Part shown: piece by piece, positions 1-45,160 of the stretch
Position numbering within the stretch: the first letter of the stretch is position 1
How the letters are laid out: each line of letters starts with the position of its first letter
Source: Candidatus Taylorbacteria bacterium RIFCSPLOWO2_12_FULL_43_20
GTDB lineage: Bacteria > Patescibacteriota > Minisyncoccia > Phycocordibacterales > HO2-43-120
DNA length: 45,160 nucleotides
Direction: 5' to 3'
Assembly: GCA_001821295.1 (NCBI GenBank)
Contig: MHSK01000032.1
Coordinates: 1-45,160, forward strand
Position numbers and translations under genes: made by a program
Notes under the pieces: model-generated
What the model saw: the letters and a program-made list of their open reading frames with translations, nothing else
The model's database searches: none
What the model was told of the DNA's origin: nothing

Positions 1-222
1 TGAAATTGTAGATTTTTGTACTCCGGCAGTTGATGGATCATGATCATTCTCGGAGCTTACGCTTATCCATCCAACATTATCTGACCACATAAAGCCAGTA
101 AGAGGTGTCCCCGTGCAGGATGATTGCCCCTCTACGCTTTTATTGTTGGTCACTGAGTAGGTACCAACCAGTATCAATGCTGCCGTTACTAATAAAAAAG
201 GGATTTTTTTGATTTTTTTCAT
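1..222 (-). CDS. Exported hypothetical protein, 3' end cut by window edge
   Basis: An open frame runs from ATG at 222 off the left edge: 74 codons with no stop. The N-terminus has a lysine-rich start and a hydrophobic stretch (about residues 7-23), so a signal peptide or membrane anchor is likely. Around residues 43-56 it reads GFMWSDNVGWISVS, a short Trp/Gly motif that I associate from memory with repeat-bearing surface proteins of Patescibacteria ('W S x N V/I G W I S'). Only the N-terminus is present, so length and function cannot be judged. A promoter-like pair lies just upstream (see 231-259), with its -10 only 8 bases from the ATG and no Shine-Dalgarno. Frame and start are fairly sure; function is unknown. 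Confidence 0.6.
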   Translation of the reverse strand, partial: MKKIKKIPFLLVTAALILVGTYSVTNNKSVEGQSSCTGTPLTGFMWSDNVGWISVSSENDHDPSTAGVQKSTIS

Positions 223-230
223 GCACTATA

Positions 231-259
231 ATTTTATAGAATACCGTCCAGTATCGCAA
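231..259 (-). promoter_or_regulatory. Sigma70-like promoter for the leftmost minus-strand gene
   Basis: On the minus strand, TTGCGA (254-259) is followed after 17 bases by TAAAAT (231-236). Only 8 bases separate the -10 box from the ATG at 222, so the transcript would be leaderless or nearly so. Confidence 0.45.
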
Positions 260-301
260 TAGCTACATGTTGATAACTTTAGTGTTTTTTTCGTCATTCC
301 T

Positions 302-310
302 TGCTAGAAT
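302..310 (+). promoter_or_regulatory. Extended -10 promoter for the small membrane protein gene
   Basis: TGCTAGAAT at 302-310 fits an extended -10 (TGN plus TAGAAT). No -35 is evident at the usual distance. Six bases separate it from the ATG at 317, which places the expected transcription start at the start codon, i.e. a leaderless mRNA. This fits the lack of any ribosome binding site. Confidence 0.45.
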
Positions 311-316
311 TTGTTC

Positions 317-619
317 ATGAAATGGAAATCATGGCCATATTGGCTTAGAGGCGGGGTGATTATGGGAGTTTTAACCTTAATCTATATTGTAATAATTTAT
401 GCCTGTGGCTGGATTATAAACAATTTTCTATGTTTAGCTCCACTAATGTTTGGACCAGTATATCCTGTAATTATAATGGATTCTAACTTAGAATTTATAC
501 TTAATAGAAAAATTTCCTTCGAATTTCTACTTATCCTAAGTGTCATATTCTGGCTTATTGTTGGCTCCCTCATAGGTGCCTTAGTTGGTCATATAAAATC
601 TCGAAAAACTCAATCATAA
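317..619 (+). CDS. Small integral membrane protein
   Basis: A 100-residue protein beginning MKWKSWPYWLRGG. The frame could extend to TTG at 311, but ATG 317 fits the extended -10 just upstream. Three hydrophobic stretches are visible: about residues 13-35, a weaker one around 38-53, and 69-91. The C-terminus is short and basic (HIKSRKTQS), so it is probably cytoplasmic. I recognise this only as a type of small hypothetical membrane protein common in Patescibacteria. No catalytic motif is visible. It is divergent from the gene at 1-222, with 94 bases between the starts, and convergent with the gene at 711-3200. Confidence 0.6.
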   Translation: MKWKSWPYWLRGGVIMGVLTLIYIVIIYACGWIINNFLCLAPLMFGPVYPVIIMDSNLEFILNRKISFEFLLILSVIFWLIVGSLIGALVGHIKSRKTQS

Positions 620-642
620 AAAGAGCCCACAATGTGAGCTCT
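618..642 (-). terminator. Intrinsic terminator of the 711-3200 gene
   Basis: Read on the minus strand, AGAGCTCACA pairs with the complementary arm of 622-642 (one G.U pair), and the stem is followed by five T (complement of 618-622). It lies about 70 bases downstream of the minus-strand stop at 711. The + strand direction has no T-run. Confidence 0.7.
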
Positions 643-710
643 GAAGCGCCACTGGTTTAAATACCAGAGCATTGTAGTCGTAAAAAGAACTAATTCGCCC
701 GAGAGCGACG

Positions 711-3200
711 TTACTGACCCATTGCACGGTAGAACATGTAACCATTGGTGTTGCGATCCATGTATCGCATGATACCGTTGGTGTTTACGAAGATTGCCTG
801 GAGTTCCCAATCTATGAGATTCGAGGAGTTCTCAAGAACGTAGTTACCCTCAGGTCCTGTGAGCGTAATTACGACCGTACTTACGTCCTCTTCCTCAATA
901 CTCAGTATGTATGGCTCCCTTGTGCCTGCAAACCCAAGAGAAAGGTTGGTGATAGTTACGCTGGAGCTCGTGTTTGTGTATGTGTCCAGACGGAATCCTA
1001 AAACACCATTCTTCCCTTCAGGAATCTCCAGCGTATGCGCCGTCATCTCCGGCAAAGCGAATCTTTCGTCTATTGAGGCGATTTCATTCGTGCCCCAGTA
1101 AACCGTGAGAAGCCCTTCGGCTCCGCCTTCGCTCGTGAACGCTGACTCAAACGAGATGAAGTTCGCAGTGTTGGTCAATATGACTTCTACAGCGAACCAT
1201 GCTGGTTCAGGTTGTGGTAAAGCGAATTGACGTAGCTGCTGTTCGGGTGAACCAGCTGTACTCAGTGTTACCCAGTTGTCTCCGATGAGCTTAGACCCTT
1301 TGGGACTTTCGATTTTCATCAACGACCTAATGTTTAAGGGGTAGTCAACGATATTACCCTCTTCATACGGAACACACAGTTCCTCTTGTTCGCTGCCCAG
1401 AACTTTCTCACGTCCTGGTGGGTACTGACTTTTCAGCCAATCGATGTTGTCTACATTGTCCATGACAAGGGAAAAACCGAATTCATCGGCTCCCTCCACT
1501 GAGTTGGGTGGTATGGTACTGTAGAAGAACTCATGTGGCCAGCCGTGTGAAGACACATGCTGAAAACATTTTTCCAGACTGAGTCCGCTACTGGTTGAAT
1601 GCAGTACAGGTACCTCCTCCGTAGACGAGTCTAGTCTTGTTACGTCGACGTTGTAGGCATTTTCCAATCTACCTACAGTTCTACCAAATAAATGATCATA
1701 CGTAACAGGATCGCGTGCGAAGAAGTTTATTGCCCAATCGGCATCTTGTCCATATTTTTTTCGGCCTCCATAATGTGAGCCAATGAATGGATCAAGAAAG
1801 ATGCAAAACAGTGTAACTTTTGAATTCAGTGATTTGATCTTTTTGGTCATCGCTTGAATTAATGCCGCCCCAGCACTATGGGCTACCAGAATGATATTTT
1901 TTCTATCTTGTTGAGCAACACAACTACCAAGAAACAACCCATCCTTTTCCGCGTTATCAAGAACATCATCTTTAACTACAGCAGAAAAAGTTGGCAGCCA
2001 CGCTTCCTCTTTCCACCTGTAGGCTTCAACTTGCCAATTACTGAGACCCCTTTCCGAAAGGTTATTTCGCATGGCTTCCGCCATCTCATCTATCCATTTT
2101 GGATCAGGTGGTTCTGTCTGGCCGTCTTCCTTTTTTATAAGCCCGTGCGTGATCACGATTAGTGAATCCGCTCCGTCCTTTTTCTGGAAGGGGCAATCAT
2201 AGCTTTCACGCACCGGCAAAAGCAGGCTGTTAAACCATCCTGAAAGTGATGATGGTAGAACCGTGCGAAAGCCGGCAGTTGTTCCTACATAGTCCGGTCG
2301 TTCGGCCAATAATGATCTTACTGATGTCCTGCACCAGCGAGCACGGTAACGCCAGCCACCTCCACGTAGGACTCTGTCAGTTCCGACATTCGGGCCATTA
2401 GGATTGGAATACGAAGACCAATGATAATACGACGGATCATACCAATCCCAGCACCATTCTCTCACGTTGCCAGCCATGTTAAACAAACCGTAACCATTGG
2501 CATTGAAGTAATCAACGGGACTGGTCCATGAGACCTTACCCCATTCTGAAATATCTTTCATAAAGTCTGGATGATATCCGGACGTGGGCGATATGTCATA
2601 ATCGTAACTCTGCGGATCGGCTCCATAGTTTGCATTCTCATGGCTTATGGTTTGTCCCCACGGAAACCGTTGGTCGATCAAGCCGCCTCTTGCCGCCTTT
2701 TCCCATTCCGCCTCTGTGGGCAGACGATATCCGGAATTCCAATCTACCCAGGATGACTCAATATCAGATTGCCCTCTGCGGTAAACTATAGTTTTTAAGT
2801 CATCTAGATAATATGCTGGTAATTTGCCCTCCTTTTCGGATCGCGCGTTGCACCATTTAACAACGTCATACCAAGTTACGCCATAAACCGGGTGGTCATC
2901 TGCACGGCCGGAGCCAGTATGGTCAAAATTGTAACCATGGAGCAAACCCCACTGATAGACATCGTCCCAAAAGGCCTTGGGTGTTTCTGTCTTGTCCATA
3001 TAGAAGCCGTCAATGTGCACACGATGCACCGGCTGTTCATCATCAAAGCTTTCATTTGCCGCAAGCGGCGCTCCCATAAGGAATTCCCCTGCGGTAATAA
3101 GAACTATATCGGGCGCAGGTGTCGCAGCGTAAGTCAGAGCGGTTTCAGAGCAGAATGCCAAAAAGGCAAACACCAGCAATGAATTCAGTGTTTTCTTCAT
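711..3200 (-). CDS. Secreted FGE/SUMF1-like domain fused to alpha/beta hydrolase
   Basis: 829 residues. Residues 1-26 form a signal peptide. About 30-315 is a formylglycine-generating-enzyme/SUMF1-like domain with the family landmarks: an early GEFLMG, HPVYGVTWYDVVKWCNA, YRLPTEAEWEKAARGG, NMAGNVREWCWDWY, RVLRGGGWRYRARWC and a closing GFR. The cysteine pair of true FGEs is not clearly aligned, so formylglycine formation is unlikely; a binding or other FGE-like role fits better. About 340-600 is an alpha/beta hydrolase: VITHG near its start, nucleophile motif AHSAG (GxSxG variant), a following LDP, and a late SSHGWPHEFF that may give the catalytic His. About 640-760 is beta-rich. The last 60 residues (YVLENSSNLIDWEL...YMFYRAMGQ) resemble a C-terminal module that I associate with exported Verrucomicrobiota proteins. 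Probably acquired horizontally. Substrate unknown. Confidence 0.75.
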   Translation of the reverse strand: MKKTLNSLLVFAFLAFCSETALTYAATPAPDIVLITAGEFLMGAPLAANESFDDEQPVHRVHIDGFYMDKTETPKAFWDDVYQWGLLHGYNFDHTGSGRADDHPVYGVTWYDVVKWCNARSEKEGKLPAYYLDDLKTIVYRRGQSDIESSWVDWNSGYRLPTEAEWEKAARGGLIDQRFPWGQTISHENANYGADPQSYDYDISPTSGYHPDFMKDISEWGKVSWTSPVDYFNANGYGLFNMAGNVREWCWDWYDPSYYHWSSYSNPNGPNVGTDRVLRGGGWRYRARWCRTSVRSLLAERPDYVGTTAGFRTVLPSSLSGWFNSLLLPVRESYDCPFQKKDGADSLIVITHGLIKKEDGQTEPPDPKWIDEMAEAMRNNLSERGLSNWQVEAYRWKEEAWLPTFSAVVKDDVLDNAEKDGLFLGSCVAQQDRKNIILVAHSAGAALIQAMTKKIKSLNSKVTLFCIFLDPFIGSHYGGRKKYGQDADWAINFFARDPVTYDHLFGRTVGRLENAYNVDVTRLDSSTEEVPVLHSTSSGLSLEKCFQHVSSHGWPHEFFYSTIPPNSVEGADEFGFSLVMDNVDNIDWLKSQYPPGREKVLGSEQEELCVPYEEGNIVDYPLNIRSLMKIESPKGSKLIGDNWVTLSTAGSPEQQLRQFALPQPEPAWFAVEVILTNTANFISFESAFTSEGGAEGLLTVYWGTNEIASIDERFALPEMTAHTLEIPEGKNGVLGFRLDTYTNTSSSVTITNLSLGFAGTREPYILSIEEEDVSTVVITLTGPEGNYVLENSSNLIDWELQAIFVNTNGIMRYMDRNTNGYMFYRAMGQ

Positions 3201-3707
3201 AAATTAACAGGGTATGTAGTTTTCAAATTCCGATTACATCACCAGCTCACACGAGCGGATCAGTGTCTAGCTCTACAGTACAACACTTCATATTCGTTTT
3301 CAACCTAATGCGAATATACAACTCCGACGCTTCAGTCGGGGATGGATACGAATAAGGGGGAGGGGGAAGGGACACCCCATCATTAGATAAACACGAAGTA
3401 CGAAATCCGAATTCTAAAGCTTCATTAGCTTCAATAGCTTCATAAGCTTCACTAGCTTGTCAGACACCCCATCGCCTCGCCGCGAGGCTCTTCCCCTCTA
3501 AAGAGGGGAAGAGGAAGAGCGGGATGAAGAAATTTCCAATTACTAATTTCTAATATCTAATGAGAAGAAGAATGGAAAAATCCTCCGGCCAAAGGCCACC
3601 TCCTTTAATAAAGGAGGAGAAAGAGCTGGTTGTGTATTAAACGGCGAACACCCGAACGGCAAACGCCGTTCGGGTGTTGGGTTTCAAAGTGGTCAACATG
3701 TCTAACA
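3201..3707. repeat. Gene-free mosaic repeat spacer
   Basis: 507 bases without a credible gene. 3313-3355 holds a degraded copy of the GACGCTTCGGTCGG palindromic module (intact copies near 31.2, 32.1, 36.1 and 42.3 kb). 3418-3458 is a tandem array of a 9-base unit (AGCTTCATT and variants, 4.6 copies). 3465-3515 carries the module CCCCATCGCCTCG...CCCCTCTAAAGAGGGG, shared with 15.6, 24.6 and 42.2 kb. About 3528-3560 has the reiterated AATTTCCAATTACTAATTTC motif. The dnaJ 3' hairpin follows at 3647-3678. Confidence 0.7.
3647..3678 (-). terminator. Strong hairpin downstream of dnaJ
   Basis: A perfect 14-bp stem (3647-3660 with 3665-3678) with a 4-base loop, built around CACCCGAACGGC. It starts 30 bases past the dnaJ stop. 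The following minus-strand sequence (TTCGCCGTTTAA) has only a poor T-run, so it may act as a terminator, as 3'-end protection, or be another palindromic repeat. Confidence 0.5.
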
Positions 3708-4808
3708 TTAATATCCCTCCTTTCTTAGGTTCTCAACGATACGACGTCCTTCTTTGGATAATTTCCTAGGAATATCAACATTGACGCGAAGAAGAATATC
3801 GCCTCGCTTTCCACTACCCACCGGCACGCCGCGACCTCTTACTCTGAGTATTTCGCCATGAGTTATTCCTGCCGGAATTTGAATGGTTGTATCTCCATCA
3901 AGAGAATGCAGTGTATAATCAGACCCCAAGAGAACGTCCGTGAGCTTGACGCGTATATCCGCGACAAGATTATTACCCTCTTTTCTGAACAGATCATGGC
4001 GTCTCACATGTATCCTAACGTAAAGATCGCCGACTCCGGCTCCCTCCACCGCTTCGCCTTTTCCGCTTACGCGAAGCATTTCTTCATCATCAATTCCGGA
4101 CGGAATATTGATGCTAATTTCCTCCGTTTTTTTCAGTATTCCCGCTCCGCCGCAAACCCCGCATTTATCTTTAGGAATAGCGCCGCGCCCAGCGCACGTA
4201 TCGCAGATTCTAACAGAAGAGTAACTGCCGAGAAACGATCTGCGTGTTTCTCGTATTTTGCCTTTACCTTTACAAGTCGGACAAGTGTCCATCTTGGTTC
4301 CTGGCTCCCCTCCACTCCCACCGCAGTGATCACATACAGAGGTCTTATGCAGTCTGATTGATTTTTCAGCGCCAAACACGGACTCAGAGAATGAAAGATG
4401 CAAATCTACAGAGATGTCTCTTCCTTTTTTCTGCTGTCGTCTGTTTCCGCCGCCAAAAAAATCTCCGAATATATCGCCGAGGTCCAAGTCTTCCCACTGT
4501 CCACCGGAAGAATAGCCGCCACCTTGTCTGGCAAAACCGGAAAAATCAAAACCACCAAAACCTTCGCCCGAGTTCGCACCGCCTTGACCGGCGCCGGCCG
4601 TTCCGAACATATCATACTGCTTTCTTTTTTCATCGTCGCTGAGCACGGAATACGCTTCACTCGCCTCCTTGAATTTCTGAGACGCGGTATTGTCTTCCTT
4701 ATTTTTATCAGGGTGGTATTGATGCGCGAGTTTTCGGAACGCTTTCTTTATTTCGTCTTTGCTCGCGCCTCTTTCTACCCCTAATATTTTGTAATAGTCT
4801 TTGGACAT
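3708..4808 (-). CDS. dnaJ: Chaperone protein DnaJ (Hsp40)
   Basis: 366 residues, a full type I DnaJ. Residues 1-70 are the J domain with the HPD motif (HQYHPDKN) that stimulates DnaK ATPase. About 75-125 is a Gly/Phe-rich linker. About 140-215 has four zinc-binding repeats: [32 protein letters not shown]. Then come the two C-terminal substrate-binding domains. It delivers unfolded clients to DnaK in the cytoplasm. It lies downstream of dnaK on the same strand, separated by a MITE-like palindromic element (4820-4955). No CIRCE operator was found. No Shine-Dalgarno precedes the ATG, as for most core genes here. Confidence 0.97.
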
Positions 4809-4819
4809 AGTTTTGCAGC

Positions 4820-4955
4820 TTAGGACTTACGTGTTTGATGTCATTCCCGCGAAGGCGGGAATCCAGGGTTTTATCTGCATACTCTGGATTCCCGCCTTCG
4901 CGGGAATGACGGATAGAGAATGGTTGGAAAAAACTAGAAATGCGTAAGCCCTATA
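4820..4955. mobile_element. MITE-like element, TIR type 1, copy A
   Basis: A non-coding palindromic element. The outer inverted ends are TTAGGACTTACG (left) and CGTAAGCCCTATA (right). Inside is a perfect 27-bp inverted pair (4840-4866 and 4884-4910) with the core GTCATTCCCGCGAAGGCGGG. It fills the dnaK-dnaJ gap. The same ends recur near 30.9, 31.0 and 34.7 kb, with single ends near 7.57 and 23.6 kb. Confidence 0.75.
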
Positions 4956-5006
4956 GCTTTTAGCTTGGGGAAAGACACTCCATCATCCGACATGCGGCTG
5001 TATGCA

Positions 5007-6929
5007 CTAATTGTCTTTTTTATCGTCGTTATTTTCTTCCTTAATCTCGGCGTCACGCACATTTCCTTCCTTTCCTTCCTCCTGCTGAGTTTCAGCGCCG
5101 GCGGTATTCTCACCCGCGGATGCCTGCGATTGTTTGGCGATATGCTCCCCTATCTTAGATAGCTCCGCTGACAAACTGTCCAACGCGGTTTTAATTGCGG
5201 CATTGTCCTGTCCATCTTTGGCTTTCTTCAGTTCTTCAATCTTGTCTTCCACGCTTTTTTTCACCTCCGCAGGCACTTTATCGCCAGCGTCTTTAAGAGA
5301 TTTCTCGGCAGTGTATATGAGCTGTTCAGCCATATTCTTTTGTTCAATTGTCTCTTTCTTCTTCTTGTCTTCCTCTTCATGAGCGGTTGCCTCTTGCTTC
5401 ATCTTTTCAACCTCATCCTTGGACAAACCGGAGCTCGCCGTAATTTTTATGGAATTAGCTTTACCGGTAGCTTTGTCTTTTGCCGTTACGTTCAAAATAC
5501 CATTAGCGTCCACATCAAATGATACTTCTACTTGGGGCAACCCTCTCAGTGACGGTGGAATTCCATCCAGAATGAATCGTCCCAGCGATTTATTATCTGT
5601 CGCCATTGCCCTCTCCCCTTGTACGATATGGATTTCCACAGATGTTTGATTATCAGCGGCTGTTGAGAAAACCTGCGTTCTCTGCGTGGGAATTGTCGTG
5701 TTTTTTTCAATTAATTTTGTGGCAACACCTCCCAAAGTCTCAATGCCGAGTGACAGTGGAATCACGTCAAGAAGTAATACATCTTTAACGTCTCCTGCCA
5801 GTATCCCACCTTGTATAGCGGCTCCAATGGCCACAACTTCATCCGGATTAACGCCCATGTGTGGCTCCTTCCCGAATATATCTTTTACAGCTTTCTGAAT
5901 GCTGGGCATTCTAGTCTGACCTCCAACCATTATAACTTCATTGATATCGGCAACCTTGAAAGGCGAGGCGTCTAAAGCTCTTTTGGTTATCGTAACAGCT
6001 CTGTCTATAAACTCCCTCGCAAGCTCTTCCAATGTTGCTCTCGTCATAGTGATTAAAAGATGCTTTGGCCCTTCGGCGCCTGAAGTTATAAACGGAATGT
6101 TTATATCCGTCTGAGTCGCTGTAGAAAGCTCTATTTTTGCTTTCTCAGCAGCTTCGTCAAGGCGCTGTAAAGCCAGCGGATCATTTCTCAAATCAATGCC
6201 ATTTTCTTTCTTGAATTCGTCAGCTAACCAATTGACAATCTTATGATCAATGTCGCGTCCGCCAAGGTGAGAGTCTCCGTCCGTTGATTTGACTTCAATC
6301 ACGTCATCGCCGACTTCCAAAATTGAAATGTCAAACGTTCCGCCTCCAAAGTCAAAGACTGCTATTTTTTCATCCTTTTTTTTGTTGAAACCGTACGCGA
6401 GAGCGGCGGCGGTTGGCTCATTGATTATTCTTTTTACGTCTAGTCCGGCGATCTGGCCGGCATCCTTGGTGGCTTGTCTCTGGCTATCGTTGAAATAAGC
6501 GGGTACCGTAATCACGGCTTCGTTTATTTTTTCGCCCAAGCGCGCTTCCGCGTCTTGTTTCAATTTCTGGAGTATCATTGCGGATATTTCCTCCGGGCGA
6601 TGCCATTTATCGGACATTTTGACCTCCACGCCGCCGTTTGAGCCCTTTCGCGTTTCAAACGGCACATTCTTAGCATCTTTCTGGACGCCTTGTTCTTCGA
6701 AAGTGTGTCCGATAAATCTCTTGATTTGAAATACTGTATTTTTCGGATTTGTCACTGCCTGCCTTTTAGCAAGTAAGCCGACTAGCCGCTCCCCTGTTTT
6801 AGATATGGCGACAATGGAAGGTGTCGTTCTCTGTCCTTCGGAATTTTCAAGCACACGAGGACTCCCCGCTTCCATCACAGCCACAGCGGAAAAGGTTGTT
6901 CCCAGGTCTATTCCTATTATTTTTGACAT
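5007..6929 (-). CDS. dnaK: Chaperone protein DnaK (Hsp70)
   Basis: 640 residues, standard length. The N-terminal ATPase domain (about 1-380) starts with [14 protein letters not shown] and has the second phosphate loop [13 protein letters not shown] and the [12 protein letters not shown] motif. The hydrophobic linker [13 protein letters not shown] joins it to the substrate-binding domain (about 390-505, with the N-terminal GIETLGG) and a helical lid. The tail is acidic and low-complexity ([10 protein letters not shown]). It folds client proteins with DnaJ and the exchange factor GrpE, both encoded nearby on the same strand. The dnaK-grpE gap contains a small ORF and two palindromic elements, so a shared transcript is possible but interrupted by hairpins. 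Confidence 0.98.
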
Positions 6930-7035
6930 AGTAATGTAATGTTGTTTAATTGCTAATTTTAACCAATAGATTCAAAACTACTTTGTAAATTAGTAGCTGC
7001 TCAAAACCCTGAGTGGTGTCATTCCGAGCTCTTTT

Positions 7036-7112
7036 GTCATTCCCGCGTAGGCGGGAATCCAGGCCGGGCAGTGATCCTTTATCTTCTGGATCCCCGCATT
7101 CGCGAGGATGAC
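7036..7112. repeat. Degenerate MITE-core palindrome, copy B
   Basis: The left arm matches the core GTCATTCCCGCG..GCGGGAATCCAG; the right arm has decayed (CTGGATCCCCGCATTCGCGAGGATGAC, several mismatches). Neither TIR type is clear around it. An apparent ORF at 6946-7182 on the minus strand is only a translation of this repeat. Confidence 0.6.
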
Positions 7113-7188
7113 AGAGGGGATAAGGACGAAGTGTTAAGCCGTTACTCGACCTTGTGAGCAGTATTGCGTCAGAGCGCAACATTAAAAA

Positions 7189-7476
7189 CTAGCCCTTAGA
7201 AGGCGCTCTTGTCATTTGAGACACAAAAAAATCAAGTGAAATATATGGAGAAACAATCGCGTCGGAATGCGGTATTTTCCGGCAAACTCCGCACTCTAAC
7301 TTATGCGATTCATTTAGCAAGCATACGTCATGTTGTCCGGTCTGAATTTCACGAGTACTTATGAGCTTGACGAAATAACTGCCGTGGATTCGAGCAACTA
7401 CGAAAACAGCAATGATAGGTTTGCCATCCGGTCCATCCATCACCCTCGCTACTATTCTTTTTTTGGGGATTTCCAT
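7189..7476 (-). CDS. Small hypothetical protein between grpE and dnaK
   Basis: 95 residues from ATG 7476 (MEIPKKRIVARVMDGPDGKP). The open frame reaches 7497, but those first codons lie in the edge of a palindromic repeat, so 7482 or 7476 is likelier. It has a beta-rich start and four cysteines, including CGVC in the second half (ECGVCRKIPHSD). The CxxC could bind zinc, but no second pair is obvious. No signal peptide or membrane segment. I do not recognise the family. It may be a real small gene, given sensible residue composition through the whole frame; its expression is uncertain. Confidence 0.5.
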   Translation of the reverse strand: MEIPKKRIVARVMDGPDGKPIIAVFVVARIHGSYFVKLISTREIQTGQHDVCLLNESHKLECGVCRKIPHSDAIVSPYISLDFFVSQMTRAPSKG

Positions 7477-7492
7477 TAACATATCTGTATCT

Positions 7493-7584
7493 GTCATTCC
7501 CGCGAAAGCGGGAATCTAGGGTCTTATCCGTATACTCTGGATTCCCGCCTTCGCGGGAATGACACCAAATGCGTAAGTTCTATA
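7493..7584. mobile_element. MITE-like element, copy C (one TIR1 end)
   Basis: The palindromic core GTCATTCCCGCGAAAGCGGG at 7493 has its inverted partner ending at 7563, followed by a right terminal ATGCGTAAGTTCTATA (type 1). The left type-1 end is missing. It sits between the small ORF at 7189 and the grpE stop. Confidence 0.65.
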
Positions 7585-7595
7585 TTATATCAAAT

Positions 7596-8201
7596 TTAAT
7601 CATTTTCACCATATTTTCCAACAACGACATTAGCGGCTCGCACAATCTTACCGTTCAAAAGGTACCCTTTCTGTACTATTTCAACGACTTTATGATCCAG
7701 CGCTTGATCTTGAACCGCGACATTTCCTACGGCGGTGTGCAGTCTGGGATCAAAGTCGTCACCTTTTTTCGGAGTGGACTGTTCCATACCGTGTTGAGAT
7801 AAGATTCCAGCCAATTGTGAATATATATATTCCACCCCTTTTCTCCACTCTTCTGAGACCTTTTCCCACTGTTCTTTGTTGTTCATCGCCATCTCAAAGC
7901 TGTCCAATACAGGCAAAATATCTCCGAGCACGGCCTCTTTGGCGTATGTGAGAAATTCCTTTTGTGATTCCTCGGTTTGTTTCTTAAAATTCAAAAAATC
8001 GGCCGTTGTCCTCTGCCATCCGTCCAAATTTTTTTGTTTCTCCAGGGCGCACTCACGAAGTTTGTCTTTCAGTTTTTTTATTGTTTCCGCCGCGTTCTCT
8101 TCAGCAACCACGGAATCGTCAAGCGTATCATCTTTTTCTATGACAACATCATGATCACCGGAATCGTTTTCTTTTATATTATTGTTCTCTTCGTCATTCA
8201 T
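7596..8201 (-). CDS. grpE: Nucleotide exchange factor GrpE
   Basis: 201 residues from ATG 8201 (MNDEENNN). The frame can extend to TTG 8213 but the ATG is preferred. An acidic disordered N-terminus is followed by a long coiled coil (about 40-85) and the GrpE four-helix and beta-wing part, with family-typical blocks such as VLPVLDSFEMAM and the closing KGYLLNGKIVRAANVVVG. It releases ADP from DnaK and resets the chaperone cycle. On the same strand as dnaK and dnaJ, upstream of both. No Shine-Dalgarno is visible. Confidence 0.95.
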   Translation of the reverse strand: MNDEENNNIKENDSGDHDVVIEKDDTLDDSVVAEENAAETIKKLKDKLRECALEKQKNLDGWQRTTADFLNFKKQTEESQKEFLTYAKEAVLGDILPVLDSFEMAMNNKEQWEKVSEEWRKGVEYIYSQLAGILSQHGMEQSTPKKGDDFDPRLHTAVGNVAVQDQALDHKVVEIVQKGYLLNGKIVRAANVVVGKYGEND

Positions 8202-8254
8202 ATTTTTAAACAAATATTAACCTAGTGAAGATTCTTTCCATTACAGTGGGGACA

Positions 8255-8394
8255 TTAACCGCCTACACCCTGATAGGTGTCATTCCCGCGAAAGCGGGAA
8301 TCTAGACAGTGTTTAAATCTGGATTCCCGCTTTCGCGGGAATGACAGATAAAAAAATTACAGTTAGCAGATCACACGGCCATATGAACCATTAC
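8255..8394. mobile_element. MITE-like element, TIR type 2, copy D
   Basis: It begins with TAACCGCCTACACCCTG (type-2 end), then the core palindrome GTCATTCCCGCGAAAGCGGG and its inverted partner (8278-8345), then a tail TTACAGTTAGCAGATCACACGG and a degraded right end GAACCATTAC. It shares the core, but not the ends, with the type-1 elements. It fills the rpsI-grpE gap. Confidence 0.65.
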
Positions 8395-8451
8395 TGTGAA
8401 TTATTTCTTATGCAGAATACAAGTTCACGTAAACAGGTCGAAATAATTCAT

Positions 8452-8871
8452 CTAGCGCTTTGACCACTGTGGAGCTTTTCTCGCCTTCTTTAGTCCGAAC
8501 TTACGTCTCTCTTTCATTCTTGGGTCACGCGTCAAAAATCCGGCTTTCTTGAGTTTTTTTCGAAGTTCCACGTCGTGCAAAATAAGTGTTCTTGAAATGC
8601 CGTGTCTGAACGCCTCTGCCTGAGAGTGAATTCCTCCTCCCTTTATTTTAGCTGTTATTCGGTATTTTATGGATATTTTTGACTTAGTCAAAGGATCCAT
8701 GACTATTCTTTGCAGTTCTTCAGTCGGAAAATATGTGGCTAAATCCTTGTCATTGACCGCGAAACCCGTCTTGTCACTTTCAACAAAAAGGCGCACTCTC
8801 GCTATGGATGTTTTTCTACGCCCGACCGCCTGTATATATTTTTCGCTGTTGACTTTTTTTTCAACTTTCAT
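8452..8871 (-). CDS. rpsI: 30S ribosomal protein uS9
   Basis: 139 residues. Family blocks are clear: AVGRRKTSIARVRL near the N-terminus, IKGGGIHSQAEAFRHGISR in the middle, and the conserved tail FGLKKARKAPQWSKR that reaches the P-site tRNA. It lies 1 base after rplM, the usual L13-S9 pair, so the two are cotranscribed and probably translationally coupled. Confidence 0.97.
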   Translation of the reverse strand: MKVEKKVNSEKYIQAVGRRKTSIARVRLFVESDKTGFAVNDKDLATYFPTEELQRIVMDPLTKSKISIKYRITAKIKGGGIHSQAEAFRHGISRTLILHDVELRKKLKKAGFLTRDPRMKERRKFGLKKARKAPQWSKR

Positions 8872-8872
8872 T

Positions 8873-9220
8873 TTATTCTTTAATGGTTAGTCGTTTCATC
8901 ATGTTTCTTCGCAATTTGTTTGACGGCAACATGCCATAAACCGCCAACTTAAAAGCTTCCGAATATCCCTTTTTTTGCAAAACATTTTCCAATGTCAGCA
9001 ATTTTAAACCGCCCGGGTAACCCGAGTATTTGGCATATGTCTTTTGACTCAATTTTTTAGGATGCAGATTGATCTTCGAGGCGTTAATTATCTCAACCGA
9101 AGTATCATCCGGGTTGGCGTTACGCGCAAAATCAGTACGGTTCTTCCCCATAAGTATGATCGCGGCTTGACTTGCCACTCTTCCCAATCTTTTTTCCTTT
9201 GCGTCTATAGTATACTTCAT
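8873..9220 (-). CDS. rplM: 50S ribosomal protein uL13
   Basis: 115 residues, shorter than the usual ~142. It has the family features DAKEKRLGRVASQAAIILMGK and the central TYAKYSGYPGGLK, ending with AVYGMLPSNKLRRNMMKRL. The missing part is at the N- and C-terminal edges, not in the core. It is an early-assembly 23S rRNA-binding protein. It lies between rplQ and rpsI on the same strand. Confidence 0.95.
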   Translation of the reverse strand: MKYTIDAKEKRLGRVASQAAIILMGKNRTDFARNANPDDTSVEIINASKINLHPKKLSQKTYAKYSGYPGGLKLLTLENVLQKKGYSEAFKLAVYGMLPSNKLRRNMMKRLTIKE

Positions 9221-9232
9221 AAAACGATTGCG

Positions 9233-9583
9233 TTAAACCAGTTCAATAATAGCCATCTTACTTGCGTCGCTTCTTCTGGATCTGATCTTTATAATTCTTG
9301 TATACCCTCCATTCCTATCTTTATACTTATCATTTGCCAATCGCATGGTTTTCATGCCTAATCTTGCACTTTGCAAGCGTGATATTACCAAGCGCCGATT
9401 AGCAAGAGTATCATTTTTCCCTTTAGTGATCAATTTTTCCACCAAAGGACGGATCTCTTTTGCCTTCGCTTCAGTTGTTCTGATTCTTTCTTTATCAATA
9501 AGAGCCGAGCATAACGAAACCAAGAGTGCCTTTCGCACCTTCCTTATCCTGCCGAATTTTCTGTTTTTTTTGTGATGCAACAT
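9233..9583 (-). CDS. rplQ: 50S ribosomal protein bL17
   Basis: 116 residues starting MLHHKKNRKFGR, with the family's SALIDKERIRTTEAKAKEIRPLVEKLITKGK segment and a C-terminal GGYTRIIKI. It follows rpoA as in most bacterial alpha operons; the 77-base spacer holds an AATTTCTAATATCTAA reiteration (9584-9660). Confidence 0.96.
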   Translation of the reverse strand: MLHHKKNRKFGRIRKVRKALLVSLCSALIDKERIRTTEAKAKEIRPLVEKLITKGKNDTLANRRLVISRLQSARLGMKTMRLANDKYKDRNGGYTRIIKIRSRRSDASKMAIIELV

Positions 9584-9660
9584 ATCTTAAAATTTCTAAT
9601 ATCTAATTTCTAATATCTAAAAAATTCTTGGATTCTTCGTTAGAAATTAGTAATTAGAAA
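9584..9660. repeat. Reiterated AATTTCTAATATC spacer
   Basis: The spacer between rpoA and rplQ consists largely of repeated AATTTCTAATATCTAA units followed by the near-inverted TTAGAAATTAGTAATTAG. The same motif type occurs at about 3528-3560 and, as coding sequence, inside mnmA and leuS. Confidence 0.6.
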
Positions 9661-10632
9661 TTACTTTAAAGTGATTCCATACTTATTTAACATTTTTTTT
9701 ATCTCTTGAACACCTTTGCTTCCCAACCCATCAATGTCCAAAATATCTTCTTCTTTCTTTCTGGCCAAGCCACCCAACGTGCGAATATTGGCTCCGAGCA
9801 AGGCATTTTGCGTCCGTTGAGATAAATCCAGAGACTCAATTCTTGTCTTCAGCGTTTCCGGATCAACCTCTTTTTTTGATTTTTGCTCTTCTCCCTCTAT
9901 TCGAACCGGCTCTGCGTCGTTATCATTTGGTTTATCTTCATCGACAAAACCAATTATCGCCTTGAGTTGGTTTATCATTATTTCAACTGATTTTTCAAAC
10001 GCCTCCTTGGGTGAAATCGTGCCATCAGTTTCCAGAAATATCTTCAACTTATTGAAATCCGTCCTGTTACCCACGCGCATATTCTCAACTTCATAATTGA
10101 CCCTCCTGATCGGCGTGAAAATGGCATCCAATGATATGCTTCCGATATCCACTCTTTCTTTTTGCAATGTCTCCTTGGAAACATAACCCAGTCCTCTCTC
10201 AACGGTCATTTGGATATCAACTTCCGTATTCTTGTCAGTGATTGTTAGGATATGCAGGTCGGGATTTTGAATGTTGATCTGACCCGGCGCCTTAATATCT
10301 TTGGCGGTTACCCCCTTCACCCCCTTAATTCTAAGTGACATTGTTTGAGGCTCGTCTGTCAGCATTTGCAGTCTGATCTTTTTGATATTCAAAAGAATAG
10401 TGATCACATCTTCCTTGACGCCGCTTATTGTTGAAAATTCATGGTCTACACCCGAGATCTTCACGGATGTAACTGCGGCGCCCGGTATTGAGGACAAAAT
10501 GATTCTACGAAGAGAATTGCCCAGAGTATGTCCATAACCCGGGTAAAGACCGTCTATTTCATACAGGCCTGAAAATTTTTCCTCGTGGACAATCTTTGGT
10601 TTTGACGGAAGCAATACGCTATAATCTGGCAT
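9661..10632 (-). CDS. rpoA: RNA polymerase alpha subunit
   Basis: 323 residues from ATG 10632 (MPDYSVLLPSKPKIV). The frame is open further upstream, but that part overlaps rpsD and has no homology-like content. The N-terminal dimerisation domain (about 1-230) has GYGHTLGNSLRRIILSS and the beta/beta'-contacting region. An acidic linker leads to the C-terminal domain (about 260-323) with LDLSQRTQNALLGANIRTLG and a helix-hairpin-helix (DIDGLGSKGVQEIKKML) that binds UP elements and activators. Standard operon position between rpsD and rplQ. Confidence 0.97.
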   Translation of the reverse strand: MPDYSVLLPSKPKIVHEEKFSGLYEIDGLYPGYGHTLGNSLRRIILSSIPGAAVTSVKISGVDHEFSTISGVKEDVITILLNIKKIRLQMLTDEPQTMSLRIKGVKGVTAKDIKAPGQINIQNPDLHILTITDKNTEVDIQMTVERGLGYVSKETLQKERVDIGSISLDAIFTPIRRVNYEVENMRVGNRTDFNKLKIFLETDGTISPKEAFEKSVEIMINQLKAIIGFVDEDKPNDNDAEPVRIEGEEQKSKKEVDPETLKTRIESLDLSQRTQNALLGANIRTLGGLARKKEEDILDIDGLGSKGVQEIKKMLNKYGITLK

Positions 10633-10675
10633 AATATGTAAATAATTATTTATAAGTGAATAATAAAAATCAATA

Positions 10676-11281
10676 TTATCTTTGATAATATTGAATGATC
10701 GCATTGACATCAAACATGTTTTCGGACGGCATAAGCACTGGTAAATCAACAACCTTAATCTCTCTTTTAGCCGCATCTACCGTAATCCACTTGGGAAAAG
10801 ACATTTCTTTTAATACCGCGTCTAAATTCGCAAAACACTTCTTCTTTGAGCTAGCTTCACGAATAGACACAACGTCTCCCATACTCACCTTGAAAGAAGG
10901 AATCGTCACCTTTGTTCCGTTCACGACAATGTGTCCATGGCTTACTATTTGCCTCCCAAACTGCCGAGTACTTGCAAATCCCGCCCTATATAGCACGTTG
11001 TCAATTCTAGTCTCTAGCATTTCATACAACGTGTCGGGTGTTTTACGGTTTTTCATAGCTAAGGCCTTTGAGACGTAGTTGCCAAACTGTCTTTCGTTTA
11101 TACCATACATGAATCTCGCTTTTTGTTTTTCGTTCAACTGGGTTCCATATTGACTCTTTGCCTTCGGACGGGTCGTCTTGGATTTCTTGGCACTGGAAGC
11201 CGCGAATTTAGGCGTAGCAGTTTTATCAAAAATGCTCGCTCCTAGTCGCCTTGCAATTTTATATTTAGGACCTATTTTCAT
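10676..11281 (-). CDS. rpsD: 30S ribosomal protein uS4
   Basis: 201 residues. It starts MKIGPKYKIARRLGASIF; no N-terminal zinc cysteines (zinc-free type). The S4 RNA-binding domain (about 90-155) is clear: LETRIDNVLYRAGFASTR and VSHGHIVVNGTKVTIPS. It binds 16S rRNA early in assembly and in many bacteria represses its own operon. It lies between rpsK and rpoA. Confidence 0.97.
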   Translation of the reverse strand: MKIGPKYKIARRLGASIFDKTATPKFAASSAKKSKTTRPKAKSQYGTQLNEKQKARFMYGINERQFGNYVSKALAMKNRKTPDTLYEMLETRIDNVLYRAGFASTRQFGRQIVSHGHIVVNGTKVTIPSFKVSMGDVVSIREASSKKKCFANLDAVLKEMSFPKWITVDAAKREIKVVDLPVLMPSENMFDVNAIIQYYQR

Positions 11282-11376
11282 AATATATATATTTTACATT
11301 TGACATTTAACCGCTAATATTTGATGTTTTTTTGAGTTAATTGTCATATGTCAACCGAAGCTGTCAATTGCTCATG

Positions 11377-11805
11377 CTAAACCCTTCTCGGCTTTTTCGG
11401 CTTCGGTCCGTTGAACGGTACAGGTGTCTCGTCAGTAATCTTGCTAATGTTCACTCCTTTTGATATGAATCCGCGTATACCGGACTCTCTCCCTGAACCG
11501 ACACCTTTAACAATAACCTCTATCTCTTTTATTCCCAGTATTTGCGCCTTTGCTGAAAGCAATTCACCAACCTTGGCAGCCGCAAAAGGTGTACCTTTTT
11601 TTGCCCCTCTGAAACCCAACGAGCCGGAAGATGACCACATTAAAGTTTGTCCTTTTTTATCAGTAAGGGTTATCTTTGTGTTGTTATACGTTGACTCAAC
11701 GTAAAGCACTCCTGAATCAACTCTTTTCTTTGAGTGTTTTACAGCAGTGGACGCCTTCGCGCCTTCATCACCGGATTCATTAATCACAATTCTCTTCTTT
11801 CCCAT
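11377..11805 (-). CDS. rpsK: 30S ribosomal protein uS11
   Basis: 142 residues. Lys/Ser-rich N-terminus, then the family core: YVESTYNNTKITLTDKKG, SSGSLGFRGAKKGTPFAA, and a closing GPKPKKPRRV. It forms part of the 30S platform near the mRNA exit. 95 bases separate it from rpsD; that gap holds the reiterated TTTGACATTTAAC / AATTGTCATATGTCAA motif. Confidence 0.97.
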   Translation of the reverse strand: MGKKRIVINESGDEGAKASTAVKHSKKRVDSGVLYVESTYNNTKITLTDKKGQTLMWSSSGSLGFRGAKKGTPFAAAKVGELLSAKAQILGIKEIEVIVKGVGSGRESGIRGFISKGVNISKITDETPVPFNGPKPKKPRRV

Positions 11806-11853
11806 ATATCAAATAAATATTTAACTGCACAACTATACGTGAACTAAAAAATG

Positions 11854-12234
11854 CTATTTTTTCTCTACAGATTTTCTGCCGGAACCCATAGTTTTTCTGA
11901 CATTTCCCCTTACTGTGCGTGAATTGGTTTTTGTGCGCTGGCCCCTCACCGGTAATTTTCTCAAATGCCTTATGCCTCTGAACGCTTTGATATCTTTTAA
12001 CCTCTTGATGTTGTTGGACACATCCCGTTTCAGATCGCCTTCAATTTTAATTTCTTCAATATGCTTTCTGATTATATTTTCCTCGTCCGGAGTAAGCTCC
12101 TTTGCTTTCTTTCCCGCGTCTACTTTTGATTTACGGAGAATAGACAGCGCAAGCGGCCGCCCAATACCATGTATGGCAGTTAATCCAATTTCCAGTCTTT
12201 TATTGTCCGGCAATGTTATACCTGATACTCTCAT
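11854..12234 (-). CDS. rpsM: 30S ribosomal protein uS13
   Basis: 126 residues, complete. MRVSGITLPDNKRLEIGLTA, then IHGIGRPLALSILRKS, the RGIRHLRKLPVRGQRTKTN block and a basic tail. It sits in the 30S head and contacts P-site tRNA and the 50S subunit. Between rpmJ and rpsK. Confidence 0.97.
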   Translation of the reverse strand: MRVSGITLPDNKRLEIGLTAIHGIGRPLALSILRKSKVDAGKKAKELTPDEENIIRKHIEEIKIEGDLKRDVSNNIKRLKDIKAFRGIRHLRKLPVRGQRTKTNSRTVRGNVRKTMGSGRKSVEKK

Positions 12235-12258
12235 TTAATATTATTTTACTTATGATTA

Positions 12259-12375
12259 TTATCCCTGCCTTTGTTTATGCCTTGAATTGCCGGGACAGAT
12301 TATGTACACGTACCCTTTTCGTCTGACGAGCTTGCATTTCGGACACATTTTTTTTACAGACGCTTTGACTTTCAT
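12259..12375 (-). CDS. rpmJ: 50S ribosomal protein bL36
   Basis: 38 residues, found by reading the gap between rpsM and inf[21 protein letters not shown] followed by a short C-terminal half with one Cys and one His. CPKC plus the later CPGNSRH gives the C-C-C-H zinc site of bL36. Standard length. Stop TAA at 12259-12261; 24 bases upstream of rpsM. No Shine-Dalgarno. Confidence 0.95.
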
Positions 12376-12579
12376 ATCATTATTACTAACAACTATTAAC
12401 TTCTCTTTGTACGCTTTTCGTCATGCGATATTTACTGTTCTTCTCTTCTTCCTTTTTTGAATTTATAATTTTTTCGAATTTCGAATTTCGTGCTTTTTTT
12501 TTGTGTGCGCTTTTTGCTAAGCGGTATCTACTATAAAAACAAAAAAAAGGCCCTTGTCCCATTAATATTTGAGACATTT
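12376..12579. repeat. Repeat block between infA and rpmJ
   Basis: 204 bases inserted in the ribosomal operon. It contains two direct copies of the hairpin module (12408-12435 and 12503-12533) around a 65-70 base stretch rich in GAATTTCGAATTTCGTGC and T-runs. Almost the same arrangement occurs at 37437-37570. Next to infA, AAAAACAAAAAAAAGGCCC (minus: GGGCC then a T-run) could act as a partial terminator. The ORF seen here is repeat translation. Confidence 0.7.
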
Positions 12580-12801
12580 TTATAAACGTTTTATAATTCT
12601 TCCCTTGCCTCCGTAAGGGTCAAGTTCCACCATTACCAAATCGCCTATTAGAACTCTGATACGATGCATTCTCATTTTACCGCTTAGGTAAGCAAGTATT
12701 TCTTCGTCACGGCCTTCCAATATAACCTTAAATAGCGTATTTGGCAATGCTTCAGTAACCCTGCCAGTTACGCTTACGTCCTTTTTATCTTTATTTTGCA
12801 T
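12580..12801 (-). CDS. infA: Translation initiation factor IF-1
   Basis: 73 residues, usual length. One OB fold: VTGRVTEALPNTLFKVILEG, LSGKMRMHRIRVLIGD and DPYGGKGRIIKR match family blocks. It binds the 30S A site during initiation. It is the first gene of the ribosomal/alpha operon here, behind a good promoter (12821-12848). Confidence 0.96.
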   Translation of the reverse strand: MQNKDKKDVSVTGRVTEALPNTLFKVILEGRDEEILAYLSGKMRMHRIRVLIGDLVMVELDPYGGKGRIIKRL

Positions 12802-12820
12802 TTAAATATAACGTTTTGAC

Positions 12821-12848
12821 ATCATAGCAGATATAAAATTTAAGTCAA
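12821..12848 (-). promoter_or_regulatory. Promoter of the infA-rpsI ribosomal operon
   Basis: On the minus strand: TTGACT (12843-12848), 16 bases, then TATGAT (12821-12826) preceded by TGC (extended -10). The predicted transcription start is about 12-14 bases before the infA ATG. This is the best sigma70-type promoter in the window. Confidence 0.7.
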
Positions 12849-12858
12849 TACCTTTTTT

Positions 12859-12968
12859 GTAACCGCTCACACGTTGATAGCTGCCATTCCCGCGTCACGC
12901 CGTGTTGTAGCCCTGTGCGAAGACAGGAATGCGTTCATGACAGAATAAAAAAATATTGCAGTTAGCGG
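12859..12968. repeat. MITE-like element, TIR type 2, degenerate copy E
   Basis: It starts GTAACCGCTCACACG (type-2 end). The core has decayed (GCCATTCCCGCGTCACGCCG...AGGAATGCG...TCATGAC). The tail GCAGTTAGCGGGTTATTCGG matches copies D and H, and runs into the stop codon of the next gene (TAA, complement of 12970-12972). Confidence 0.6.
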
Positions 12969-12969
12969 G

Positions 12970-14325
12970 TTATTCGGCCTTATTTTGTATTTTCTTCACT
13001 ATTTTTATATCGTTCAAATCCTCCGGCAGAGTTCTTTTCCAGAATGGTTTCATTACAATTTCCGCTTTATCAATTGAATTAAAATCGCTGATTATTTGTT
13101 CAATGAGGGAAAGCGGCTTGCCTCGCAATGCCTCCTTTACTTTTGTCTCATCAAAATTCCATACCGCTGTGGCGTCGCCTGCCAACTTAAATTTTATAGG
13201 GTCCTCGCCGGAAAAACTCTCCTCGTCTCTGCTAAATGATAATTCATCCAATCCTGCAACAGTAATCTCATAATTATTTTCACTACTAATTGTCCTCTCC
13301 GCTACGGATTTTTCAAGTGAAGCCCTATCAAATATAAACGCATATCCCGTGGCCTTTTCACTTATCTCTATTGAGTTGCCCGACTCTTTCAATTCACGTA
13401 CAAATTCCACATTAACAGATTCATCATAAAACACATAGTCGGCTGGTGTCTCTCGCCTGCTTGACTCTATGACTTGCGACGTCAGCTCTTTGCGCATTTC
13501 CTGCCCGGCCTTTTCCTCGTCTTCCGGTGAAACGATTTTCTTTATTCCTCTATGCCCTCCAGTCATGGCTGTTTTTGACTTGGCGTAAATAGTCTTGTGT
13601 CTGGGATCTCCCATGAATCCAGGGATAGTAAAATCGGTCATTCCGATATTAAACTCGCTTCCCTCTTTATCGGCGTATACTGTGACTTCAAGCATGCCGC
13701 CTTCCCCGGACGAGGACTTGCCCGGCACTTTGACCTGCTCGGCAATCCTGTAGATCAATCCCTCTTCAGTCTCAAATCTAGTATTCTTTATAAGCACTTG
13801 GTCTTTGTTCTCATTATTTACAATTATAATCTTACCGGATGCTTTTTCATTTACCAATTTTTCCTCTTTTGCCTCTAGAATTCTTGAGCTATTCTTTGTC
13901 ACACTTATCACATTGTACTTCACCTGATTTTCCCCCGGCATTTTCTCGGCTGTAAACGTATCATTAATTGCAATACTTTTTGTTTTAGGGGTAACATTGA
14001 CCGTAGCACCTGCAAATATAGTTGAAAACGCAAAAAGCAAAGCTCCCAAACCGAGGATTATGCTGAAAAACAAGAAAAATCGAGAAGAATGCCTGTCCTC
14101 TACCTGTGACATATCCTCAGATGAAATTGGATTTACAAGAGAGTCCACAGCCGGAACATTGTCAACATCAGACATTCTCCGTGGCAGTTCGTTTTCCTCC
14201 GTGGGACGCTGCCTTTCTCTCGGCAAAGGTATATCTCTAATTGACCTTCTTTCAGGTGGCAGAACATCTTGCATTTTATTTTTTTGCATATTCTTAATAT
14301 TAAAAGAATCTTGAGTAAAACTCAA
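12970..14325 (-). CDS. Membrane-anchored protein, paired with an actin-like gene
   Basis: 451 residues. A polar, Pro/Arg/Glu-rich cytoplasmic N-terminus (about 1-80), one transmembrane helix (FFLFFSIILGLGALLFAF, about 83-105), then a long extracytoplasmic beta-rich part. Blocks such as FTIPGFMGDPRHKTIYAKS and MTGGHRG are ones I recall from uncharacterised Patescibacteria proteins with a baseplate-J-like segment; that is from memory and low certainty. The start ATG overlaps the previous stop (ATGA, 14322-14325), so it is translationally coupled to the actin-like gene. A role in pilus or envelope assembly is possible: actin-like plus single-TM pairs resemble PilM/PilN arrangements. Confidence 0.6.
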   Translation of the reverse strand: MSFTQDSFNIKNMQKNKMQDVLPPERRSIRDIPLPRERQRPTEENELPRRMSDVDNVPAVDSLVNPISSEDMSQVEDRHSSRFFLFFSIILGLGALLFAFSTIFAGATVNVTPKTKSIAINDTFTAEKMPGENQVKYNVISVTKNSSRILEAKEEKLVNEKASGKIIIVNNENKDQVLIKNTRFETEEGLIYRIAEQVKVPGKSSSGEGGMLEVTVYADKEGSEFNIGMTDFTIPGFMGDPRHKTIYAKSKTAMTGGHRGIKKIVSPEDEEKAGQEMRKELTSQVIESSRRETPADYVFYDESVNVEFVRELKESGNSIEISEKATGYAFIFDRASLEKSVAERTISSENNYEITVAGLDELSFSRDEESFSGEDPIKFKLAGDATAVWNFDETKVKEALRGKPLSLIEQIISDFNSIDKAEIVMKPFWKRTLPEDLNDIKIVKKIQNKAE

Positions 14326-15548
14326 GCGATTGCATTTTCGCCCTGCAGTTCCTTTGCTACGAACAATTTGGTATGGCTAGATGTAAATTGATTGGTGCTT
14401 TTCATTCCACTGATCACGTCTTTTTTTACGATATCACTGACTTTTTCTATCTTGTATGATTCCATATCACTTGGAAACTGCCTAAACGCTTTTTTCAAGA
14501 TTATATCTGTTAATGGTTCGGTAAAAACAGGGTCAGATTCAATGCGAATTTTGGAAGGTAAAAAATATTCTTCGGCAAAATATTTAAATGCTTTTTCCAT
14601 ATAATTCGGCCACTCTTCAGCTTTTGATAAAGCTTCATTAATTTCATTTTTTACATTCGGCTCTGACTTTCCTTCATAACAAATTCTTAACATTGAATGC
14701 GCGACGGCTGGCAATGTATTCATACTCTCGGCTATTTTCCTAATGAAATACCCGGTACCGCAAGGTATGGTGTAAGTTTCAAATATAATCCCTTTTTTTA
14801 CCAGAGTTAATTCAGTTATTTCCTCTCTTACGTCAATCAAGAGATAATGGGTGACTGATGGGTCGGCTATGCTTACTGCTTCATAAAGCACATAGGGAAA
14901 AGTAGCAAACTCAACGGAAACTCCGCCAAAAACTCCATTCACAGTCTTGATCACCTTGTTCGTAAATTCTTCCGGGGCAACGCTCAGATACACAGATAGT
15001 TCGGAGAATTGAGCGCTTTTCCCCATTGGCTTTTCAGTCGTATAACCATTCAGCTTAACTCTCATAATATGACTCTCAAGGGCTGACGCCTTGTCCTTAA
15101 GGTTATCCAGTTGCCGGCCTTTATCCAAAGATGAGATAATTCTATTTTTTTCCACCTCAACCAGATCAGCGAGAAACTTGGGAGATACGGTAAAACTTTC
15201 CTCTTTCGGGCTTCTTATCACTTTAGTCTGAGAAATATACCAAGGTGAAGATAGCGCGACATAGCAATTTTTAATTTTTTGCTTGTGTAACCTTGATCTC
15301 TGTACCGTAAGATAGTCAATGGCATTCTCTGTCGCGACGGCCGATTCCTTTAATGCTTTCAATATTCCTCGCTTTATGCCGTCAGCCGAAGCTACCTCCG
15401 CCGTGGGAACTGCAAAGCTTTTTTTTAAAATCAGCTTGGCTGAATCCATAGCGCTGTCTGTATTAAAAAGGAAAGTCGTAACTGAACCCGAACTAATCTC
15501 AAATAAAACAGTCAAATATTTTTTTTGTCCTCCGAGAAATGAAAACAT
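14322..15548 (-). CDS. Actin-like ATPase, PilM/FtsA-like
   Basis: 408 residues. The layout matches the FtsA/PilM actin fold: a first beta-hairpin (LTVLFEISSGSVTTFLF), an early subdomain with VALSSPWYISQTKVI, a second phosphate-loop-like LLIDVREEITELTLVKKG, and a Gly-rich CGTGYFIRKIAES. No membrane helix. In type IV pilus systems PilM is a cytoplasmic ring protein that binds the tail of PilN. The coupled downstream gene has a cytoplasmic tail and one TM, which suits such a pair. No pilus ATPase is nearby, so the system is unproven. Confidence 0.6.
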   Translation of the reverse strand: MFSFLGGQKKYLTVLFEISSGSVTTFLFNTDSAMDSAKLILKKSFAVPTAEVASADGIKRGILKALKESAVATENAIDYLTVQRSRLHKQKIKNCYVALSSPWYISQTKVIRSPKEESFTVSPKFLADLVEVEKNRIISSLDKGRQLDNLKDKASALESHIMRVKLNGYTTEKPMGKSAQFSELSVYLSVAPEEFTNKVIKTVNGVFGGVSVEFATFPYVLYEAVSIADPSVTHYLLIDVREEITELTLVKKGIIFETYTIPCGTGYFIRKIAESMNTLPAVAHSMLRICYEGKSEPNVKNEINEALSKAEEWPNYMEKAFKYFAEEYFLPSKIRIESDPVFTEPLTDIILKKAFRQFPSDMESYKIEKVSDIVKKDVISGMKSTNQFTSSHTKLFVAKELQGENAIA

Positions 15549-15838
15549 ATTTAAATTATACAGCGAATCATTACGTCTGTCATTCCGTTTGCGGTAAACC
15601 GTAAAAAATGGAATTGGTAATTTCCCTCCCCTCCTCCCCTCTTTAGAGGGGAGGTGCCTCGCCCCGAGGCGATGGGGTGTTCGTATTCGTTCGTATCATT
15701 AGTACCATTCGTACTGTGTCCCGCCGAAGCTCTTCTTGACCCGCGTAGCTTTACTTGTCCTTCCGTAGCTTTTGGCGAAGGAGTAGCGGAGTGGGTAGCG
15801 AAGGGGGATATTGTTATCTATTACGGGTCGGAGAGAAA
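15549..15838. repeat. Mosaic repeat spacer downstream of alaS
   Basis: It contains the CCCCTCTTTAGAGGGG...GAGGCGATGGGG module (15624-15680) and a near-complete copy of the long module TGTCCCGCCGAAGCTCTTCT...AGCGAAGGGGGATA (15715-15812), also at 31.3, 32.1, 36.0 and 42.2 kb. Overlapping ORFs on the + strand (CPAEALLDPR... type) are repeat translations. Confidence 0.7.
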
Positions 15839-17647
15839 TCATTCAAGGATCGCCTTAATGCGCCTTATACCCTGCGCCACAGACTCTTCCTTGGTAATTT
15901 TAAAATTTCCGAGATCACCTGTGCTATTCACATGAGGACCTCCACAAAATTCTTTTGAATAAGCGTTCTCAAGTTTTTCTCCTATAAAATATACGCTAAC
16001 GCTATCTCCATATTTTTCACCAAAGAAATGCTTAGCGCCGGTCTTTTTCGCCTCGTCAATCGGCATAACAACTTTGTCTACTGTTAAATTTTCAGATATC
16101 TTTTCGTTAACAATTGATTCAACTTCGTTTTTTTCATCTTCAGTCAATTTTCTACCAAACGTAAAATCAAAACGCAGCCGCTCGGGGGTAATATTACTCC
16201 CCTTCTGCCTCACTTCATCGCCCAGGACATCAATAAGAGCTTGGTGTAAAAGATGCGTGGCTGTATGGTATTTCAATGATTTTTCGGAAGTATCAGCAAG
16301 GCCACCCTTAAATTTTTTTTCCGCGCCTGAACGCGATGTCTCCTGATGTTTTTTAAATTCAGCTTCATATCCCTTTTTATCCACTGAGAGCCCCCTCTCT
16401 TTAGCTATATCTACTGTAACATCAATTGGAAGCCCGTAGGAGGAAAAGAGCATAAACGCATCTTGCCCGGAAATATTTTCAATACCTGATTTTATTAAGT
16501 GTTGAAATTTTCTCACTCCCATATCAAGCGTCATTTTGAAATTATTAATCTCTTTTGAAATCTCCTCTTTAATTGCGCTTCTTTTCAAATCATCGTTAAA
16601 CTCCTCGTAAACATCCTTATAGATGTCAAATACAGTGTCTACGAGGGATGTGTGAGAGAGATCAGAAATTCCAAGTTTATTAGAAAATAAAGTCGCTCGG
16701 CGAATGAGCCGCCTCAATACATATCCCCGTCCCGTATTGAAAGGAATAATTCCATCTGAAATTAGAAAAACCGATGCCCGCAAATGATCCGCGACAATTC
16801 TTGCTGATTTCAAATTAAAATTTGTACAATTTTCTAAGGTTTTCATTATCGTTCCAAACAAATCGGTATCATAAATATTATCAACACCCTGAAGAGTCAT
16901 AGCCAGACGCTCAAGTCCGGCTCCTGTATCTACTGAAGGTTTTTCCAATTTGCCAGTTATCTGTCCATTTCTTTTCTCATATTGCATAAACACATCGTTC
17001 CACACTTCAACGACTTCATTCTTGGAGTCTGCCTCTATAAATTCTTGTTTGGAAATCCCCTTGCTGTTAAAAAAACCTTTCACGTCAAAGTACATTTCAG
17101 TGTCTGGCCCGCAAGGACCACTATCACCGGCCTCCCACCAATTGGTCTCGGCGGACATAAAAAAAACTCTTTCTCCCTCAACCCTGTTGGCTTTAAAAAT
17201 ATCCAGCCAAATTTTTGCCGCTTCATCGTCTCTCGGTGCATTTTCATCACCTTCAAAAACAGTGACGTAGAGACGGGAAGGATCAAGGCCCAGCCCTTCT
17301 TCTTTTGATGTTAGAAACTCGTAACTCCACTCAATGGCTTCCTTTTTAAAATAATCCCCAAGCGACCAATTTCCGAGCATTTCAAAAAAAGTTGCGTGTG
17401 TTTCATCGCCAACATCGTCAATATCTATAGTGCGAAGACATTTTTGAACATCAGCCAGTCGTTTTCCCAGCGGGTGCGGTTTTCCCAAAAGATAAGGAAT
17501 CAGCGGCTGCATGCCGGCAGTATTAAACAAAGTGGGGTTAGTCACTCCTTTCTCGTCAGATGAAATAAGCGAAGCGGATTTAATAATTTTATGCCCCCTT
17601 TTTTCAAAAAAATCAATAAACCGTCTACGTATCTCTGAGGATTTCAT
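15839..17647 (-). CDS. alaS: Alanyl-tRNA synthetase lacking C-Ala domain
   Basis: 602 residues against about 875 in most bacteria. Class II catalytic core (about 1-240) with TNPTLFNTAGMQPLIPYL, THATFFEMLGNWSLGDYF and the GAGLERLAM block, then the tRNA-recognition helices (GRGYVLRRLIRRA), then the editing domain (about 455-595) with the full zinc/editing set HTATH...CGGPH. The protein ends right after editing (GIRRIKAILE), so the C-Ala domain is absent, not broken off: the stop is clean and no remnant follows. It charges tRNA-Ala and clears Ser/Gly mischarging. A short AlaRS is, to my knowledge, usual in Patescibacteria. A TATATT -10 box 7 bases before the ATG suggests a leaderless mRNA. Confidence 0.95.
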   Translation of the reverse strand: MKSSEIRRRFIDFFEKRGHKIIKSASLISSDEKGVTNPTLFNTAGMQPLIPYLLGKPHPLGKRLADVQKCLRTIDIDDVGDETHATFFEMLGNWSLGDYFKKEAIEWSYEFLTSKEEGLGLDPSRLYVTVFEGDENAPRDDEAAKIWLDIFKANRVEGERVFFMSAETNWWEAGDSGPCGPDTEMYFDVKGFFNSKGISKQEFIEADSKNEVVEVWNDVFMQYEKRNGQITGKLEKPSVDTGAGLERLAMTLQGVDNIYDTDLFGTIMKTLENCTNFNLKSARIVADHLRASVFLISDGIIPFNTGRGYVLRRLIRRATLFSNKLGISDLSHTSLVDTVFDIYKDVYEEFNDDLKRSAIKEEISKEINNFKMTLDMGVRKFQHLIKSGIENISGQDAFMLFSSYGLPIDVTVDIAKERGLSVDKKGYEAEFKKHQETSRSGAEKKFKGGLADTSEKSLKYHTATHLLHQALIDVLGDEVRQKGSNITPERLRFDFTFGRKLTEDEKNEVESIVNEKISENLTVDKVVMPIDEAKKTGAKHFFGEKYGDSVSVYFIGEKLENAYSKEFCGGPHVNSTGDLGNFKITKEESVAQGIRRIKAILE

Positions 17648-17654
17648 GATTGCA

Positions 17655-17660
17655 AATATA
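17655..17660 (-). promoter_or_regulatory. -10 box of alaS, leaderless arrangement
   Basis: TATATT on the minus strand, 7 bases before the alaS ATG. Possible -35 sequences TTTTGA or TTGAGA lie 17 or 15 bases further upstream. Transcription would start at about the start codon. Confidence 0.4.
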
Positions 17661-17756
17661 TCATATTTAAATCAATCTCAAAACACACGTTCATCACATA
17701 CGATCATCTGTAAGAAATAGATAAATGCGTAGGCGAAAAACATAGAGTACATAACA

Positions 17757-17895
17757 GTTTAAACACGCCAGACGGGTGGCGTGTTTAAACACGTTTAAGC
17801 CTTCGCAACAAGAATCACTATTCTCTTATTCGTACGAATAAGAGAATAGTGAAGGATTACAAACCCAGTCCAATTACCCTGCGCATGCGCAGGGT
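17757..17895. repeat. Cluster of three palindromes
   Basis: The 287-base gap between alaS and the carbonic-anhydrase-like gene holds: an inverted pair around AAACACGCCAGACGGGTGGC (17757-17790); a perfect 38-bp palindrome at 17815-17852, centre CGTACG, no loop; and a perfect 20-bp palindrome ACCCTGCGCATGCGCAGGGT at 17876-17895. The first shares its core with 33452-33497. The hairpin module copy 17908-17938 follows. Confidence 0.8.
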
Positions 17896-17907
17896 GTTCC
17901 CCATTCG

Positions 17908-17938
17908 TGTGCGCTTTTCGTTAAGCGGTATCTACTAT
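17908..17938 (-). repeat. Hairpin module (M1) at the 3' end of the 17935 gene
   Basis: Minus strand: ATAGTAGATACCGCTTAACG...GCGCACACGAATGGGG. The stem CGCTT/AAGCG can form. The TAG stop of the neighbouring CDS (17935-17937) lies inside the module. Confidence 0.75.
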
Positions 17939-18273
17939 AACTCTTCAATAGAACCATCGAGATTAATGTGCACCAATTTCACTTGCGAAAAAAATTCATT
18001 CGCGATTTCCTTTGCTTTCGTAAAATCTTCCTTTTTTGCTCCCGCTCCGCAATCTTCATGGATAGTTAAAATCACGGTATCAGTGTCATGCAATCTATTT
18101 GATATTTCAGCATGCGTTCTCAACTGTTCAAAATTACCCGCGCCGCCCGCTACAGCAACTCTGTCAAAATCGCCATAATTGATTCCCAATTTACTTATTA
18201 ATTCTTCATGAGCTTTTTGAAAACGAAAATCAATGCAGTGAATAATAAAATTTTTACAAGTATGTTTTTTCAT
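17935..18273 (-). CDS. Carbonic-anhydrase-like protein (Pro_CA_2 type)
   Basis: 112 residues. Beta-carbonic-anhydrase-like motifs are present in a short form: HCIDFRF (Cys-x-Asp-x-Arg; zinc Cys and Asp-Arg dyad), AVAGGAGN, and HEDCGAG (His-x-x-Cys, the other two zinc ligands). Such short proteins are annotated as putative carbonic anhydrases; whether they hydrate CO2 is not established to my knowledge. Its stop codon TAG is supplied by the repeat module. It is followed upstream by a second protein with a related motif layout (18398-19018), and both come after the ATP synthase operon. Confidence 0.65.
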   Translation of the reverse strand: MKKHTCKNFIIHCIDFRFQKAHEELISKLGINYGDFDRVAVAGGAGNFEQLRTHAEISNRLHDTDTVILTIHEDCGAGAKKEDFTKAKEIANEFFSQVKLVHINLDGSIEEL

Positions 18274-18350
18274 TTATAATTTTCTAATTAATATTACAGA
18301 TAACATATCACTAAATAGTAAATCCTCAAATATCATAACTCCACGCTATT

Positions 18351-18379
18351 AAAAAAATAGCCATCTCGTCAAGATGGCT
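18351..18379 (-). terminator. Intrinsic terminator of the 18398 gene
   Basis: Minus strand AGCCATCTTGACGAGATGGCT (18359-18379) forms an 8-bp stem, followed by a run of seven T after one A (complement of 18351-18357). It lies 19 bases after the stop. Confidence 0.85.
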
Positions 18380-18397
18380 TATGTCTACCGCTGAATT

Positions 18398-19018
18398 TTA
18401 AATCGCCATAATCTCTGGATGGGCTTCAACGGGGAGCGAGAATTCCGATAATGTTTCTCTACCAAGTCGTTGCCAGTCCACAAAGTATGATTTCTTGCCT
18501 TTTTGTTCACCCCAATCTATATGGATAAAGCACAAAACCTTTCTCCCATTGTCGGACTTTTTCACATTGAGTTTGGCAAGTCGGAGGTGATGGAGGGTAT
18601 CTCCGATGGTCATATCCCTCGCGCGGACAGCTCCGCACGGCGCATGTGCGTATAGAACAATCGGCCCCGCGCCTTTTATGGTCAGTGATTCTGATATCTG
18701 ATCATGCAACACGGGGCAGATAAAAGTTTGAGGGGCTCGCAATGGTTTGAATGAGCCCGATAACCAGAGCGCCCCGCCATTAACTGTGATACCGTGTATG
18801 CAGCTGCCGTGGCCGTTCTCATGAAGCTTATGATGATGCTTCAGGATGTTTCCGATCTGATCTCCGTCGCCGCAAGAGACTACAATGTTTGTTCTCCTAC
18901 ACTGTATTTCGTTTGATTTTATGTCAGTGAAAACGCCGCTTGTTTTGAAGTTGGAAATTTCACCAAGTTCCGAGTCTGTGAGTTTTAGCATTTGATTTGA
19001 TAAGATGTTAACGTTCAA
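18398..19018 (-). CDS. Second carbonic-anhydrase-like hypothetical protein
   Basis: 206 residues, no signal peptide or TM. The arrangement SCGDGD ... ITVNGGALWL ... YAHAPCGAVRARD parallels the Cys-x-Asp ... GGA ... His-x-x-Cys-Gly layout of the neighbouring protein and of beta-carbonic anhydrases. The Arg of the usual C-x-D-x-R is replaced (CGDGDQ), so activity may differ. It also has a His-rich segment (HHHKLHENGHG). Function is an inference from motif spacing only; it might bind metal without being an anhydrase. It has its own terminator and is separated from the ATP synthase operon by another. Confidence 0.5.
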   Translation of the reverse strand: MNVNILSNQMLKLTDSELGEISNFKTSGVFTDIKSNEIQCRRTNIVVSCGDGDQIGNILKHHHKLHENGHGSCIHGITVNGGALWLSGSFKPLRAPQTFICPVLHDQISESLTIKGAGPIVLYAHAPCGAVRARDMTIGDTLHHLRLAKLNVKKSDNGRKVLCFIHIDWGEQKGKKSYFVDWQRLGRETLSEFSLPVEAHPEIMAI

Positions 19019-19066
19019 CTGGTTATACAGTACACTAAAAGTTAGTCTCGGTCAAACAGGCCAAAT

Positions 19067-19094
19067 AAAAACCCCACACTGAGTATGAGGTTTT
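19067..19094 (-). terminator. Terminator of the ATP synthase operon
   Basis: Minus strand AAAACCTCATACT pairs with AGTGTGGGGTTTT-type sequence (19068-19094) through a stem with G.U pairs that works in minus-strand RNA only, and ends in a U-run. It lies 34 bases downstream of the atpC stop. Confidence 0.75.
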
Positions 19095-19128
19095 CGGTTT
19101 AAATTTTTAGATTATCTACGTCGGCGGT

Positions 19129-19572
19129 TTACTTTCTATATTTCTTGACTTTCCATTTATCCGCTATCTTCACTCTTGTGAGCGACCGCTCCAGCTCCAC
19201 AGCAAAATGTTCGTAGTCAACCGTTTCTTTGTTTTCCATCTGTTTTTTCAATTCCTCCGCCCTATTCTTCGCCTTTATAACCTCTGCTTCTGAAAGTTCA
19301 GATACGTGTTCGGCGAAATCAGCAAGCACAGTAACCGCAGTCACTTCGTTTTCCTTTTTTACCTCCACAAACCCTCCGGACACAGCCATCGGAATATGCT
19401 CGCCGTTTGAGACCCCGACAATGTCTCCGGATGCAAGACCGGCAATTAGAGGAATATGGTCAGGTAAAATCGTAATCTCTCCATTTTGAGTCGGTAAAGT
19501 AACTTGATCCACCATGTCTTCGAGGATAAGTTTTTCAGGCGTTACTATTTTTAGTTTGATTAGCTTTGACAT
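19129..19572 (-). CDS. atpC: ATP synthase epsilon subunit
   Basis: 147 residues. N-terminal beta sandwich (about 1-88: IVTPEKLILEDMVDQVTLPT, GEITILPDHIPLIAGL) and a C-terminal helical part (about 90-140). It couples F1 to the c-ring and can inhibit ATPase activity. Last gene of the operon, 76 bases after atpD; that gap contains the reiterated TTTGACATTTGACA motif. Terminator follows. Confidence 0.95.
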   Translation of the reverse strand: MSKLIKLKIVTPEKLILEDMVDQVTLPTQNGEITILPDHIPLIAGLASGDIVGVSNGEHIPMAVSGGFVEVKKENEVTAVTVLADFAEHVSELSEAEVIKAKNRAEELKKQMENKETVDYEHFAVELERSLTRVKIADKWKVKKYRK

Positions 19573-19648
19573 TTGACATAGACATTTGACACATGACCTG
19601 AAATTACACGGTCAATTGTCAATCATCAAGTGTTACATGTTTTTAATC

Positions 19649-21016
<1,368 letters not shown>

Positions 21017-21019
21017 TTA

Positions 21020-21976
21020 TTAAGTTACACTTGCCATACCTGCGCTAATTTCTGATATCTCCCTCGTAATGCCGGACTGCCGCGCTTTATTAAACACCAG
21101 CGTGAGATCTCCGATCATCTCGCCCGCCGCCTCGTTTGCGTTTTTCATGGCCATCATTCTTGCTGATTGCTCAGAAGCATTTGATTCAAGCAGCATTTGA
21201 TAAATCTGCATTTTGGTTAACTTCTCCGCAAGAGACTCTAAAAGTTTATTTCTATCCCCCTCGATCAAATAATCCACCTGAGTTTCCCTTGACTCTTGAC
21301 CTTTGACATCTGACTCTGGCGCGCGGTCAATTGTCACATGTAAACTGTCAATTGTATCTTTCAGTTCTGTTCTTGACACAGGTAATATTTGTTTTATCTT
21401 AGCTTTTTGAGATAAAGCTGAAACAAAATCCGTGTAAGAAACAAGGATTTCATCATAACCGCCTTTCTTGTATTCGTTAATTGAAATAGACGATATGGGG
21501 GTCACGTCGCGAAGTGAAATACGGTCGGGTAAATTTGTGAATGCGGCAATAATATTCATTCCGATCCTTCGCATAGCCGCGTCCCCCTTTTTACCCACAG
21601 TGATCACATCAATTTCCGCGCCATTATTTTCTTTTTTAAGCAGAGCTAGAGTCTTTTTTATAACCTGTGCATTATAAGCACCGCAGAGGCCACGGTTTGA
21701 AGTAATGAGGATTAGCAAAATACGCTTCCGATCAGCGTTAGCCCCTCCCATAGACGACTTCGATCGATCCTCAAAAAGTGGGTGGGTTATTTCATTAAGA
21801 TTTTTTGCCAGCGAGGTTAAAACTTCCCATGAGTATTCTGCGTAAAGGCGAGACAAAAGAGTAGAAGCCACAGCTCGCTTCATCTTAGAAGCAGAGACGA
21901 GCTCCATGGCTTTAGTGATCTTCTTCGTGCTCTTCACACTCTTTATTCTTCTTTTTATTTCTTTTGTGCCCTGCAT
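21020..21976 (-). CDS. atpG: ATP synthase gamma subunit with repeat-derived insert
   Basis: 318 residues against the usual ~285-290. N-terminal KEIKRRIKSVKSTKKITKAMELVSASKM and C-terminal RMMAMKNANEAAGEMIGDL...ARQSGITREI form the rotating coiled coil. The central Rossmann-like part has LLILITSNRGLCGAYN. Between VSRTE and QVDYLIEGD is an extra segment of about 25-30 residues (DNA about 21286-21361). Its DNA repeats GTCAATTGTCACATGT and TTGACCTTTGACATC, the same reiterated motif as in spacers near 11.3, 19.6, 22.05 and 27.65 kb. The insert falls in the globular part, not the shaft, so function is probably kept. Confidence 0.95.
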   Translation of the reverse strand: MQGTKEIKRRIKSVKSTKKITKAMELVSASKMKRAVASTLLSRLYAEYSWEVLTSLAKNLNEITHPLFEDRSKSSMGGANADRKRILLILITSNRGLCGAYNAQVIKKTLALLKKENNGAEIDVITVGKKGDAAMRRIGMNIIAAFTNLPDRISLRDVTPISSISINEYKKGGYDEILVSYTDFVSALSQKAKIKQILPVSRTELKDTIDSLHVTIDRAPESDVKGQESRETQVDYLIEGDRNKLLESLAEKLTKMQIYQMLLESNASEQSARMMAMKNANEAAGEMIGDLTLVFNKARQSGITREISEISAGMASVT

Positions 21977-22082
21977 GATAGTTGTAAGTTGTAAGATTAA
22001 GGATTTAAGCCAGAAAACATTTTTAATATTTTATCTTCCGCTTGCTTTTTATAGGTTAATTGTCAATTGTCATACAAAAATG

Positions 22083-23588
22083 TCAGACCTTGAAACTTTC
22101 TTTGAATTCTTCAATCGCCTTTTTCAGCTCATCTTCTCCCGGGTCTGTCCACATTTTCGTTTCTCGCACGTTTTTATAAAAAGTCTTTGCATGAATCTCA
22201 GTATAATCAATTAAGCCATTTTCAAACTCTTTTATTTTTTCAACAGGAACATCGTCCATGTATCCTTTGGTAAGAGCATACAATGTCACCACCTGGTGCT
22301 CGGCCTTAACGGGTGCATATTGCGGCTGTTTTAACACTTCAACAGCGCGCTTCCCCCTTTCAATCTGTTTTTTTGTGCTTTCATCAAGATCAGAACCAAA
22401 CTGAGCAAAGGCCTCCAGCTCCCTAAACTGAGCGAGGTCAAGTTTCAATGTTCCCGCAACTTTTTTCATGGCCTTAATTTGAGCAGAAGATCCGACTCTG
22501 GATACGGAAAGTCCGACGTTCACTGCTGGCCGGACACCTTTATAAAACAGATCTGTTTCCAAAAAAATTTGTCCGTCAGTAATTGAGATAACATTTGTGG
22601 GTATATACGCGGAAACATCTCCGGCTTGAGTTTCTATAATCGGCAAAGCCGTAATGGAGCCCCCTCCATATTTCTCGTTTCTGCGGCAAGCTCTTTCCAA
22701 TAAACGAGAATGCAAATAAAACACATCGCCTGGATATGCTTCTCTGCCCGGAGGCCTCCGGAGAAGGAGAGAAATTTCTCTGTAAGCGACCGCGTGCTTG
22801 GAGAGATCATCGTAAATAATCAAAACATCCCTCCCTTGATCCATGAAAAATTCGGCAATAGCGACTCCTGTATATGGCGCTATATAAGAAAGAGCGGACG
22901 ATTCCGACGCTCCCGCCGACACAATAACCGTGTATTCCATAGCTCCGCCGTCCTCAAGCCGTTTTTGCAGCTTACGAAGTTTTGAGTCTTTCTGTCCGAT
23001 AGAAACATACACTGTTATCATATTTTCGCCTTTTTGATTCAAAATTGTGTCAATCGCAATAGCGGTTTTGCCTGTTTGACGATCTCCTATAAGCAATTCT
23101 CTTTGTCCTCTTCCAATTGGAATAAGAGCGTCAATCGCCTTGATGCCTGTTTGAACCGGTTCACTCACGCTTTTTCTCGTAATGACGCCAGGTGCGACCT
23201 TTTCTATAGGATAATACTTATCGGTTTGAATCGCACCCTTACCGTCAATCGGCGCCGCCAATGCATTAAGCACGCGCCCCATAAGAGCGTTTCCAACCGG
23301 AACCTCCAGAATTTTACCAGTGGCCTTCACCTCATCATTTTCCTTAATTTTTGAAAAATCGCCGAGTATAATAACACCTAGAGTATCCTCCTCAAGATTC
23401 AGAACCACCCCTATTTCGCCATTGGGAAAAGTAACCATCTCAGACGCCTTAATGTCGGAAAGTCCGGAGACCTTGGCGATGCCGTCAAAAACTTCAACGA
23501 CATGACCGACTTTTTCGGCGCGAATTTCGGCCTGAAAACTTTCTATTTTATTTCTTAGGTTTTCTACGATTGTGTTACTTTTACTCAT
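22083..23588 (-). CDS. atpA: ATP synthase alpha subunit
   Basis: 501 residues, normal length. Non-catalytic nucleotide-binding subunit with P-loop [15 protein letters not shown] and the family signature [17 protein letters not shown]. The C-terminal helical domain ends in [12 protein letters not shown]. Followed by atpG after about 100 bases that include an AATTGTCAATTGTCA reiteration. Confidence 0.98.
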
Positions 23589-23597
23589 ATGTGTATT

Positions 23598-23613
23598 ATG
23601 CGTAAGTCCTATA
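23598..23613. repeat. Solo type-1 MITE end
   Basis: ATGCGTAAGTCCTATA matches the right end of type-1 elements, without core or partner. It fills the 20-base atpH-atpA junction. The TAG stop of atpH (complement of 23609-23611) comes from this sequence. Confidence 0.65.
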
Positions 23614-24010
23614 TTAAATAATTTTTCAATTGATTAAGCTGATTGCTCCACGATAGATCCACTACCTCGTCCTTGGCCTCAATTTTTATCCCGCCGACGA
23701 GCGACGGATCTGTTTTCGTCTGAACGATAATCTCTCGAGCGCCATATCTACTTTTTAGTTTACGAGCTATTTCATTGACAGCTGACGCGCTTAGCATATG
23801 CGGACTCGTGACCAACGCCCTTACCGTGCCGCTATCATCATCAGCAAATTTTTCAAGATGATCTAAAATTTCATCCGCTCTGCCGATCAAATTTTTTTTT
23901 ATCAAAAAATTAAACGCAAGATCAAGCGACTTTTCAAATTCATGGCCGCTTTTATCTTTTGTCGCGAGATATATCGCGTTCGCGGCATTTTTTGAGGAAA
24001 TAACGGCCAT
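23609..24010 (-). CDS. atpH: ATP synthase delta subunit (short form)
   Basis: 133 residues against ~175. Assigned from position and shape: an N-terminal helical bundle ([20 protein letters not shown]...), and a C-terminal part with [46 protein letters not shown], which matches the family's 'DPsLiGGi.i...d.viD.S' signature. It is the stalk linker between F1 and subunit b. The stop codon is provided by a repeat end. Confidence 0.88.
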
Positions 24011-24011
24011 A

Positions 24012-24479
24012 TTATTTTATTTTTTCAATCTGATCCGCGTCAGCTATTAAAATCTTTTTTGTCGCTTCTATCGCAAGAGTGGCTATCTCATTCTTTGCCT
24101 CTTCAACGATTTTTACTTTCTCGTCTTCTAGTGTTTTCTTCCCATTCGCTATCATTACTTCAACTTCAAGATGCGTTTTCTCAAGTATCTCAGCTCTTTT
24201 CGTCTCAGCTTCATTCTTCCCTTCTTGAAAAATGGCTTGGGCTTCCGCTCGGGCTTTCGTCAAAGCTTCTTGGTACTCTTTCTCAGAAGATTCCAATAAC
24301 GCAGCATTTCTTTTCGCATCGTCCACGCCACGCGCTATTCGTTCAGATCTCTCCTCCATAAGCTTTTGCAGAGGTTTAAGAGCAAGAAAATAGAGCACCC
24401 CGAATACAATCGCAAAGTTTATGGCTTGGGCCACAATTATTTTCCAATCAATGTGAAAAGTTGAAATGATAGATTCCAT
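24012..24479 (-). CDS. atpF: ATP synthase b subunit
   Basis: 155 residues. One N-terminal TM helix (about 15-34, IIVAQAINFAIVFGVLYFLAL), then a long charged helix (about 35-150) typical of the peripheral stalk. One base separates its stop from atpH, so the two are coupled. Upstream, a 235-base repeat block parts it from atpE. Confidence 0.93.
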   Translation of the reverse strand: MESIISTFHIDWKIIVAQAINFAIVFGVLYFLALKPLQKLMEERSERIARGVDDAKRNAALLESSEKEYQEALTKARAEAQAIFQEGKNEAETKRAEILEKTHLEVEVMIANGKKTLEDEKVKIVEEAKNEIATLAIEATKKILIADADQIEKIK

Positions 24480-24714
24480 GAATTAGATTGAAGTTGAAAG
24501 ATTTAAGATTTAAAACTTAAGCCAATAAGCAAGTAAATTTTAAGTACGGCACTACAGAGCGTTCCCCCTCTGCCCCTCTTTAGAGGGGAAGTGCCAAGTC
24601 TTCGAGGCGATGGGGTGTCTCTCATTCGTGTGCGCTTTTCGTTATGCGGTGTCTACTATGAATAGAGCGAGTATGCGCCTCTTTGTTAATCGTAAATCGT
24701 TAATTTAGCGTCAA
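24480..24714. repeat. Repeat block splitting atpE from atpF
   Basis: A nested element inside the operon. Its + strand order is GTAAATTTTAAGTACGGCAC (constant end), the CCCCTCTTTAGAGGGG...GAGGCGATGGGG module (about 24565-24620), then the hairpin module 24629-24659. No terminator-like T-run follows a stem on the minus strand, so read-through is expected. Confidence 0.7.
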
Positions 24715-24930
<216 letters not shown>

Positions 24931-25014
24931 CTATTTTTTGATTATTATTAATAATTTTGACCTTTACCTTCCAGTATCTTATCTCTATAAAATACCAAAA
25001 GGCACCGTTCAAAT

Positions 25015-25920
25015 TTACACATGAATCGTTTTTTTGTCTTCATGATTTTCGTGCTCATCGTGATCCGAAGCGGCAATTGTGAAATACACAAGAACAAGAA
25101 TAGAAAAAATCAGCGCCTGTATAAGGCCGACAAAAATTTCTAGGAAAATAAATGGTATGGGAAGAGCGTAAGCAAAAATAGCACTCATAGCGAGAAGGAG
25201 TACTTCTCCCGCAAAAATGTTTCCGAAAAGACGAAACGACAGCGACGCAACTTTTGCAAACTCGCCAATAAGCTCAAGAAGACCTACAAAAAAAGTTACA
25301 GGCGCAACCACAAGCACTGTTGGATCCTTCTGCAACCTTACAAAAATCCCCCCAAGTGCCTTTACATTAACATATTTATTAAAAGTTTTCCATATACCTA
25401 TTGAAAGAATGCCGAAAATATTTGCGGCTACCACCGCCATAATCGCCAGTGCTATCGTGGTATTAATATCTGCTGTTCCGCTTCTTAAAAAAGGAACAAA
25501 CGCCGGACCGTGATCGCCATTTTCTATCACCCCAATCCCTCCCAACGGCAGTAAACCAAGCCAATTATTAACCAAGATAAAAAGAAAAACAGATAAAGCG
25601 AGAGGAAATACCTTTAAGGAAATTCTGCGATTATTTGTAACCTGGTCACAAAGATTGAGCGCGCCTTCCAACATTGCTTCAAAAAAATTCTGAATACCCC
25701 TCGGGATTTCTCTCAAGCGCATCCTAAGAACGACGGCTATGAGCGCGATAATGATAACCGCGGCAAAACTCGTAACCATTGCATTCGTTATCGGAAAATT
25801 GCCAACATGAGCCACAGGTTCGGCATAAAGAGTCAATTCATGCGTCAATTCGCCCGACGTTTCAGGCGCTATAACCTCTCCTCTTTCATGAATGTCATTT
25901 TGATCTGTCGGTTTTGCCAT
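25015..25920 (-). CDS. atpB: ATP synthase a subunit
   Basis: 301 residues, with a polar N-terminal extension and five to six TM helices. The essential Arg is in SLSFRLFGNIFAGEVLL (about residue 230). LVNNWLGLLP in an earlier helix is also family-typical. The C-terminus is His/Asp/Glu-rich (SDHDEHENHEDKK). It forms the proton half-channels with the c-ring. Its start overlaps the end of the upstream small gene by 26 bases. Confidence 0.96.
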   Translation of the reverse strand: MAKPTDQNDIHERGEVIAPETSGELTHELTLYAEPVAHVGNFPITNAMVTSFAAVIIIALIAVVLRMRLREIPRGIQNFFEAMLEGALNLCDQVTNNRRISLKVFPLALSVFLFILVNNWLGLLPLGGIGVIENGDHGPAFVPFLRSGTADINTTIALAIMAVVAANIFGILSIGIWKTFNKYVNVKALGGIFVRLQKDPTVLVVAPVTFFVGLLELIGEFAKVASLSFRLFGNIFAGEVLLLAMSAIFAYALPIPFIFLEIFVGLIQALIFSILVLVYFTIAASDHDEHENHEDKKTIHV

Positions 25921-26161
25921 TTTGTTCTTTTTCCAATCTACTTATGTATCTAGTTACCGTCCGCACAATACCGAATGATGAAATAATAAACGCAAGTCCA
26001 GTTAAAGCCAAAAACAACCAGGGGTTTGTTCCGTAGCGTTCATCCAAATATTTTCCCAAGAATATCGCTACTAATATTGGTGCAACGATCCACACGGACA
26101 CTTGGCTGAAAATCTGAAGCGCCAACTTCCACCATGTTTCTTTGAGATTATCGTTGTCCAT
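25895..26161 (-). CDS. AtpZ/AtpI-like small membrane protein
   Basis: 88 residues with two TM helices (about 20-37 and 48-68). GKYLDERYGTNPWLFLALTG matches the AtpZ/AtpI group at the head of F1Fo operons, linked to c-ring assembly or Mg2+ transport in other bacteria. First gene of the operon, with a promoter at 26222-26250 and overlapping atpB. Confidence 0.8.
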   Translation of the reverse strand: MDNDNLKETWWKLALQIFSQVSVWIVAPILVAIFLGKYLDERYGTNPWLFLALTGLAFIISSFGIVRTVTRYISRLEKEQNGKTDRSK

Positions 26162-26221
26162 TAAATTTTCAAAAACTCGCGACCAGCAAACCGCGTTTCA
26201 ATATATTTATGTTATTTTGTT

Positions 26222-26250
26222 AATTTAGCAGAAAAACACGCCCTAATCAA
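26222..26250 (-). promoter_or_regulatory. Promoter of the ATP synthase operon
   Basis: Minus strand TTGATT (26245-26250), 17 bases, TAAATT (26222-26227) preceded by TGC (extended -10). It leaves a leader of about 50 bases before the 26161 start. The REP hairpin of the neighbouring transposase lies directly upstream. Confidence 0.6.
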
Positions 26251-26277
26251 GAGCACGAGCACGGGTGTAGAATGGGA

Positions 26278-26299
26278 GTGTAGGATGGGCACCATCCTA
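26278..26299. repeat. Left REP hairpin of the RAYT element
   Basis: GTGTAGGATGGGCACCATCC plus TA; its 8-bp stem TAGGATGG/CCATCCTA has a 3-base loop. The inverted match at 27008-27029 differs by one base. A partial direct copy (GGGTGTAGAATGGGA) precedes it at 26264-26278. Confidence 0.8.
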
Positions 26300-26314
26300 A
26301 CTTACAAAACTGTG

Positions 26315-26977
26315 TTATAATATATCTTCAAATTCCTCATCGATAAGTAAATCGGGGTCATATCTCATTTCTCTTTTTTCAATAATGGATCGTTCTGCCT
26401 CAGAAACAAACTGACCGTAATCTTTTCCCGAAGTAAACTGGCTCATAATCATTGATTTTTTTACTATACCCTCTTCATTATTGTAATAGTCTTTATAACT
26501 GCTATAAGGATAATCCTGATTTTTAATTTTCATTTTTGCCACTGAAGGGTTGCTGTGTATGTACGCTGAAAGCCATAGTAACTGCTCATTAGTTTTAACA
26601 TGAACAGATTTAAACTGATCTTGAAAAAGCGATCCGACCCTATTGTAATTTCTGTTGAAATATTTTGAATACCCTGTACACACTTTTAAAATAAGCCGAC
26701 TAATTGATAAGTTCATTTCTTGCCTAATTAGAAAATGAAAATGATTAGGCATTAAACAATAGCAATTTAGAGAGAAGGCGCCTGTAGGAAGAAGCTTGCG
26801 GCAAAAATTTTTCTTCACCTTCGTTTGATCTACCTTTTCCGGGTATAAGTTTTCATATAATCTGGCCAGGAATACTCCATAATCATCTTCCGTATTAAAT
26901 ATTTTCATTTTATCCACACCGCGATTATAGACGTGGTAATACTCACCTTCCTCAAATTGTTTATAATCTCGTGACAT
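26315..26977 (-). CDS. REP-associated tyrosine transposase (RAYT, IS200-like)
   Basis: 220 residues. Y1 HUH-superfamily features: YYHVYNRGVDK near the start (first beta strand), the HUH motif in CLMPNHFHFLI, and a catalytic-Tyr candidate in CTGYSKYFNRNY, followed by GSLFQDQFKSVHV and YIHSNPSVA, all typical of the TnpA_REP group. It cuts and joins single-stranded DNA at REP hairpins. Intact, with inverted REP hairpins on both sides (26278-26299 and 27008-27029), so the unit looks like a complete 752-base REP-RAYT element. A TATAAT box (26986-26991) lies 8 bases before the ATG. Confidence 0.9.
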   Translation of the reverse strand: MSRDYKQFEEGEYYHVYNRGVDKMKIFNTEDDYGVFLARLYENLYPEKVDQTKVKKNFCRKLLPTGAFSLNCYCLMPNHFHFLIRQEMNLSISRLILKVCTGYSKYFNRNYNRVGSLFQDQFKSVHVKTNEQLLWLSAYIHSNPSVAKMKIKNQDYPYSSYKDYYNNEEGIVKKSMIMSQFTSGKDYGQFVSEAERSIIEKREMRYDPDLLIDEEFEDIL

Positions 26978-26985
26978 ATTGTAAT

Positions 26986-26991
26986 ATTATA
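26986..26991 (-). promoter_or_regulatory. -10 box of the RAYT gene
   Basis: TATAAT on the minus strand, 8 bases before the ATG; no good -35. Suggests a leaderless or near-leaderless transcript. Confidence 0.4.
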
Positions 26992-27007
26992 CCACACTTT
27001 TAATATG

Positions 27008-27029
27008 TAGAATGGTGCCCATCCTACAC
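27008..27029. repeat. Right REP hairpin of the RAYT element
   Basis: Inverted copy of 26278-26299 with one mismatch (TAGAATGG against CCATCCTA in the stem). Together they bracket the transposase gene. Confidence 0.8.
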
Positions 27030-27030
27030 C

Positions 27031-27621
27031 CTACATTTTAGAAAGAATGCTGAAGTCTTTTTTGAGGGTCTCTTTTAAATGCTGGTTGTATATAGCGGCT
27101 GCCGGATGATAAAACACGGCAATTTTGATTGGGCCATATGACGCAACGGCGTCATACGCCTTGCCATGAGCGGCAGATATAGATTCTATTTCAAAATCCA
27201 GATCAAACTTTTTCATAATATACACCATGGAATACCGTCCAAGGGTTGCAATCACTTTTGGCTTAATTATGTCAATTTGCCGACTTAAGAAGGGTGAATA
27301 TAATTCAATCTCGGAAGGAGTTGGATCTCTGTTTTCAGGAGGCCTATCCTTTACGATATTTGTCACATATACATCTTTTCTCTGAATACCTACGGAAGAT
27401 AGTAGCTCGTCCAAAATTTTGCCAGCCGCTCCGCAGAAAGGTCTTCCGGTCAGCGCCTCGTTTCTGCCGGGAGCTTCGCCTACAAACATTATATTCGCAT
27501 CATGACTCCCCTCCCCGATCACAGGAAAATTTTTATGTTCCACTCTATATGCGTACAGAGGAGAATTACTCAGCATCAAAATCTCATCTTTTATTTTTTT
27601 TAGCTCATCATTTCGATTCAT
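27031..27621 (-). CDS. Family-4-like uracil-DNA glycosylase without Fe-S cysteines
   Basis: 196 residues. UDG family 4/5 signatures are clear: IMFVGEAPGRNEALTGRPFCGAAGK (motif 1 region), TNIVKDRPPENRDPTPSEIE, KVIATLGRYSM, and the leucine-loop motif HPAAAIYN. It removes uracil from DNA to start base excision repair. The four cluster cysteines of family 4 are missing: the N-terminal CxxCPL site reads LSNSPLY, KCRPP reads KDRPP, and the Cys of the following helix is Tyr (IELYSPFL). The fold is probably kept without a [4Fe-4S] cluster, or the specificity has shifted. Starts MNRNDELKK; first of a minus-strand run of repair-type genes. Confidence 0.85.
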   Translation of the reverse strand: MNRNDELKKIKDEILMLSNSPLYAYRVEHKNFPVIGEGSHDANIMFVGEAPGRNEALTGRPFCGAAGKILDELLSSVGIQRKDVYVTNIVKDRPPENRDPTPSEIELYSPFLSRQIDIIKPKVIATLGRYSMVYIMKKFDLDFEIESISAAHGKAYDAVASYGPIKIAVFYHPAAAIYNQHLKETLKKDFSILSKM

Positions 27622-27693
27622 ATATGAGCGGACACGTGACGTTTGACCGAGAAGTCAAATGTCACTTGTCACATCTTAAATGTTACTAAGGCT

Positions 27694-28284
27694 CTAACGG
27701 TTTCTTGTTACCCACCAGTCACCGTCTTTGTCTTTAAACCACCAATCACTGGAGTTAGTATCCATGATTTTTTCCGCAATAGATATGGCTATGTCAGTTT
27801 TCAATCGTTTAATGGCCGGCTTAATCCATTCCAACGCTCGCGCGTTTCCCGTATCTACCTGTTCCTTTAGCGATAAAATCCATTCAATGTTGTCAGCATC
27901 CTTGGCTAATATCGCCTCCTTGCTTATTCTCTCTTCGTATTCTGAAATGACCGCTTTGACATCATCGCCAAAAGGGAGAGAACCGGCCAAATCATCTATG
28001 GCCTTAACCTCATCACGCTTTACATATTTCTGATGAACATAATTCAAATCCGAAACTCTTCCCTCAGCCAGATCGTGAAGCAAGCACATCTTAAGAACCT
28101 TAAGCATATCAACATTTTTTTCAATCGAGGCCATAGCGAATCCTATGAATACCACTCTATTCGTATGTTCCGAAACACTTTGTTCTCCCGAACCAAGAAA
28201 ATGAAAACCGCTTCGCGGAGTTTTTGATAAAATCCCGATCTCAAAAAGAAAATTTACGACGCTTGTTCTATCATTCATATTCAT
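27694..28284 (-). CDS. HD-domain hydrolase, YfbR-like nucleotidase
   Basis: 196 residues from ATG 28284 (MNMNDRTSVVNF); the frame is open to 28335 but that part is repeat. The HD signature is complete: SVSEHTNRV (first His), CLLHDLAEGRVSDL (His-Asp pair), and later AKDADNIEW (last Asp). This layout matches 5'-deoxynucleotidases of the YfbR/HDDC2 group that remove phosphate from dNMPs. Metal ligands are intact. It probably trims nucleotide pools; the substrate is not proved. Confidence 0.8.
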   Translation of the reverse strand: MNMNDRTSVVNFLFEIGILSKTPRSGFHFLGSGEQSVSEHTNRVVFIGFAMASIEKNVDMLKVLKMCLLHDLAEGRVSDLNYVHQKYVKRDEVKAIDDLAGSLPFGDDVKAVISEYEERISKEAILAKDADNIEWILSLKEQVDTGNARALEWIKPAIKRLKTDIAISIAEKIMDTNSSDWWFKDKDGDWWVTRNR

Positions 28285-28328
28285 TGAGTAAATTTTAGGA
28301 GCGGCATAGCAGGGTATTCCCCCATTCG

Positions 28329-28357
28329 TGTGCACTTTTCGTCATGTGGTATCTACT
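28329..28357 (-). repeat. Hairpin module (M1) at the pcm 3' end
   Basis: Minus strand: GTAGATACCACATGACGAAAAGTGCACACG. It starts directly after the pcm stop. The stem bases are CAC/GTG in place of CGC/GCG, a compensated change. Followed by the constant end ACCCTGCTATGCCGCTCC TAAAATTTAC. Confidence 0.7.
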
Positions 28358-28358
28358 T

Positions 28359-28973
28359 TTATACCAAAGGGACGAAGGAAAATCCTGGGTATTCCTCGGT
28401 ATCAATCCTTCTCTCATCCTTTTTAATAATCTTTAAAATGCTATTTTTCACAGGAATGACCATGACCCCGCCAATTTTTAAAGTGTCCACAAGCTCATTT
28501 GGAATTTCGTTTGCAGCCGCGCTTACCAAAATTCGGTCGTACGGCGCATGATCAGGCAACCCGACAGTTTCACTCGCAAGCAATATCTGGGCATTTCCAG
28601 TTTGATATTTCTTTAACTTTTGCCTGCCTTGTTCCACCAACTCAGGCACTATCTCTACGCCCCAGACATGGCCTTCCTCGCCTATGATTTTTGACAACAG
28701 TGCCGTTGTCCACCCCGAACCCGAGCCAACATCCAAAATCTTATCTCCACGGCGAGCGTTGAGCAGTTCCAACATAAAGGCGACAGTGGTCGGTTGGCTT
28801 ATGGTAGCCCCATAGCCGATGGGGATCGCGTAGTCTTCGTATGCCTCATAAGCATAATCCTCGGGCACAAAATCCTTGCGGTCGACATTTGCGAACGCTT
28901 CTTTTACCAGCTCATTTTTGAAAACCTTTGATCCTTTTTCCAAATGCCTTGTCAAATCTTCACGCGTCTTCAT
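28359..28973 (-). CDS. pcm: Protein-L-isoaspartate O-methyltransferase
   Basis: 204 residues from ATG 28973 (MKTREDLTRHLE), 4 bases after the upstream stop; an alternative start at 29003 would overlap the previous gene. Family blocks: RKDFVPEDYAYEAYEDYAIPIG, ATISQPTTVAFMLELL, and the SAM-binding LDVGSGSGWTTALLS. It methylates isoaspartyl residues in damaged proteins so they can be repaired. Its stop abuts a hairpin module. Confidence 0.92.
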   Translation of the reverse strand: MKTREDLTRHLEKGSKVFKNELVKEAFANVDRKDFVPEDYAYEAYEDYAIPIGYGATISQPTTVAFMLELLNARRGDKILDVGSGSGWTTALLSKIIGEEGHVWGVEIVPELVEQGRQKLKKYQTGNAQILLASETVGLPDHAPYDRILVSAAANEIPNELVDTLKIGGVMVIPVKNSILKIIKKDERRIDTEEYPGFSFVPLV

Positions 28974-28977
28974 GGTG

Positions 28978-29811
28978 TTAAAATAGTGTTTTCCGCCCCT
29001 CATTATTTTGATCCCTATCGGCTTTGTTTGACACTTTTGAAGCCGCGGAAGTAGCCAATTTCGTCACAGTGGAACCGTAAGAATCCACGTAATTACAATA
29101 GTCGCACGCGTAGTTTTTCATTGGAATTCGTCGATCCATTAGACATTTTTTCATTGTGAGCAAGGTCTTTTCAACCCAGGAATCATCTCCTGTGTATGGA
29201 ATTATTCTCACATCAAATTCCAGCTTGCCGTCGAACGCTTTTCTGTCAGTCTTGCCATTAACATAAACGAAATACCCCGTATCAGATACATTAAAGCCGT
29301 TACGTCTGAAAAGCCACTGGTATATTTCCATTTGCCTTTTATAGCCGTCCTGCCATTTCGCGTCCAAACTTACTTCGGCATCCTTGCTCGTGGCTTTGTA
29401 GTCAACTATATGAAGCTGACCGTCCGGTGTGGACCAAACATCATCAACCGCGCCGGTAATAAGAAGGTTGCTGTCCTTATGGTGGAATCTTATGCCTTTG
29501 AAATTTTCACGCCAAATATCCATGTCCTCATGAGCGAACGGTATGGCATCAATACCATACGCTTCGCATAGCGGATGCTTGGTCTTGCCATTTCTATGAA
29601 TATCAAACTCTTTCTTAAGCAATTTATCCACGGCGCTGTTCAAGGCGAATGGAAAACCCGGCGGCCTGCCGACACCCTGCCTGACATCAAGATAAAAGCA
29701 CTTCTGACACTGCGCGAATAAATCAATCTTTGATCTGGATATCCTGAACGGCTCGCCGCTTTCGGGATCAAATAAATTTCTTGTTCTTTTGGGATTATAA
29801 TAATCACTCAT
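28978..29811 (-). CDS. PD-(D/E)XK nuclease family protein (Cas4/RecB-like)
   Basis: 277 residues. The nuclease core is visible: ISRSKIDLFAQCQKCFYLD, GAVDDVWSTPDGQLHIVDYKA (Asp ... Asp-x-Lys, metal site) and the QMEIYQWLF motif. Cysteines are CQKC at the front and CDYC at the back (YACDYCNYV), a spacing that suits an Fe-S cluster as in Cas4/AddB proteins. It probably cuts or trims DNA during repair. No cas genes or CRISPR are near, so it is not a CRISPR Cas4. It starts 6 bases from the MITE-like element 29818-30000. Confidence 0.8.
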   Translation of the reverse strand: MSDYYNPKRTRNLFDPESGEPFRISRSKIDLFAQCQKCFYLDVRQGVGRPPGFPFALNSAVDKLLKKEFDIHRNGKTKHPLCEAYGIDAIPFAHEDMDIWRENFKGIRFHHKDSNLLITGAVDDVWSTPDGQLHIVDYKATSKDAEVSLDAKWQDGYKRQMEIYQWLFRRNGFNVSDTGYFVYVNGKTDRKAFDGKLEFDVRIIPYTGDDSWVEKTLLTMKKCLMDRRIPMKNYACDYCNYVDSYGSTVTKLATSAASKVSNKADRDQNNEGRKTLF

Positions 29812-29817
29812 ATATTA

Positions 29818-30000
29818 GAGCCTGTTCATAATCTAACCGCAAATTAATGAATAAAAACAGCGCTTGCCTGCCACATTTCCCAAATTTCGGCTGCAAATCA
29901 CTCATTCCTCCTCGACATAGCTCGCTATGCCTTGTCGGACTTCGTGATTTTCGCTCGAAATTTGGGAAATGTACCTAGGTATTAGATTATGAACAAGCTC
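29818..30000. mobile_element. MITE-like element, third family, 183 bp
   Basis: Terminal inverted repeats: GAGCCTGTTCATAATCTAA (left) and the complement of GAGCTTGTTCATAATCTAA (right), 18 of 19 matching. An inner inverted pair ACATTTCCCAAATTTCG (29873-29889; 29956-29972) and a central hairpin near GGCATAGCGAGCTATG follow. TTA flanks both sides (29815-29817; 30001-30003), a possible 3-bp target duplication, which forms the stop codon of the next gene. No transposase inside. Confidence 0.75.
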
Positions 30001-30837
30001 TTAAAACAGGCTTGACGCCTCACTTATGACTTCGTCCATCTTTTGCTCTGATATGTTTAGTGAAGTTAGGATGTTTTTATTCTCCACTATTGTGCGGCAC
30101 AACACAACTCCACGTCCAAACAGTTCCTTCTTTTCATTATTAGTCAAGGTCGTAAGACAGCTCAGCGGATGAAGATTCGCCTCCTCAATAAGATCTTCCA
30201 ATCCCCCTTTGTCCGGATAATTCCATCCGAGCAAATTCAACCCTGCGCAAAGTCCGTACTGGATCGCTGTTTCTGTAAATTTGGTATTGGTTATCAAATA
30301 GCCGGCTCGAAGTTTCTGCTCTGATCCGCCGATGTTATAGAAAACTCCAGACAAGTCGTCCATTCTGGCTTTTACGTAAAGAGCGACTTTGAGATCGGTT
30401 TTGTATCCGAGTTCATTGTGAAATTTAACCTCGGCCATAACCAACTCATCTTTCTTCCAAGCCACGACGTCAACTTCATGAGGCACGCACTTGCCTTTAA
30501 AAGTCCTGCCGGTCTCCGCCTGCCACCCCCTCGCCTTGAAAAGCTCCGCCATATAATCCTCAAACGGAAAACCCGAAGGACCAAGGCCTGCCAGCGCTCG
30601 CCTCAGCGAATATCTCACGGCGGCGCCCCTCTGGCTTTGCGCGAGTAGAGAAAAAGCATGCCTATAAATATCAGACGTAGACATGTCGTTTATCAGCTCC
30701 GCTTGAATATGATCGCTTATCCGATTTACTGTATTTTCGCTCACACCAGTTCGTCTCAATGACTGCTCCAGTTTTCCACTATCAAAAAACTCCCTTGAAC
30801 CGTCAGCTTTAAGTACTTGAATATTATTATTGGACAT
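30001..30837 (-). CDS. ATP-cone domain plus Mrr-type nuclease
   Basis: 278 residues from ATG 30837 (MSNNNIQVLKADGS). The frame is open to 30936, but those codons are MITE sequence. About residues 3-90: ATP-cone (VLKADGSREFFDSGKLEQSL ... AVRYSLRRAL). About 100-190: restriction-endonuclease-like fold (FEDYMAELFKARGWQAETG, HEVDVVAWKKDELVMAEVKFHN; Asp and Glu-x-Lys catalytic set). This pairing is a known but poorly characterised family; a nuclease sensing nucleotides is inferred. The C-terminal helical part (about 190-278) is unassigned. Its TAA stop is part of the TTA flank of the neighbouring MITE-like element. Confidence 0.75.
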   Translation of the reverse strand: MSNNNIQVLKADGSREFFDSGKLEQSLRRTGVSENTVNRISDHIQAELINDMSTSDIYRHAFSLLAQSQRGAAVRYSLRRALAGLGPSGFPFEDYMAELFKARGWQAETGRTFKGKCVPHEVDVVAWKKDELVMAEVKFHNELGYKTDLKVALYVKARMDDLSGVFYNIGGSEQKLRAGYLITNTKFTETAIQYGLCAGLNLLGWNYPDKGGLEDLIEEANLHPLSCLTTLTNNEKKELFGRGVVLCRTIVENKNILTSLNISEQKMDEVISEASSLF

Positions 30838-30860
30838 GGTAATGACTTTATTGATATAGG

Positions 30861-30984
30861 ATAGGACCCTACGCAGAAGCTTGTTTTGGTCGGTGTCATT
30901 CCCGCGTAGGCGGGAATCCAAAGCATTACTACACACTCTGGATTCCCGTTTTCACGGGAATGACAGAAAATGCGTAAGTCCTAT
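30861..30984. mobile_element. MITE-like element, TIR type 1, copy F1
   Basis: ATAGGACCCTACGC at the left and TGCGTAAGTCCTAT at the right, around the core GTCATTCCCGCGTAGGCGGG and its imperfect inverted partner (30895-30964). It lies upstream of the ATP-cone gene. Confidence 0.7.
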
Positions 30985-31039
30985 AGGATTTACGCGTTTG
31001 ATGGGAAATGGTTTGAAAACCGAAAAGCGTAAGTCCTAT
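30983..31039. mobile_element. Core-less type-1 element, copy F2
   Basis: 57 bases: ATAGGATTTACGCGTTTG...GCGTAAGTCCTAT with no CATTCCCGCG core. It shares its terminal AT with F1. It shows the ends can exist without the core, and resembles a simple deletion derivative. Confidence 0.65.
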
Positions 31040-31445
31040 ATTACCTAATTATAACACCTCCTCTTATTACCCCAAAGTAAGAAAGGCAAATGTTTATTGA
31101 TTTATTCAAGTAGCCATAAAAACGGCTGAATATACAGCCGTTTTTATGACTTAGCAATCCATCTTATCCATCTATCTTCGTGCTTATCCAAAGATGTGGT
31201 GTCTCCTCTCTTTTTCTCCCCATTCGTATTCATCCCCGACGCTTCGGTCGGGGCTCCGACCGAAGCGTCGGAGTCGTATCATTCGTATCAATTCGTACTG
31301 TGTCCCGCCGAAGCTCTTCTTGACCCGCGTATCTTTACTTGTCCTTCCGTAGCCTTTGGAGAAGGAGGAGCGGAGTGGGTAGCGAAGGGGGATATCGGTA
31401 TTGTTTTTTGTAATTTGTTATTTGGTGCTTCGTGCTTATTTAATG
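31040..31445. repeat. Gene-free mosaic spacer
   Basis: About 400 bases. After AT-rich sequence comes a perfect hairpin (31116-31147), then the GACGCTTCGGTCGG palindromic module (31228-31283), then the long CCCGCCGAAGCTCTTCTTGA module (31296-31395). ORFs over these modules are repeat translations. Confidence 0.7.
31116..31147. terminator. Bidirectional intrinsic terminator
   Basis: Perfect 13-bp stem (ATAAAAACGGCTG / CAGCCGTTTTTAT) with loop AATATA; U-runs on both strands. It could end minus-strand transcripts from the 31446 gene, 300 bases upstream of it. Confidence 0.7.
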
Positions 31446-31925
31446 TTAACCCTTAGTATTTATTTCAAAATCGTCAAGATCCTCGCCTAGAGGTACTTCA
31501 AAAATATTTAGTCTTATGGACTCGCCGTTCAAGGTACCCCTAACACTAACATTTTCAGGTCCGCTCACTGTCGCCTTGAATCTTCTTGCGGTGATAACTT
31601 GCGCGCAGACTTCCGATGTGCTGGAAGTCTGGAAATCAAGATTTACCGTGCCGTCGGATAACGATGCCTCCACATCAACCGTATCGCACGGCGTTCCGAG
31701 ATCAATCTCGCCCGCATAAGTATGAACACCGTCCTTATATTGATGTCTGACGTCAACCGTTCTCACGTCTTCATCATTTCCACGCGTTGACTCCAGAGCC
31801 GGATTGAACACCTCTCCGTTTGCCCTATTAGAGTTATATGAATAATAAAATCCCCAAATTATGAGGCCAATTGCTATTATGGCCACAATAACCGCGATTG
31901 CTTTTCTACTTCCTGTGTTTTCCAT
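31446..31925 (-). CDS. Membrane-anchored hypothetical protein
   Basis: 159 residues. One N-terminal TM helix (about 8-28, AIAVIVAIIAIGLIIWGFYY), then an extracytoplasmic beta-rich domain with two cysteines (TPCDTVDV and SEVCAQVI) that may form a disulfide. No enzymatic motif. I recall similar small anchored proteins in Patescibacteria, but not a named family. Confidence 0.6.
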   Translation of the reverse strand: MENTGSRKAIAVIVAIIAIGLIIWGFYYSYNSNRANGEVFNPALESTRGNDEDVRTVDVRHQYKDGVHTYAGEIDLGTPCDTVDVEASLSDGTVNLDFQTSSTSEVCAQVITARRFKATVSGPENVSVRGTLNGESIRLNIFEVPLGEDLDDFEINTKG

Positions 31926-32239
31926 ATATTTAATGTTACTGCTTGTAAATTTTATGAACGGAACCGCAGGACGTTCCCGCTTTTCCCCTCTTATTCGTAT
32001 ATTAGTATTGTCTTTTGGAATTTGTTATTTGGTGCCTCGTGCTTATCTAAAGATGAGGTGATTCGTATTCATCCCCGACGCTTCGGTCGGGGCTCCGACC
32101 GAAGCGTCGGAGTCGTATATTCGTATTAATTTGTACTGTGTCCCGCCGAAGCTCTTCTTGACCCGCGTAGCTTTACTTGTCCTTCCGTAGCCTTTGGCGA
32201 AGGAGGAGCGGAGTGGGTAGCGAAGGGGGATATTTGTAT
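31926..32239. repeat. Mosaic element downstream of mnmA
   Basis: Constant end GTAAATTTTATGAACGGAAC, then cargo modules: GACGCTTCGGTCGG palindrome (32065-32120) and the long CCCGCCGAAGCTCTTCTTGA module (32137-32232). It ends at GTATTTAC, which overlaps the mnmA stop. No gene. Confidence 0.7.
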
Positions 32240-33403
32240 TTACATAATAACGCCTCCTCCCAAACACGTGTCTTTATCATAAATTACAGCCGATTGCCCC
32301 GGAGCGCAAGCCACAGACTCCCCCAACAATTTTATGGCCCAACAATCTCCTTCTTTTTGAACATTACACCTTAACAATTTTTGACGATACCTAAAGCGAA
32401 CAGAGTACTCGCGAGCGGGAAACGGCTCGCCGGAAATCCAGTTGGCGCTACAGATATCCACTTTTGTATTATTTAACGACTTCTCAAAAATATTTGACTC
32501 ACTTTCGGACACTGTAATCGTGTTGGCGTCAATGTCTTTGGACACTACATACATCGGCGGCGTGTGCGGATTTTTTTCCGTAATCTCAAAGCCACGTCTT
32601 TCGCCTATTGTGTAAAGAATAGCGCCATTATGCGTGCCCACTTGCTCTCCTGCCATATTTAACACTATGCCTCTTTTTGGATTAAGATATTGTGAAAGAA
32701 AATCCTTCATATCAAGCTTGCCAATAAAGCAAATTCCCTGGCTGTCTTTCTTGCCAGCGGTGGATAAATTAAATTTCTCAGCAAGTTTCCTTACCTCGCT
32801 TTTTTTATACTCCCCTATTGGAAATATTACATGCGCCAACTGTTCTCTCCTGATTTGCCACAAAAAATACGATTGATCTTTTTCTTCATCAATTCCTTTA
32901 AGAAGCTCGTACTCTTTTTCACTTGACTTTAAATTTTCAATTTGAGACTTGTTTGGAATTTGGTACTTGTGATTTGGAATTTGCCGCATTCCTATGCGGC
33001 TGTAGTGGCCCGTCGCTATATAATCTGCCCCATTATCAATCGCCCAATCATAGAACGCTCCAAACTTAATGTGCTTATTGCACATAACGTCGGGATTGGG
33101 GGTCTTGCCTTTGGAATATTCGGCGATCATATAGTCAACAACATCCTTTTTGTATTCTTTTTCCAAGTCCAGAGTCAGAAAAGGTATTTCCAATTCGGCG
33201 CATACTCGCATAGCATCGCGTCGCTCATCTTTCCATGAACACGGAAAACCCTCCGGCTGCCATGTTTTTATAAACACACCGGTTACTTCATATCCTTCAT
33301 CCTTCAACAAAGCGGCTGACACGGATGAATCTACCCCTCCAGACATACCGACGAAAACCTTTTGTCTAGGGGAAATCTTTGTTTGTTTATGCTTACTTGT
33401 CAT
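32240..33403 (-). CDS. mnmA: tRNA-specific 2-thiouridylase MnmA
   Basis: 387 residues from ATG 33403 (MTSKHKQTK). PP-loop VFVGMSGGVDSSVSAALL, the first catalytic Cys in NPDVMCNKHIKF, the second in SQGICFIG, and the C-terminal beta domains ending TCLGGGVIM. It thiolates U34 of tRNA-Lys/Glu/Gln. Between GHYSRI and LLKGIDEEKDQSYFLW there is an extra segment (QIPNHKYQIPNKSQIENLKS region, DNA about 32921-32993). Its DNA is TTGGAATTTGG-type reiteration shared with spacers and leuS. The insert lies on a surface loop, so activity is probably intact. Confidence 0.96.
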   Translation of the reverse strand: MTSKHKQTKISPRQKVFVGMSGGVDSSVSAALLKDEGYEVTGVFIKTWQPEGFPCSWKDERRDAMRVCAELEIPFLTLDLEKEYKKDVVDYMIAEYSKGKTPNPDVMCNKHIKFGAFYDWAIDNGADYIATGHYSRIGMRQIPNHKYQIPNKSQIENLKSSEKEYELLKGIDEEKDQSYFLWQIRREQLAHVIFPIGEYKKSEVRKLAEKFNLSTAGKKDSQGICFIGKLDMKDFLSQYLNPKRGIVLNMAGEQVGTHNGAILYTIGERRGFEITEKNPHTPPMYVVSKDIDANTITVSESESNIFEKSLNNTKVDICSANWISGEPFPAREYSVRFRYRQKLLRCNVQKEGDCWAIKLLGESVACAPGQSAVIYDKDTCLGGGVIM

Positions 33404-33451
33404 GAGTTTTATCGAATGATTCCTAATTCCTGCCATATATGCTTCGTTATA

Positions 33452-33497
33452 GGGAAGCCGTAAACCCGCCACACGTCTGGCGTGTTTACGGCTTCCC
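33452..33497. repeat. Palindromic element upstream of mnmA
   Basis: Perfect 14-bp outer arms (GGGAAGCCGTAAAC / GTTTACGGCTTCCC). The inner ACACGTCTGGCGTGTTTAC matches the reverse complement of 17757-17790. Then comes the hairpin module at 33510-33540. Confidence 0.7.
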
Positions 33498-33509
33498 CGC
33501 TACTATCCG

Positions 33510-33540
33510 TGTGCGCTTTTCGTTATGCGGTATTTACAAT
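33510..33540 (-). repeat. Hairpin module (M1) between mltG and mnmA
   Basis: Minus strand: ATTGTAAATACCGCATAACG...GCGCACACGG. It is oriented downstream of mltG, preceded by TTTTT. Confidence 0.65.
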
Positions 33541-33615
33541 AAAAACCACAACTCAGACTGATATACCCATATATTCTCTGCCTTTTTTTGGCCAAAGGGA
33601 GGGTTTGGCAAATTA

Positions 33616-34632
33616 TTAATTGTCAAAATATTTCGCTTTGTTTTTTTTGTGATCTTCAAAATCTTCCGCGTAATACATATTGCCTTCTCTGTCGGATAAG
33701 AAATAAAAATACTCAGTCTCGGTGGGATTTAAGGCGGCGAGAATTGATTCCATGCCGGGATTAGAAATCGGAGTCGGCGGCAACCCCGCGTACTTGTGCG
33801 TATTATATGGCGATTCAATTTTCAGGTCATCAGCGGTAATTTCATAAGTGCTTTTTCCATTAATGTATTTGAATGTTGAGTCAACCTGCAAGAGCATGCC
33901 GTTTTCCAGCCGCTTCCATAATATACCCGACACAATCTTCCTTGCTTCTTCAGTAACGGCTTCCTCTTCTATTATTGACGCCATTGTGATTATCTCACCG
34001 AGAGTGTGGGGTGAGCTATCTATCTGGTCTTGAATCACCGATATTTTGTCGTTAAAATTGTCAGTCATATGATCAGCCACGTCTTTTTCATCAGAATTTG
34101 AAATGAACAAATATGTGTCGGGAAACAAATAGCCCTCTTTATCCTGAACAAGCCGAATAAAATTTTCCGAGTCAAACTGCGGCAGGAGAGGTTCGGCGAT
34201 GGATGCATACTCGCGGTTGCTCAACCCTTCAGGGAAAGTTATTTTAAGCGGCACAAGATTGAAACTGCCTTTCGTTATCCTCTCTCCGACCCCCATTACA
34301 CTTAGCGGCTTCTCAAAATAATAATCGCCTGCCACCACCTTAGTTTCTCCCTTCAGAAGTATTACATAGTTGATGAGTGAAAAAGATCTTCTGATAATTG
34401 CCGTGTCCTTCATCCTATCTGAGATTTGGCTTAGCGTTTCTCCTTTTTTTATACTGAAAACAATACTCTTAGGAAAACCAGAGGGAGGGGACAAAAACAA
34501 TTGATAAAACGTCAGACACGCAGAGACGATCACCACAAGCGTCGTGACTAAATAACGAATACCCGCGCGGTTCAACGCTCGGGAACGATATTTCTCGTAG
34601 TTTGTTGTCTGCCAGTCTTTCATATATTTCAT
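33616..34632 (-). CDS. mltG: Endolytic murein transglycosylase MltG
   Basis: 338 residues from ATG 34632 (MKYMKDWQTT); an internal ATG at 34623 is also possible. One TM helix (about 25-46), a LysM-like part (FSIKKGETLSQISDRM), then the YceG catalytic domain with EGYLFPDTYLF, the catalytic Glu in MASIIEEEA, and LQVDSTFKY, YNTHKYAGLPPTPISNPG. It cleaves nascent glycan strands in peptidoglycan. The start codon is made by the edge of a MITE-like element (34631-34762). The reading frame continues open through that element but is not coding. Confidence 0.93.
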   Translation of the reverse strand: MKYMKDWQTTNYEKYRSRALNRAGIRYLVTTLVVIVSACLTFYQLFLSPPSGFPKSIVFSIKKGETLSQISDRMKDTAIIRRSFSLINYVILLKGETKVVAGDYYFEKPLSVMGVGERITKGSFNLVPLKITFPEGLSNREYASIAEPLLPQFDSENFIRLVQDKEGYLFPDTYLFISNSDEKDVADHMTDNFNDKISVIQDQIDSSPHTLGEIITMASIIEEEAVTEEARKIVSGILWKRLENGMLLQVDSTFKYINGKSTYEITADDLKIESPYNTHKYAGLPPTPISNPGMESILAALNPTETEYFYFLSDREGNMYYAEDFEDHKKNKAKYFDN

Positions 34633-34762
34633 AGGACTTACGCGTTTGGTGTCATTCGTGCGAAAGCGGGAATCCAGAGCATGCAGATAAGACCTGGATT
34701 CCCGCTTTCGCGGGAATGACAAACCGAGAATGGTTGGAAAAGCAAGGATGCGTAAGTCCTAT
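34631..34762. mobile_element. MITE-like element, TIR type 1, copy G (132 bp)
   Basis: Exact terminal inverted repeats ATAGGACTTACG / CGTAAGTCCTAT; core palindrome GTCATTCGTGCGAAAGCGGG with its inverted partner (34651-34720). It joins the 34768 gene's stop to the mltG start: the AT of the mltG ATG is the left end of the element. Confidence 0.8.
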
Positions 34763-34767
34763 AAGAC

Positions 34768-35967
34768 TCAAATAGGCAAATTCGCCGGCGGTTCAGCCTT
34801 CTTCGCGGCCAAGCGATCAAATGTAGGCGCTTCAGATACTTTGCCGGGAAAATGGAAAATTGTAGCAAGCTCTTCTGAATTCAAGATAAAAGGTTTGGAC
34901 GACTGATAAGGCGGGTAAAAAAACGACCTTCGCTTATACGCTTCTACCAATCTTCTTTTGTCTCTGTTATGCCTTCTATCCTGATAATCTTGCCACGGAT
35001 AATCATACTTCGGAAGCCAGACCTTGCCGTTGGGTACCAACGAATTCAGATCTGGACTGCTGAACTGCTTCAACGAATTACGCAAACCCGGCTCATTTGT
35101 TTTTCTATACGCCGCGCGATCTGCCAGATAAATCGCCCTTATGCCGCAGTCAAAGGGGGTCTTGCCGATACTTCTCTCAAGGGCTTTTATGCGGTCTTTT
35201 TCTCCCGACGTCAGCCGCTGTTCATTAAATCCGTCCTTTTCCGCGTCCTTCGCGTGACTTGTTATTTTCTTTATCTCAATCTCCGCTTCATCCTTCCAAT
35301 CGCTTTTTTTCCTCCACAAGCCGCCTGTCGCTCTTTTTTCCTTTTTGTGGGCCCTTATAATAATCTGTATCCACATCTGCTCATTTTTTCCCATCGTGCC
35401 TAAAAATTCTATGACGTTTGTTATGGGGTCTGTCTTACTCTCCTCTTCCAACTGAGCATTGTCCAAATTGTAATCCACATAAGTCTTTATGGGGTAAGGG
35501 TCGGGTTCGGTCAAAATAAAATCACAACCCCAAGCGTTATGTTTTTCCTTATCAAAGACAACCGTCTTGGCATAGTCCGGAACCTCCACCACTTCAATAC
35601 CGGGATACTGCGCGTAAAGCTGGGACTCAATGAAATTTTTCCAGCTTGCCCTGGTCCAGATAAAAAACTTTACTTTGCCCTCGAGCGATGCGATCTCAAG
35701 CGAGAACCATGGTCTAGTTTTGCCCATCCAATACCTGTCTATAAAAGTCCTCTCTCCCCCTGTATCGTATAGAGCGTCCAGAAAAACTTCCATGGCCAGA
35801 GGCGTTTTGAAAATATCTCTAGGAATTTTAAATTCCAGCAAAACAGTTTTTTCGGATAAAAAAAATTTTGACCGAACGTAATTTACCCACAAATTCCAAA
35901 AAATAGCCACAAGAAAAATTGGCAGCCAGACAGGATATAAGGTTAGCAATAAGTGAAAATCAAACAT
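34768..35967 (-). CDS. Conserved hypothetical protein with N-terminal TM helix
   Basis: 399 residues. A hydrophobic N-terminus (about 5-30, LLLTLYPVWLPIFLVAIFWN), then a large soluble part: a mixed alpha/beta domain (about 40-170), a charged helical segment (about 205-265, many Lys/Glu), and a Pro-rich tail. The motif ILNSEELATIFHFPG near residue 365 and YPPYQSSKPFILN look conserved in type; I recall similar Patescibacteria proteins next to conjugation-like ATPases, but no such gene is here. No catalytic motif. A promoter-like pair lies upstream (35988-36017). Confidence 0.55.
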   Translation of the reverse strand: MFDFHLLLTLYPVWLPIFLVAIFWNLWVNYVRSKFFLSEKTVLLEFKIPRDIFKTPLAMEVFLDALYDTGGERTFIDRYWMGKTRPWFSLEIASLEGKVKFFIWTRASWKNFIESQLYAQYPGIEVVEVPDYAKTVVFDKEKHNAWGCDFILTEPDPYPIKTYVDYNLDNAQLEEESKTDPITNVIEFLGTMGKNEQMWIQIIIRAHKKEKRATGGLWRKKSDWKDEAEIEIKKITSHAKDAEKDGFNEQRLTSGEKDRIKALERSIGKTPFDCGIRAIYLADRAAYRKTNEPGLRNSLKQFSSPDLNSLVPNGKVWLPKYDYPWQDYQDRRHNRDKRRLVEAYKRRSFFYPPYQSSKPFILNSEELATIFHFPGKVSEAPTFDRLAAKKAEPPANLPI

Positions 35968-35987
35968 AATATGCTTCGTTAAAACAA

Positions 35988-36017
35988 ATTATAACATTTT
36001 GTTAATTGGCACGCCAA
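35988..36017 (-). promoter_or_regulatory. Promoter-like pair before the 34768-35967 gene
   Basis: Minus strand TTGGCG (36012-36017), 18 bases, TATAAT (35988-35993), 20 bases before the ATG. Confidence 0.45.
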
Positions 36018-36204
36018 GAATAAAATACCAATATCCCCCGTCGCTCTAAGAAGAGCTTCGGCGGGACACAGTACGAATTACTACGTATATACAACTCCGA
36101 CGCTTCGGTCGGAGCCCCGACTGTAACGTCGGGGATGTATACGAATGGGGAGTAGCTTTTAGCTGTCAGCAATTAGCTATTAGCTTGGGGAAAGAATACA
36201 ATCG
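36018..36204. repeat. Mosaic repeat spacer
   Basis: A partial copy of the CCCGCCGAAGCTCTTCTTA module in reverse (36032-36070) and the GACGCTTCGGTCGG palindromic module (36094-36147), then TTAGCTGTCAGCAATTAGC reiteration. No gene. Confidence 0.65.
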
Positions 36205-36234
36205 CAAAAAACATCACCCTTGGCGAGATGATGT
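36205..36234 (-). terminator. Intrinsic terminator of the sigma4-HARE gene
   Basis: Minus strand ACATCATC / GGTGATGT stem (one G.U) with an 8-base loop and six T after it (complement of 36205-36210). It lies 32 bases past the stop at 36267. Confidence 0.8.
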
Positions 36235-36266
36235 CTTTTGTAAATTACCTTGGTTTGAAAGGAAAT

Positions 36267-37304
36267 TTACTGCCCGACGACGGTATATTTTCCCGTGGAA
36301 TCTTTCTTAAAGTATTTATGATTTTGCAAATTGACCAAAATAGTGTTTTCCTTCACATATCTCTCCTTGAGCACTTTCTCTATAATTTCGTTTTTCGTGA
36401 TAGGTCCGTTTTTTTCCAAAATCTTTTTTATTACATCACGCACGACACCGCTCATGTATCCCCACTCTGCCAGAGCGTATAGACCCCTGCCTACGAGCAC
36501 AAATCTGGGATCCTTAATAAGTTCATTATGAGTAGTAGCAACATGTGCTTTTTTGTTGAAAAATTTCTGAATATTCTTGGCTACCTGAGTGAAATGTATC
36601 GGCGAGCCATGCTTTCTAATTACGAGAAAAGCATAATCTCTCATTCCTTTTGTTCTGATGTTCGGTGAATCAGAGATCCCCCATTCACCAAGCGCGTTCT
36701 TTGCGATTTTTTTAGAAAGATGCAACCATCTCTTGATTATTTCCTCATTCTTGTATTTTTCTGAAACATCTTTACAGTGCTCCAAAAATGAGCTGATCAT
36801 TTCCGATTCGGCCAATATATCGTTAGTGGAGAGATTCTTATACAGCTTCTTTAATGATTCCTCTACTTGGTTGGTAACTTCTTCATTAACGTGCCACCTG
36901 TGTTTGAAATCCTCATCTTCTTTTTTACGTTTGAACTGATCACCAAGCGCCAATATCAAATTCAGATGATTCTGCGTATCTTTGTCCTTGGCTAGGTGAG
37001 ACAATAAATGTTCCTCCACCACGACTCCACCGAGTGAATGCAGAACCTCCTCAAGCTCGGTAAACACAGCTTTCTCCTTGGTATACGCTTCCGACTTGCG
37101 AACATGGCTGATGGCGTAATTTTCTATCTGTCTTACTCTCTCGCGCGTAATGCCGTAACGCTGTCCTATCGCTTCCAACGTCATACGCTTGCCTCCCTTG
37201 CCAAGACCGTAGCGTGATGCGATTACCTCTTCGGCTCTCTTTGGAAGAACTGATAGAAGTCTCTTAGTAACCTGCTTTGGTTTGAATTTTATTGTCTCGC
37301 TCAT
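36267..37304 (-). CDS. Sigma-70 region 4-like HTH fused to HARE-HTH domain
   Basis: 345 residues from ATG 37304 (MSETIKFKPK). Residues about 12-65: sigma-70 region 4-like (LLSVLPKRAEEVIASRYGLG ... TLEAIGQRYGITRERVRQIE), the -35-binding helix-turn-helix. There is no region 2, so it is not a complete sigma factor. About 75-200: helical linker. About 205-275: HARE-HTH-like winged helix (MRDYAFLVIRKHGSPIHFTQ...PRFVLVGRGLYALAEWGY), as in the RpoE delta subunit. About 280-345: a second similar winged helix. It likely binds promoters or polymerase; I know this architecture from other Patescibacteria. It is monocistronic with its own terminator. Confidence 0.75.
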   Translation of the reverse strand: MSETIKFKPKQVTKRLLSVLPKRAEEVIASRYGLGKGGKRMTLEAIGQRYGITRERVRQIENYAISHVRKSEAYTKEKAVFTELEEVLHSLGGVVVEEHLLSHLAKDKDTQNHLNLILALGDQFKRKKEDEDFKHRWHVNEEVTNQVEESLKKLYKNLSTNDILAESEMISSFLEHCKDVSEKYKNEEIIKRWLHLSKKIAKNALGEWGISDSPNIRTKGMRDYAFLVIRKHGSPIHFTQVAKNIQKFFNKKAHVATTHNELIKDPRFVLVGRGLYALAEWGYMSGVVRDVIKKILEKNGPITKNEIIEKVLKERYVKENTILVNLQNHKYFKKDSTGKYTVVGQ

Positions 37305-37688
37305 AATGCTAATTAATATGCTAATAATCAAGAGAAAATCAAGTTTACTTCTGCGCAAACGATATTTAAAAATCGTACTTACCGAAACGTGTGAAAGTAA
37401 ATATTAATATCGGCACCACAAGGCATTCCCCATTCGTGTGCACTATTTGTCAAGCGGTATCTACGTGTTCTTCTCTATCTTCCTTTTTTGAATTTACAAT
37501 TTTTTGGAATTTCGAATTTCGGATTTCGTGCTTTTTTTGTGTGCACTTTTCGTCATGTGGTATCTACTATAAATTATCATCATTATCTCATCGGGTCAAT
37601 CCTGCCTAATAAATTTGAGTAATTTTCAATACTTACCCTCATTTAGTCGGTTTTAATGATACTACATATCAAATTATTTGTCAAAACA
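37305..37688. repeat. Mosaic spacer with two hairpin modules
   Basis: 384 bases without a gene. Constant end AAATATTAATATCGGCACCA, hairpin module 37437-37464, a 65-75 base T-rich GAATTTCGAATTTCGGATTTC stretch, and a second hairpin module at 37540-37570. It is nearly the same composite as at 12408-12533 in the ribosomal operon. Confidence 0.75.
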
Positions 37689-40600
37689 TCAGGATTCCAG
37701 CACAATATTCACTATTCTACCTTTAACCACAATAACTTTTTTCACTTTCCTGCCTTTAATCCATTTGCCTACTTGCTCATTTTTCAAGGCGGCCGATTCA
37801 ATATCCTTTTCATCCATTGTCTCGCTGACCATTATCTCCGCTCTGGCCTTGCCGTTGACCTGGACTGCTATTTTTTTGTCTTTATCCTTCACTAATTCTT
37901 CATCGTACTTCGGCCATTCGCTTTCATGGATATAGCCGTTATTTCCCATCATCTGCCAGATTTCTTCAGATATATGAGGAGCGAATGGGGCAAGAATTTG
38001 AATGAATTTTTCATAAATTTCTTGTGATATGTTTTTTTCCCTGTCAGCGAAATTGACGAATATCATCATGGCCGAAATGGCGGTATTAAACCTCATTTGC
38101 TCAATATCTTCCGAAACCTTCTTTATGGTTTGATTAAGCATGCTTTGAACGCGCATATCCGATTTTGTCTCTCCGTCAATTTTTCCGCTGATCCTCCACA
38201 CCTTTTCCAGGAAACGCCTTACGCCAATAATACTGTCGCTGTTCCACGCGATTGACTGATCAAAAGGACCCATAAACATTTCATAGAGCCGTATGCTATC
38301 CGCGCCATAAAGCGTTACAAGATCATCAGGATTAACGACATTGCCTTTTGACTTGGACATTTTTTCACCATCATGAGCTAGAATGAGGCCGTGTGATGTG
38401 CGCTTTGCGTACGGCTCATGAGTCGGAACATACCCCTCGTCATACAGAAATTTATGCCAGAAACGCGAATATAGAAGATGCAGAGTTGTATGTTCCATTC
38501 CTCCATTGTACCAATCAACAGGTAGCCAGTGACCGAAGACGTCTTTATATTTGGAAATTGCCTGTACCGAGCATGTCGAGGTGGAAAATTGCTTGTCCCG
38601 AGTTTTGTCGAGGGAGAAATTGGAAATTCCTCGCATCGCGTAGGCGAGGTAATACCAAGACGAACCGGCCCAGTTGGGCATTGTGTCGGTTTCCCTCTTG
38701 GCCGGACCGTGGCATTTCGGACATTTCACGTTTACCCATTTCGGCACTGAAGCAAGAGGGGATTCTCCTGTATCAGTCGGCTGATATTTCTCCACGTCCG
38801 GCAGTTTTACCGGCAAATCTTCTTCAGGCACTGCCACCCAGCCGGGATTAATCTGTTCCTCTTTGGCAATTGGGTATTGCTTTGCCCGTCGTAGCTTCTT
38901 AGCGAAGGCGGGGGAATTGGGTATTTCCGCTCGTCTTTTGCACTCTTCGCAAAAGACGAGCGGAATCGGTTCCCCCCAATATCTCTGCCTGGAAAAAACC
39001 CAGTCGCGAAGCTTGTATTTGACAGCAACGCTTCCGCCCGTAAACTCTGTAATTTTTATCTTCGCTTCTTCCGAATCCATCCCGTCAAATATGCCGGAGT
39101 CGTGCAATATACCCTCACCTGTATGAATATAGTCGGGATTATAAGCAGTATCTCCTGACTTTATTACGAATTTCGGCTCTACAACTCTTCTTATCCCCAA
39201 ATTATATTTTTTTGCGAACTCATAATCTCTCTTGTCGTGAGCGGGAACAGCCATTATGGCGCCTGTGCCATAATGTCGTAGTACATAATCAGCAATCCAA
39301 ACAGGAATATATTCTCCATTGGCCGGATTTATTGCTTTTATTCCTCGGAGTTCTACGCCCGTTTTTTCCTTGCCCTCGGCTGTTCGTTCTTGCTCAGTCT
39401 TATTTTTTGAGATTTGTATATATTCCTCAACCTCTTGCCAGTTGGTTATTTGTTGCTTTATGTCGGTTATCTTTTCATGTTCAGGAGAAAGCACCAGATA
39501 AGTGGCTCCGAACAAAGTGTCCGGTCTCGTAGTAAACACATCCACATTATCCAAATCAAAAAGTCTTATAAATTCGTGTCTAATAAATTGATCGAACTCA
39601 CTAAACGCTACATGAAAGGGCTGTTCTATTCTGAATTCTCCAGTATCCGCGTCTTTCATATACCGATCAAAAACATAACCCTCATTAGTTTTAGGTGACT
39701 TGTTTTTTTGTAAGATGTATTCTCTTTGCACGTTTACATAATCAACAGTTCCTCTGCCGTCAGTAAATGAAATCGCGTAATGAAACGTGGCCTTTGATTC
39801 TCCGTACTTATGAACAATCTCCTCAATCCAGTTGCCAACCTCTTCGTCCGTGGCTCTTCCTGTCTCCATATTTGCCTCTTTTCTGGCATGTACTACAAAA
39901 CCGCCGTCTTTGGGCCATTTTTCTATCCATTGTATTTGGTCAGTAGATACGGTCGGTATGCCAGTTTTCTGGTAATAAAACTGGGATTTTAATCTGGCGT
40001 TTAATTTGAAATCATCTCCCTCTACGAGATCCGAGTCATCAATATCAGGTATATCACTCAGAGAAATTACCTCAAACGGAAAGTCCTTCGGAAAGGCGTC
40101 TCTAAACATCTTTACCTTGGCCTCATTTCGCGTTCCAATCAGTATTTTTTTTGGCCATATGTTACCTGTATTTTTTTTTGAATTTGATTCTTGTGATTTA
40201 TTTGGAAATTGGTAATTGGTAATTGGAAATTTTATCTCCGATCCTTCCGACCTACCTATCCAATTTCTCTGTTGGATCTTTATTTTTTCAAGATAATCAA
40301 CATCGTCCAAATCCTTATCCAGCCGATCGGCGTATTTTGTAATTGCCAGCATCCACTGATCTTTCTCTCTTTTTTCCACCACCGTCCCGCATCTTTCGCA
40401 AAGCCCGTCTATAACTTCCTCGTTAGCCAGGCCAATCTTATCTTTCGGACACCAATTGATAGTCATCCTTTTCTTATAAGCAAGACCTTTTTTGAATAAT
40501 TGCAAAAAAATCCATTGCGTCCACTTATAATACTCGGGGTTTGACGTATCAATCTCACGAGACCAATCAAAGCTGTAACCCAGTGATTTCAATTGTTCTC

Positions 40601-40925
40601 TGAACTTGCCAGTGTTTTGTTTCGTCACCTCGGCAGGATGAATGCCGGTTTTTATGGCAAAGTTTTCGGTAGGCAGACCGAACGAGTCGTAACCGATCGG
40701 GTAGAGCACGTCATATCCTTCCGCTCGCCTTTTACGAGCAATTATATCCATAGCGGTATTGGATCGGATATGCCCGACATGAAGCCCCTCGCCGGAGGGG
40801 TACGGAAATTCTATGAGTCCATAAAATTTCTTTTTATCGGAATCATCCTTCGCCGCGTAGCATCCTTCTTTATCCCACCTCTCCTGCCACTTCTTTTCTA
40901 TTTTTAAATGGTCGTATTTTTCCAT
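37689..40925 (-). CDS. leuS: Leucyl-tRNA synthetase with embedded Ham1-like domain
   Basis: 1078 residues against about 800-870. Catalytic core: FPYPSGEGLHVGH (HIGH motif, ~40-52) and GEKMSKSKGN (~853-862). CP1 editing: VFTTRPDTLFGATYLVL (~463-479), GTGAIMAVPAHDKRDYEF (~553-570). The order is normal except for three extra pieces. (1) Residues ~235-256 (ITNYQFPNKSQ...) are repeat-derived, followed by ~257-455, which looks like the Ham1/ITPase fold: KKILIGTRNEAKVKMF, EGDDFKLNARLKSQFYYQK, GIPTVSTD, FHYAISFTDGRG. Its ADDSGL-type active site reads VSTDQI, so catalysis is doubtful. (2) ~662-691 (RRAEIPNSPAFAKKLRR). (3) ~766-796 (ISNFSLDKTRDKQFSTSTCS). All are in frame with no stop. A TGCTATAGT promoter lies upstream. 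Confidence 0.93.
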   Translation of the reverse strand: MEKYDHLKIEKKWQERWDKEGCYAAKDDSDKKKFYGLIEFPYPSGEGLHVGHIRSNTAMDIIARKRRAEGYDVLYPIGYDSFGLPTENFAIKTGIHPAEVTKQNTGKFREQLKSLGYSFDWSREIDTSNPEYYKWTQWIFLQLFKKGLAYKKRMTINWCPKDKIGLANEEVIDGLCERCGTVVEKREKDQWMLAITKYADRLDKDLDDVDYLEKIKIQQRNWIGRSEGSEIKFPITNYQFPNKSQESNSKKNTGNIWPKKILIGTRNEAKVKMFRDAFPKDFPFEVISLSDIPDIDDSDLVEGDDFKLNARLKSQFYYQKTGIPTVSTDQIQWIEKWPKDGGFVVHARKEANMETGRATDEEVGNWIEEIVHKYGESKATFHYAISFTDGRGTVDYVNVQREYILQKNKSPKTNEGYVFDRYMKDADTGEFRIEQPFHVAFSEFDQFIRHEFIRLFDLDNVDVFTTRPDTLFGATYLVLSPEHEKITDIKQQITNWQEVEEYIQISKNKTEQERTAEGKEKTGVELRGIKAINPANGEYIPVWIADYVLRHYGTGAIMAVPAHDKRDYEFAKKYNLGIRRVVEPKFVIKSGDTAYNPDYIHTGEGILHDSGIFDGMDSEEAKIKITEFTGGSVAVKYKLRDWVFSRQRYWGEPIPLVFCEECKRRAEIPNSPAFAKKLRRAKQYPIAKEEQINPGWVAVPEEDLPVKLPDVEKYQPTDTGESPLASVPKWVNVKCPKCHGPAKRETDTMPNWAGSSWYYLAYAMRGISNFSLDKTRDKQFSTSTCSVQAISKYKDVFGHWLPVDWYNGGMEHTTLHLLYSRFWHKFLYDEGYVPTHEPYAKRTSHGLILAHDGEKMSKSKGNVVNPDDLVTLYGADSIRLYEMFMGPFDQSIAWNSDSIIGVRRFLEKVWRISGKIDGETKSDMRVQSMLNQTIKKVSEDIEQMRFNTAISAMMIFVNFADREKNISQEIYEKFIQILAPFAPHISEEIWQMMGNNGYIHESEWPKYDEELVKDKDKKIAVQVNGKARAEIMVSETMDEKDIESAALKNEQVGKWIKGRKVKKVIVVKGRIVNIVLES
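38538..38630 (-). repeat. In-frame repeat-like insert 3 within leuS
   Basis: It encodes the residues around SNFSLDKTRDKQFSTSTCS. DNA contains ACCGAGCATGTCGAGG and CCCGAGTTTTGTCGAGGG between GGAAATTG-type units. A related CCTTCGAGTTCCTCAGG...TTTGTCGAACC sequence is in the 42.4 kb spacer. Confidence 0.6.
38853..38942 (-). repeat. In-frame repeat-like insert 2 within leuS
   Basis: It encodes ECKRRAEIPNSPAFAKKLRR and following residues, between the CEEC of the zinc-like site and GWVAVPEEDLP. DNA contains TTGCCCGTCGTAGCTTCTTA-GCGAAGGCGG, close to the intergenic CCCGCCGAAGCTCTTCTTGA module, flanked by GGAATTGGGTATT units. Confidence 0.6.
40158..40226 (-). repeat. In-frame reiterative repeat leading into the Ham1-like insert
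   Basis: The + strand holds TTTGGAAATTGGTAATTGGTAATTGG, here coding for ITNYQFPNKSQ. Same repeat type as in mnmA and in spacers near 3.5 and 9.6 kb. Confidence 0.7.
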
Positions 40926-40955
40926 GTGTTTTCGCTGTTCATGTCAATTATTAAA

Positions 40956-40984
40956 ACTATAGCAATATATTGCTTCTTCATCAA
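40956..40984 (-). promoter_or_regulatory. Promoter of leuS
   Basis: Minus strand TTGATG (40979-40984), 17 bases, TATAGT (40956-40961) preceded by TGC (extended -10). It lies about 30 bases upstream of the leuS ATG. Confidence 0.6.
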
Positions 40985-41054
40985 ATAAGAGGTAATGTCA
41001 ATGGCAGAAACGCAGTAAACCAAAACGTCAAAATACTCTGTGAGTGTAAGCTCT

Positions 41055-41915
41055 ATGAAAAATCAAAGTTCTCGCTATACTCTTCCGTCTCCAGTCTGGT
41101 TACAAGTGCTGGGTTTGATACTTTTTACAGTATTTTTCGTGCTCTTGTCTATATCCTCTTCCAATACATGGTTGGGCGATGTTCTCATAATAGCTTCGAT
41201 CTTGTTCTTATTCTTAGCTGTTTATGGTGTCAAGTTGCGCTTGGTCATGCAGTATCATCATGATGATTTAAAGACTGCTAACGATGCATGGAGTGTTGCT
41301 CGTGGACACTTGTTCAAACTTCACTCAATTCCAATTTTGGGGTTTATCGTTACGTATATCTTACGTAATCAGCTTCACTGGTTCATCAAAGAAATCAAAT
41401 ACAGGAAGTGCCACGAATTATATGTACGCGGTTTACATAATTTATCGCCGCGTCAACATAAAGGAACGATGGATCTCTATATTGAAAAATTAGAACCGTT
41501 CAATGAAGCGCGAGAAATTTCCGATCCAGATATCGATTTTCATTATTGGCTGAACTGGCTGGAAATTCTATTGGGTCAGTTGAAGTTCCATGCGCGTCTA
41601 CACGCGAGGGAGTGCTTCAACCGCTGGTACGAACTCTCAATCAGGCACAAGGCGAACGAAGTTGTTAAAACAGGCCAGAGACCGCTATATGATGCGCCAG
41701 ACGGCTTTACGAAAGACGACATTGATGATGTGTATCAGAATCAAATCGCCTACGCATTCAATAAAGCATCTGTAGCCGCCCGTATCAGAGATAAACTTGA
41801 TAAAATACATGCTTCTGGAATGGCGAGCATAGAAGGAACTCTGAAACTCATTGACGATGTTTTCGTAGCGGCAAACACTGCCGATGAAACAACAGCCGTC
41901 GTCGCCGTCCACTAG
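41055..41915 (+). CDS. Two-TM membrane protein with helical cytosolic part (paralog 1)
   Basis: 286 residues from ATG 41055 (MKNQSSRYTLPSP); the frame opens at GTG 41040. Two TM helices (about 18-38 and 41-60), then a short linker and a third weak hydrophobic patch (IPILGFIVTYILRNQLHWF, ~92-110). The rest is soluble and helical. Landmarks: DIDFHYWLNWLEILLGQLKFHA. A related order appears in the gene at 43981: SFPIIGPVVYFAFLRRPIKK and QFHCWLNALETSVLTLL. The two look paralogous, though distant. Function unknown. A perfect terminator and a hairpin module follow the stop. Confidence 0.65.
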   Translation: MKNQSSRYTLPSPVWLQVLGLILFTVFFVLLSISSSNTWLGDVLIIASILFLFLAVYGVKLRLVMQYHHDDLKTANDAWSVARGHLFKLHSIPILGFIVTYILRNQLHWFIKEIKYRKCHELYVRGLHNLSPRQHKGTMDLYIEKLEPFNEAREISDPDIDFHYWLNWLEILLGQLKFHARLHARECFNRWYELSIRHKANEVVKTGQRPLYDAPDGFTKDDIDDVYQNQIAYAFNKASVAARIRDKLDKIHASGMASIEGTLKLIDDVFVAANTADETTAVVAVH

Positions 41916-41934
41916 CTCTTCATTCATATACCCG

Positions 41935-41960
41935 TCCCCGACAAACGTCGGGGATTTTTT
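41935..41960 (+). terminator. Intrinsic terminator of the 41055-41915 gene
   Basis: TCCCCGAC AAAC GTCGGGGA TTTTTT: perfect 8-bp stem and six T, 20 bases past the stop. Confidence 0.92.
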
Positions 41961-41998
41961 GTAGATGCCGCTTAACGAAAAGCGCACACGAATGGGGA
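41961..41998 (+). repeat. Hairpin module (M1) after the 41935 terminator
   Basis: GTAGATGCCGCTTAACGAAA-AGCGCACACGAATGGGGAA in the same direction as the upstream gene, directly after the T-run. Confidence 0.75.
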
Positions 41999-42028
41999 AC
42001 GATTTGCGGCACTACTCTCAAAAGTCAT

Positions 42029-42054
42029 ACATTGCCTTTTCTCGTGTACGGAGT
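42029..42054 (+). repeat. 26-base exact repeat, copy 1
   Basis: ACATTGCCTTTTCTCGTGTA-CGGAGT, identical to 43919-43944. Each copy follows a constant-end-like sequence (CTCTCAAAAGTC here; CTCTCGAAATTTAC there). Confidence 0.7.
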
Positions 42055-42452
42055 GACACTTTGTCTGAGGCTATTAAACTGCGGCTATTAAATTGAATGT
42101 TGAAAAAGTAACGGTCAGTAACATTAATTAAACCAAAGAAAGTAAATTTTAAGATCGGCAGCGCAGGGCATTCCCCCTCTGCCCCTCTTTAGAGGGGAAG
42201 TGCCGACTGTGTCCCGCCGTAGCTCTTCTTAGAGCGAAGGGGGAGTCCTCGAGGCGATGGGGTGTTCCCCATTCGTATAATTAGTATGCATCCCCGACGC
42301 TTCGGTCGGGGCTCCGACCGAAGCGTCGGAGTCGTATATTAGTATTTTTTTGTAATTTCGGATTTCTCCTTCGAGTTCCTCAGGATGGTGAGTTTGTCGA
42401 ACCAGATTTCGTGCTTTTTTTGTGTACGCTTTTCGTTAAGCGGTATCTACTA
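42055..42452. repeat. Large nested repeat element
   Basis: Gene-free. In minus-strand order: hairpin module (42421-42452); GCACGAAATCTGG and TTCGACAAACTCACCATCCT; the GACGCTTCGGTCGG palindromic module (42283-42342); CCCCATCGCCTCGAGG; a truncated CCCGCCG-AGCTCTTCTTAG module (about 42206-42245); CCCCTCTAAAGAGGGG (about 42180-42197); and the constant end TGCCGATCTTAAAATTTAC (about 42146-42165). It reads as modules inserted within modules. Confidence 0.7.
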
Positions 42453-42453
42453 T

Positions 42454-42480
42454 AAAAAGCCGTGGAAAGAATTCCACGGC
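42454..42480 (-). terminator. Intrinsic terminator of the 42503 gene
   Basis: Minus strand GCCGTGGAATTCTTTCCACGGC: stem of 9 bp with loop TTCT, followed by TTTTT (complement of 42454-42458). It lies 22 bases past the stop; the hairpin module follows at once. Confidence 0.92.
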
Positions 42481-42502
42481 CATCGCGCTTTGCTGTCCCA
42501 TA

Positions 42503-42859
42503 TTAGGTATACGCCAGATTGTATCGAGCACAAAAATCCTCAAATTCCCCGATGTATCGCTGAATAGACTTATAGGATCTTCGCTCTACAGCCACGGTAA
42601 GAATATCGCGAGTTTTGCAAAGCACTCCCAAAACCAATTTTCGTCTTTCAATATCCACTGGTTCTATCAAACTACCCATGTACCACGCTTCCATCTCTAC
42701 CCACCTGGAATTCAGGGCGCGCGCGGCACGATAGATTTCCACCTCCACCTCCACTCTCTCTTCTTGAGTCGTCGGAGGATTTCGCCCTTTAAGTTCTGTG
42801 TATTTCGATACTGCCTGCTCAAGCGAATTGATGCACATTTCAATTTTATAATCGGTCAT
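42503..42859 (-). CDS. Small helical hypothetical protein
   Basis: 118 residues from ATG 42859 (MTDYKIEMCINSL), chosen because GGAAAGGAGA lies 7 bases upstream. Nearly all helical by composition (EQAVSKYTELKG, EERVEVEVEIYRAARAL); a bundle or coiled coil is likely. No TM or signal peptide. Unrecognised family. TTGCGA (42907-42912) and TATTGT (42884-42889) with 17 bases between them form a plausible promoter. It has a dedicated terminator, so it is a single-gene unit. Confidence 0.65.
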   Translation of the reverse strand: MTDYKIEMCINSLEQAVSKYTELKGRNPPTTQEERVEVEVEIYRAARALNSRWVEMEAWYMGSLIEPVDIERRKLVLGVLCKTRDILTVAVERRSYKSIQRYIGEFEDFCARYNLAYT

Positions 42860-42883
42860 TTGAACATTCTCCTTTCCATACAG

Positions 42884-42912
42884 ACAATACACCAAAGAGA
42901 AACCCCTCGCAA
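42884..42912 (-). promoter_or_regulatory. Promoter and strong SD of the 42503-42859 gene
   Basis: Minus strand TTGCGA (42907-42912), 17 bases, TATTGT (42884-42889). A Shine-Dalgarno GGAAAGGAGA lies between it and the ATG. Confidence 0.45.
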
Positions 42913-42936
42913 TCGCTTACGAATACAAAAATTGCG

Positions 42937-42968
42937 AAAAATCCTGCGGACATCCGATGTCCGCAGGA
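42937..42968 (-). terminator. Perfect hairpin with T-run, no gene before it
   Basis: TCCTGCGGACAT / ATGTCCGCAGGA (42942-42968), a 12-bp stem with a 3-base loop; on the minus strand it is followed by TTTTT. No minus-strand gene ends just upstream. It may insulate the following promoter from read-through. Confidence 0.65.
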
Positions 42969-42984
42969 ATGATTCAATAACGGA

Positions 42985-43125
42985 GTAACCGCTCACACCA
43001 GTGCTGTCATTCCCGCGAAGGCGGGAATCTAGGCCATATTAATAATCTGGATTCCCGCCTTCGCGGGAATGATGGAAGAAAAAGGTGTTACAGTTAATAG
43101 ATTGCTCGGTCCTGTGAGTGGTTAC
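42985..43125. mobile_element. MITE-like element, TIR type 2, copy H (141 bp)
   Basis: Best type-2 copy: GTAACCGCTCACACCAG at the left and CCTGTGAGTGGTTAC at the right. The core GTCATTCCCGCGAAGGCGGG and its inverted partner span 43006-43072; the tail GTTACAGTTAATAGATTG resembles copies D and E. It lies upstream of the pilin-like gene. Confidence 0.75.
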
Positions 43126-43140
43126 ATCAAAAACTGACGC

Positions 43141-43169
43141 TTGAAGAATGGAATGTTAAATGGTAATGT
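43141..43169 (+). promoter_or_regulatory. Promoter-like pair of the pilin-like gene
   Basis: TTGAAG (43141-43146), 17 bases, TAATGT (43164-43169), 66 bases before the ATG. A strong Shine-Dalgarno AAAGGAGAAG precedes the ATG at 43236. Confidence 0.45.
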
Positions 43170-43235
43170 GCGGCGAGATGCAGGGCTTCCAACAAGAAGC
43201 CGAAACAAACAAAAAAACAGTTCAAAGGAGAAGTT

Positions 43236-43661
43236 ATGACAGACAAAACAAAAGGCGGATTCACATTGTTAGAAACGATGATCGTCATTGCGATCATCGG
43301 ACTACTCGCGGCGATAGTAATTCCGAATCTCGTGAAGATCAAACGCGCGAAATCTCTACGAGCCACGATGCAAAAAGTTTTGCTTGTTCCAAGCAAAGAA
43401 TGTCCAAATCTCTTTACAAAAGGAAACACAAGTTTCCTCGCAGTGGAGGTGGACAAGGTCGCCCAATATCAAATGGAAGCATCGTTCTTCGTGCTTGAAG
43501 CGGTTGAGAGAGTCCAGCGGCATTACCCGTCCTTGAATACGGCGCGTATACAAATCGTATACCATGTTGGTGCCGCCCCCTACAATGTTGGGGTTTATTT
43601 CTTTCATGACGAACCGCTGTCGCTGTCCACCAATTATTCGCCGCTCGCCGTTAGCGACTAG
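43236..43661 (+). CDS. Type IV pilin-like protein (prepilin)
   Basis: 141 residues. A short basic leader MTDKTKGG, then the prepilin cleavage and methylation signature GGFTLLETMIVIAIIGLL with Glu at position 5 of the mature protein. About 20 hydrophobic residues follow, forming the N-terminal helix of the pilus core. The globular part has one Cys and no clear D-loop. It would be processed by prepilin peptidase and assembled into a pilus or pseudopilus. ATG 43236 is supported by AAAGGAGAAG about 6 bases upstream. No pilus ATPase or peptidase is nearby. A perfect terminator follows. Confidence 0.85.
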   Translation: MTDKTKGGFTLLETMIVIAIIGLLAAIVIPNLVKIKRAKSLRATMQKVLLVPSKECPNLFTKGNTSFLAVEVDKVAQYQMEASFFVLEAVERVQRHYPSLNTARIQIVYHVGAAPYNVGVYFFHDEPLSLSTNYSPLAVSD

Positions 43662-43742
43662 AGCTTGGCCAGAAAAAACAAAGAAAAAGCCCTTAAAAGC
43701 ATCGATGCGTTAGAAGCTGGTTAGGCGCAAAGTGGTGCCGGC

Positions 43743-43773
43743 AGTGCAGGATCCCAAAGTCCTGCACTTTTTA
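43743..43773 (+). terminator. Intrinsic terminator after the pilin-like gene
   Basis: AGTGCAGGA / TCCTGCACT stem (43743-43751 with 43760-43768), 8-base loop, followed by TTTTT. It lies about 80 bases past the stop. Confidence 0.9.
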
Positions 43774-43980
43774 TATTGATTATCTTTTGATTTTTGAAAA
43801 AGAAAGGGCGCGCTTCAGTGCGCCTGCTCCCTTCGGAGAGCTAGCAGGCGCGGGAATGACACCCTTCAGGGTGTGAGCGGTTACCTCATGGCATTTTGAC
43901 ATCACTCTCGAAATTTACACATTGCCTTTTCTCGTGTACGGAGTAATGTGTAAGCAGAACATTTGAAAGGACATTGCCAT
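43774..43980. repeat. Spacer with partial type-2 MITE and 26-base repeat
   Basis: 43801-43850 has hairpin-forming GCGCGCTTCAGTGCGCC and AGCAGGCGCG. 43847-43884 is the right part of a type-2 element (CGGGAATGACACCC...GTGTGAGCGGTTAC). TTGACA occurs at 43896-43901. 43919-43944 is the second 26-base exact repeat, inside a larger inverted pair TTACACATT (43914-43922) / AATGTGTAA. GAAAGGA provides the Shine-Dalgarno for 43981. Confidence 0.65.
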
Positions 43981-44670
43981 ATGAAAAGTAAACTTCAAGT
44001 CGATTTACCGTGGGAAATGGCTATAGCAGATACACTAGCTATAGTATGTTTGGGCGGTTTTATTTATCTCTTGACTCTTGCGTCCGCAAGACCAGTCAGT
44101 GAACTCATTTGGGTTTTCCTCATCCTTACAGTAACGGTTCTTCTTTCTGACTGCCTCAAGGGAATTGCCGGTATTAGAAGCATCTACCGGTTTCTGGCAG
44201 GAAAAGAGAACATTGAATGCGACGCCGTGACTGAAATGGAGGAATTGCGGGCGGACGCATGCAAAGTTTTCAGTTTCCCGATCATCGGCCCCGTTGTATA
44301 TTTTGCCTTCCTTCGCAGGCCTATAAAAAAACACATGGAGCGACTGCGGCACTTCATTTACGCCGAACGAACAAATGCGATAAACTCATACTCCTCATAC
44401 ACAGACCCCGCGCGTCTGATCGATGAAGCACTGCCGGTTATTGAAAAAACATACCGGATGTTTGACGAAGTCGAAAGAAACGATGAGCAATTCCACTGCT
44501 GGCTTAACGCTTTGGAAACTAGCGTGCTTACACTTCTATCAGCCAAAGAAGCAGAGCACGCGTCAACTCATCCATTGAATCGCCACGACAACAGTAAAAC
44601 GATCATTGACAGGGTCGACAAACTCAAAGACCTGTCTTGGAAGTCGAAACAGTTTTCAACCCGCGTCTAA
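43981..44670 (+). CDS. Two-TM membrane protein with helical cytosolic part (paralog 2)
   Basis: 229 residues from ATG 43981 (MKSKLQVDLPWEM), chosen for the GAAAGGA site about 9 bases upstream; the frame opens at 43963. Two TM helices (about 15-34 and 42-58), a conserved-looking patch SFPIIGPVVYFAFLRRPIKK (~94-115), then helices with QFHCWLNALETSVLTLL (~170-187). Length and order match the gene at 41055, so the two are probably distant paralogs. Function unknown. Its TAA stop lies in the loop of its own terminator. Confidence 0.65.
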   Translation: MKSKLQVDLPWEMAIADTLAIVCLGGFIYLLTLASARPVSELIWVFLILTVTVLLSDCLKGIAGIRSIYRFLAGKENIECDAVTEMEELRADACKVFSFPIIGPVVYFAFLRRPIKKHMERLRHFIYAERTNAINSYSSYTDPARLIDEALPVIEKTYRMFDEVERNDEQFHCWLNALETSVLTLLSAKEAEHASTHPLNRHDNSKTIIDRVDKLKDLSWKSKQFSTRV

Positions 44671-44682
44671 CGCGGGTTTTTT
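44659..44682 (+). terminator. Intrinsic terminator overlapping the 43981 gene's stop
   Basis: ACCCGCGT CTA ACGCGGGT TTTTT: an 8-bp stem; the stop codon 44668-44670 lies in the loop and right arm. The hairpin module follows directly. Confidence 0.92.
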
Positions 44683-44722
44683 ATAGTAGATACCGCTTGA
44701 CGAAAAGCGCACCCGAATGGGG
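44683..44722 (+). repeat. Hairpin module (M1) after the 44659 terminator
   Basis: ATAGTAGATACCGCTTGACG-AAAAGCGCACCCGAATGGGG, then ACGCTGCGGTGTCGCTCTTA-AAATTTAC (constant end). This is the shortest intact composite: hairpin plus constant end with no cargo, about 70 bases (44683-44753). Confidence 0.75.
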
Positions 44723-44888
44723 AACACGCTGCGGTGTCGCTCTTAAAATTTACAGTCGCAGGAAAACACCACCGTGATTGCAAAACATTTCAGCTTGCGG
44801 CAGTAAATCTGTTGGCGCAATATGGACACCAATCTGTCCGACTGTCCGAAAATTACCTCTCCAATCCCTCATCAAGCTCAAAAATAAA

Positions 44889-44911
44889 ACTCCACCTTTT
44901 TGAGATGGAGT
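44889..44911 (-). terminator. Intrinsic terminator of the tiny 44938 ORF
   Basis: Minus strand ACTCCATCTC AAAAAGGTGGAGT followed by TTTATTTTT. It lies 27 bases past the stop at 44938. Confidence 0.65.
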
Positions 44912-44937
44912 CTGTGTCTGTGTAATGCGACATATGG

Positions 44938-45057
44938 TCAATCCATCGTCCGAAACAGCACGTACCAGTACGAATGGAAAAGGGCGTACGGGCAACCTAC
45001 CAAGACGATGATGACGAGGAGAAGATCCAACCCCGACACTATTTTATTAAGAGCCAT
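44938..45057 (-). CDS. Tiny single-TM protein
   Basis: 39 residues, found by reading the sequence: MALNKIVSGLDLLLVIIVLV is the N-terminal half, followed by GCPYALFHSYWYVLFRTMD. One TM helix (about 9-24) and an aromatic C-terminus. No Shine-Dalgarno. It is supported by the residue composition and by the intrinsic terminator just downstream on the same strand. It could be a chance frame. Confidence 0.4.
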   Translation of the reverse strand: MALNKIVSGLDLLLVIIVLVGCPYALFHSYWYVLFRTMD

Positions 45058-45160
45058 ACAGTGAATAATGCTACACTACTGTCCCACTAAAATTTTCGTA
45101 AATTAGAAAAACCCCTTCGGGTAAGCCATAATATGTCTGTCGGACAAATTAAAGGCTTAA
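45058..45160. other. Window end, no complete gene
   Basis: No gene is complete here. On the minus strand, CTTACCCGAAGGGGTTTTTC (around 45105-45124) is a short weak terminator-like hairpin with a T-run, possibly ending a gene that lies outside the window. Confidence 0.4.

Follow-up and report, generated by a model that had tools for sequence, protein, structure and literature searches.

TslA is a type VII-secreted phospholipase toxin of staphylococci that is accompanied by an immunity lipoprotein, TilA (PMC10730906). In function, it is the system that the locus described here appears to resemble most closely: in both, a lipase-type enzyme is exported and has next to it a membrane-associated partner that varies and is sometimes present in several copies. 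However, TslA leaves the cell through the T7SS, carries an LXG-like domain and is accompanied by two small helical proteins for its secretion, whereas the protein studied here has a signal peptide and no LXG domain. Likewise, TilA is a lipoprotein, whereas the partner reported here is a multi-segment membrane protein encoded in convergent orientation. Two broader families are represented within the enzyme itself. Its N-terminal domain has the fold and family of the PF03781 FGE-sulfatase/SUMF1-EgtB-PvdO proteins, such as Streptomyces coelicolor FGE (2q17), the Treponema denticola variable protein (2y3c), and PorK/GldK, but differs from catalytic FGE in lacking the Cys pair and in serving as a module within a larger protein that is exported. 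Its hydrolase domain resembles the pancreatic-lipase-type and other alpha/beta hydrolases (PF00151, PF12697) in the nucleophile elbow, the LDP Asp and the His that follows in order, but falls below every curated cut-off.

Much is still to be learned about the ways in which Patescibacteria, tiny and dependent on hosts, attack other cells, live off them or compete with them. Here we analyze a 45,160-nt stretch of DNA (the window) from Candidatus Taylorbacteria bacterium RIFCSPLOWO2_12_FULL_43_20, which is very small and probably host-dependent. An earlier note, made from the sequence alone, had drawn attention to a secreted fusion protein at positions 711-3200. The new element is a two-gene cassette that extends outside those coordinates: the exported lipase-like enzyme is strictly paired with a small membrane protein, making a concrete and testable gene pair of which the papers listed in our literature searches gave no description. 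We also document an exchange of protein modules with Verrucomicrobiota across phyla, followed by their domestication inside one order.

Results

Domain organization of the exported protein

The protein and its parts have the following coordinates in the window.

711..3200, minus strand: exported multidomain protein of 829 aa with FGE-like, alpha/beta-hydrolase, beta-sandwich and tail parts (ORF and domain searches)
3126..3200, minus strand: signal peptide, residues 1-25, MKKTLNSLLVFAFLAFCSETALTYA (called by eye)
2253..3116, minus strand: FGE/SUMF1-fold domain, residues 29-316; catalytic Cys pair absent (Pfam, PDB alignment, model)
1341..2198, minus strand: serine alpha/beta-hydrolase, about residues 335-620 (conserved triad in alignments; weak Lipase/Abhydrolase matches)
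1875-1877, minus strand: nucleophile S442 in AHSAG (alignments)
1791-1793, minus strand: triad D470 in FLDP (alignments)
1545-1547, minus strand: triad H552 in SSH (alignments)
921..1253, minus strand: beta-sandwich, jelly-roll-like, about residues 650-760 (alignment, structure model)
714..911, minus strand: Verrucomicrobiota-type C-terminal tail module, residues 764-829 (alignment, profile)

The 829-residue secreted fusion of the earlier note is borne out by an intact ORF on the minus strand, with 829 codons, an ATG start and zero internal stops, and by a signal peptide recognized by eye; the latter has no lipobox, F preceding C17 (also by eye). Assignment of the N-terminal part to the FGE/SUMF1 family, as the note had suggested, is confirmed by PF03781 over residues 29-314 (E 7.7e-49, 167 bits against a curated cut-off of 23.3), and the domain model matches the structures of FGE (2q17) and the Treponema variable protein (2y3c) with Z of 28-31, and FGE structures in general with Z of 27-31. 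The two copper-binding active-site cysteines of catalytic FGE were not found as a pair in the alignment to S. coelicolor FGE, in agreement with the note: Tyr285 occupies the first catalytic position, and C290 may match the second. With this pair missing, formylglycine production would not be expected.

The alpha/beta hydrolase that the note had recognized by its AHSAG motif is likewise real. Ser442, Asp470 and His552 (S126, D154 and H236 of A4) and a THG motif are kept among the homologues in 3-way and 15-way alignments, although Pfam evidence is weak. Abhydrolase_6 matched the window domain with E 0.0024 (19.0 bits against a cut-off of 26.3), a Lipase match in one homologue scored 16.6 bits against 27, and the domain, being too divergent, reached none of the curated Pfam lipase cut-offs. 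In the structure model, strands and helices alternate at residues 346-470, the remainder being of low confidence, and the tail region was modelled poorly; both had too few usable sequences.

The beta-sandwich had been overlooked in the earlier note. Its fold matches are middling (MAM/CBM-like, Z of about 10) and are not counted as evidence of function. The same sandwich (E 1e-23) occurs in a protein of 472 aa, predicted to have a membrane segment at its N-terminus and encoded by the divergent neighbour (L151 8951-10369, minus strand) of a related gene in genome G008, so the module is also carried by other envelope proteins. At its extreme C-terminus, the window protein bears the motif YxLE.S.NL.DW...NTNG...D......FYRA, and the tail seen in the note as LENSSNLIDWE...FYRA proved to be a recurrent module of Verrucomicrobiota type.

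The convergent gene and the surroundings of the locus

Three further features delimit the cassette.

311..619, plus strand: MP-A, convergent small membrane protein gene, 102 aa, about three hydrophobic segments (neighbourhood/profile analysis)
622..642, minus strand: intrinsic-terminator-like hairpin with a T run, 3' of the 711-3200 gene, also kept in the duplicate on contig C2
3647..3678, no strand: perfect inverted repeat with 14-bp arms, upstream of the 711-3200 gene (genome search)

The MP-A gene, also overlooked in the earlier note, is conserved as a partner; its true start is likely ATG 317. The inverted repeat has two copies genome-wide, each beside a copy of the cassette, and no such repeat common to the other loci was found, so it is not a general feature.

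Genes for dnaJ, dnaK, grpE and ribosomal proteins are contig neighbours of the 711-3200 gene. Since they lie on the same contig and the partner family is native to the order, assembly contamination is unlikely. A phage or plasmid origin was rejected, with zero full-length matches in phage and plasmid collections and zero relatives in viral contigs, as was an anti-phage defence role, with zero PADLOC matches. At the contig edge, a protein that looks exported and contains a GWIS motif begins within positions 1-222 (minus strand) and runs off the contig.

Distribution of the hydrolase-sandwich-tail core

The last three parts of the window protein, hydrolase, sandwich and tail (HST), were used as a search profile. 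Among 397 genomes of the window's order, 10 had matches, corresponding to 7 of the 179 sampled genera, with strong full matches in G000, G008, G082, G091, G129, G241 and G288. In 380 genomes drawn across the phylum the only full match was the window's own, and 387 Verrucomicrobiota genomes also yielded one. Full-length HST proteins, reached via their FGE domains, were found in the Verrucomicrobiota-type genomes G402 (three copies), G400 and G415. Full-length homologues of the window protein in Patescibacteria include those of L009 (Ca. Nomurabacteria, 46% identity) and G008 (36%), and a window-like architecture is present in L009, G008, G082 and probably G091. The recurrence of the same architecture in Patescibacteria, which the note had named as an argument for an old native gene, is thus seen in part: it is patchy, in 7 of 179 genera of the order; the same-genus relative G001 lacks the gene.

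The part in front of the core varies. It is an FGE domain in the window, L009, G008 and G082, and partly in G091 and G434, and consists of HAF/DUF3466-like repeats in G129, G091 and G288. The Verrucomicrobiota proteins (three from G402, one each from G400 and G415:C30) have the same hydrolase, sandwich and tail with 32-37% identity to the window protein, but differ in having Ig-like, LamG or CBM96 domains in front, in their higher GC and in lacking a convergent small membrane gene. The G415:C30 protein carries FGE as well, together with LamG and Ig. The window FGE domain alone had its best matches in Verrucomicrobiota, at 50-57% identity. Another genome of the order has three consecutive FGE-domain ORFs (L004, L006, L007) on a 7.3-kb contig, G021:C42.

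Tail matches occurred in half of 38 searched genomes, with up to 28 copies per Verrucomicrobiota genome, where the motif ends mutually unrelated exported proteins. Unrelated exported proteins with the Verrucomicrobiota-type tail were also seen in a few Patescibacteria, G265, G082 and G183 (L152 6210-7202, L153 5480-6430, L140 15813-16904, L213, L214), where their genes lack a membrane partner.

Strict linkage of Patescibacteria HST genes to a small membrane protein

Partners were defined as convergent ORFs of 75-200 aa with at least two hydrophobic segments, located within about 100 bp. Such an ORF accompanies 11/11 Patescibacteria HST genes (8 genomes, with three genes from G091), compared with 2 of 288 other genes on sampled contigs (Fisher p 2e-18), one of these two being an MP-B-like gene that adjoins an HST locus. 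A partner is also retained at all three HST remnants (contig C2 of the window genome, G129 and G091), while none of the five Verrucomicrobiota HST genes has a convergent small membrane gene. The partners are about 92-121 aa long with 2-3 hydrophobic segments, except for one of 186 aa beside the C2 remnant.

The profiles were made from the HST-adjacent genes themselves, yet every partner was recovered in leave-one-out searches (E 2e-34 to 2e-13). The partners belong to either of two families, A and B, between which no similarity could be detected. The four family B partners correspond exactly to one clade of the HST tree. The linkage spans at least six genera with an exact end-to-end position, even across the change of partner family. 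Membrane protein genes stand in tandem in G008 and G288, and the loci of G129 and G091 are arranged as [MP, tail remnant][MP, full gene].

Family A is present in 20/387 sampled genomes of the order, namely in 5/7 HST-bearing genomes versus 15 of about 380 others (Fisher p 4e-6, assuming that both order samples coincide). In six of the family A genomes, the strongest family A matches lie beside HST genes; G129 and G091 have a few weaker ones also away from them. Weaker relatives in genomes without an HST gene, several beside recA, indicate that family A belongs, as one branch, to a larger native group of small Patescibacteria membrane proteins. The HST and membrane protein distances correlate weakly (Mantel r 0.28, p 0.033 for 11 pairs; r 0.15, p 0.26 for family A alone).

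Origin and history of the cassette

In the HST tree, one branch with support of 100/100 splits the 11 Patescibacteria rows from the 5 Verrucomicrobiota rows; the branch of the window protein is long. The FGE tree places the four closest Patescibacteria domains within an otherwise Verrucomicrobiota clade, and their single origin is not rejected (p-AU 0.097). Given this nesting and the abundance of the tail in Verrucomicrobiota, that phylum is the probable source of the FGE and tail modules; the HST core, which occurs there too, though rarely, may have moved in either direction.

A decayed second cassette is located on contig C2, where about 42 tail codons, the terminator and the membrane gene are left. 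Its tail is approximately 70% identical to that of the window protein (30/42), versus 27% for the membrane proteins. Since both copies have the inverted repeat on their upstream side, positions from about 311 to 3678 probably made up the unit that was copied.

The earlier note's reading of the tail as pointing to transfer holds for module exchange with Verrucomicrobiota; that the event was recent or confined to this genome is not supported. One recent transfer out of Verrucomicrobiota, straight into the window genome, as the note implied, would agree with the FGE matches of up to 57% and with the absence of the gene from G001, but we consider it very improbable. The comparison with the rest of the genome that the note had proposed gave no sign of it, composition being ordinary (GC z 0.8, codon use z -1.1); homologues exist across several Patescibacteria families; the Patescibacteria HST proteins form one clade, which contradicts such a transfer for the hydrolase part; and the genome contains a decayed duplicate. 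The transfer is not recent, and the ordinary composition together with the decayed C2 copy makes it old. In L009 the gene is GC-richer than its surroundings (0.46 vs 0.35).

Discussion

We interpret the locus as encoding an intact exported modular lipase/esterase-like enzyme and its dedicated membrane partner, the latter most likely immunity-like and otherwise serving as a tether or in product handling, and we put the probability of this reading at about 0.5. The gene context suggests that the small membrane gene is the dedicated partner of the enzyme; against this, Verrucomicrobiota have the same enzyme without it, and convergent orientation is unusual for immunity genes. The data show the anatomy, the conserved triad, the phylogeny, the strict linkage, and the duplication and decay of the cassette, from which we infer substrate, toxicity and the role of the membrane protein. 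The FGE and tail modules, at least, were probably acquired anciently from Verrucomicrobiota-like donors, and in Patescibacteria the enzyme gene has become half of a two-gene cassette. The FGE-fold domain, its active site lost, probably binds a surface together with the beta-sandwich and the tail, and the Ser-Asp-His hydrolase may cleave an ester outside the cell, most likely a lipid or other envelope or polymer ester. The small membrane protein would act in the producer's own membrane as the dedicated partner, most likely shielding the producer from the enzyme, or else tethering the enzyme or handling its products.

The pair could be a polymorphic-toxin-like system as in TslA/TilA, with a lipase as the antibacterial toxin and the membrane proteins as its cognate immunity factors. 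The exported enzyme would attack competitor or host membranes, and at the producer membrane it would be blocked by the small membrane protein. We regard this as possible rather than probable. It would account for the dedicated neighbour at 11/11 genes and 3/3 remnants, the occupation of one slot by two unrelated families, the tandem copies, the orphan partners that adjoin gene remnants, and the faster divergence of the partners than of the flanking DNA. What makes the cassette resemble toxin/immunity loci is that partners occur in tandem and as orphans, that an unrelated family can take the same slot, and that the [MP, tail remnant][MP, full gene] layout exists. TslA is polymorphic, and the TilA genes beside it are non-identical and vary in number (PMC10730906). 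On the other hand, the hydrolase is not hypervariable but fairly conserved, no LXG, PAAR, RHS or similar delivery domain was found with Pfam and NCBIfam, the Pfam hits being confined to FGE and weak hydrolase matches, and the Verrucomicrobiota HST genes lack a partner.

The absence of a toxin hallmark would fit a scavenging or surface enzyme with a helper, where the hydrolase releases lipids or decorations from debris or from cells nearby, while the membrane protein tethers it or imports the products, which is another possible though not a probable explanation. Patescibacteria generally make few of their own lipids, and the signal peptide, the binding-type domains and the frequent occurrence of these domain types in large exported Verrucomicrobiota proteins agree with such a role; yet it leaves unexplained the tandem partners, the swap to an unrelated family and the partners kept beside gene remnants. 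Finally, the membrane gene may be a passenger, in a cassette copied and moved as a unit within the order, with no functional tie to the enzyme. The MP-A relatives in HST-free genomes (15 of about 380), the weak Mantel correlation and the cassette duplication in the window genome are in line with this, but it seems unlikely to us, given that the membrane gene is kept at 11/11 genes, in exact end-to-end position and across at least six genera, even when the family changes.

The most far-reaching reading would be an as yet undescribed system of some Patescibacteria, a signal-peptide-exported lipase toxin with immunity, built with Verrucomicrobiota modules, in which two unrelated membrane immunity families stand end-to-end with the toxin gene and displaced toxin remnants keep their immunity gene. 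We regard this reading as doubtful.

The tail was considered as the element recognized by the membrane protein and is not favoured, since the genes of tail-only proteins (L152, L153 and L140 15813-16904) do not adjoin a gene of this kind. In several genomes of the order, recA is flanked, sometimes on both sides, by small membrane proteins akin to the partner family (L224, L227, L228, L209).
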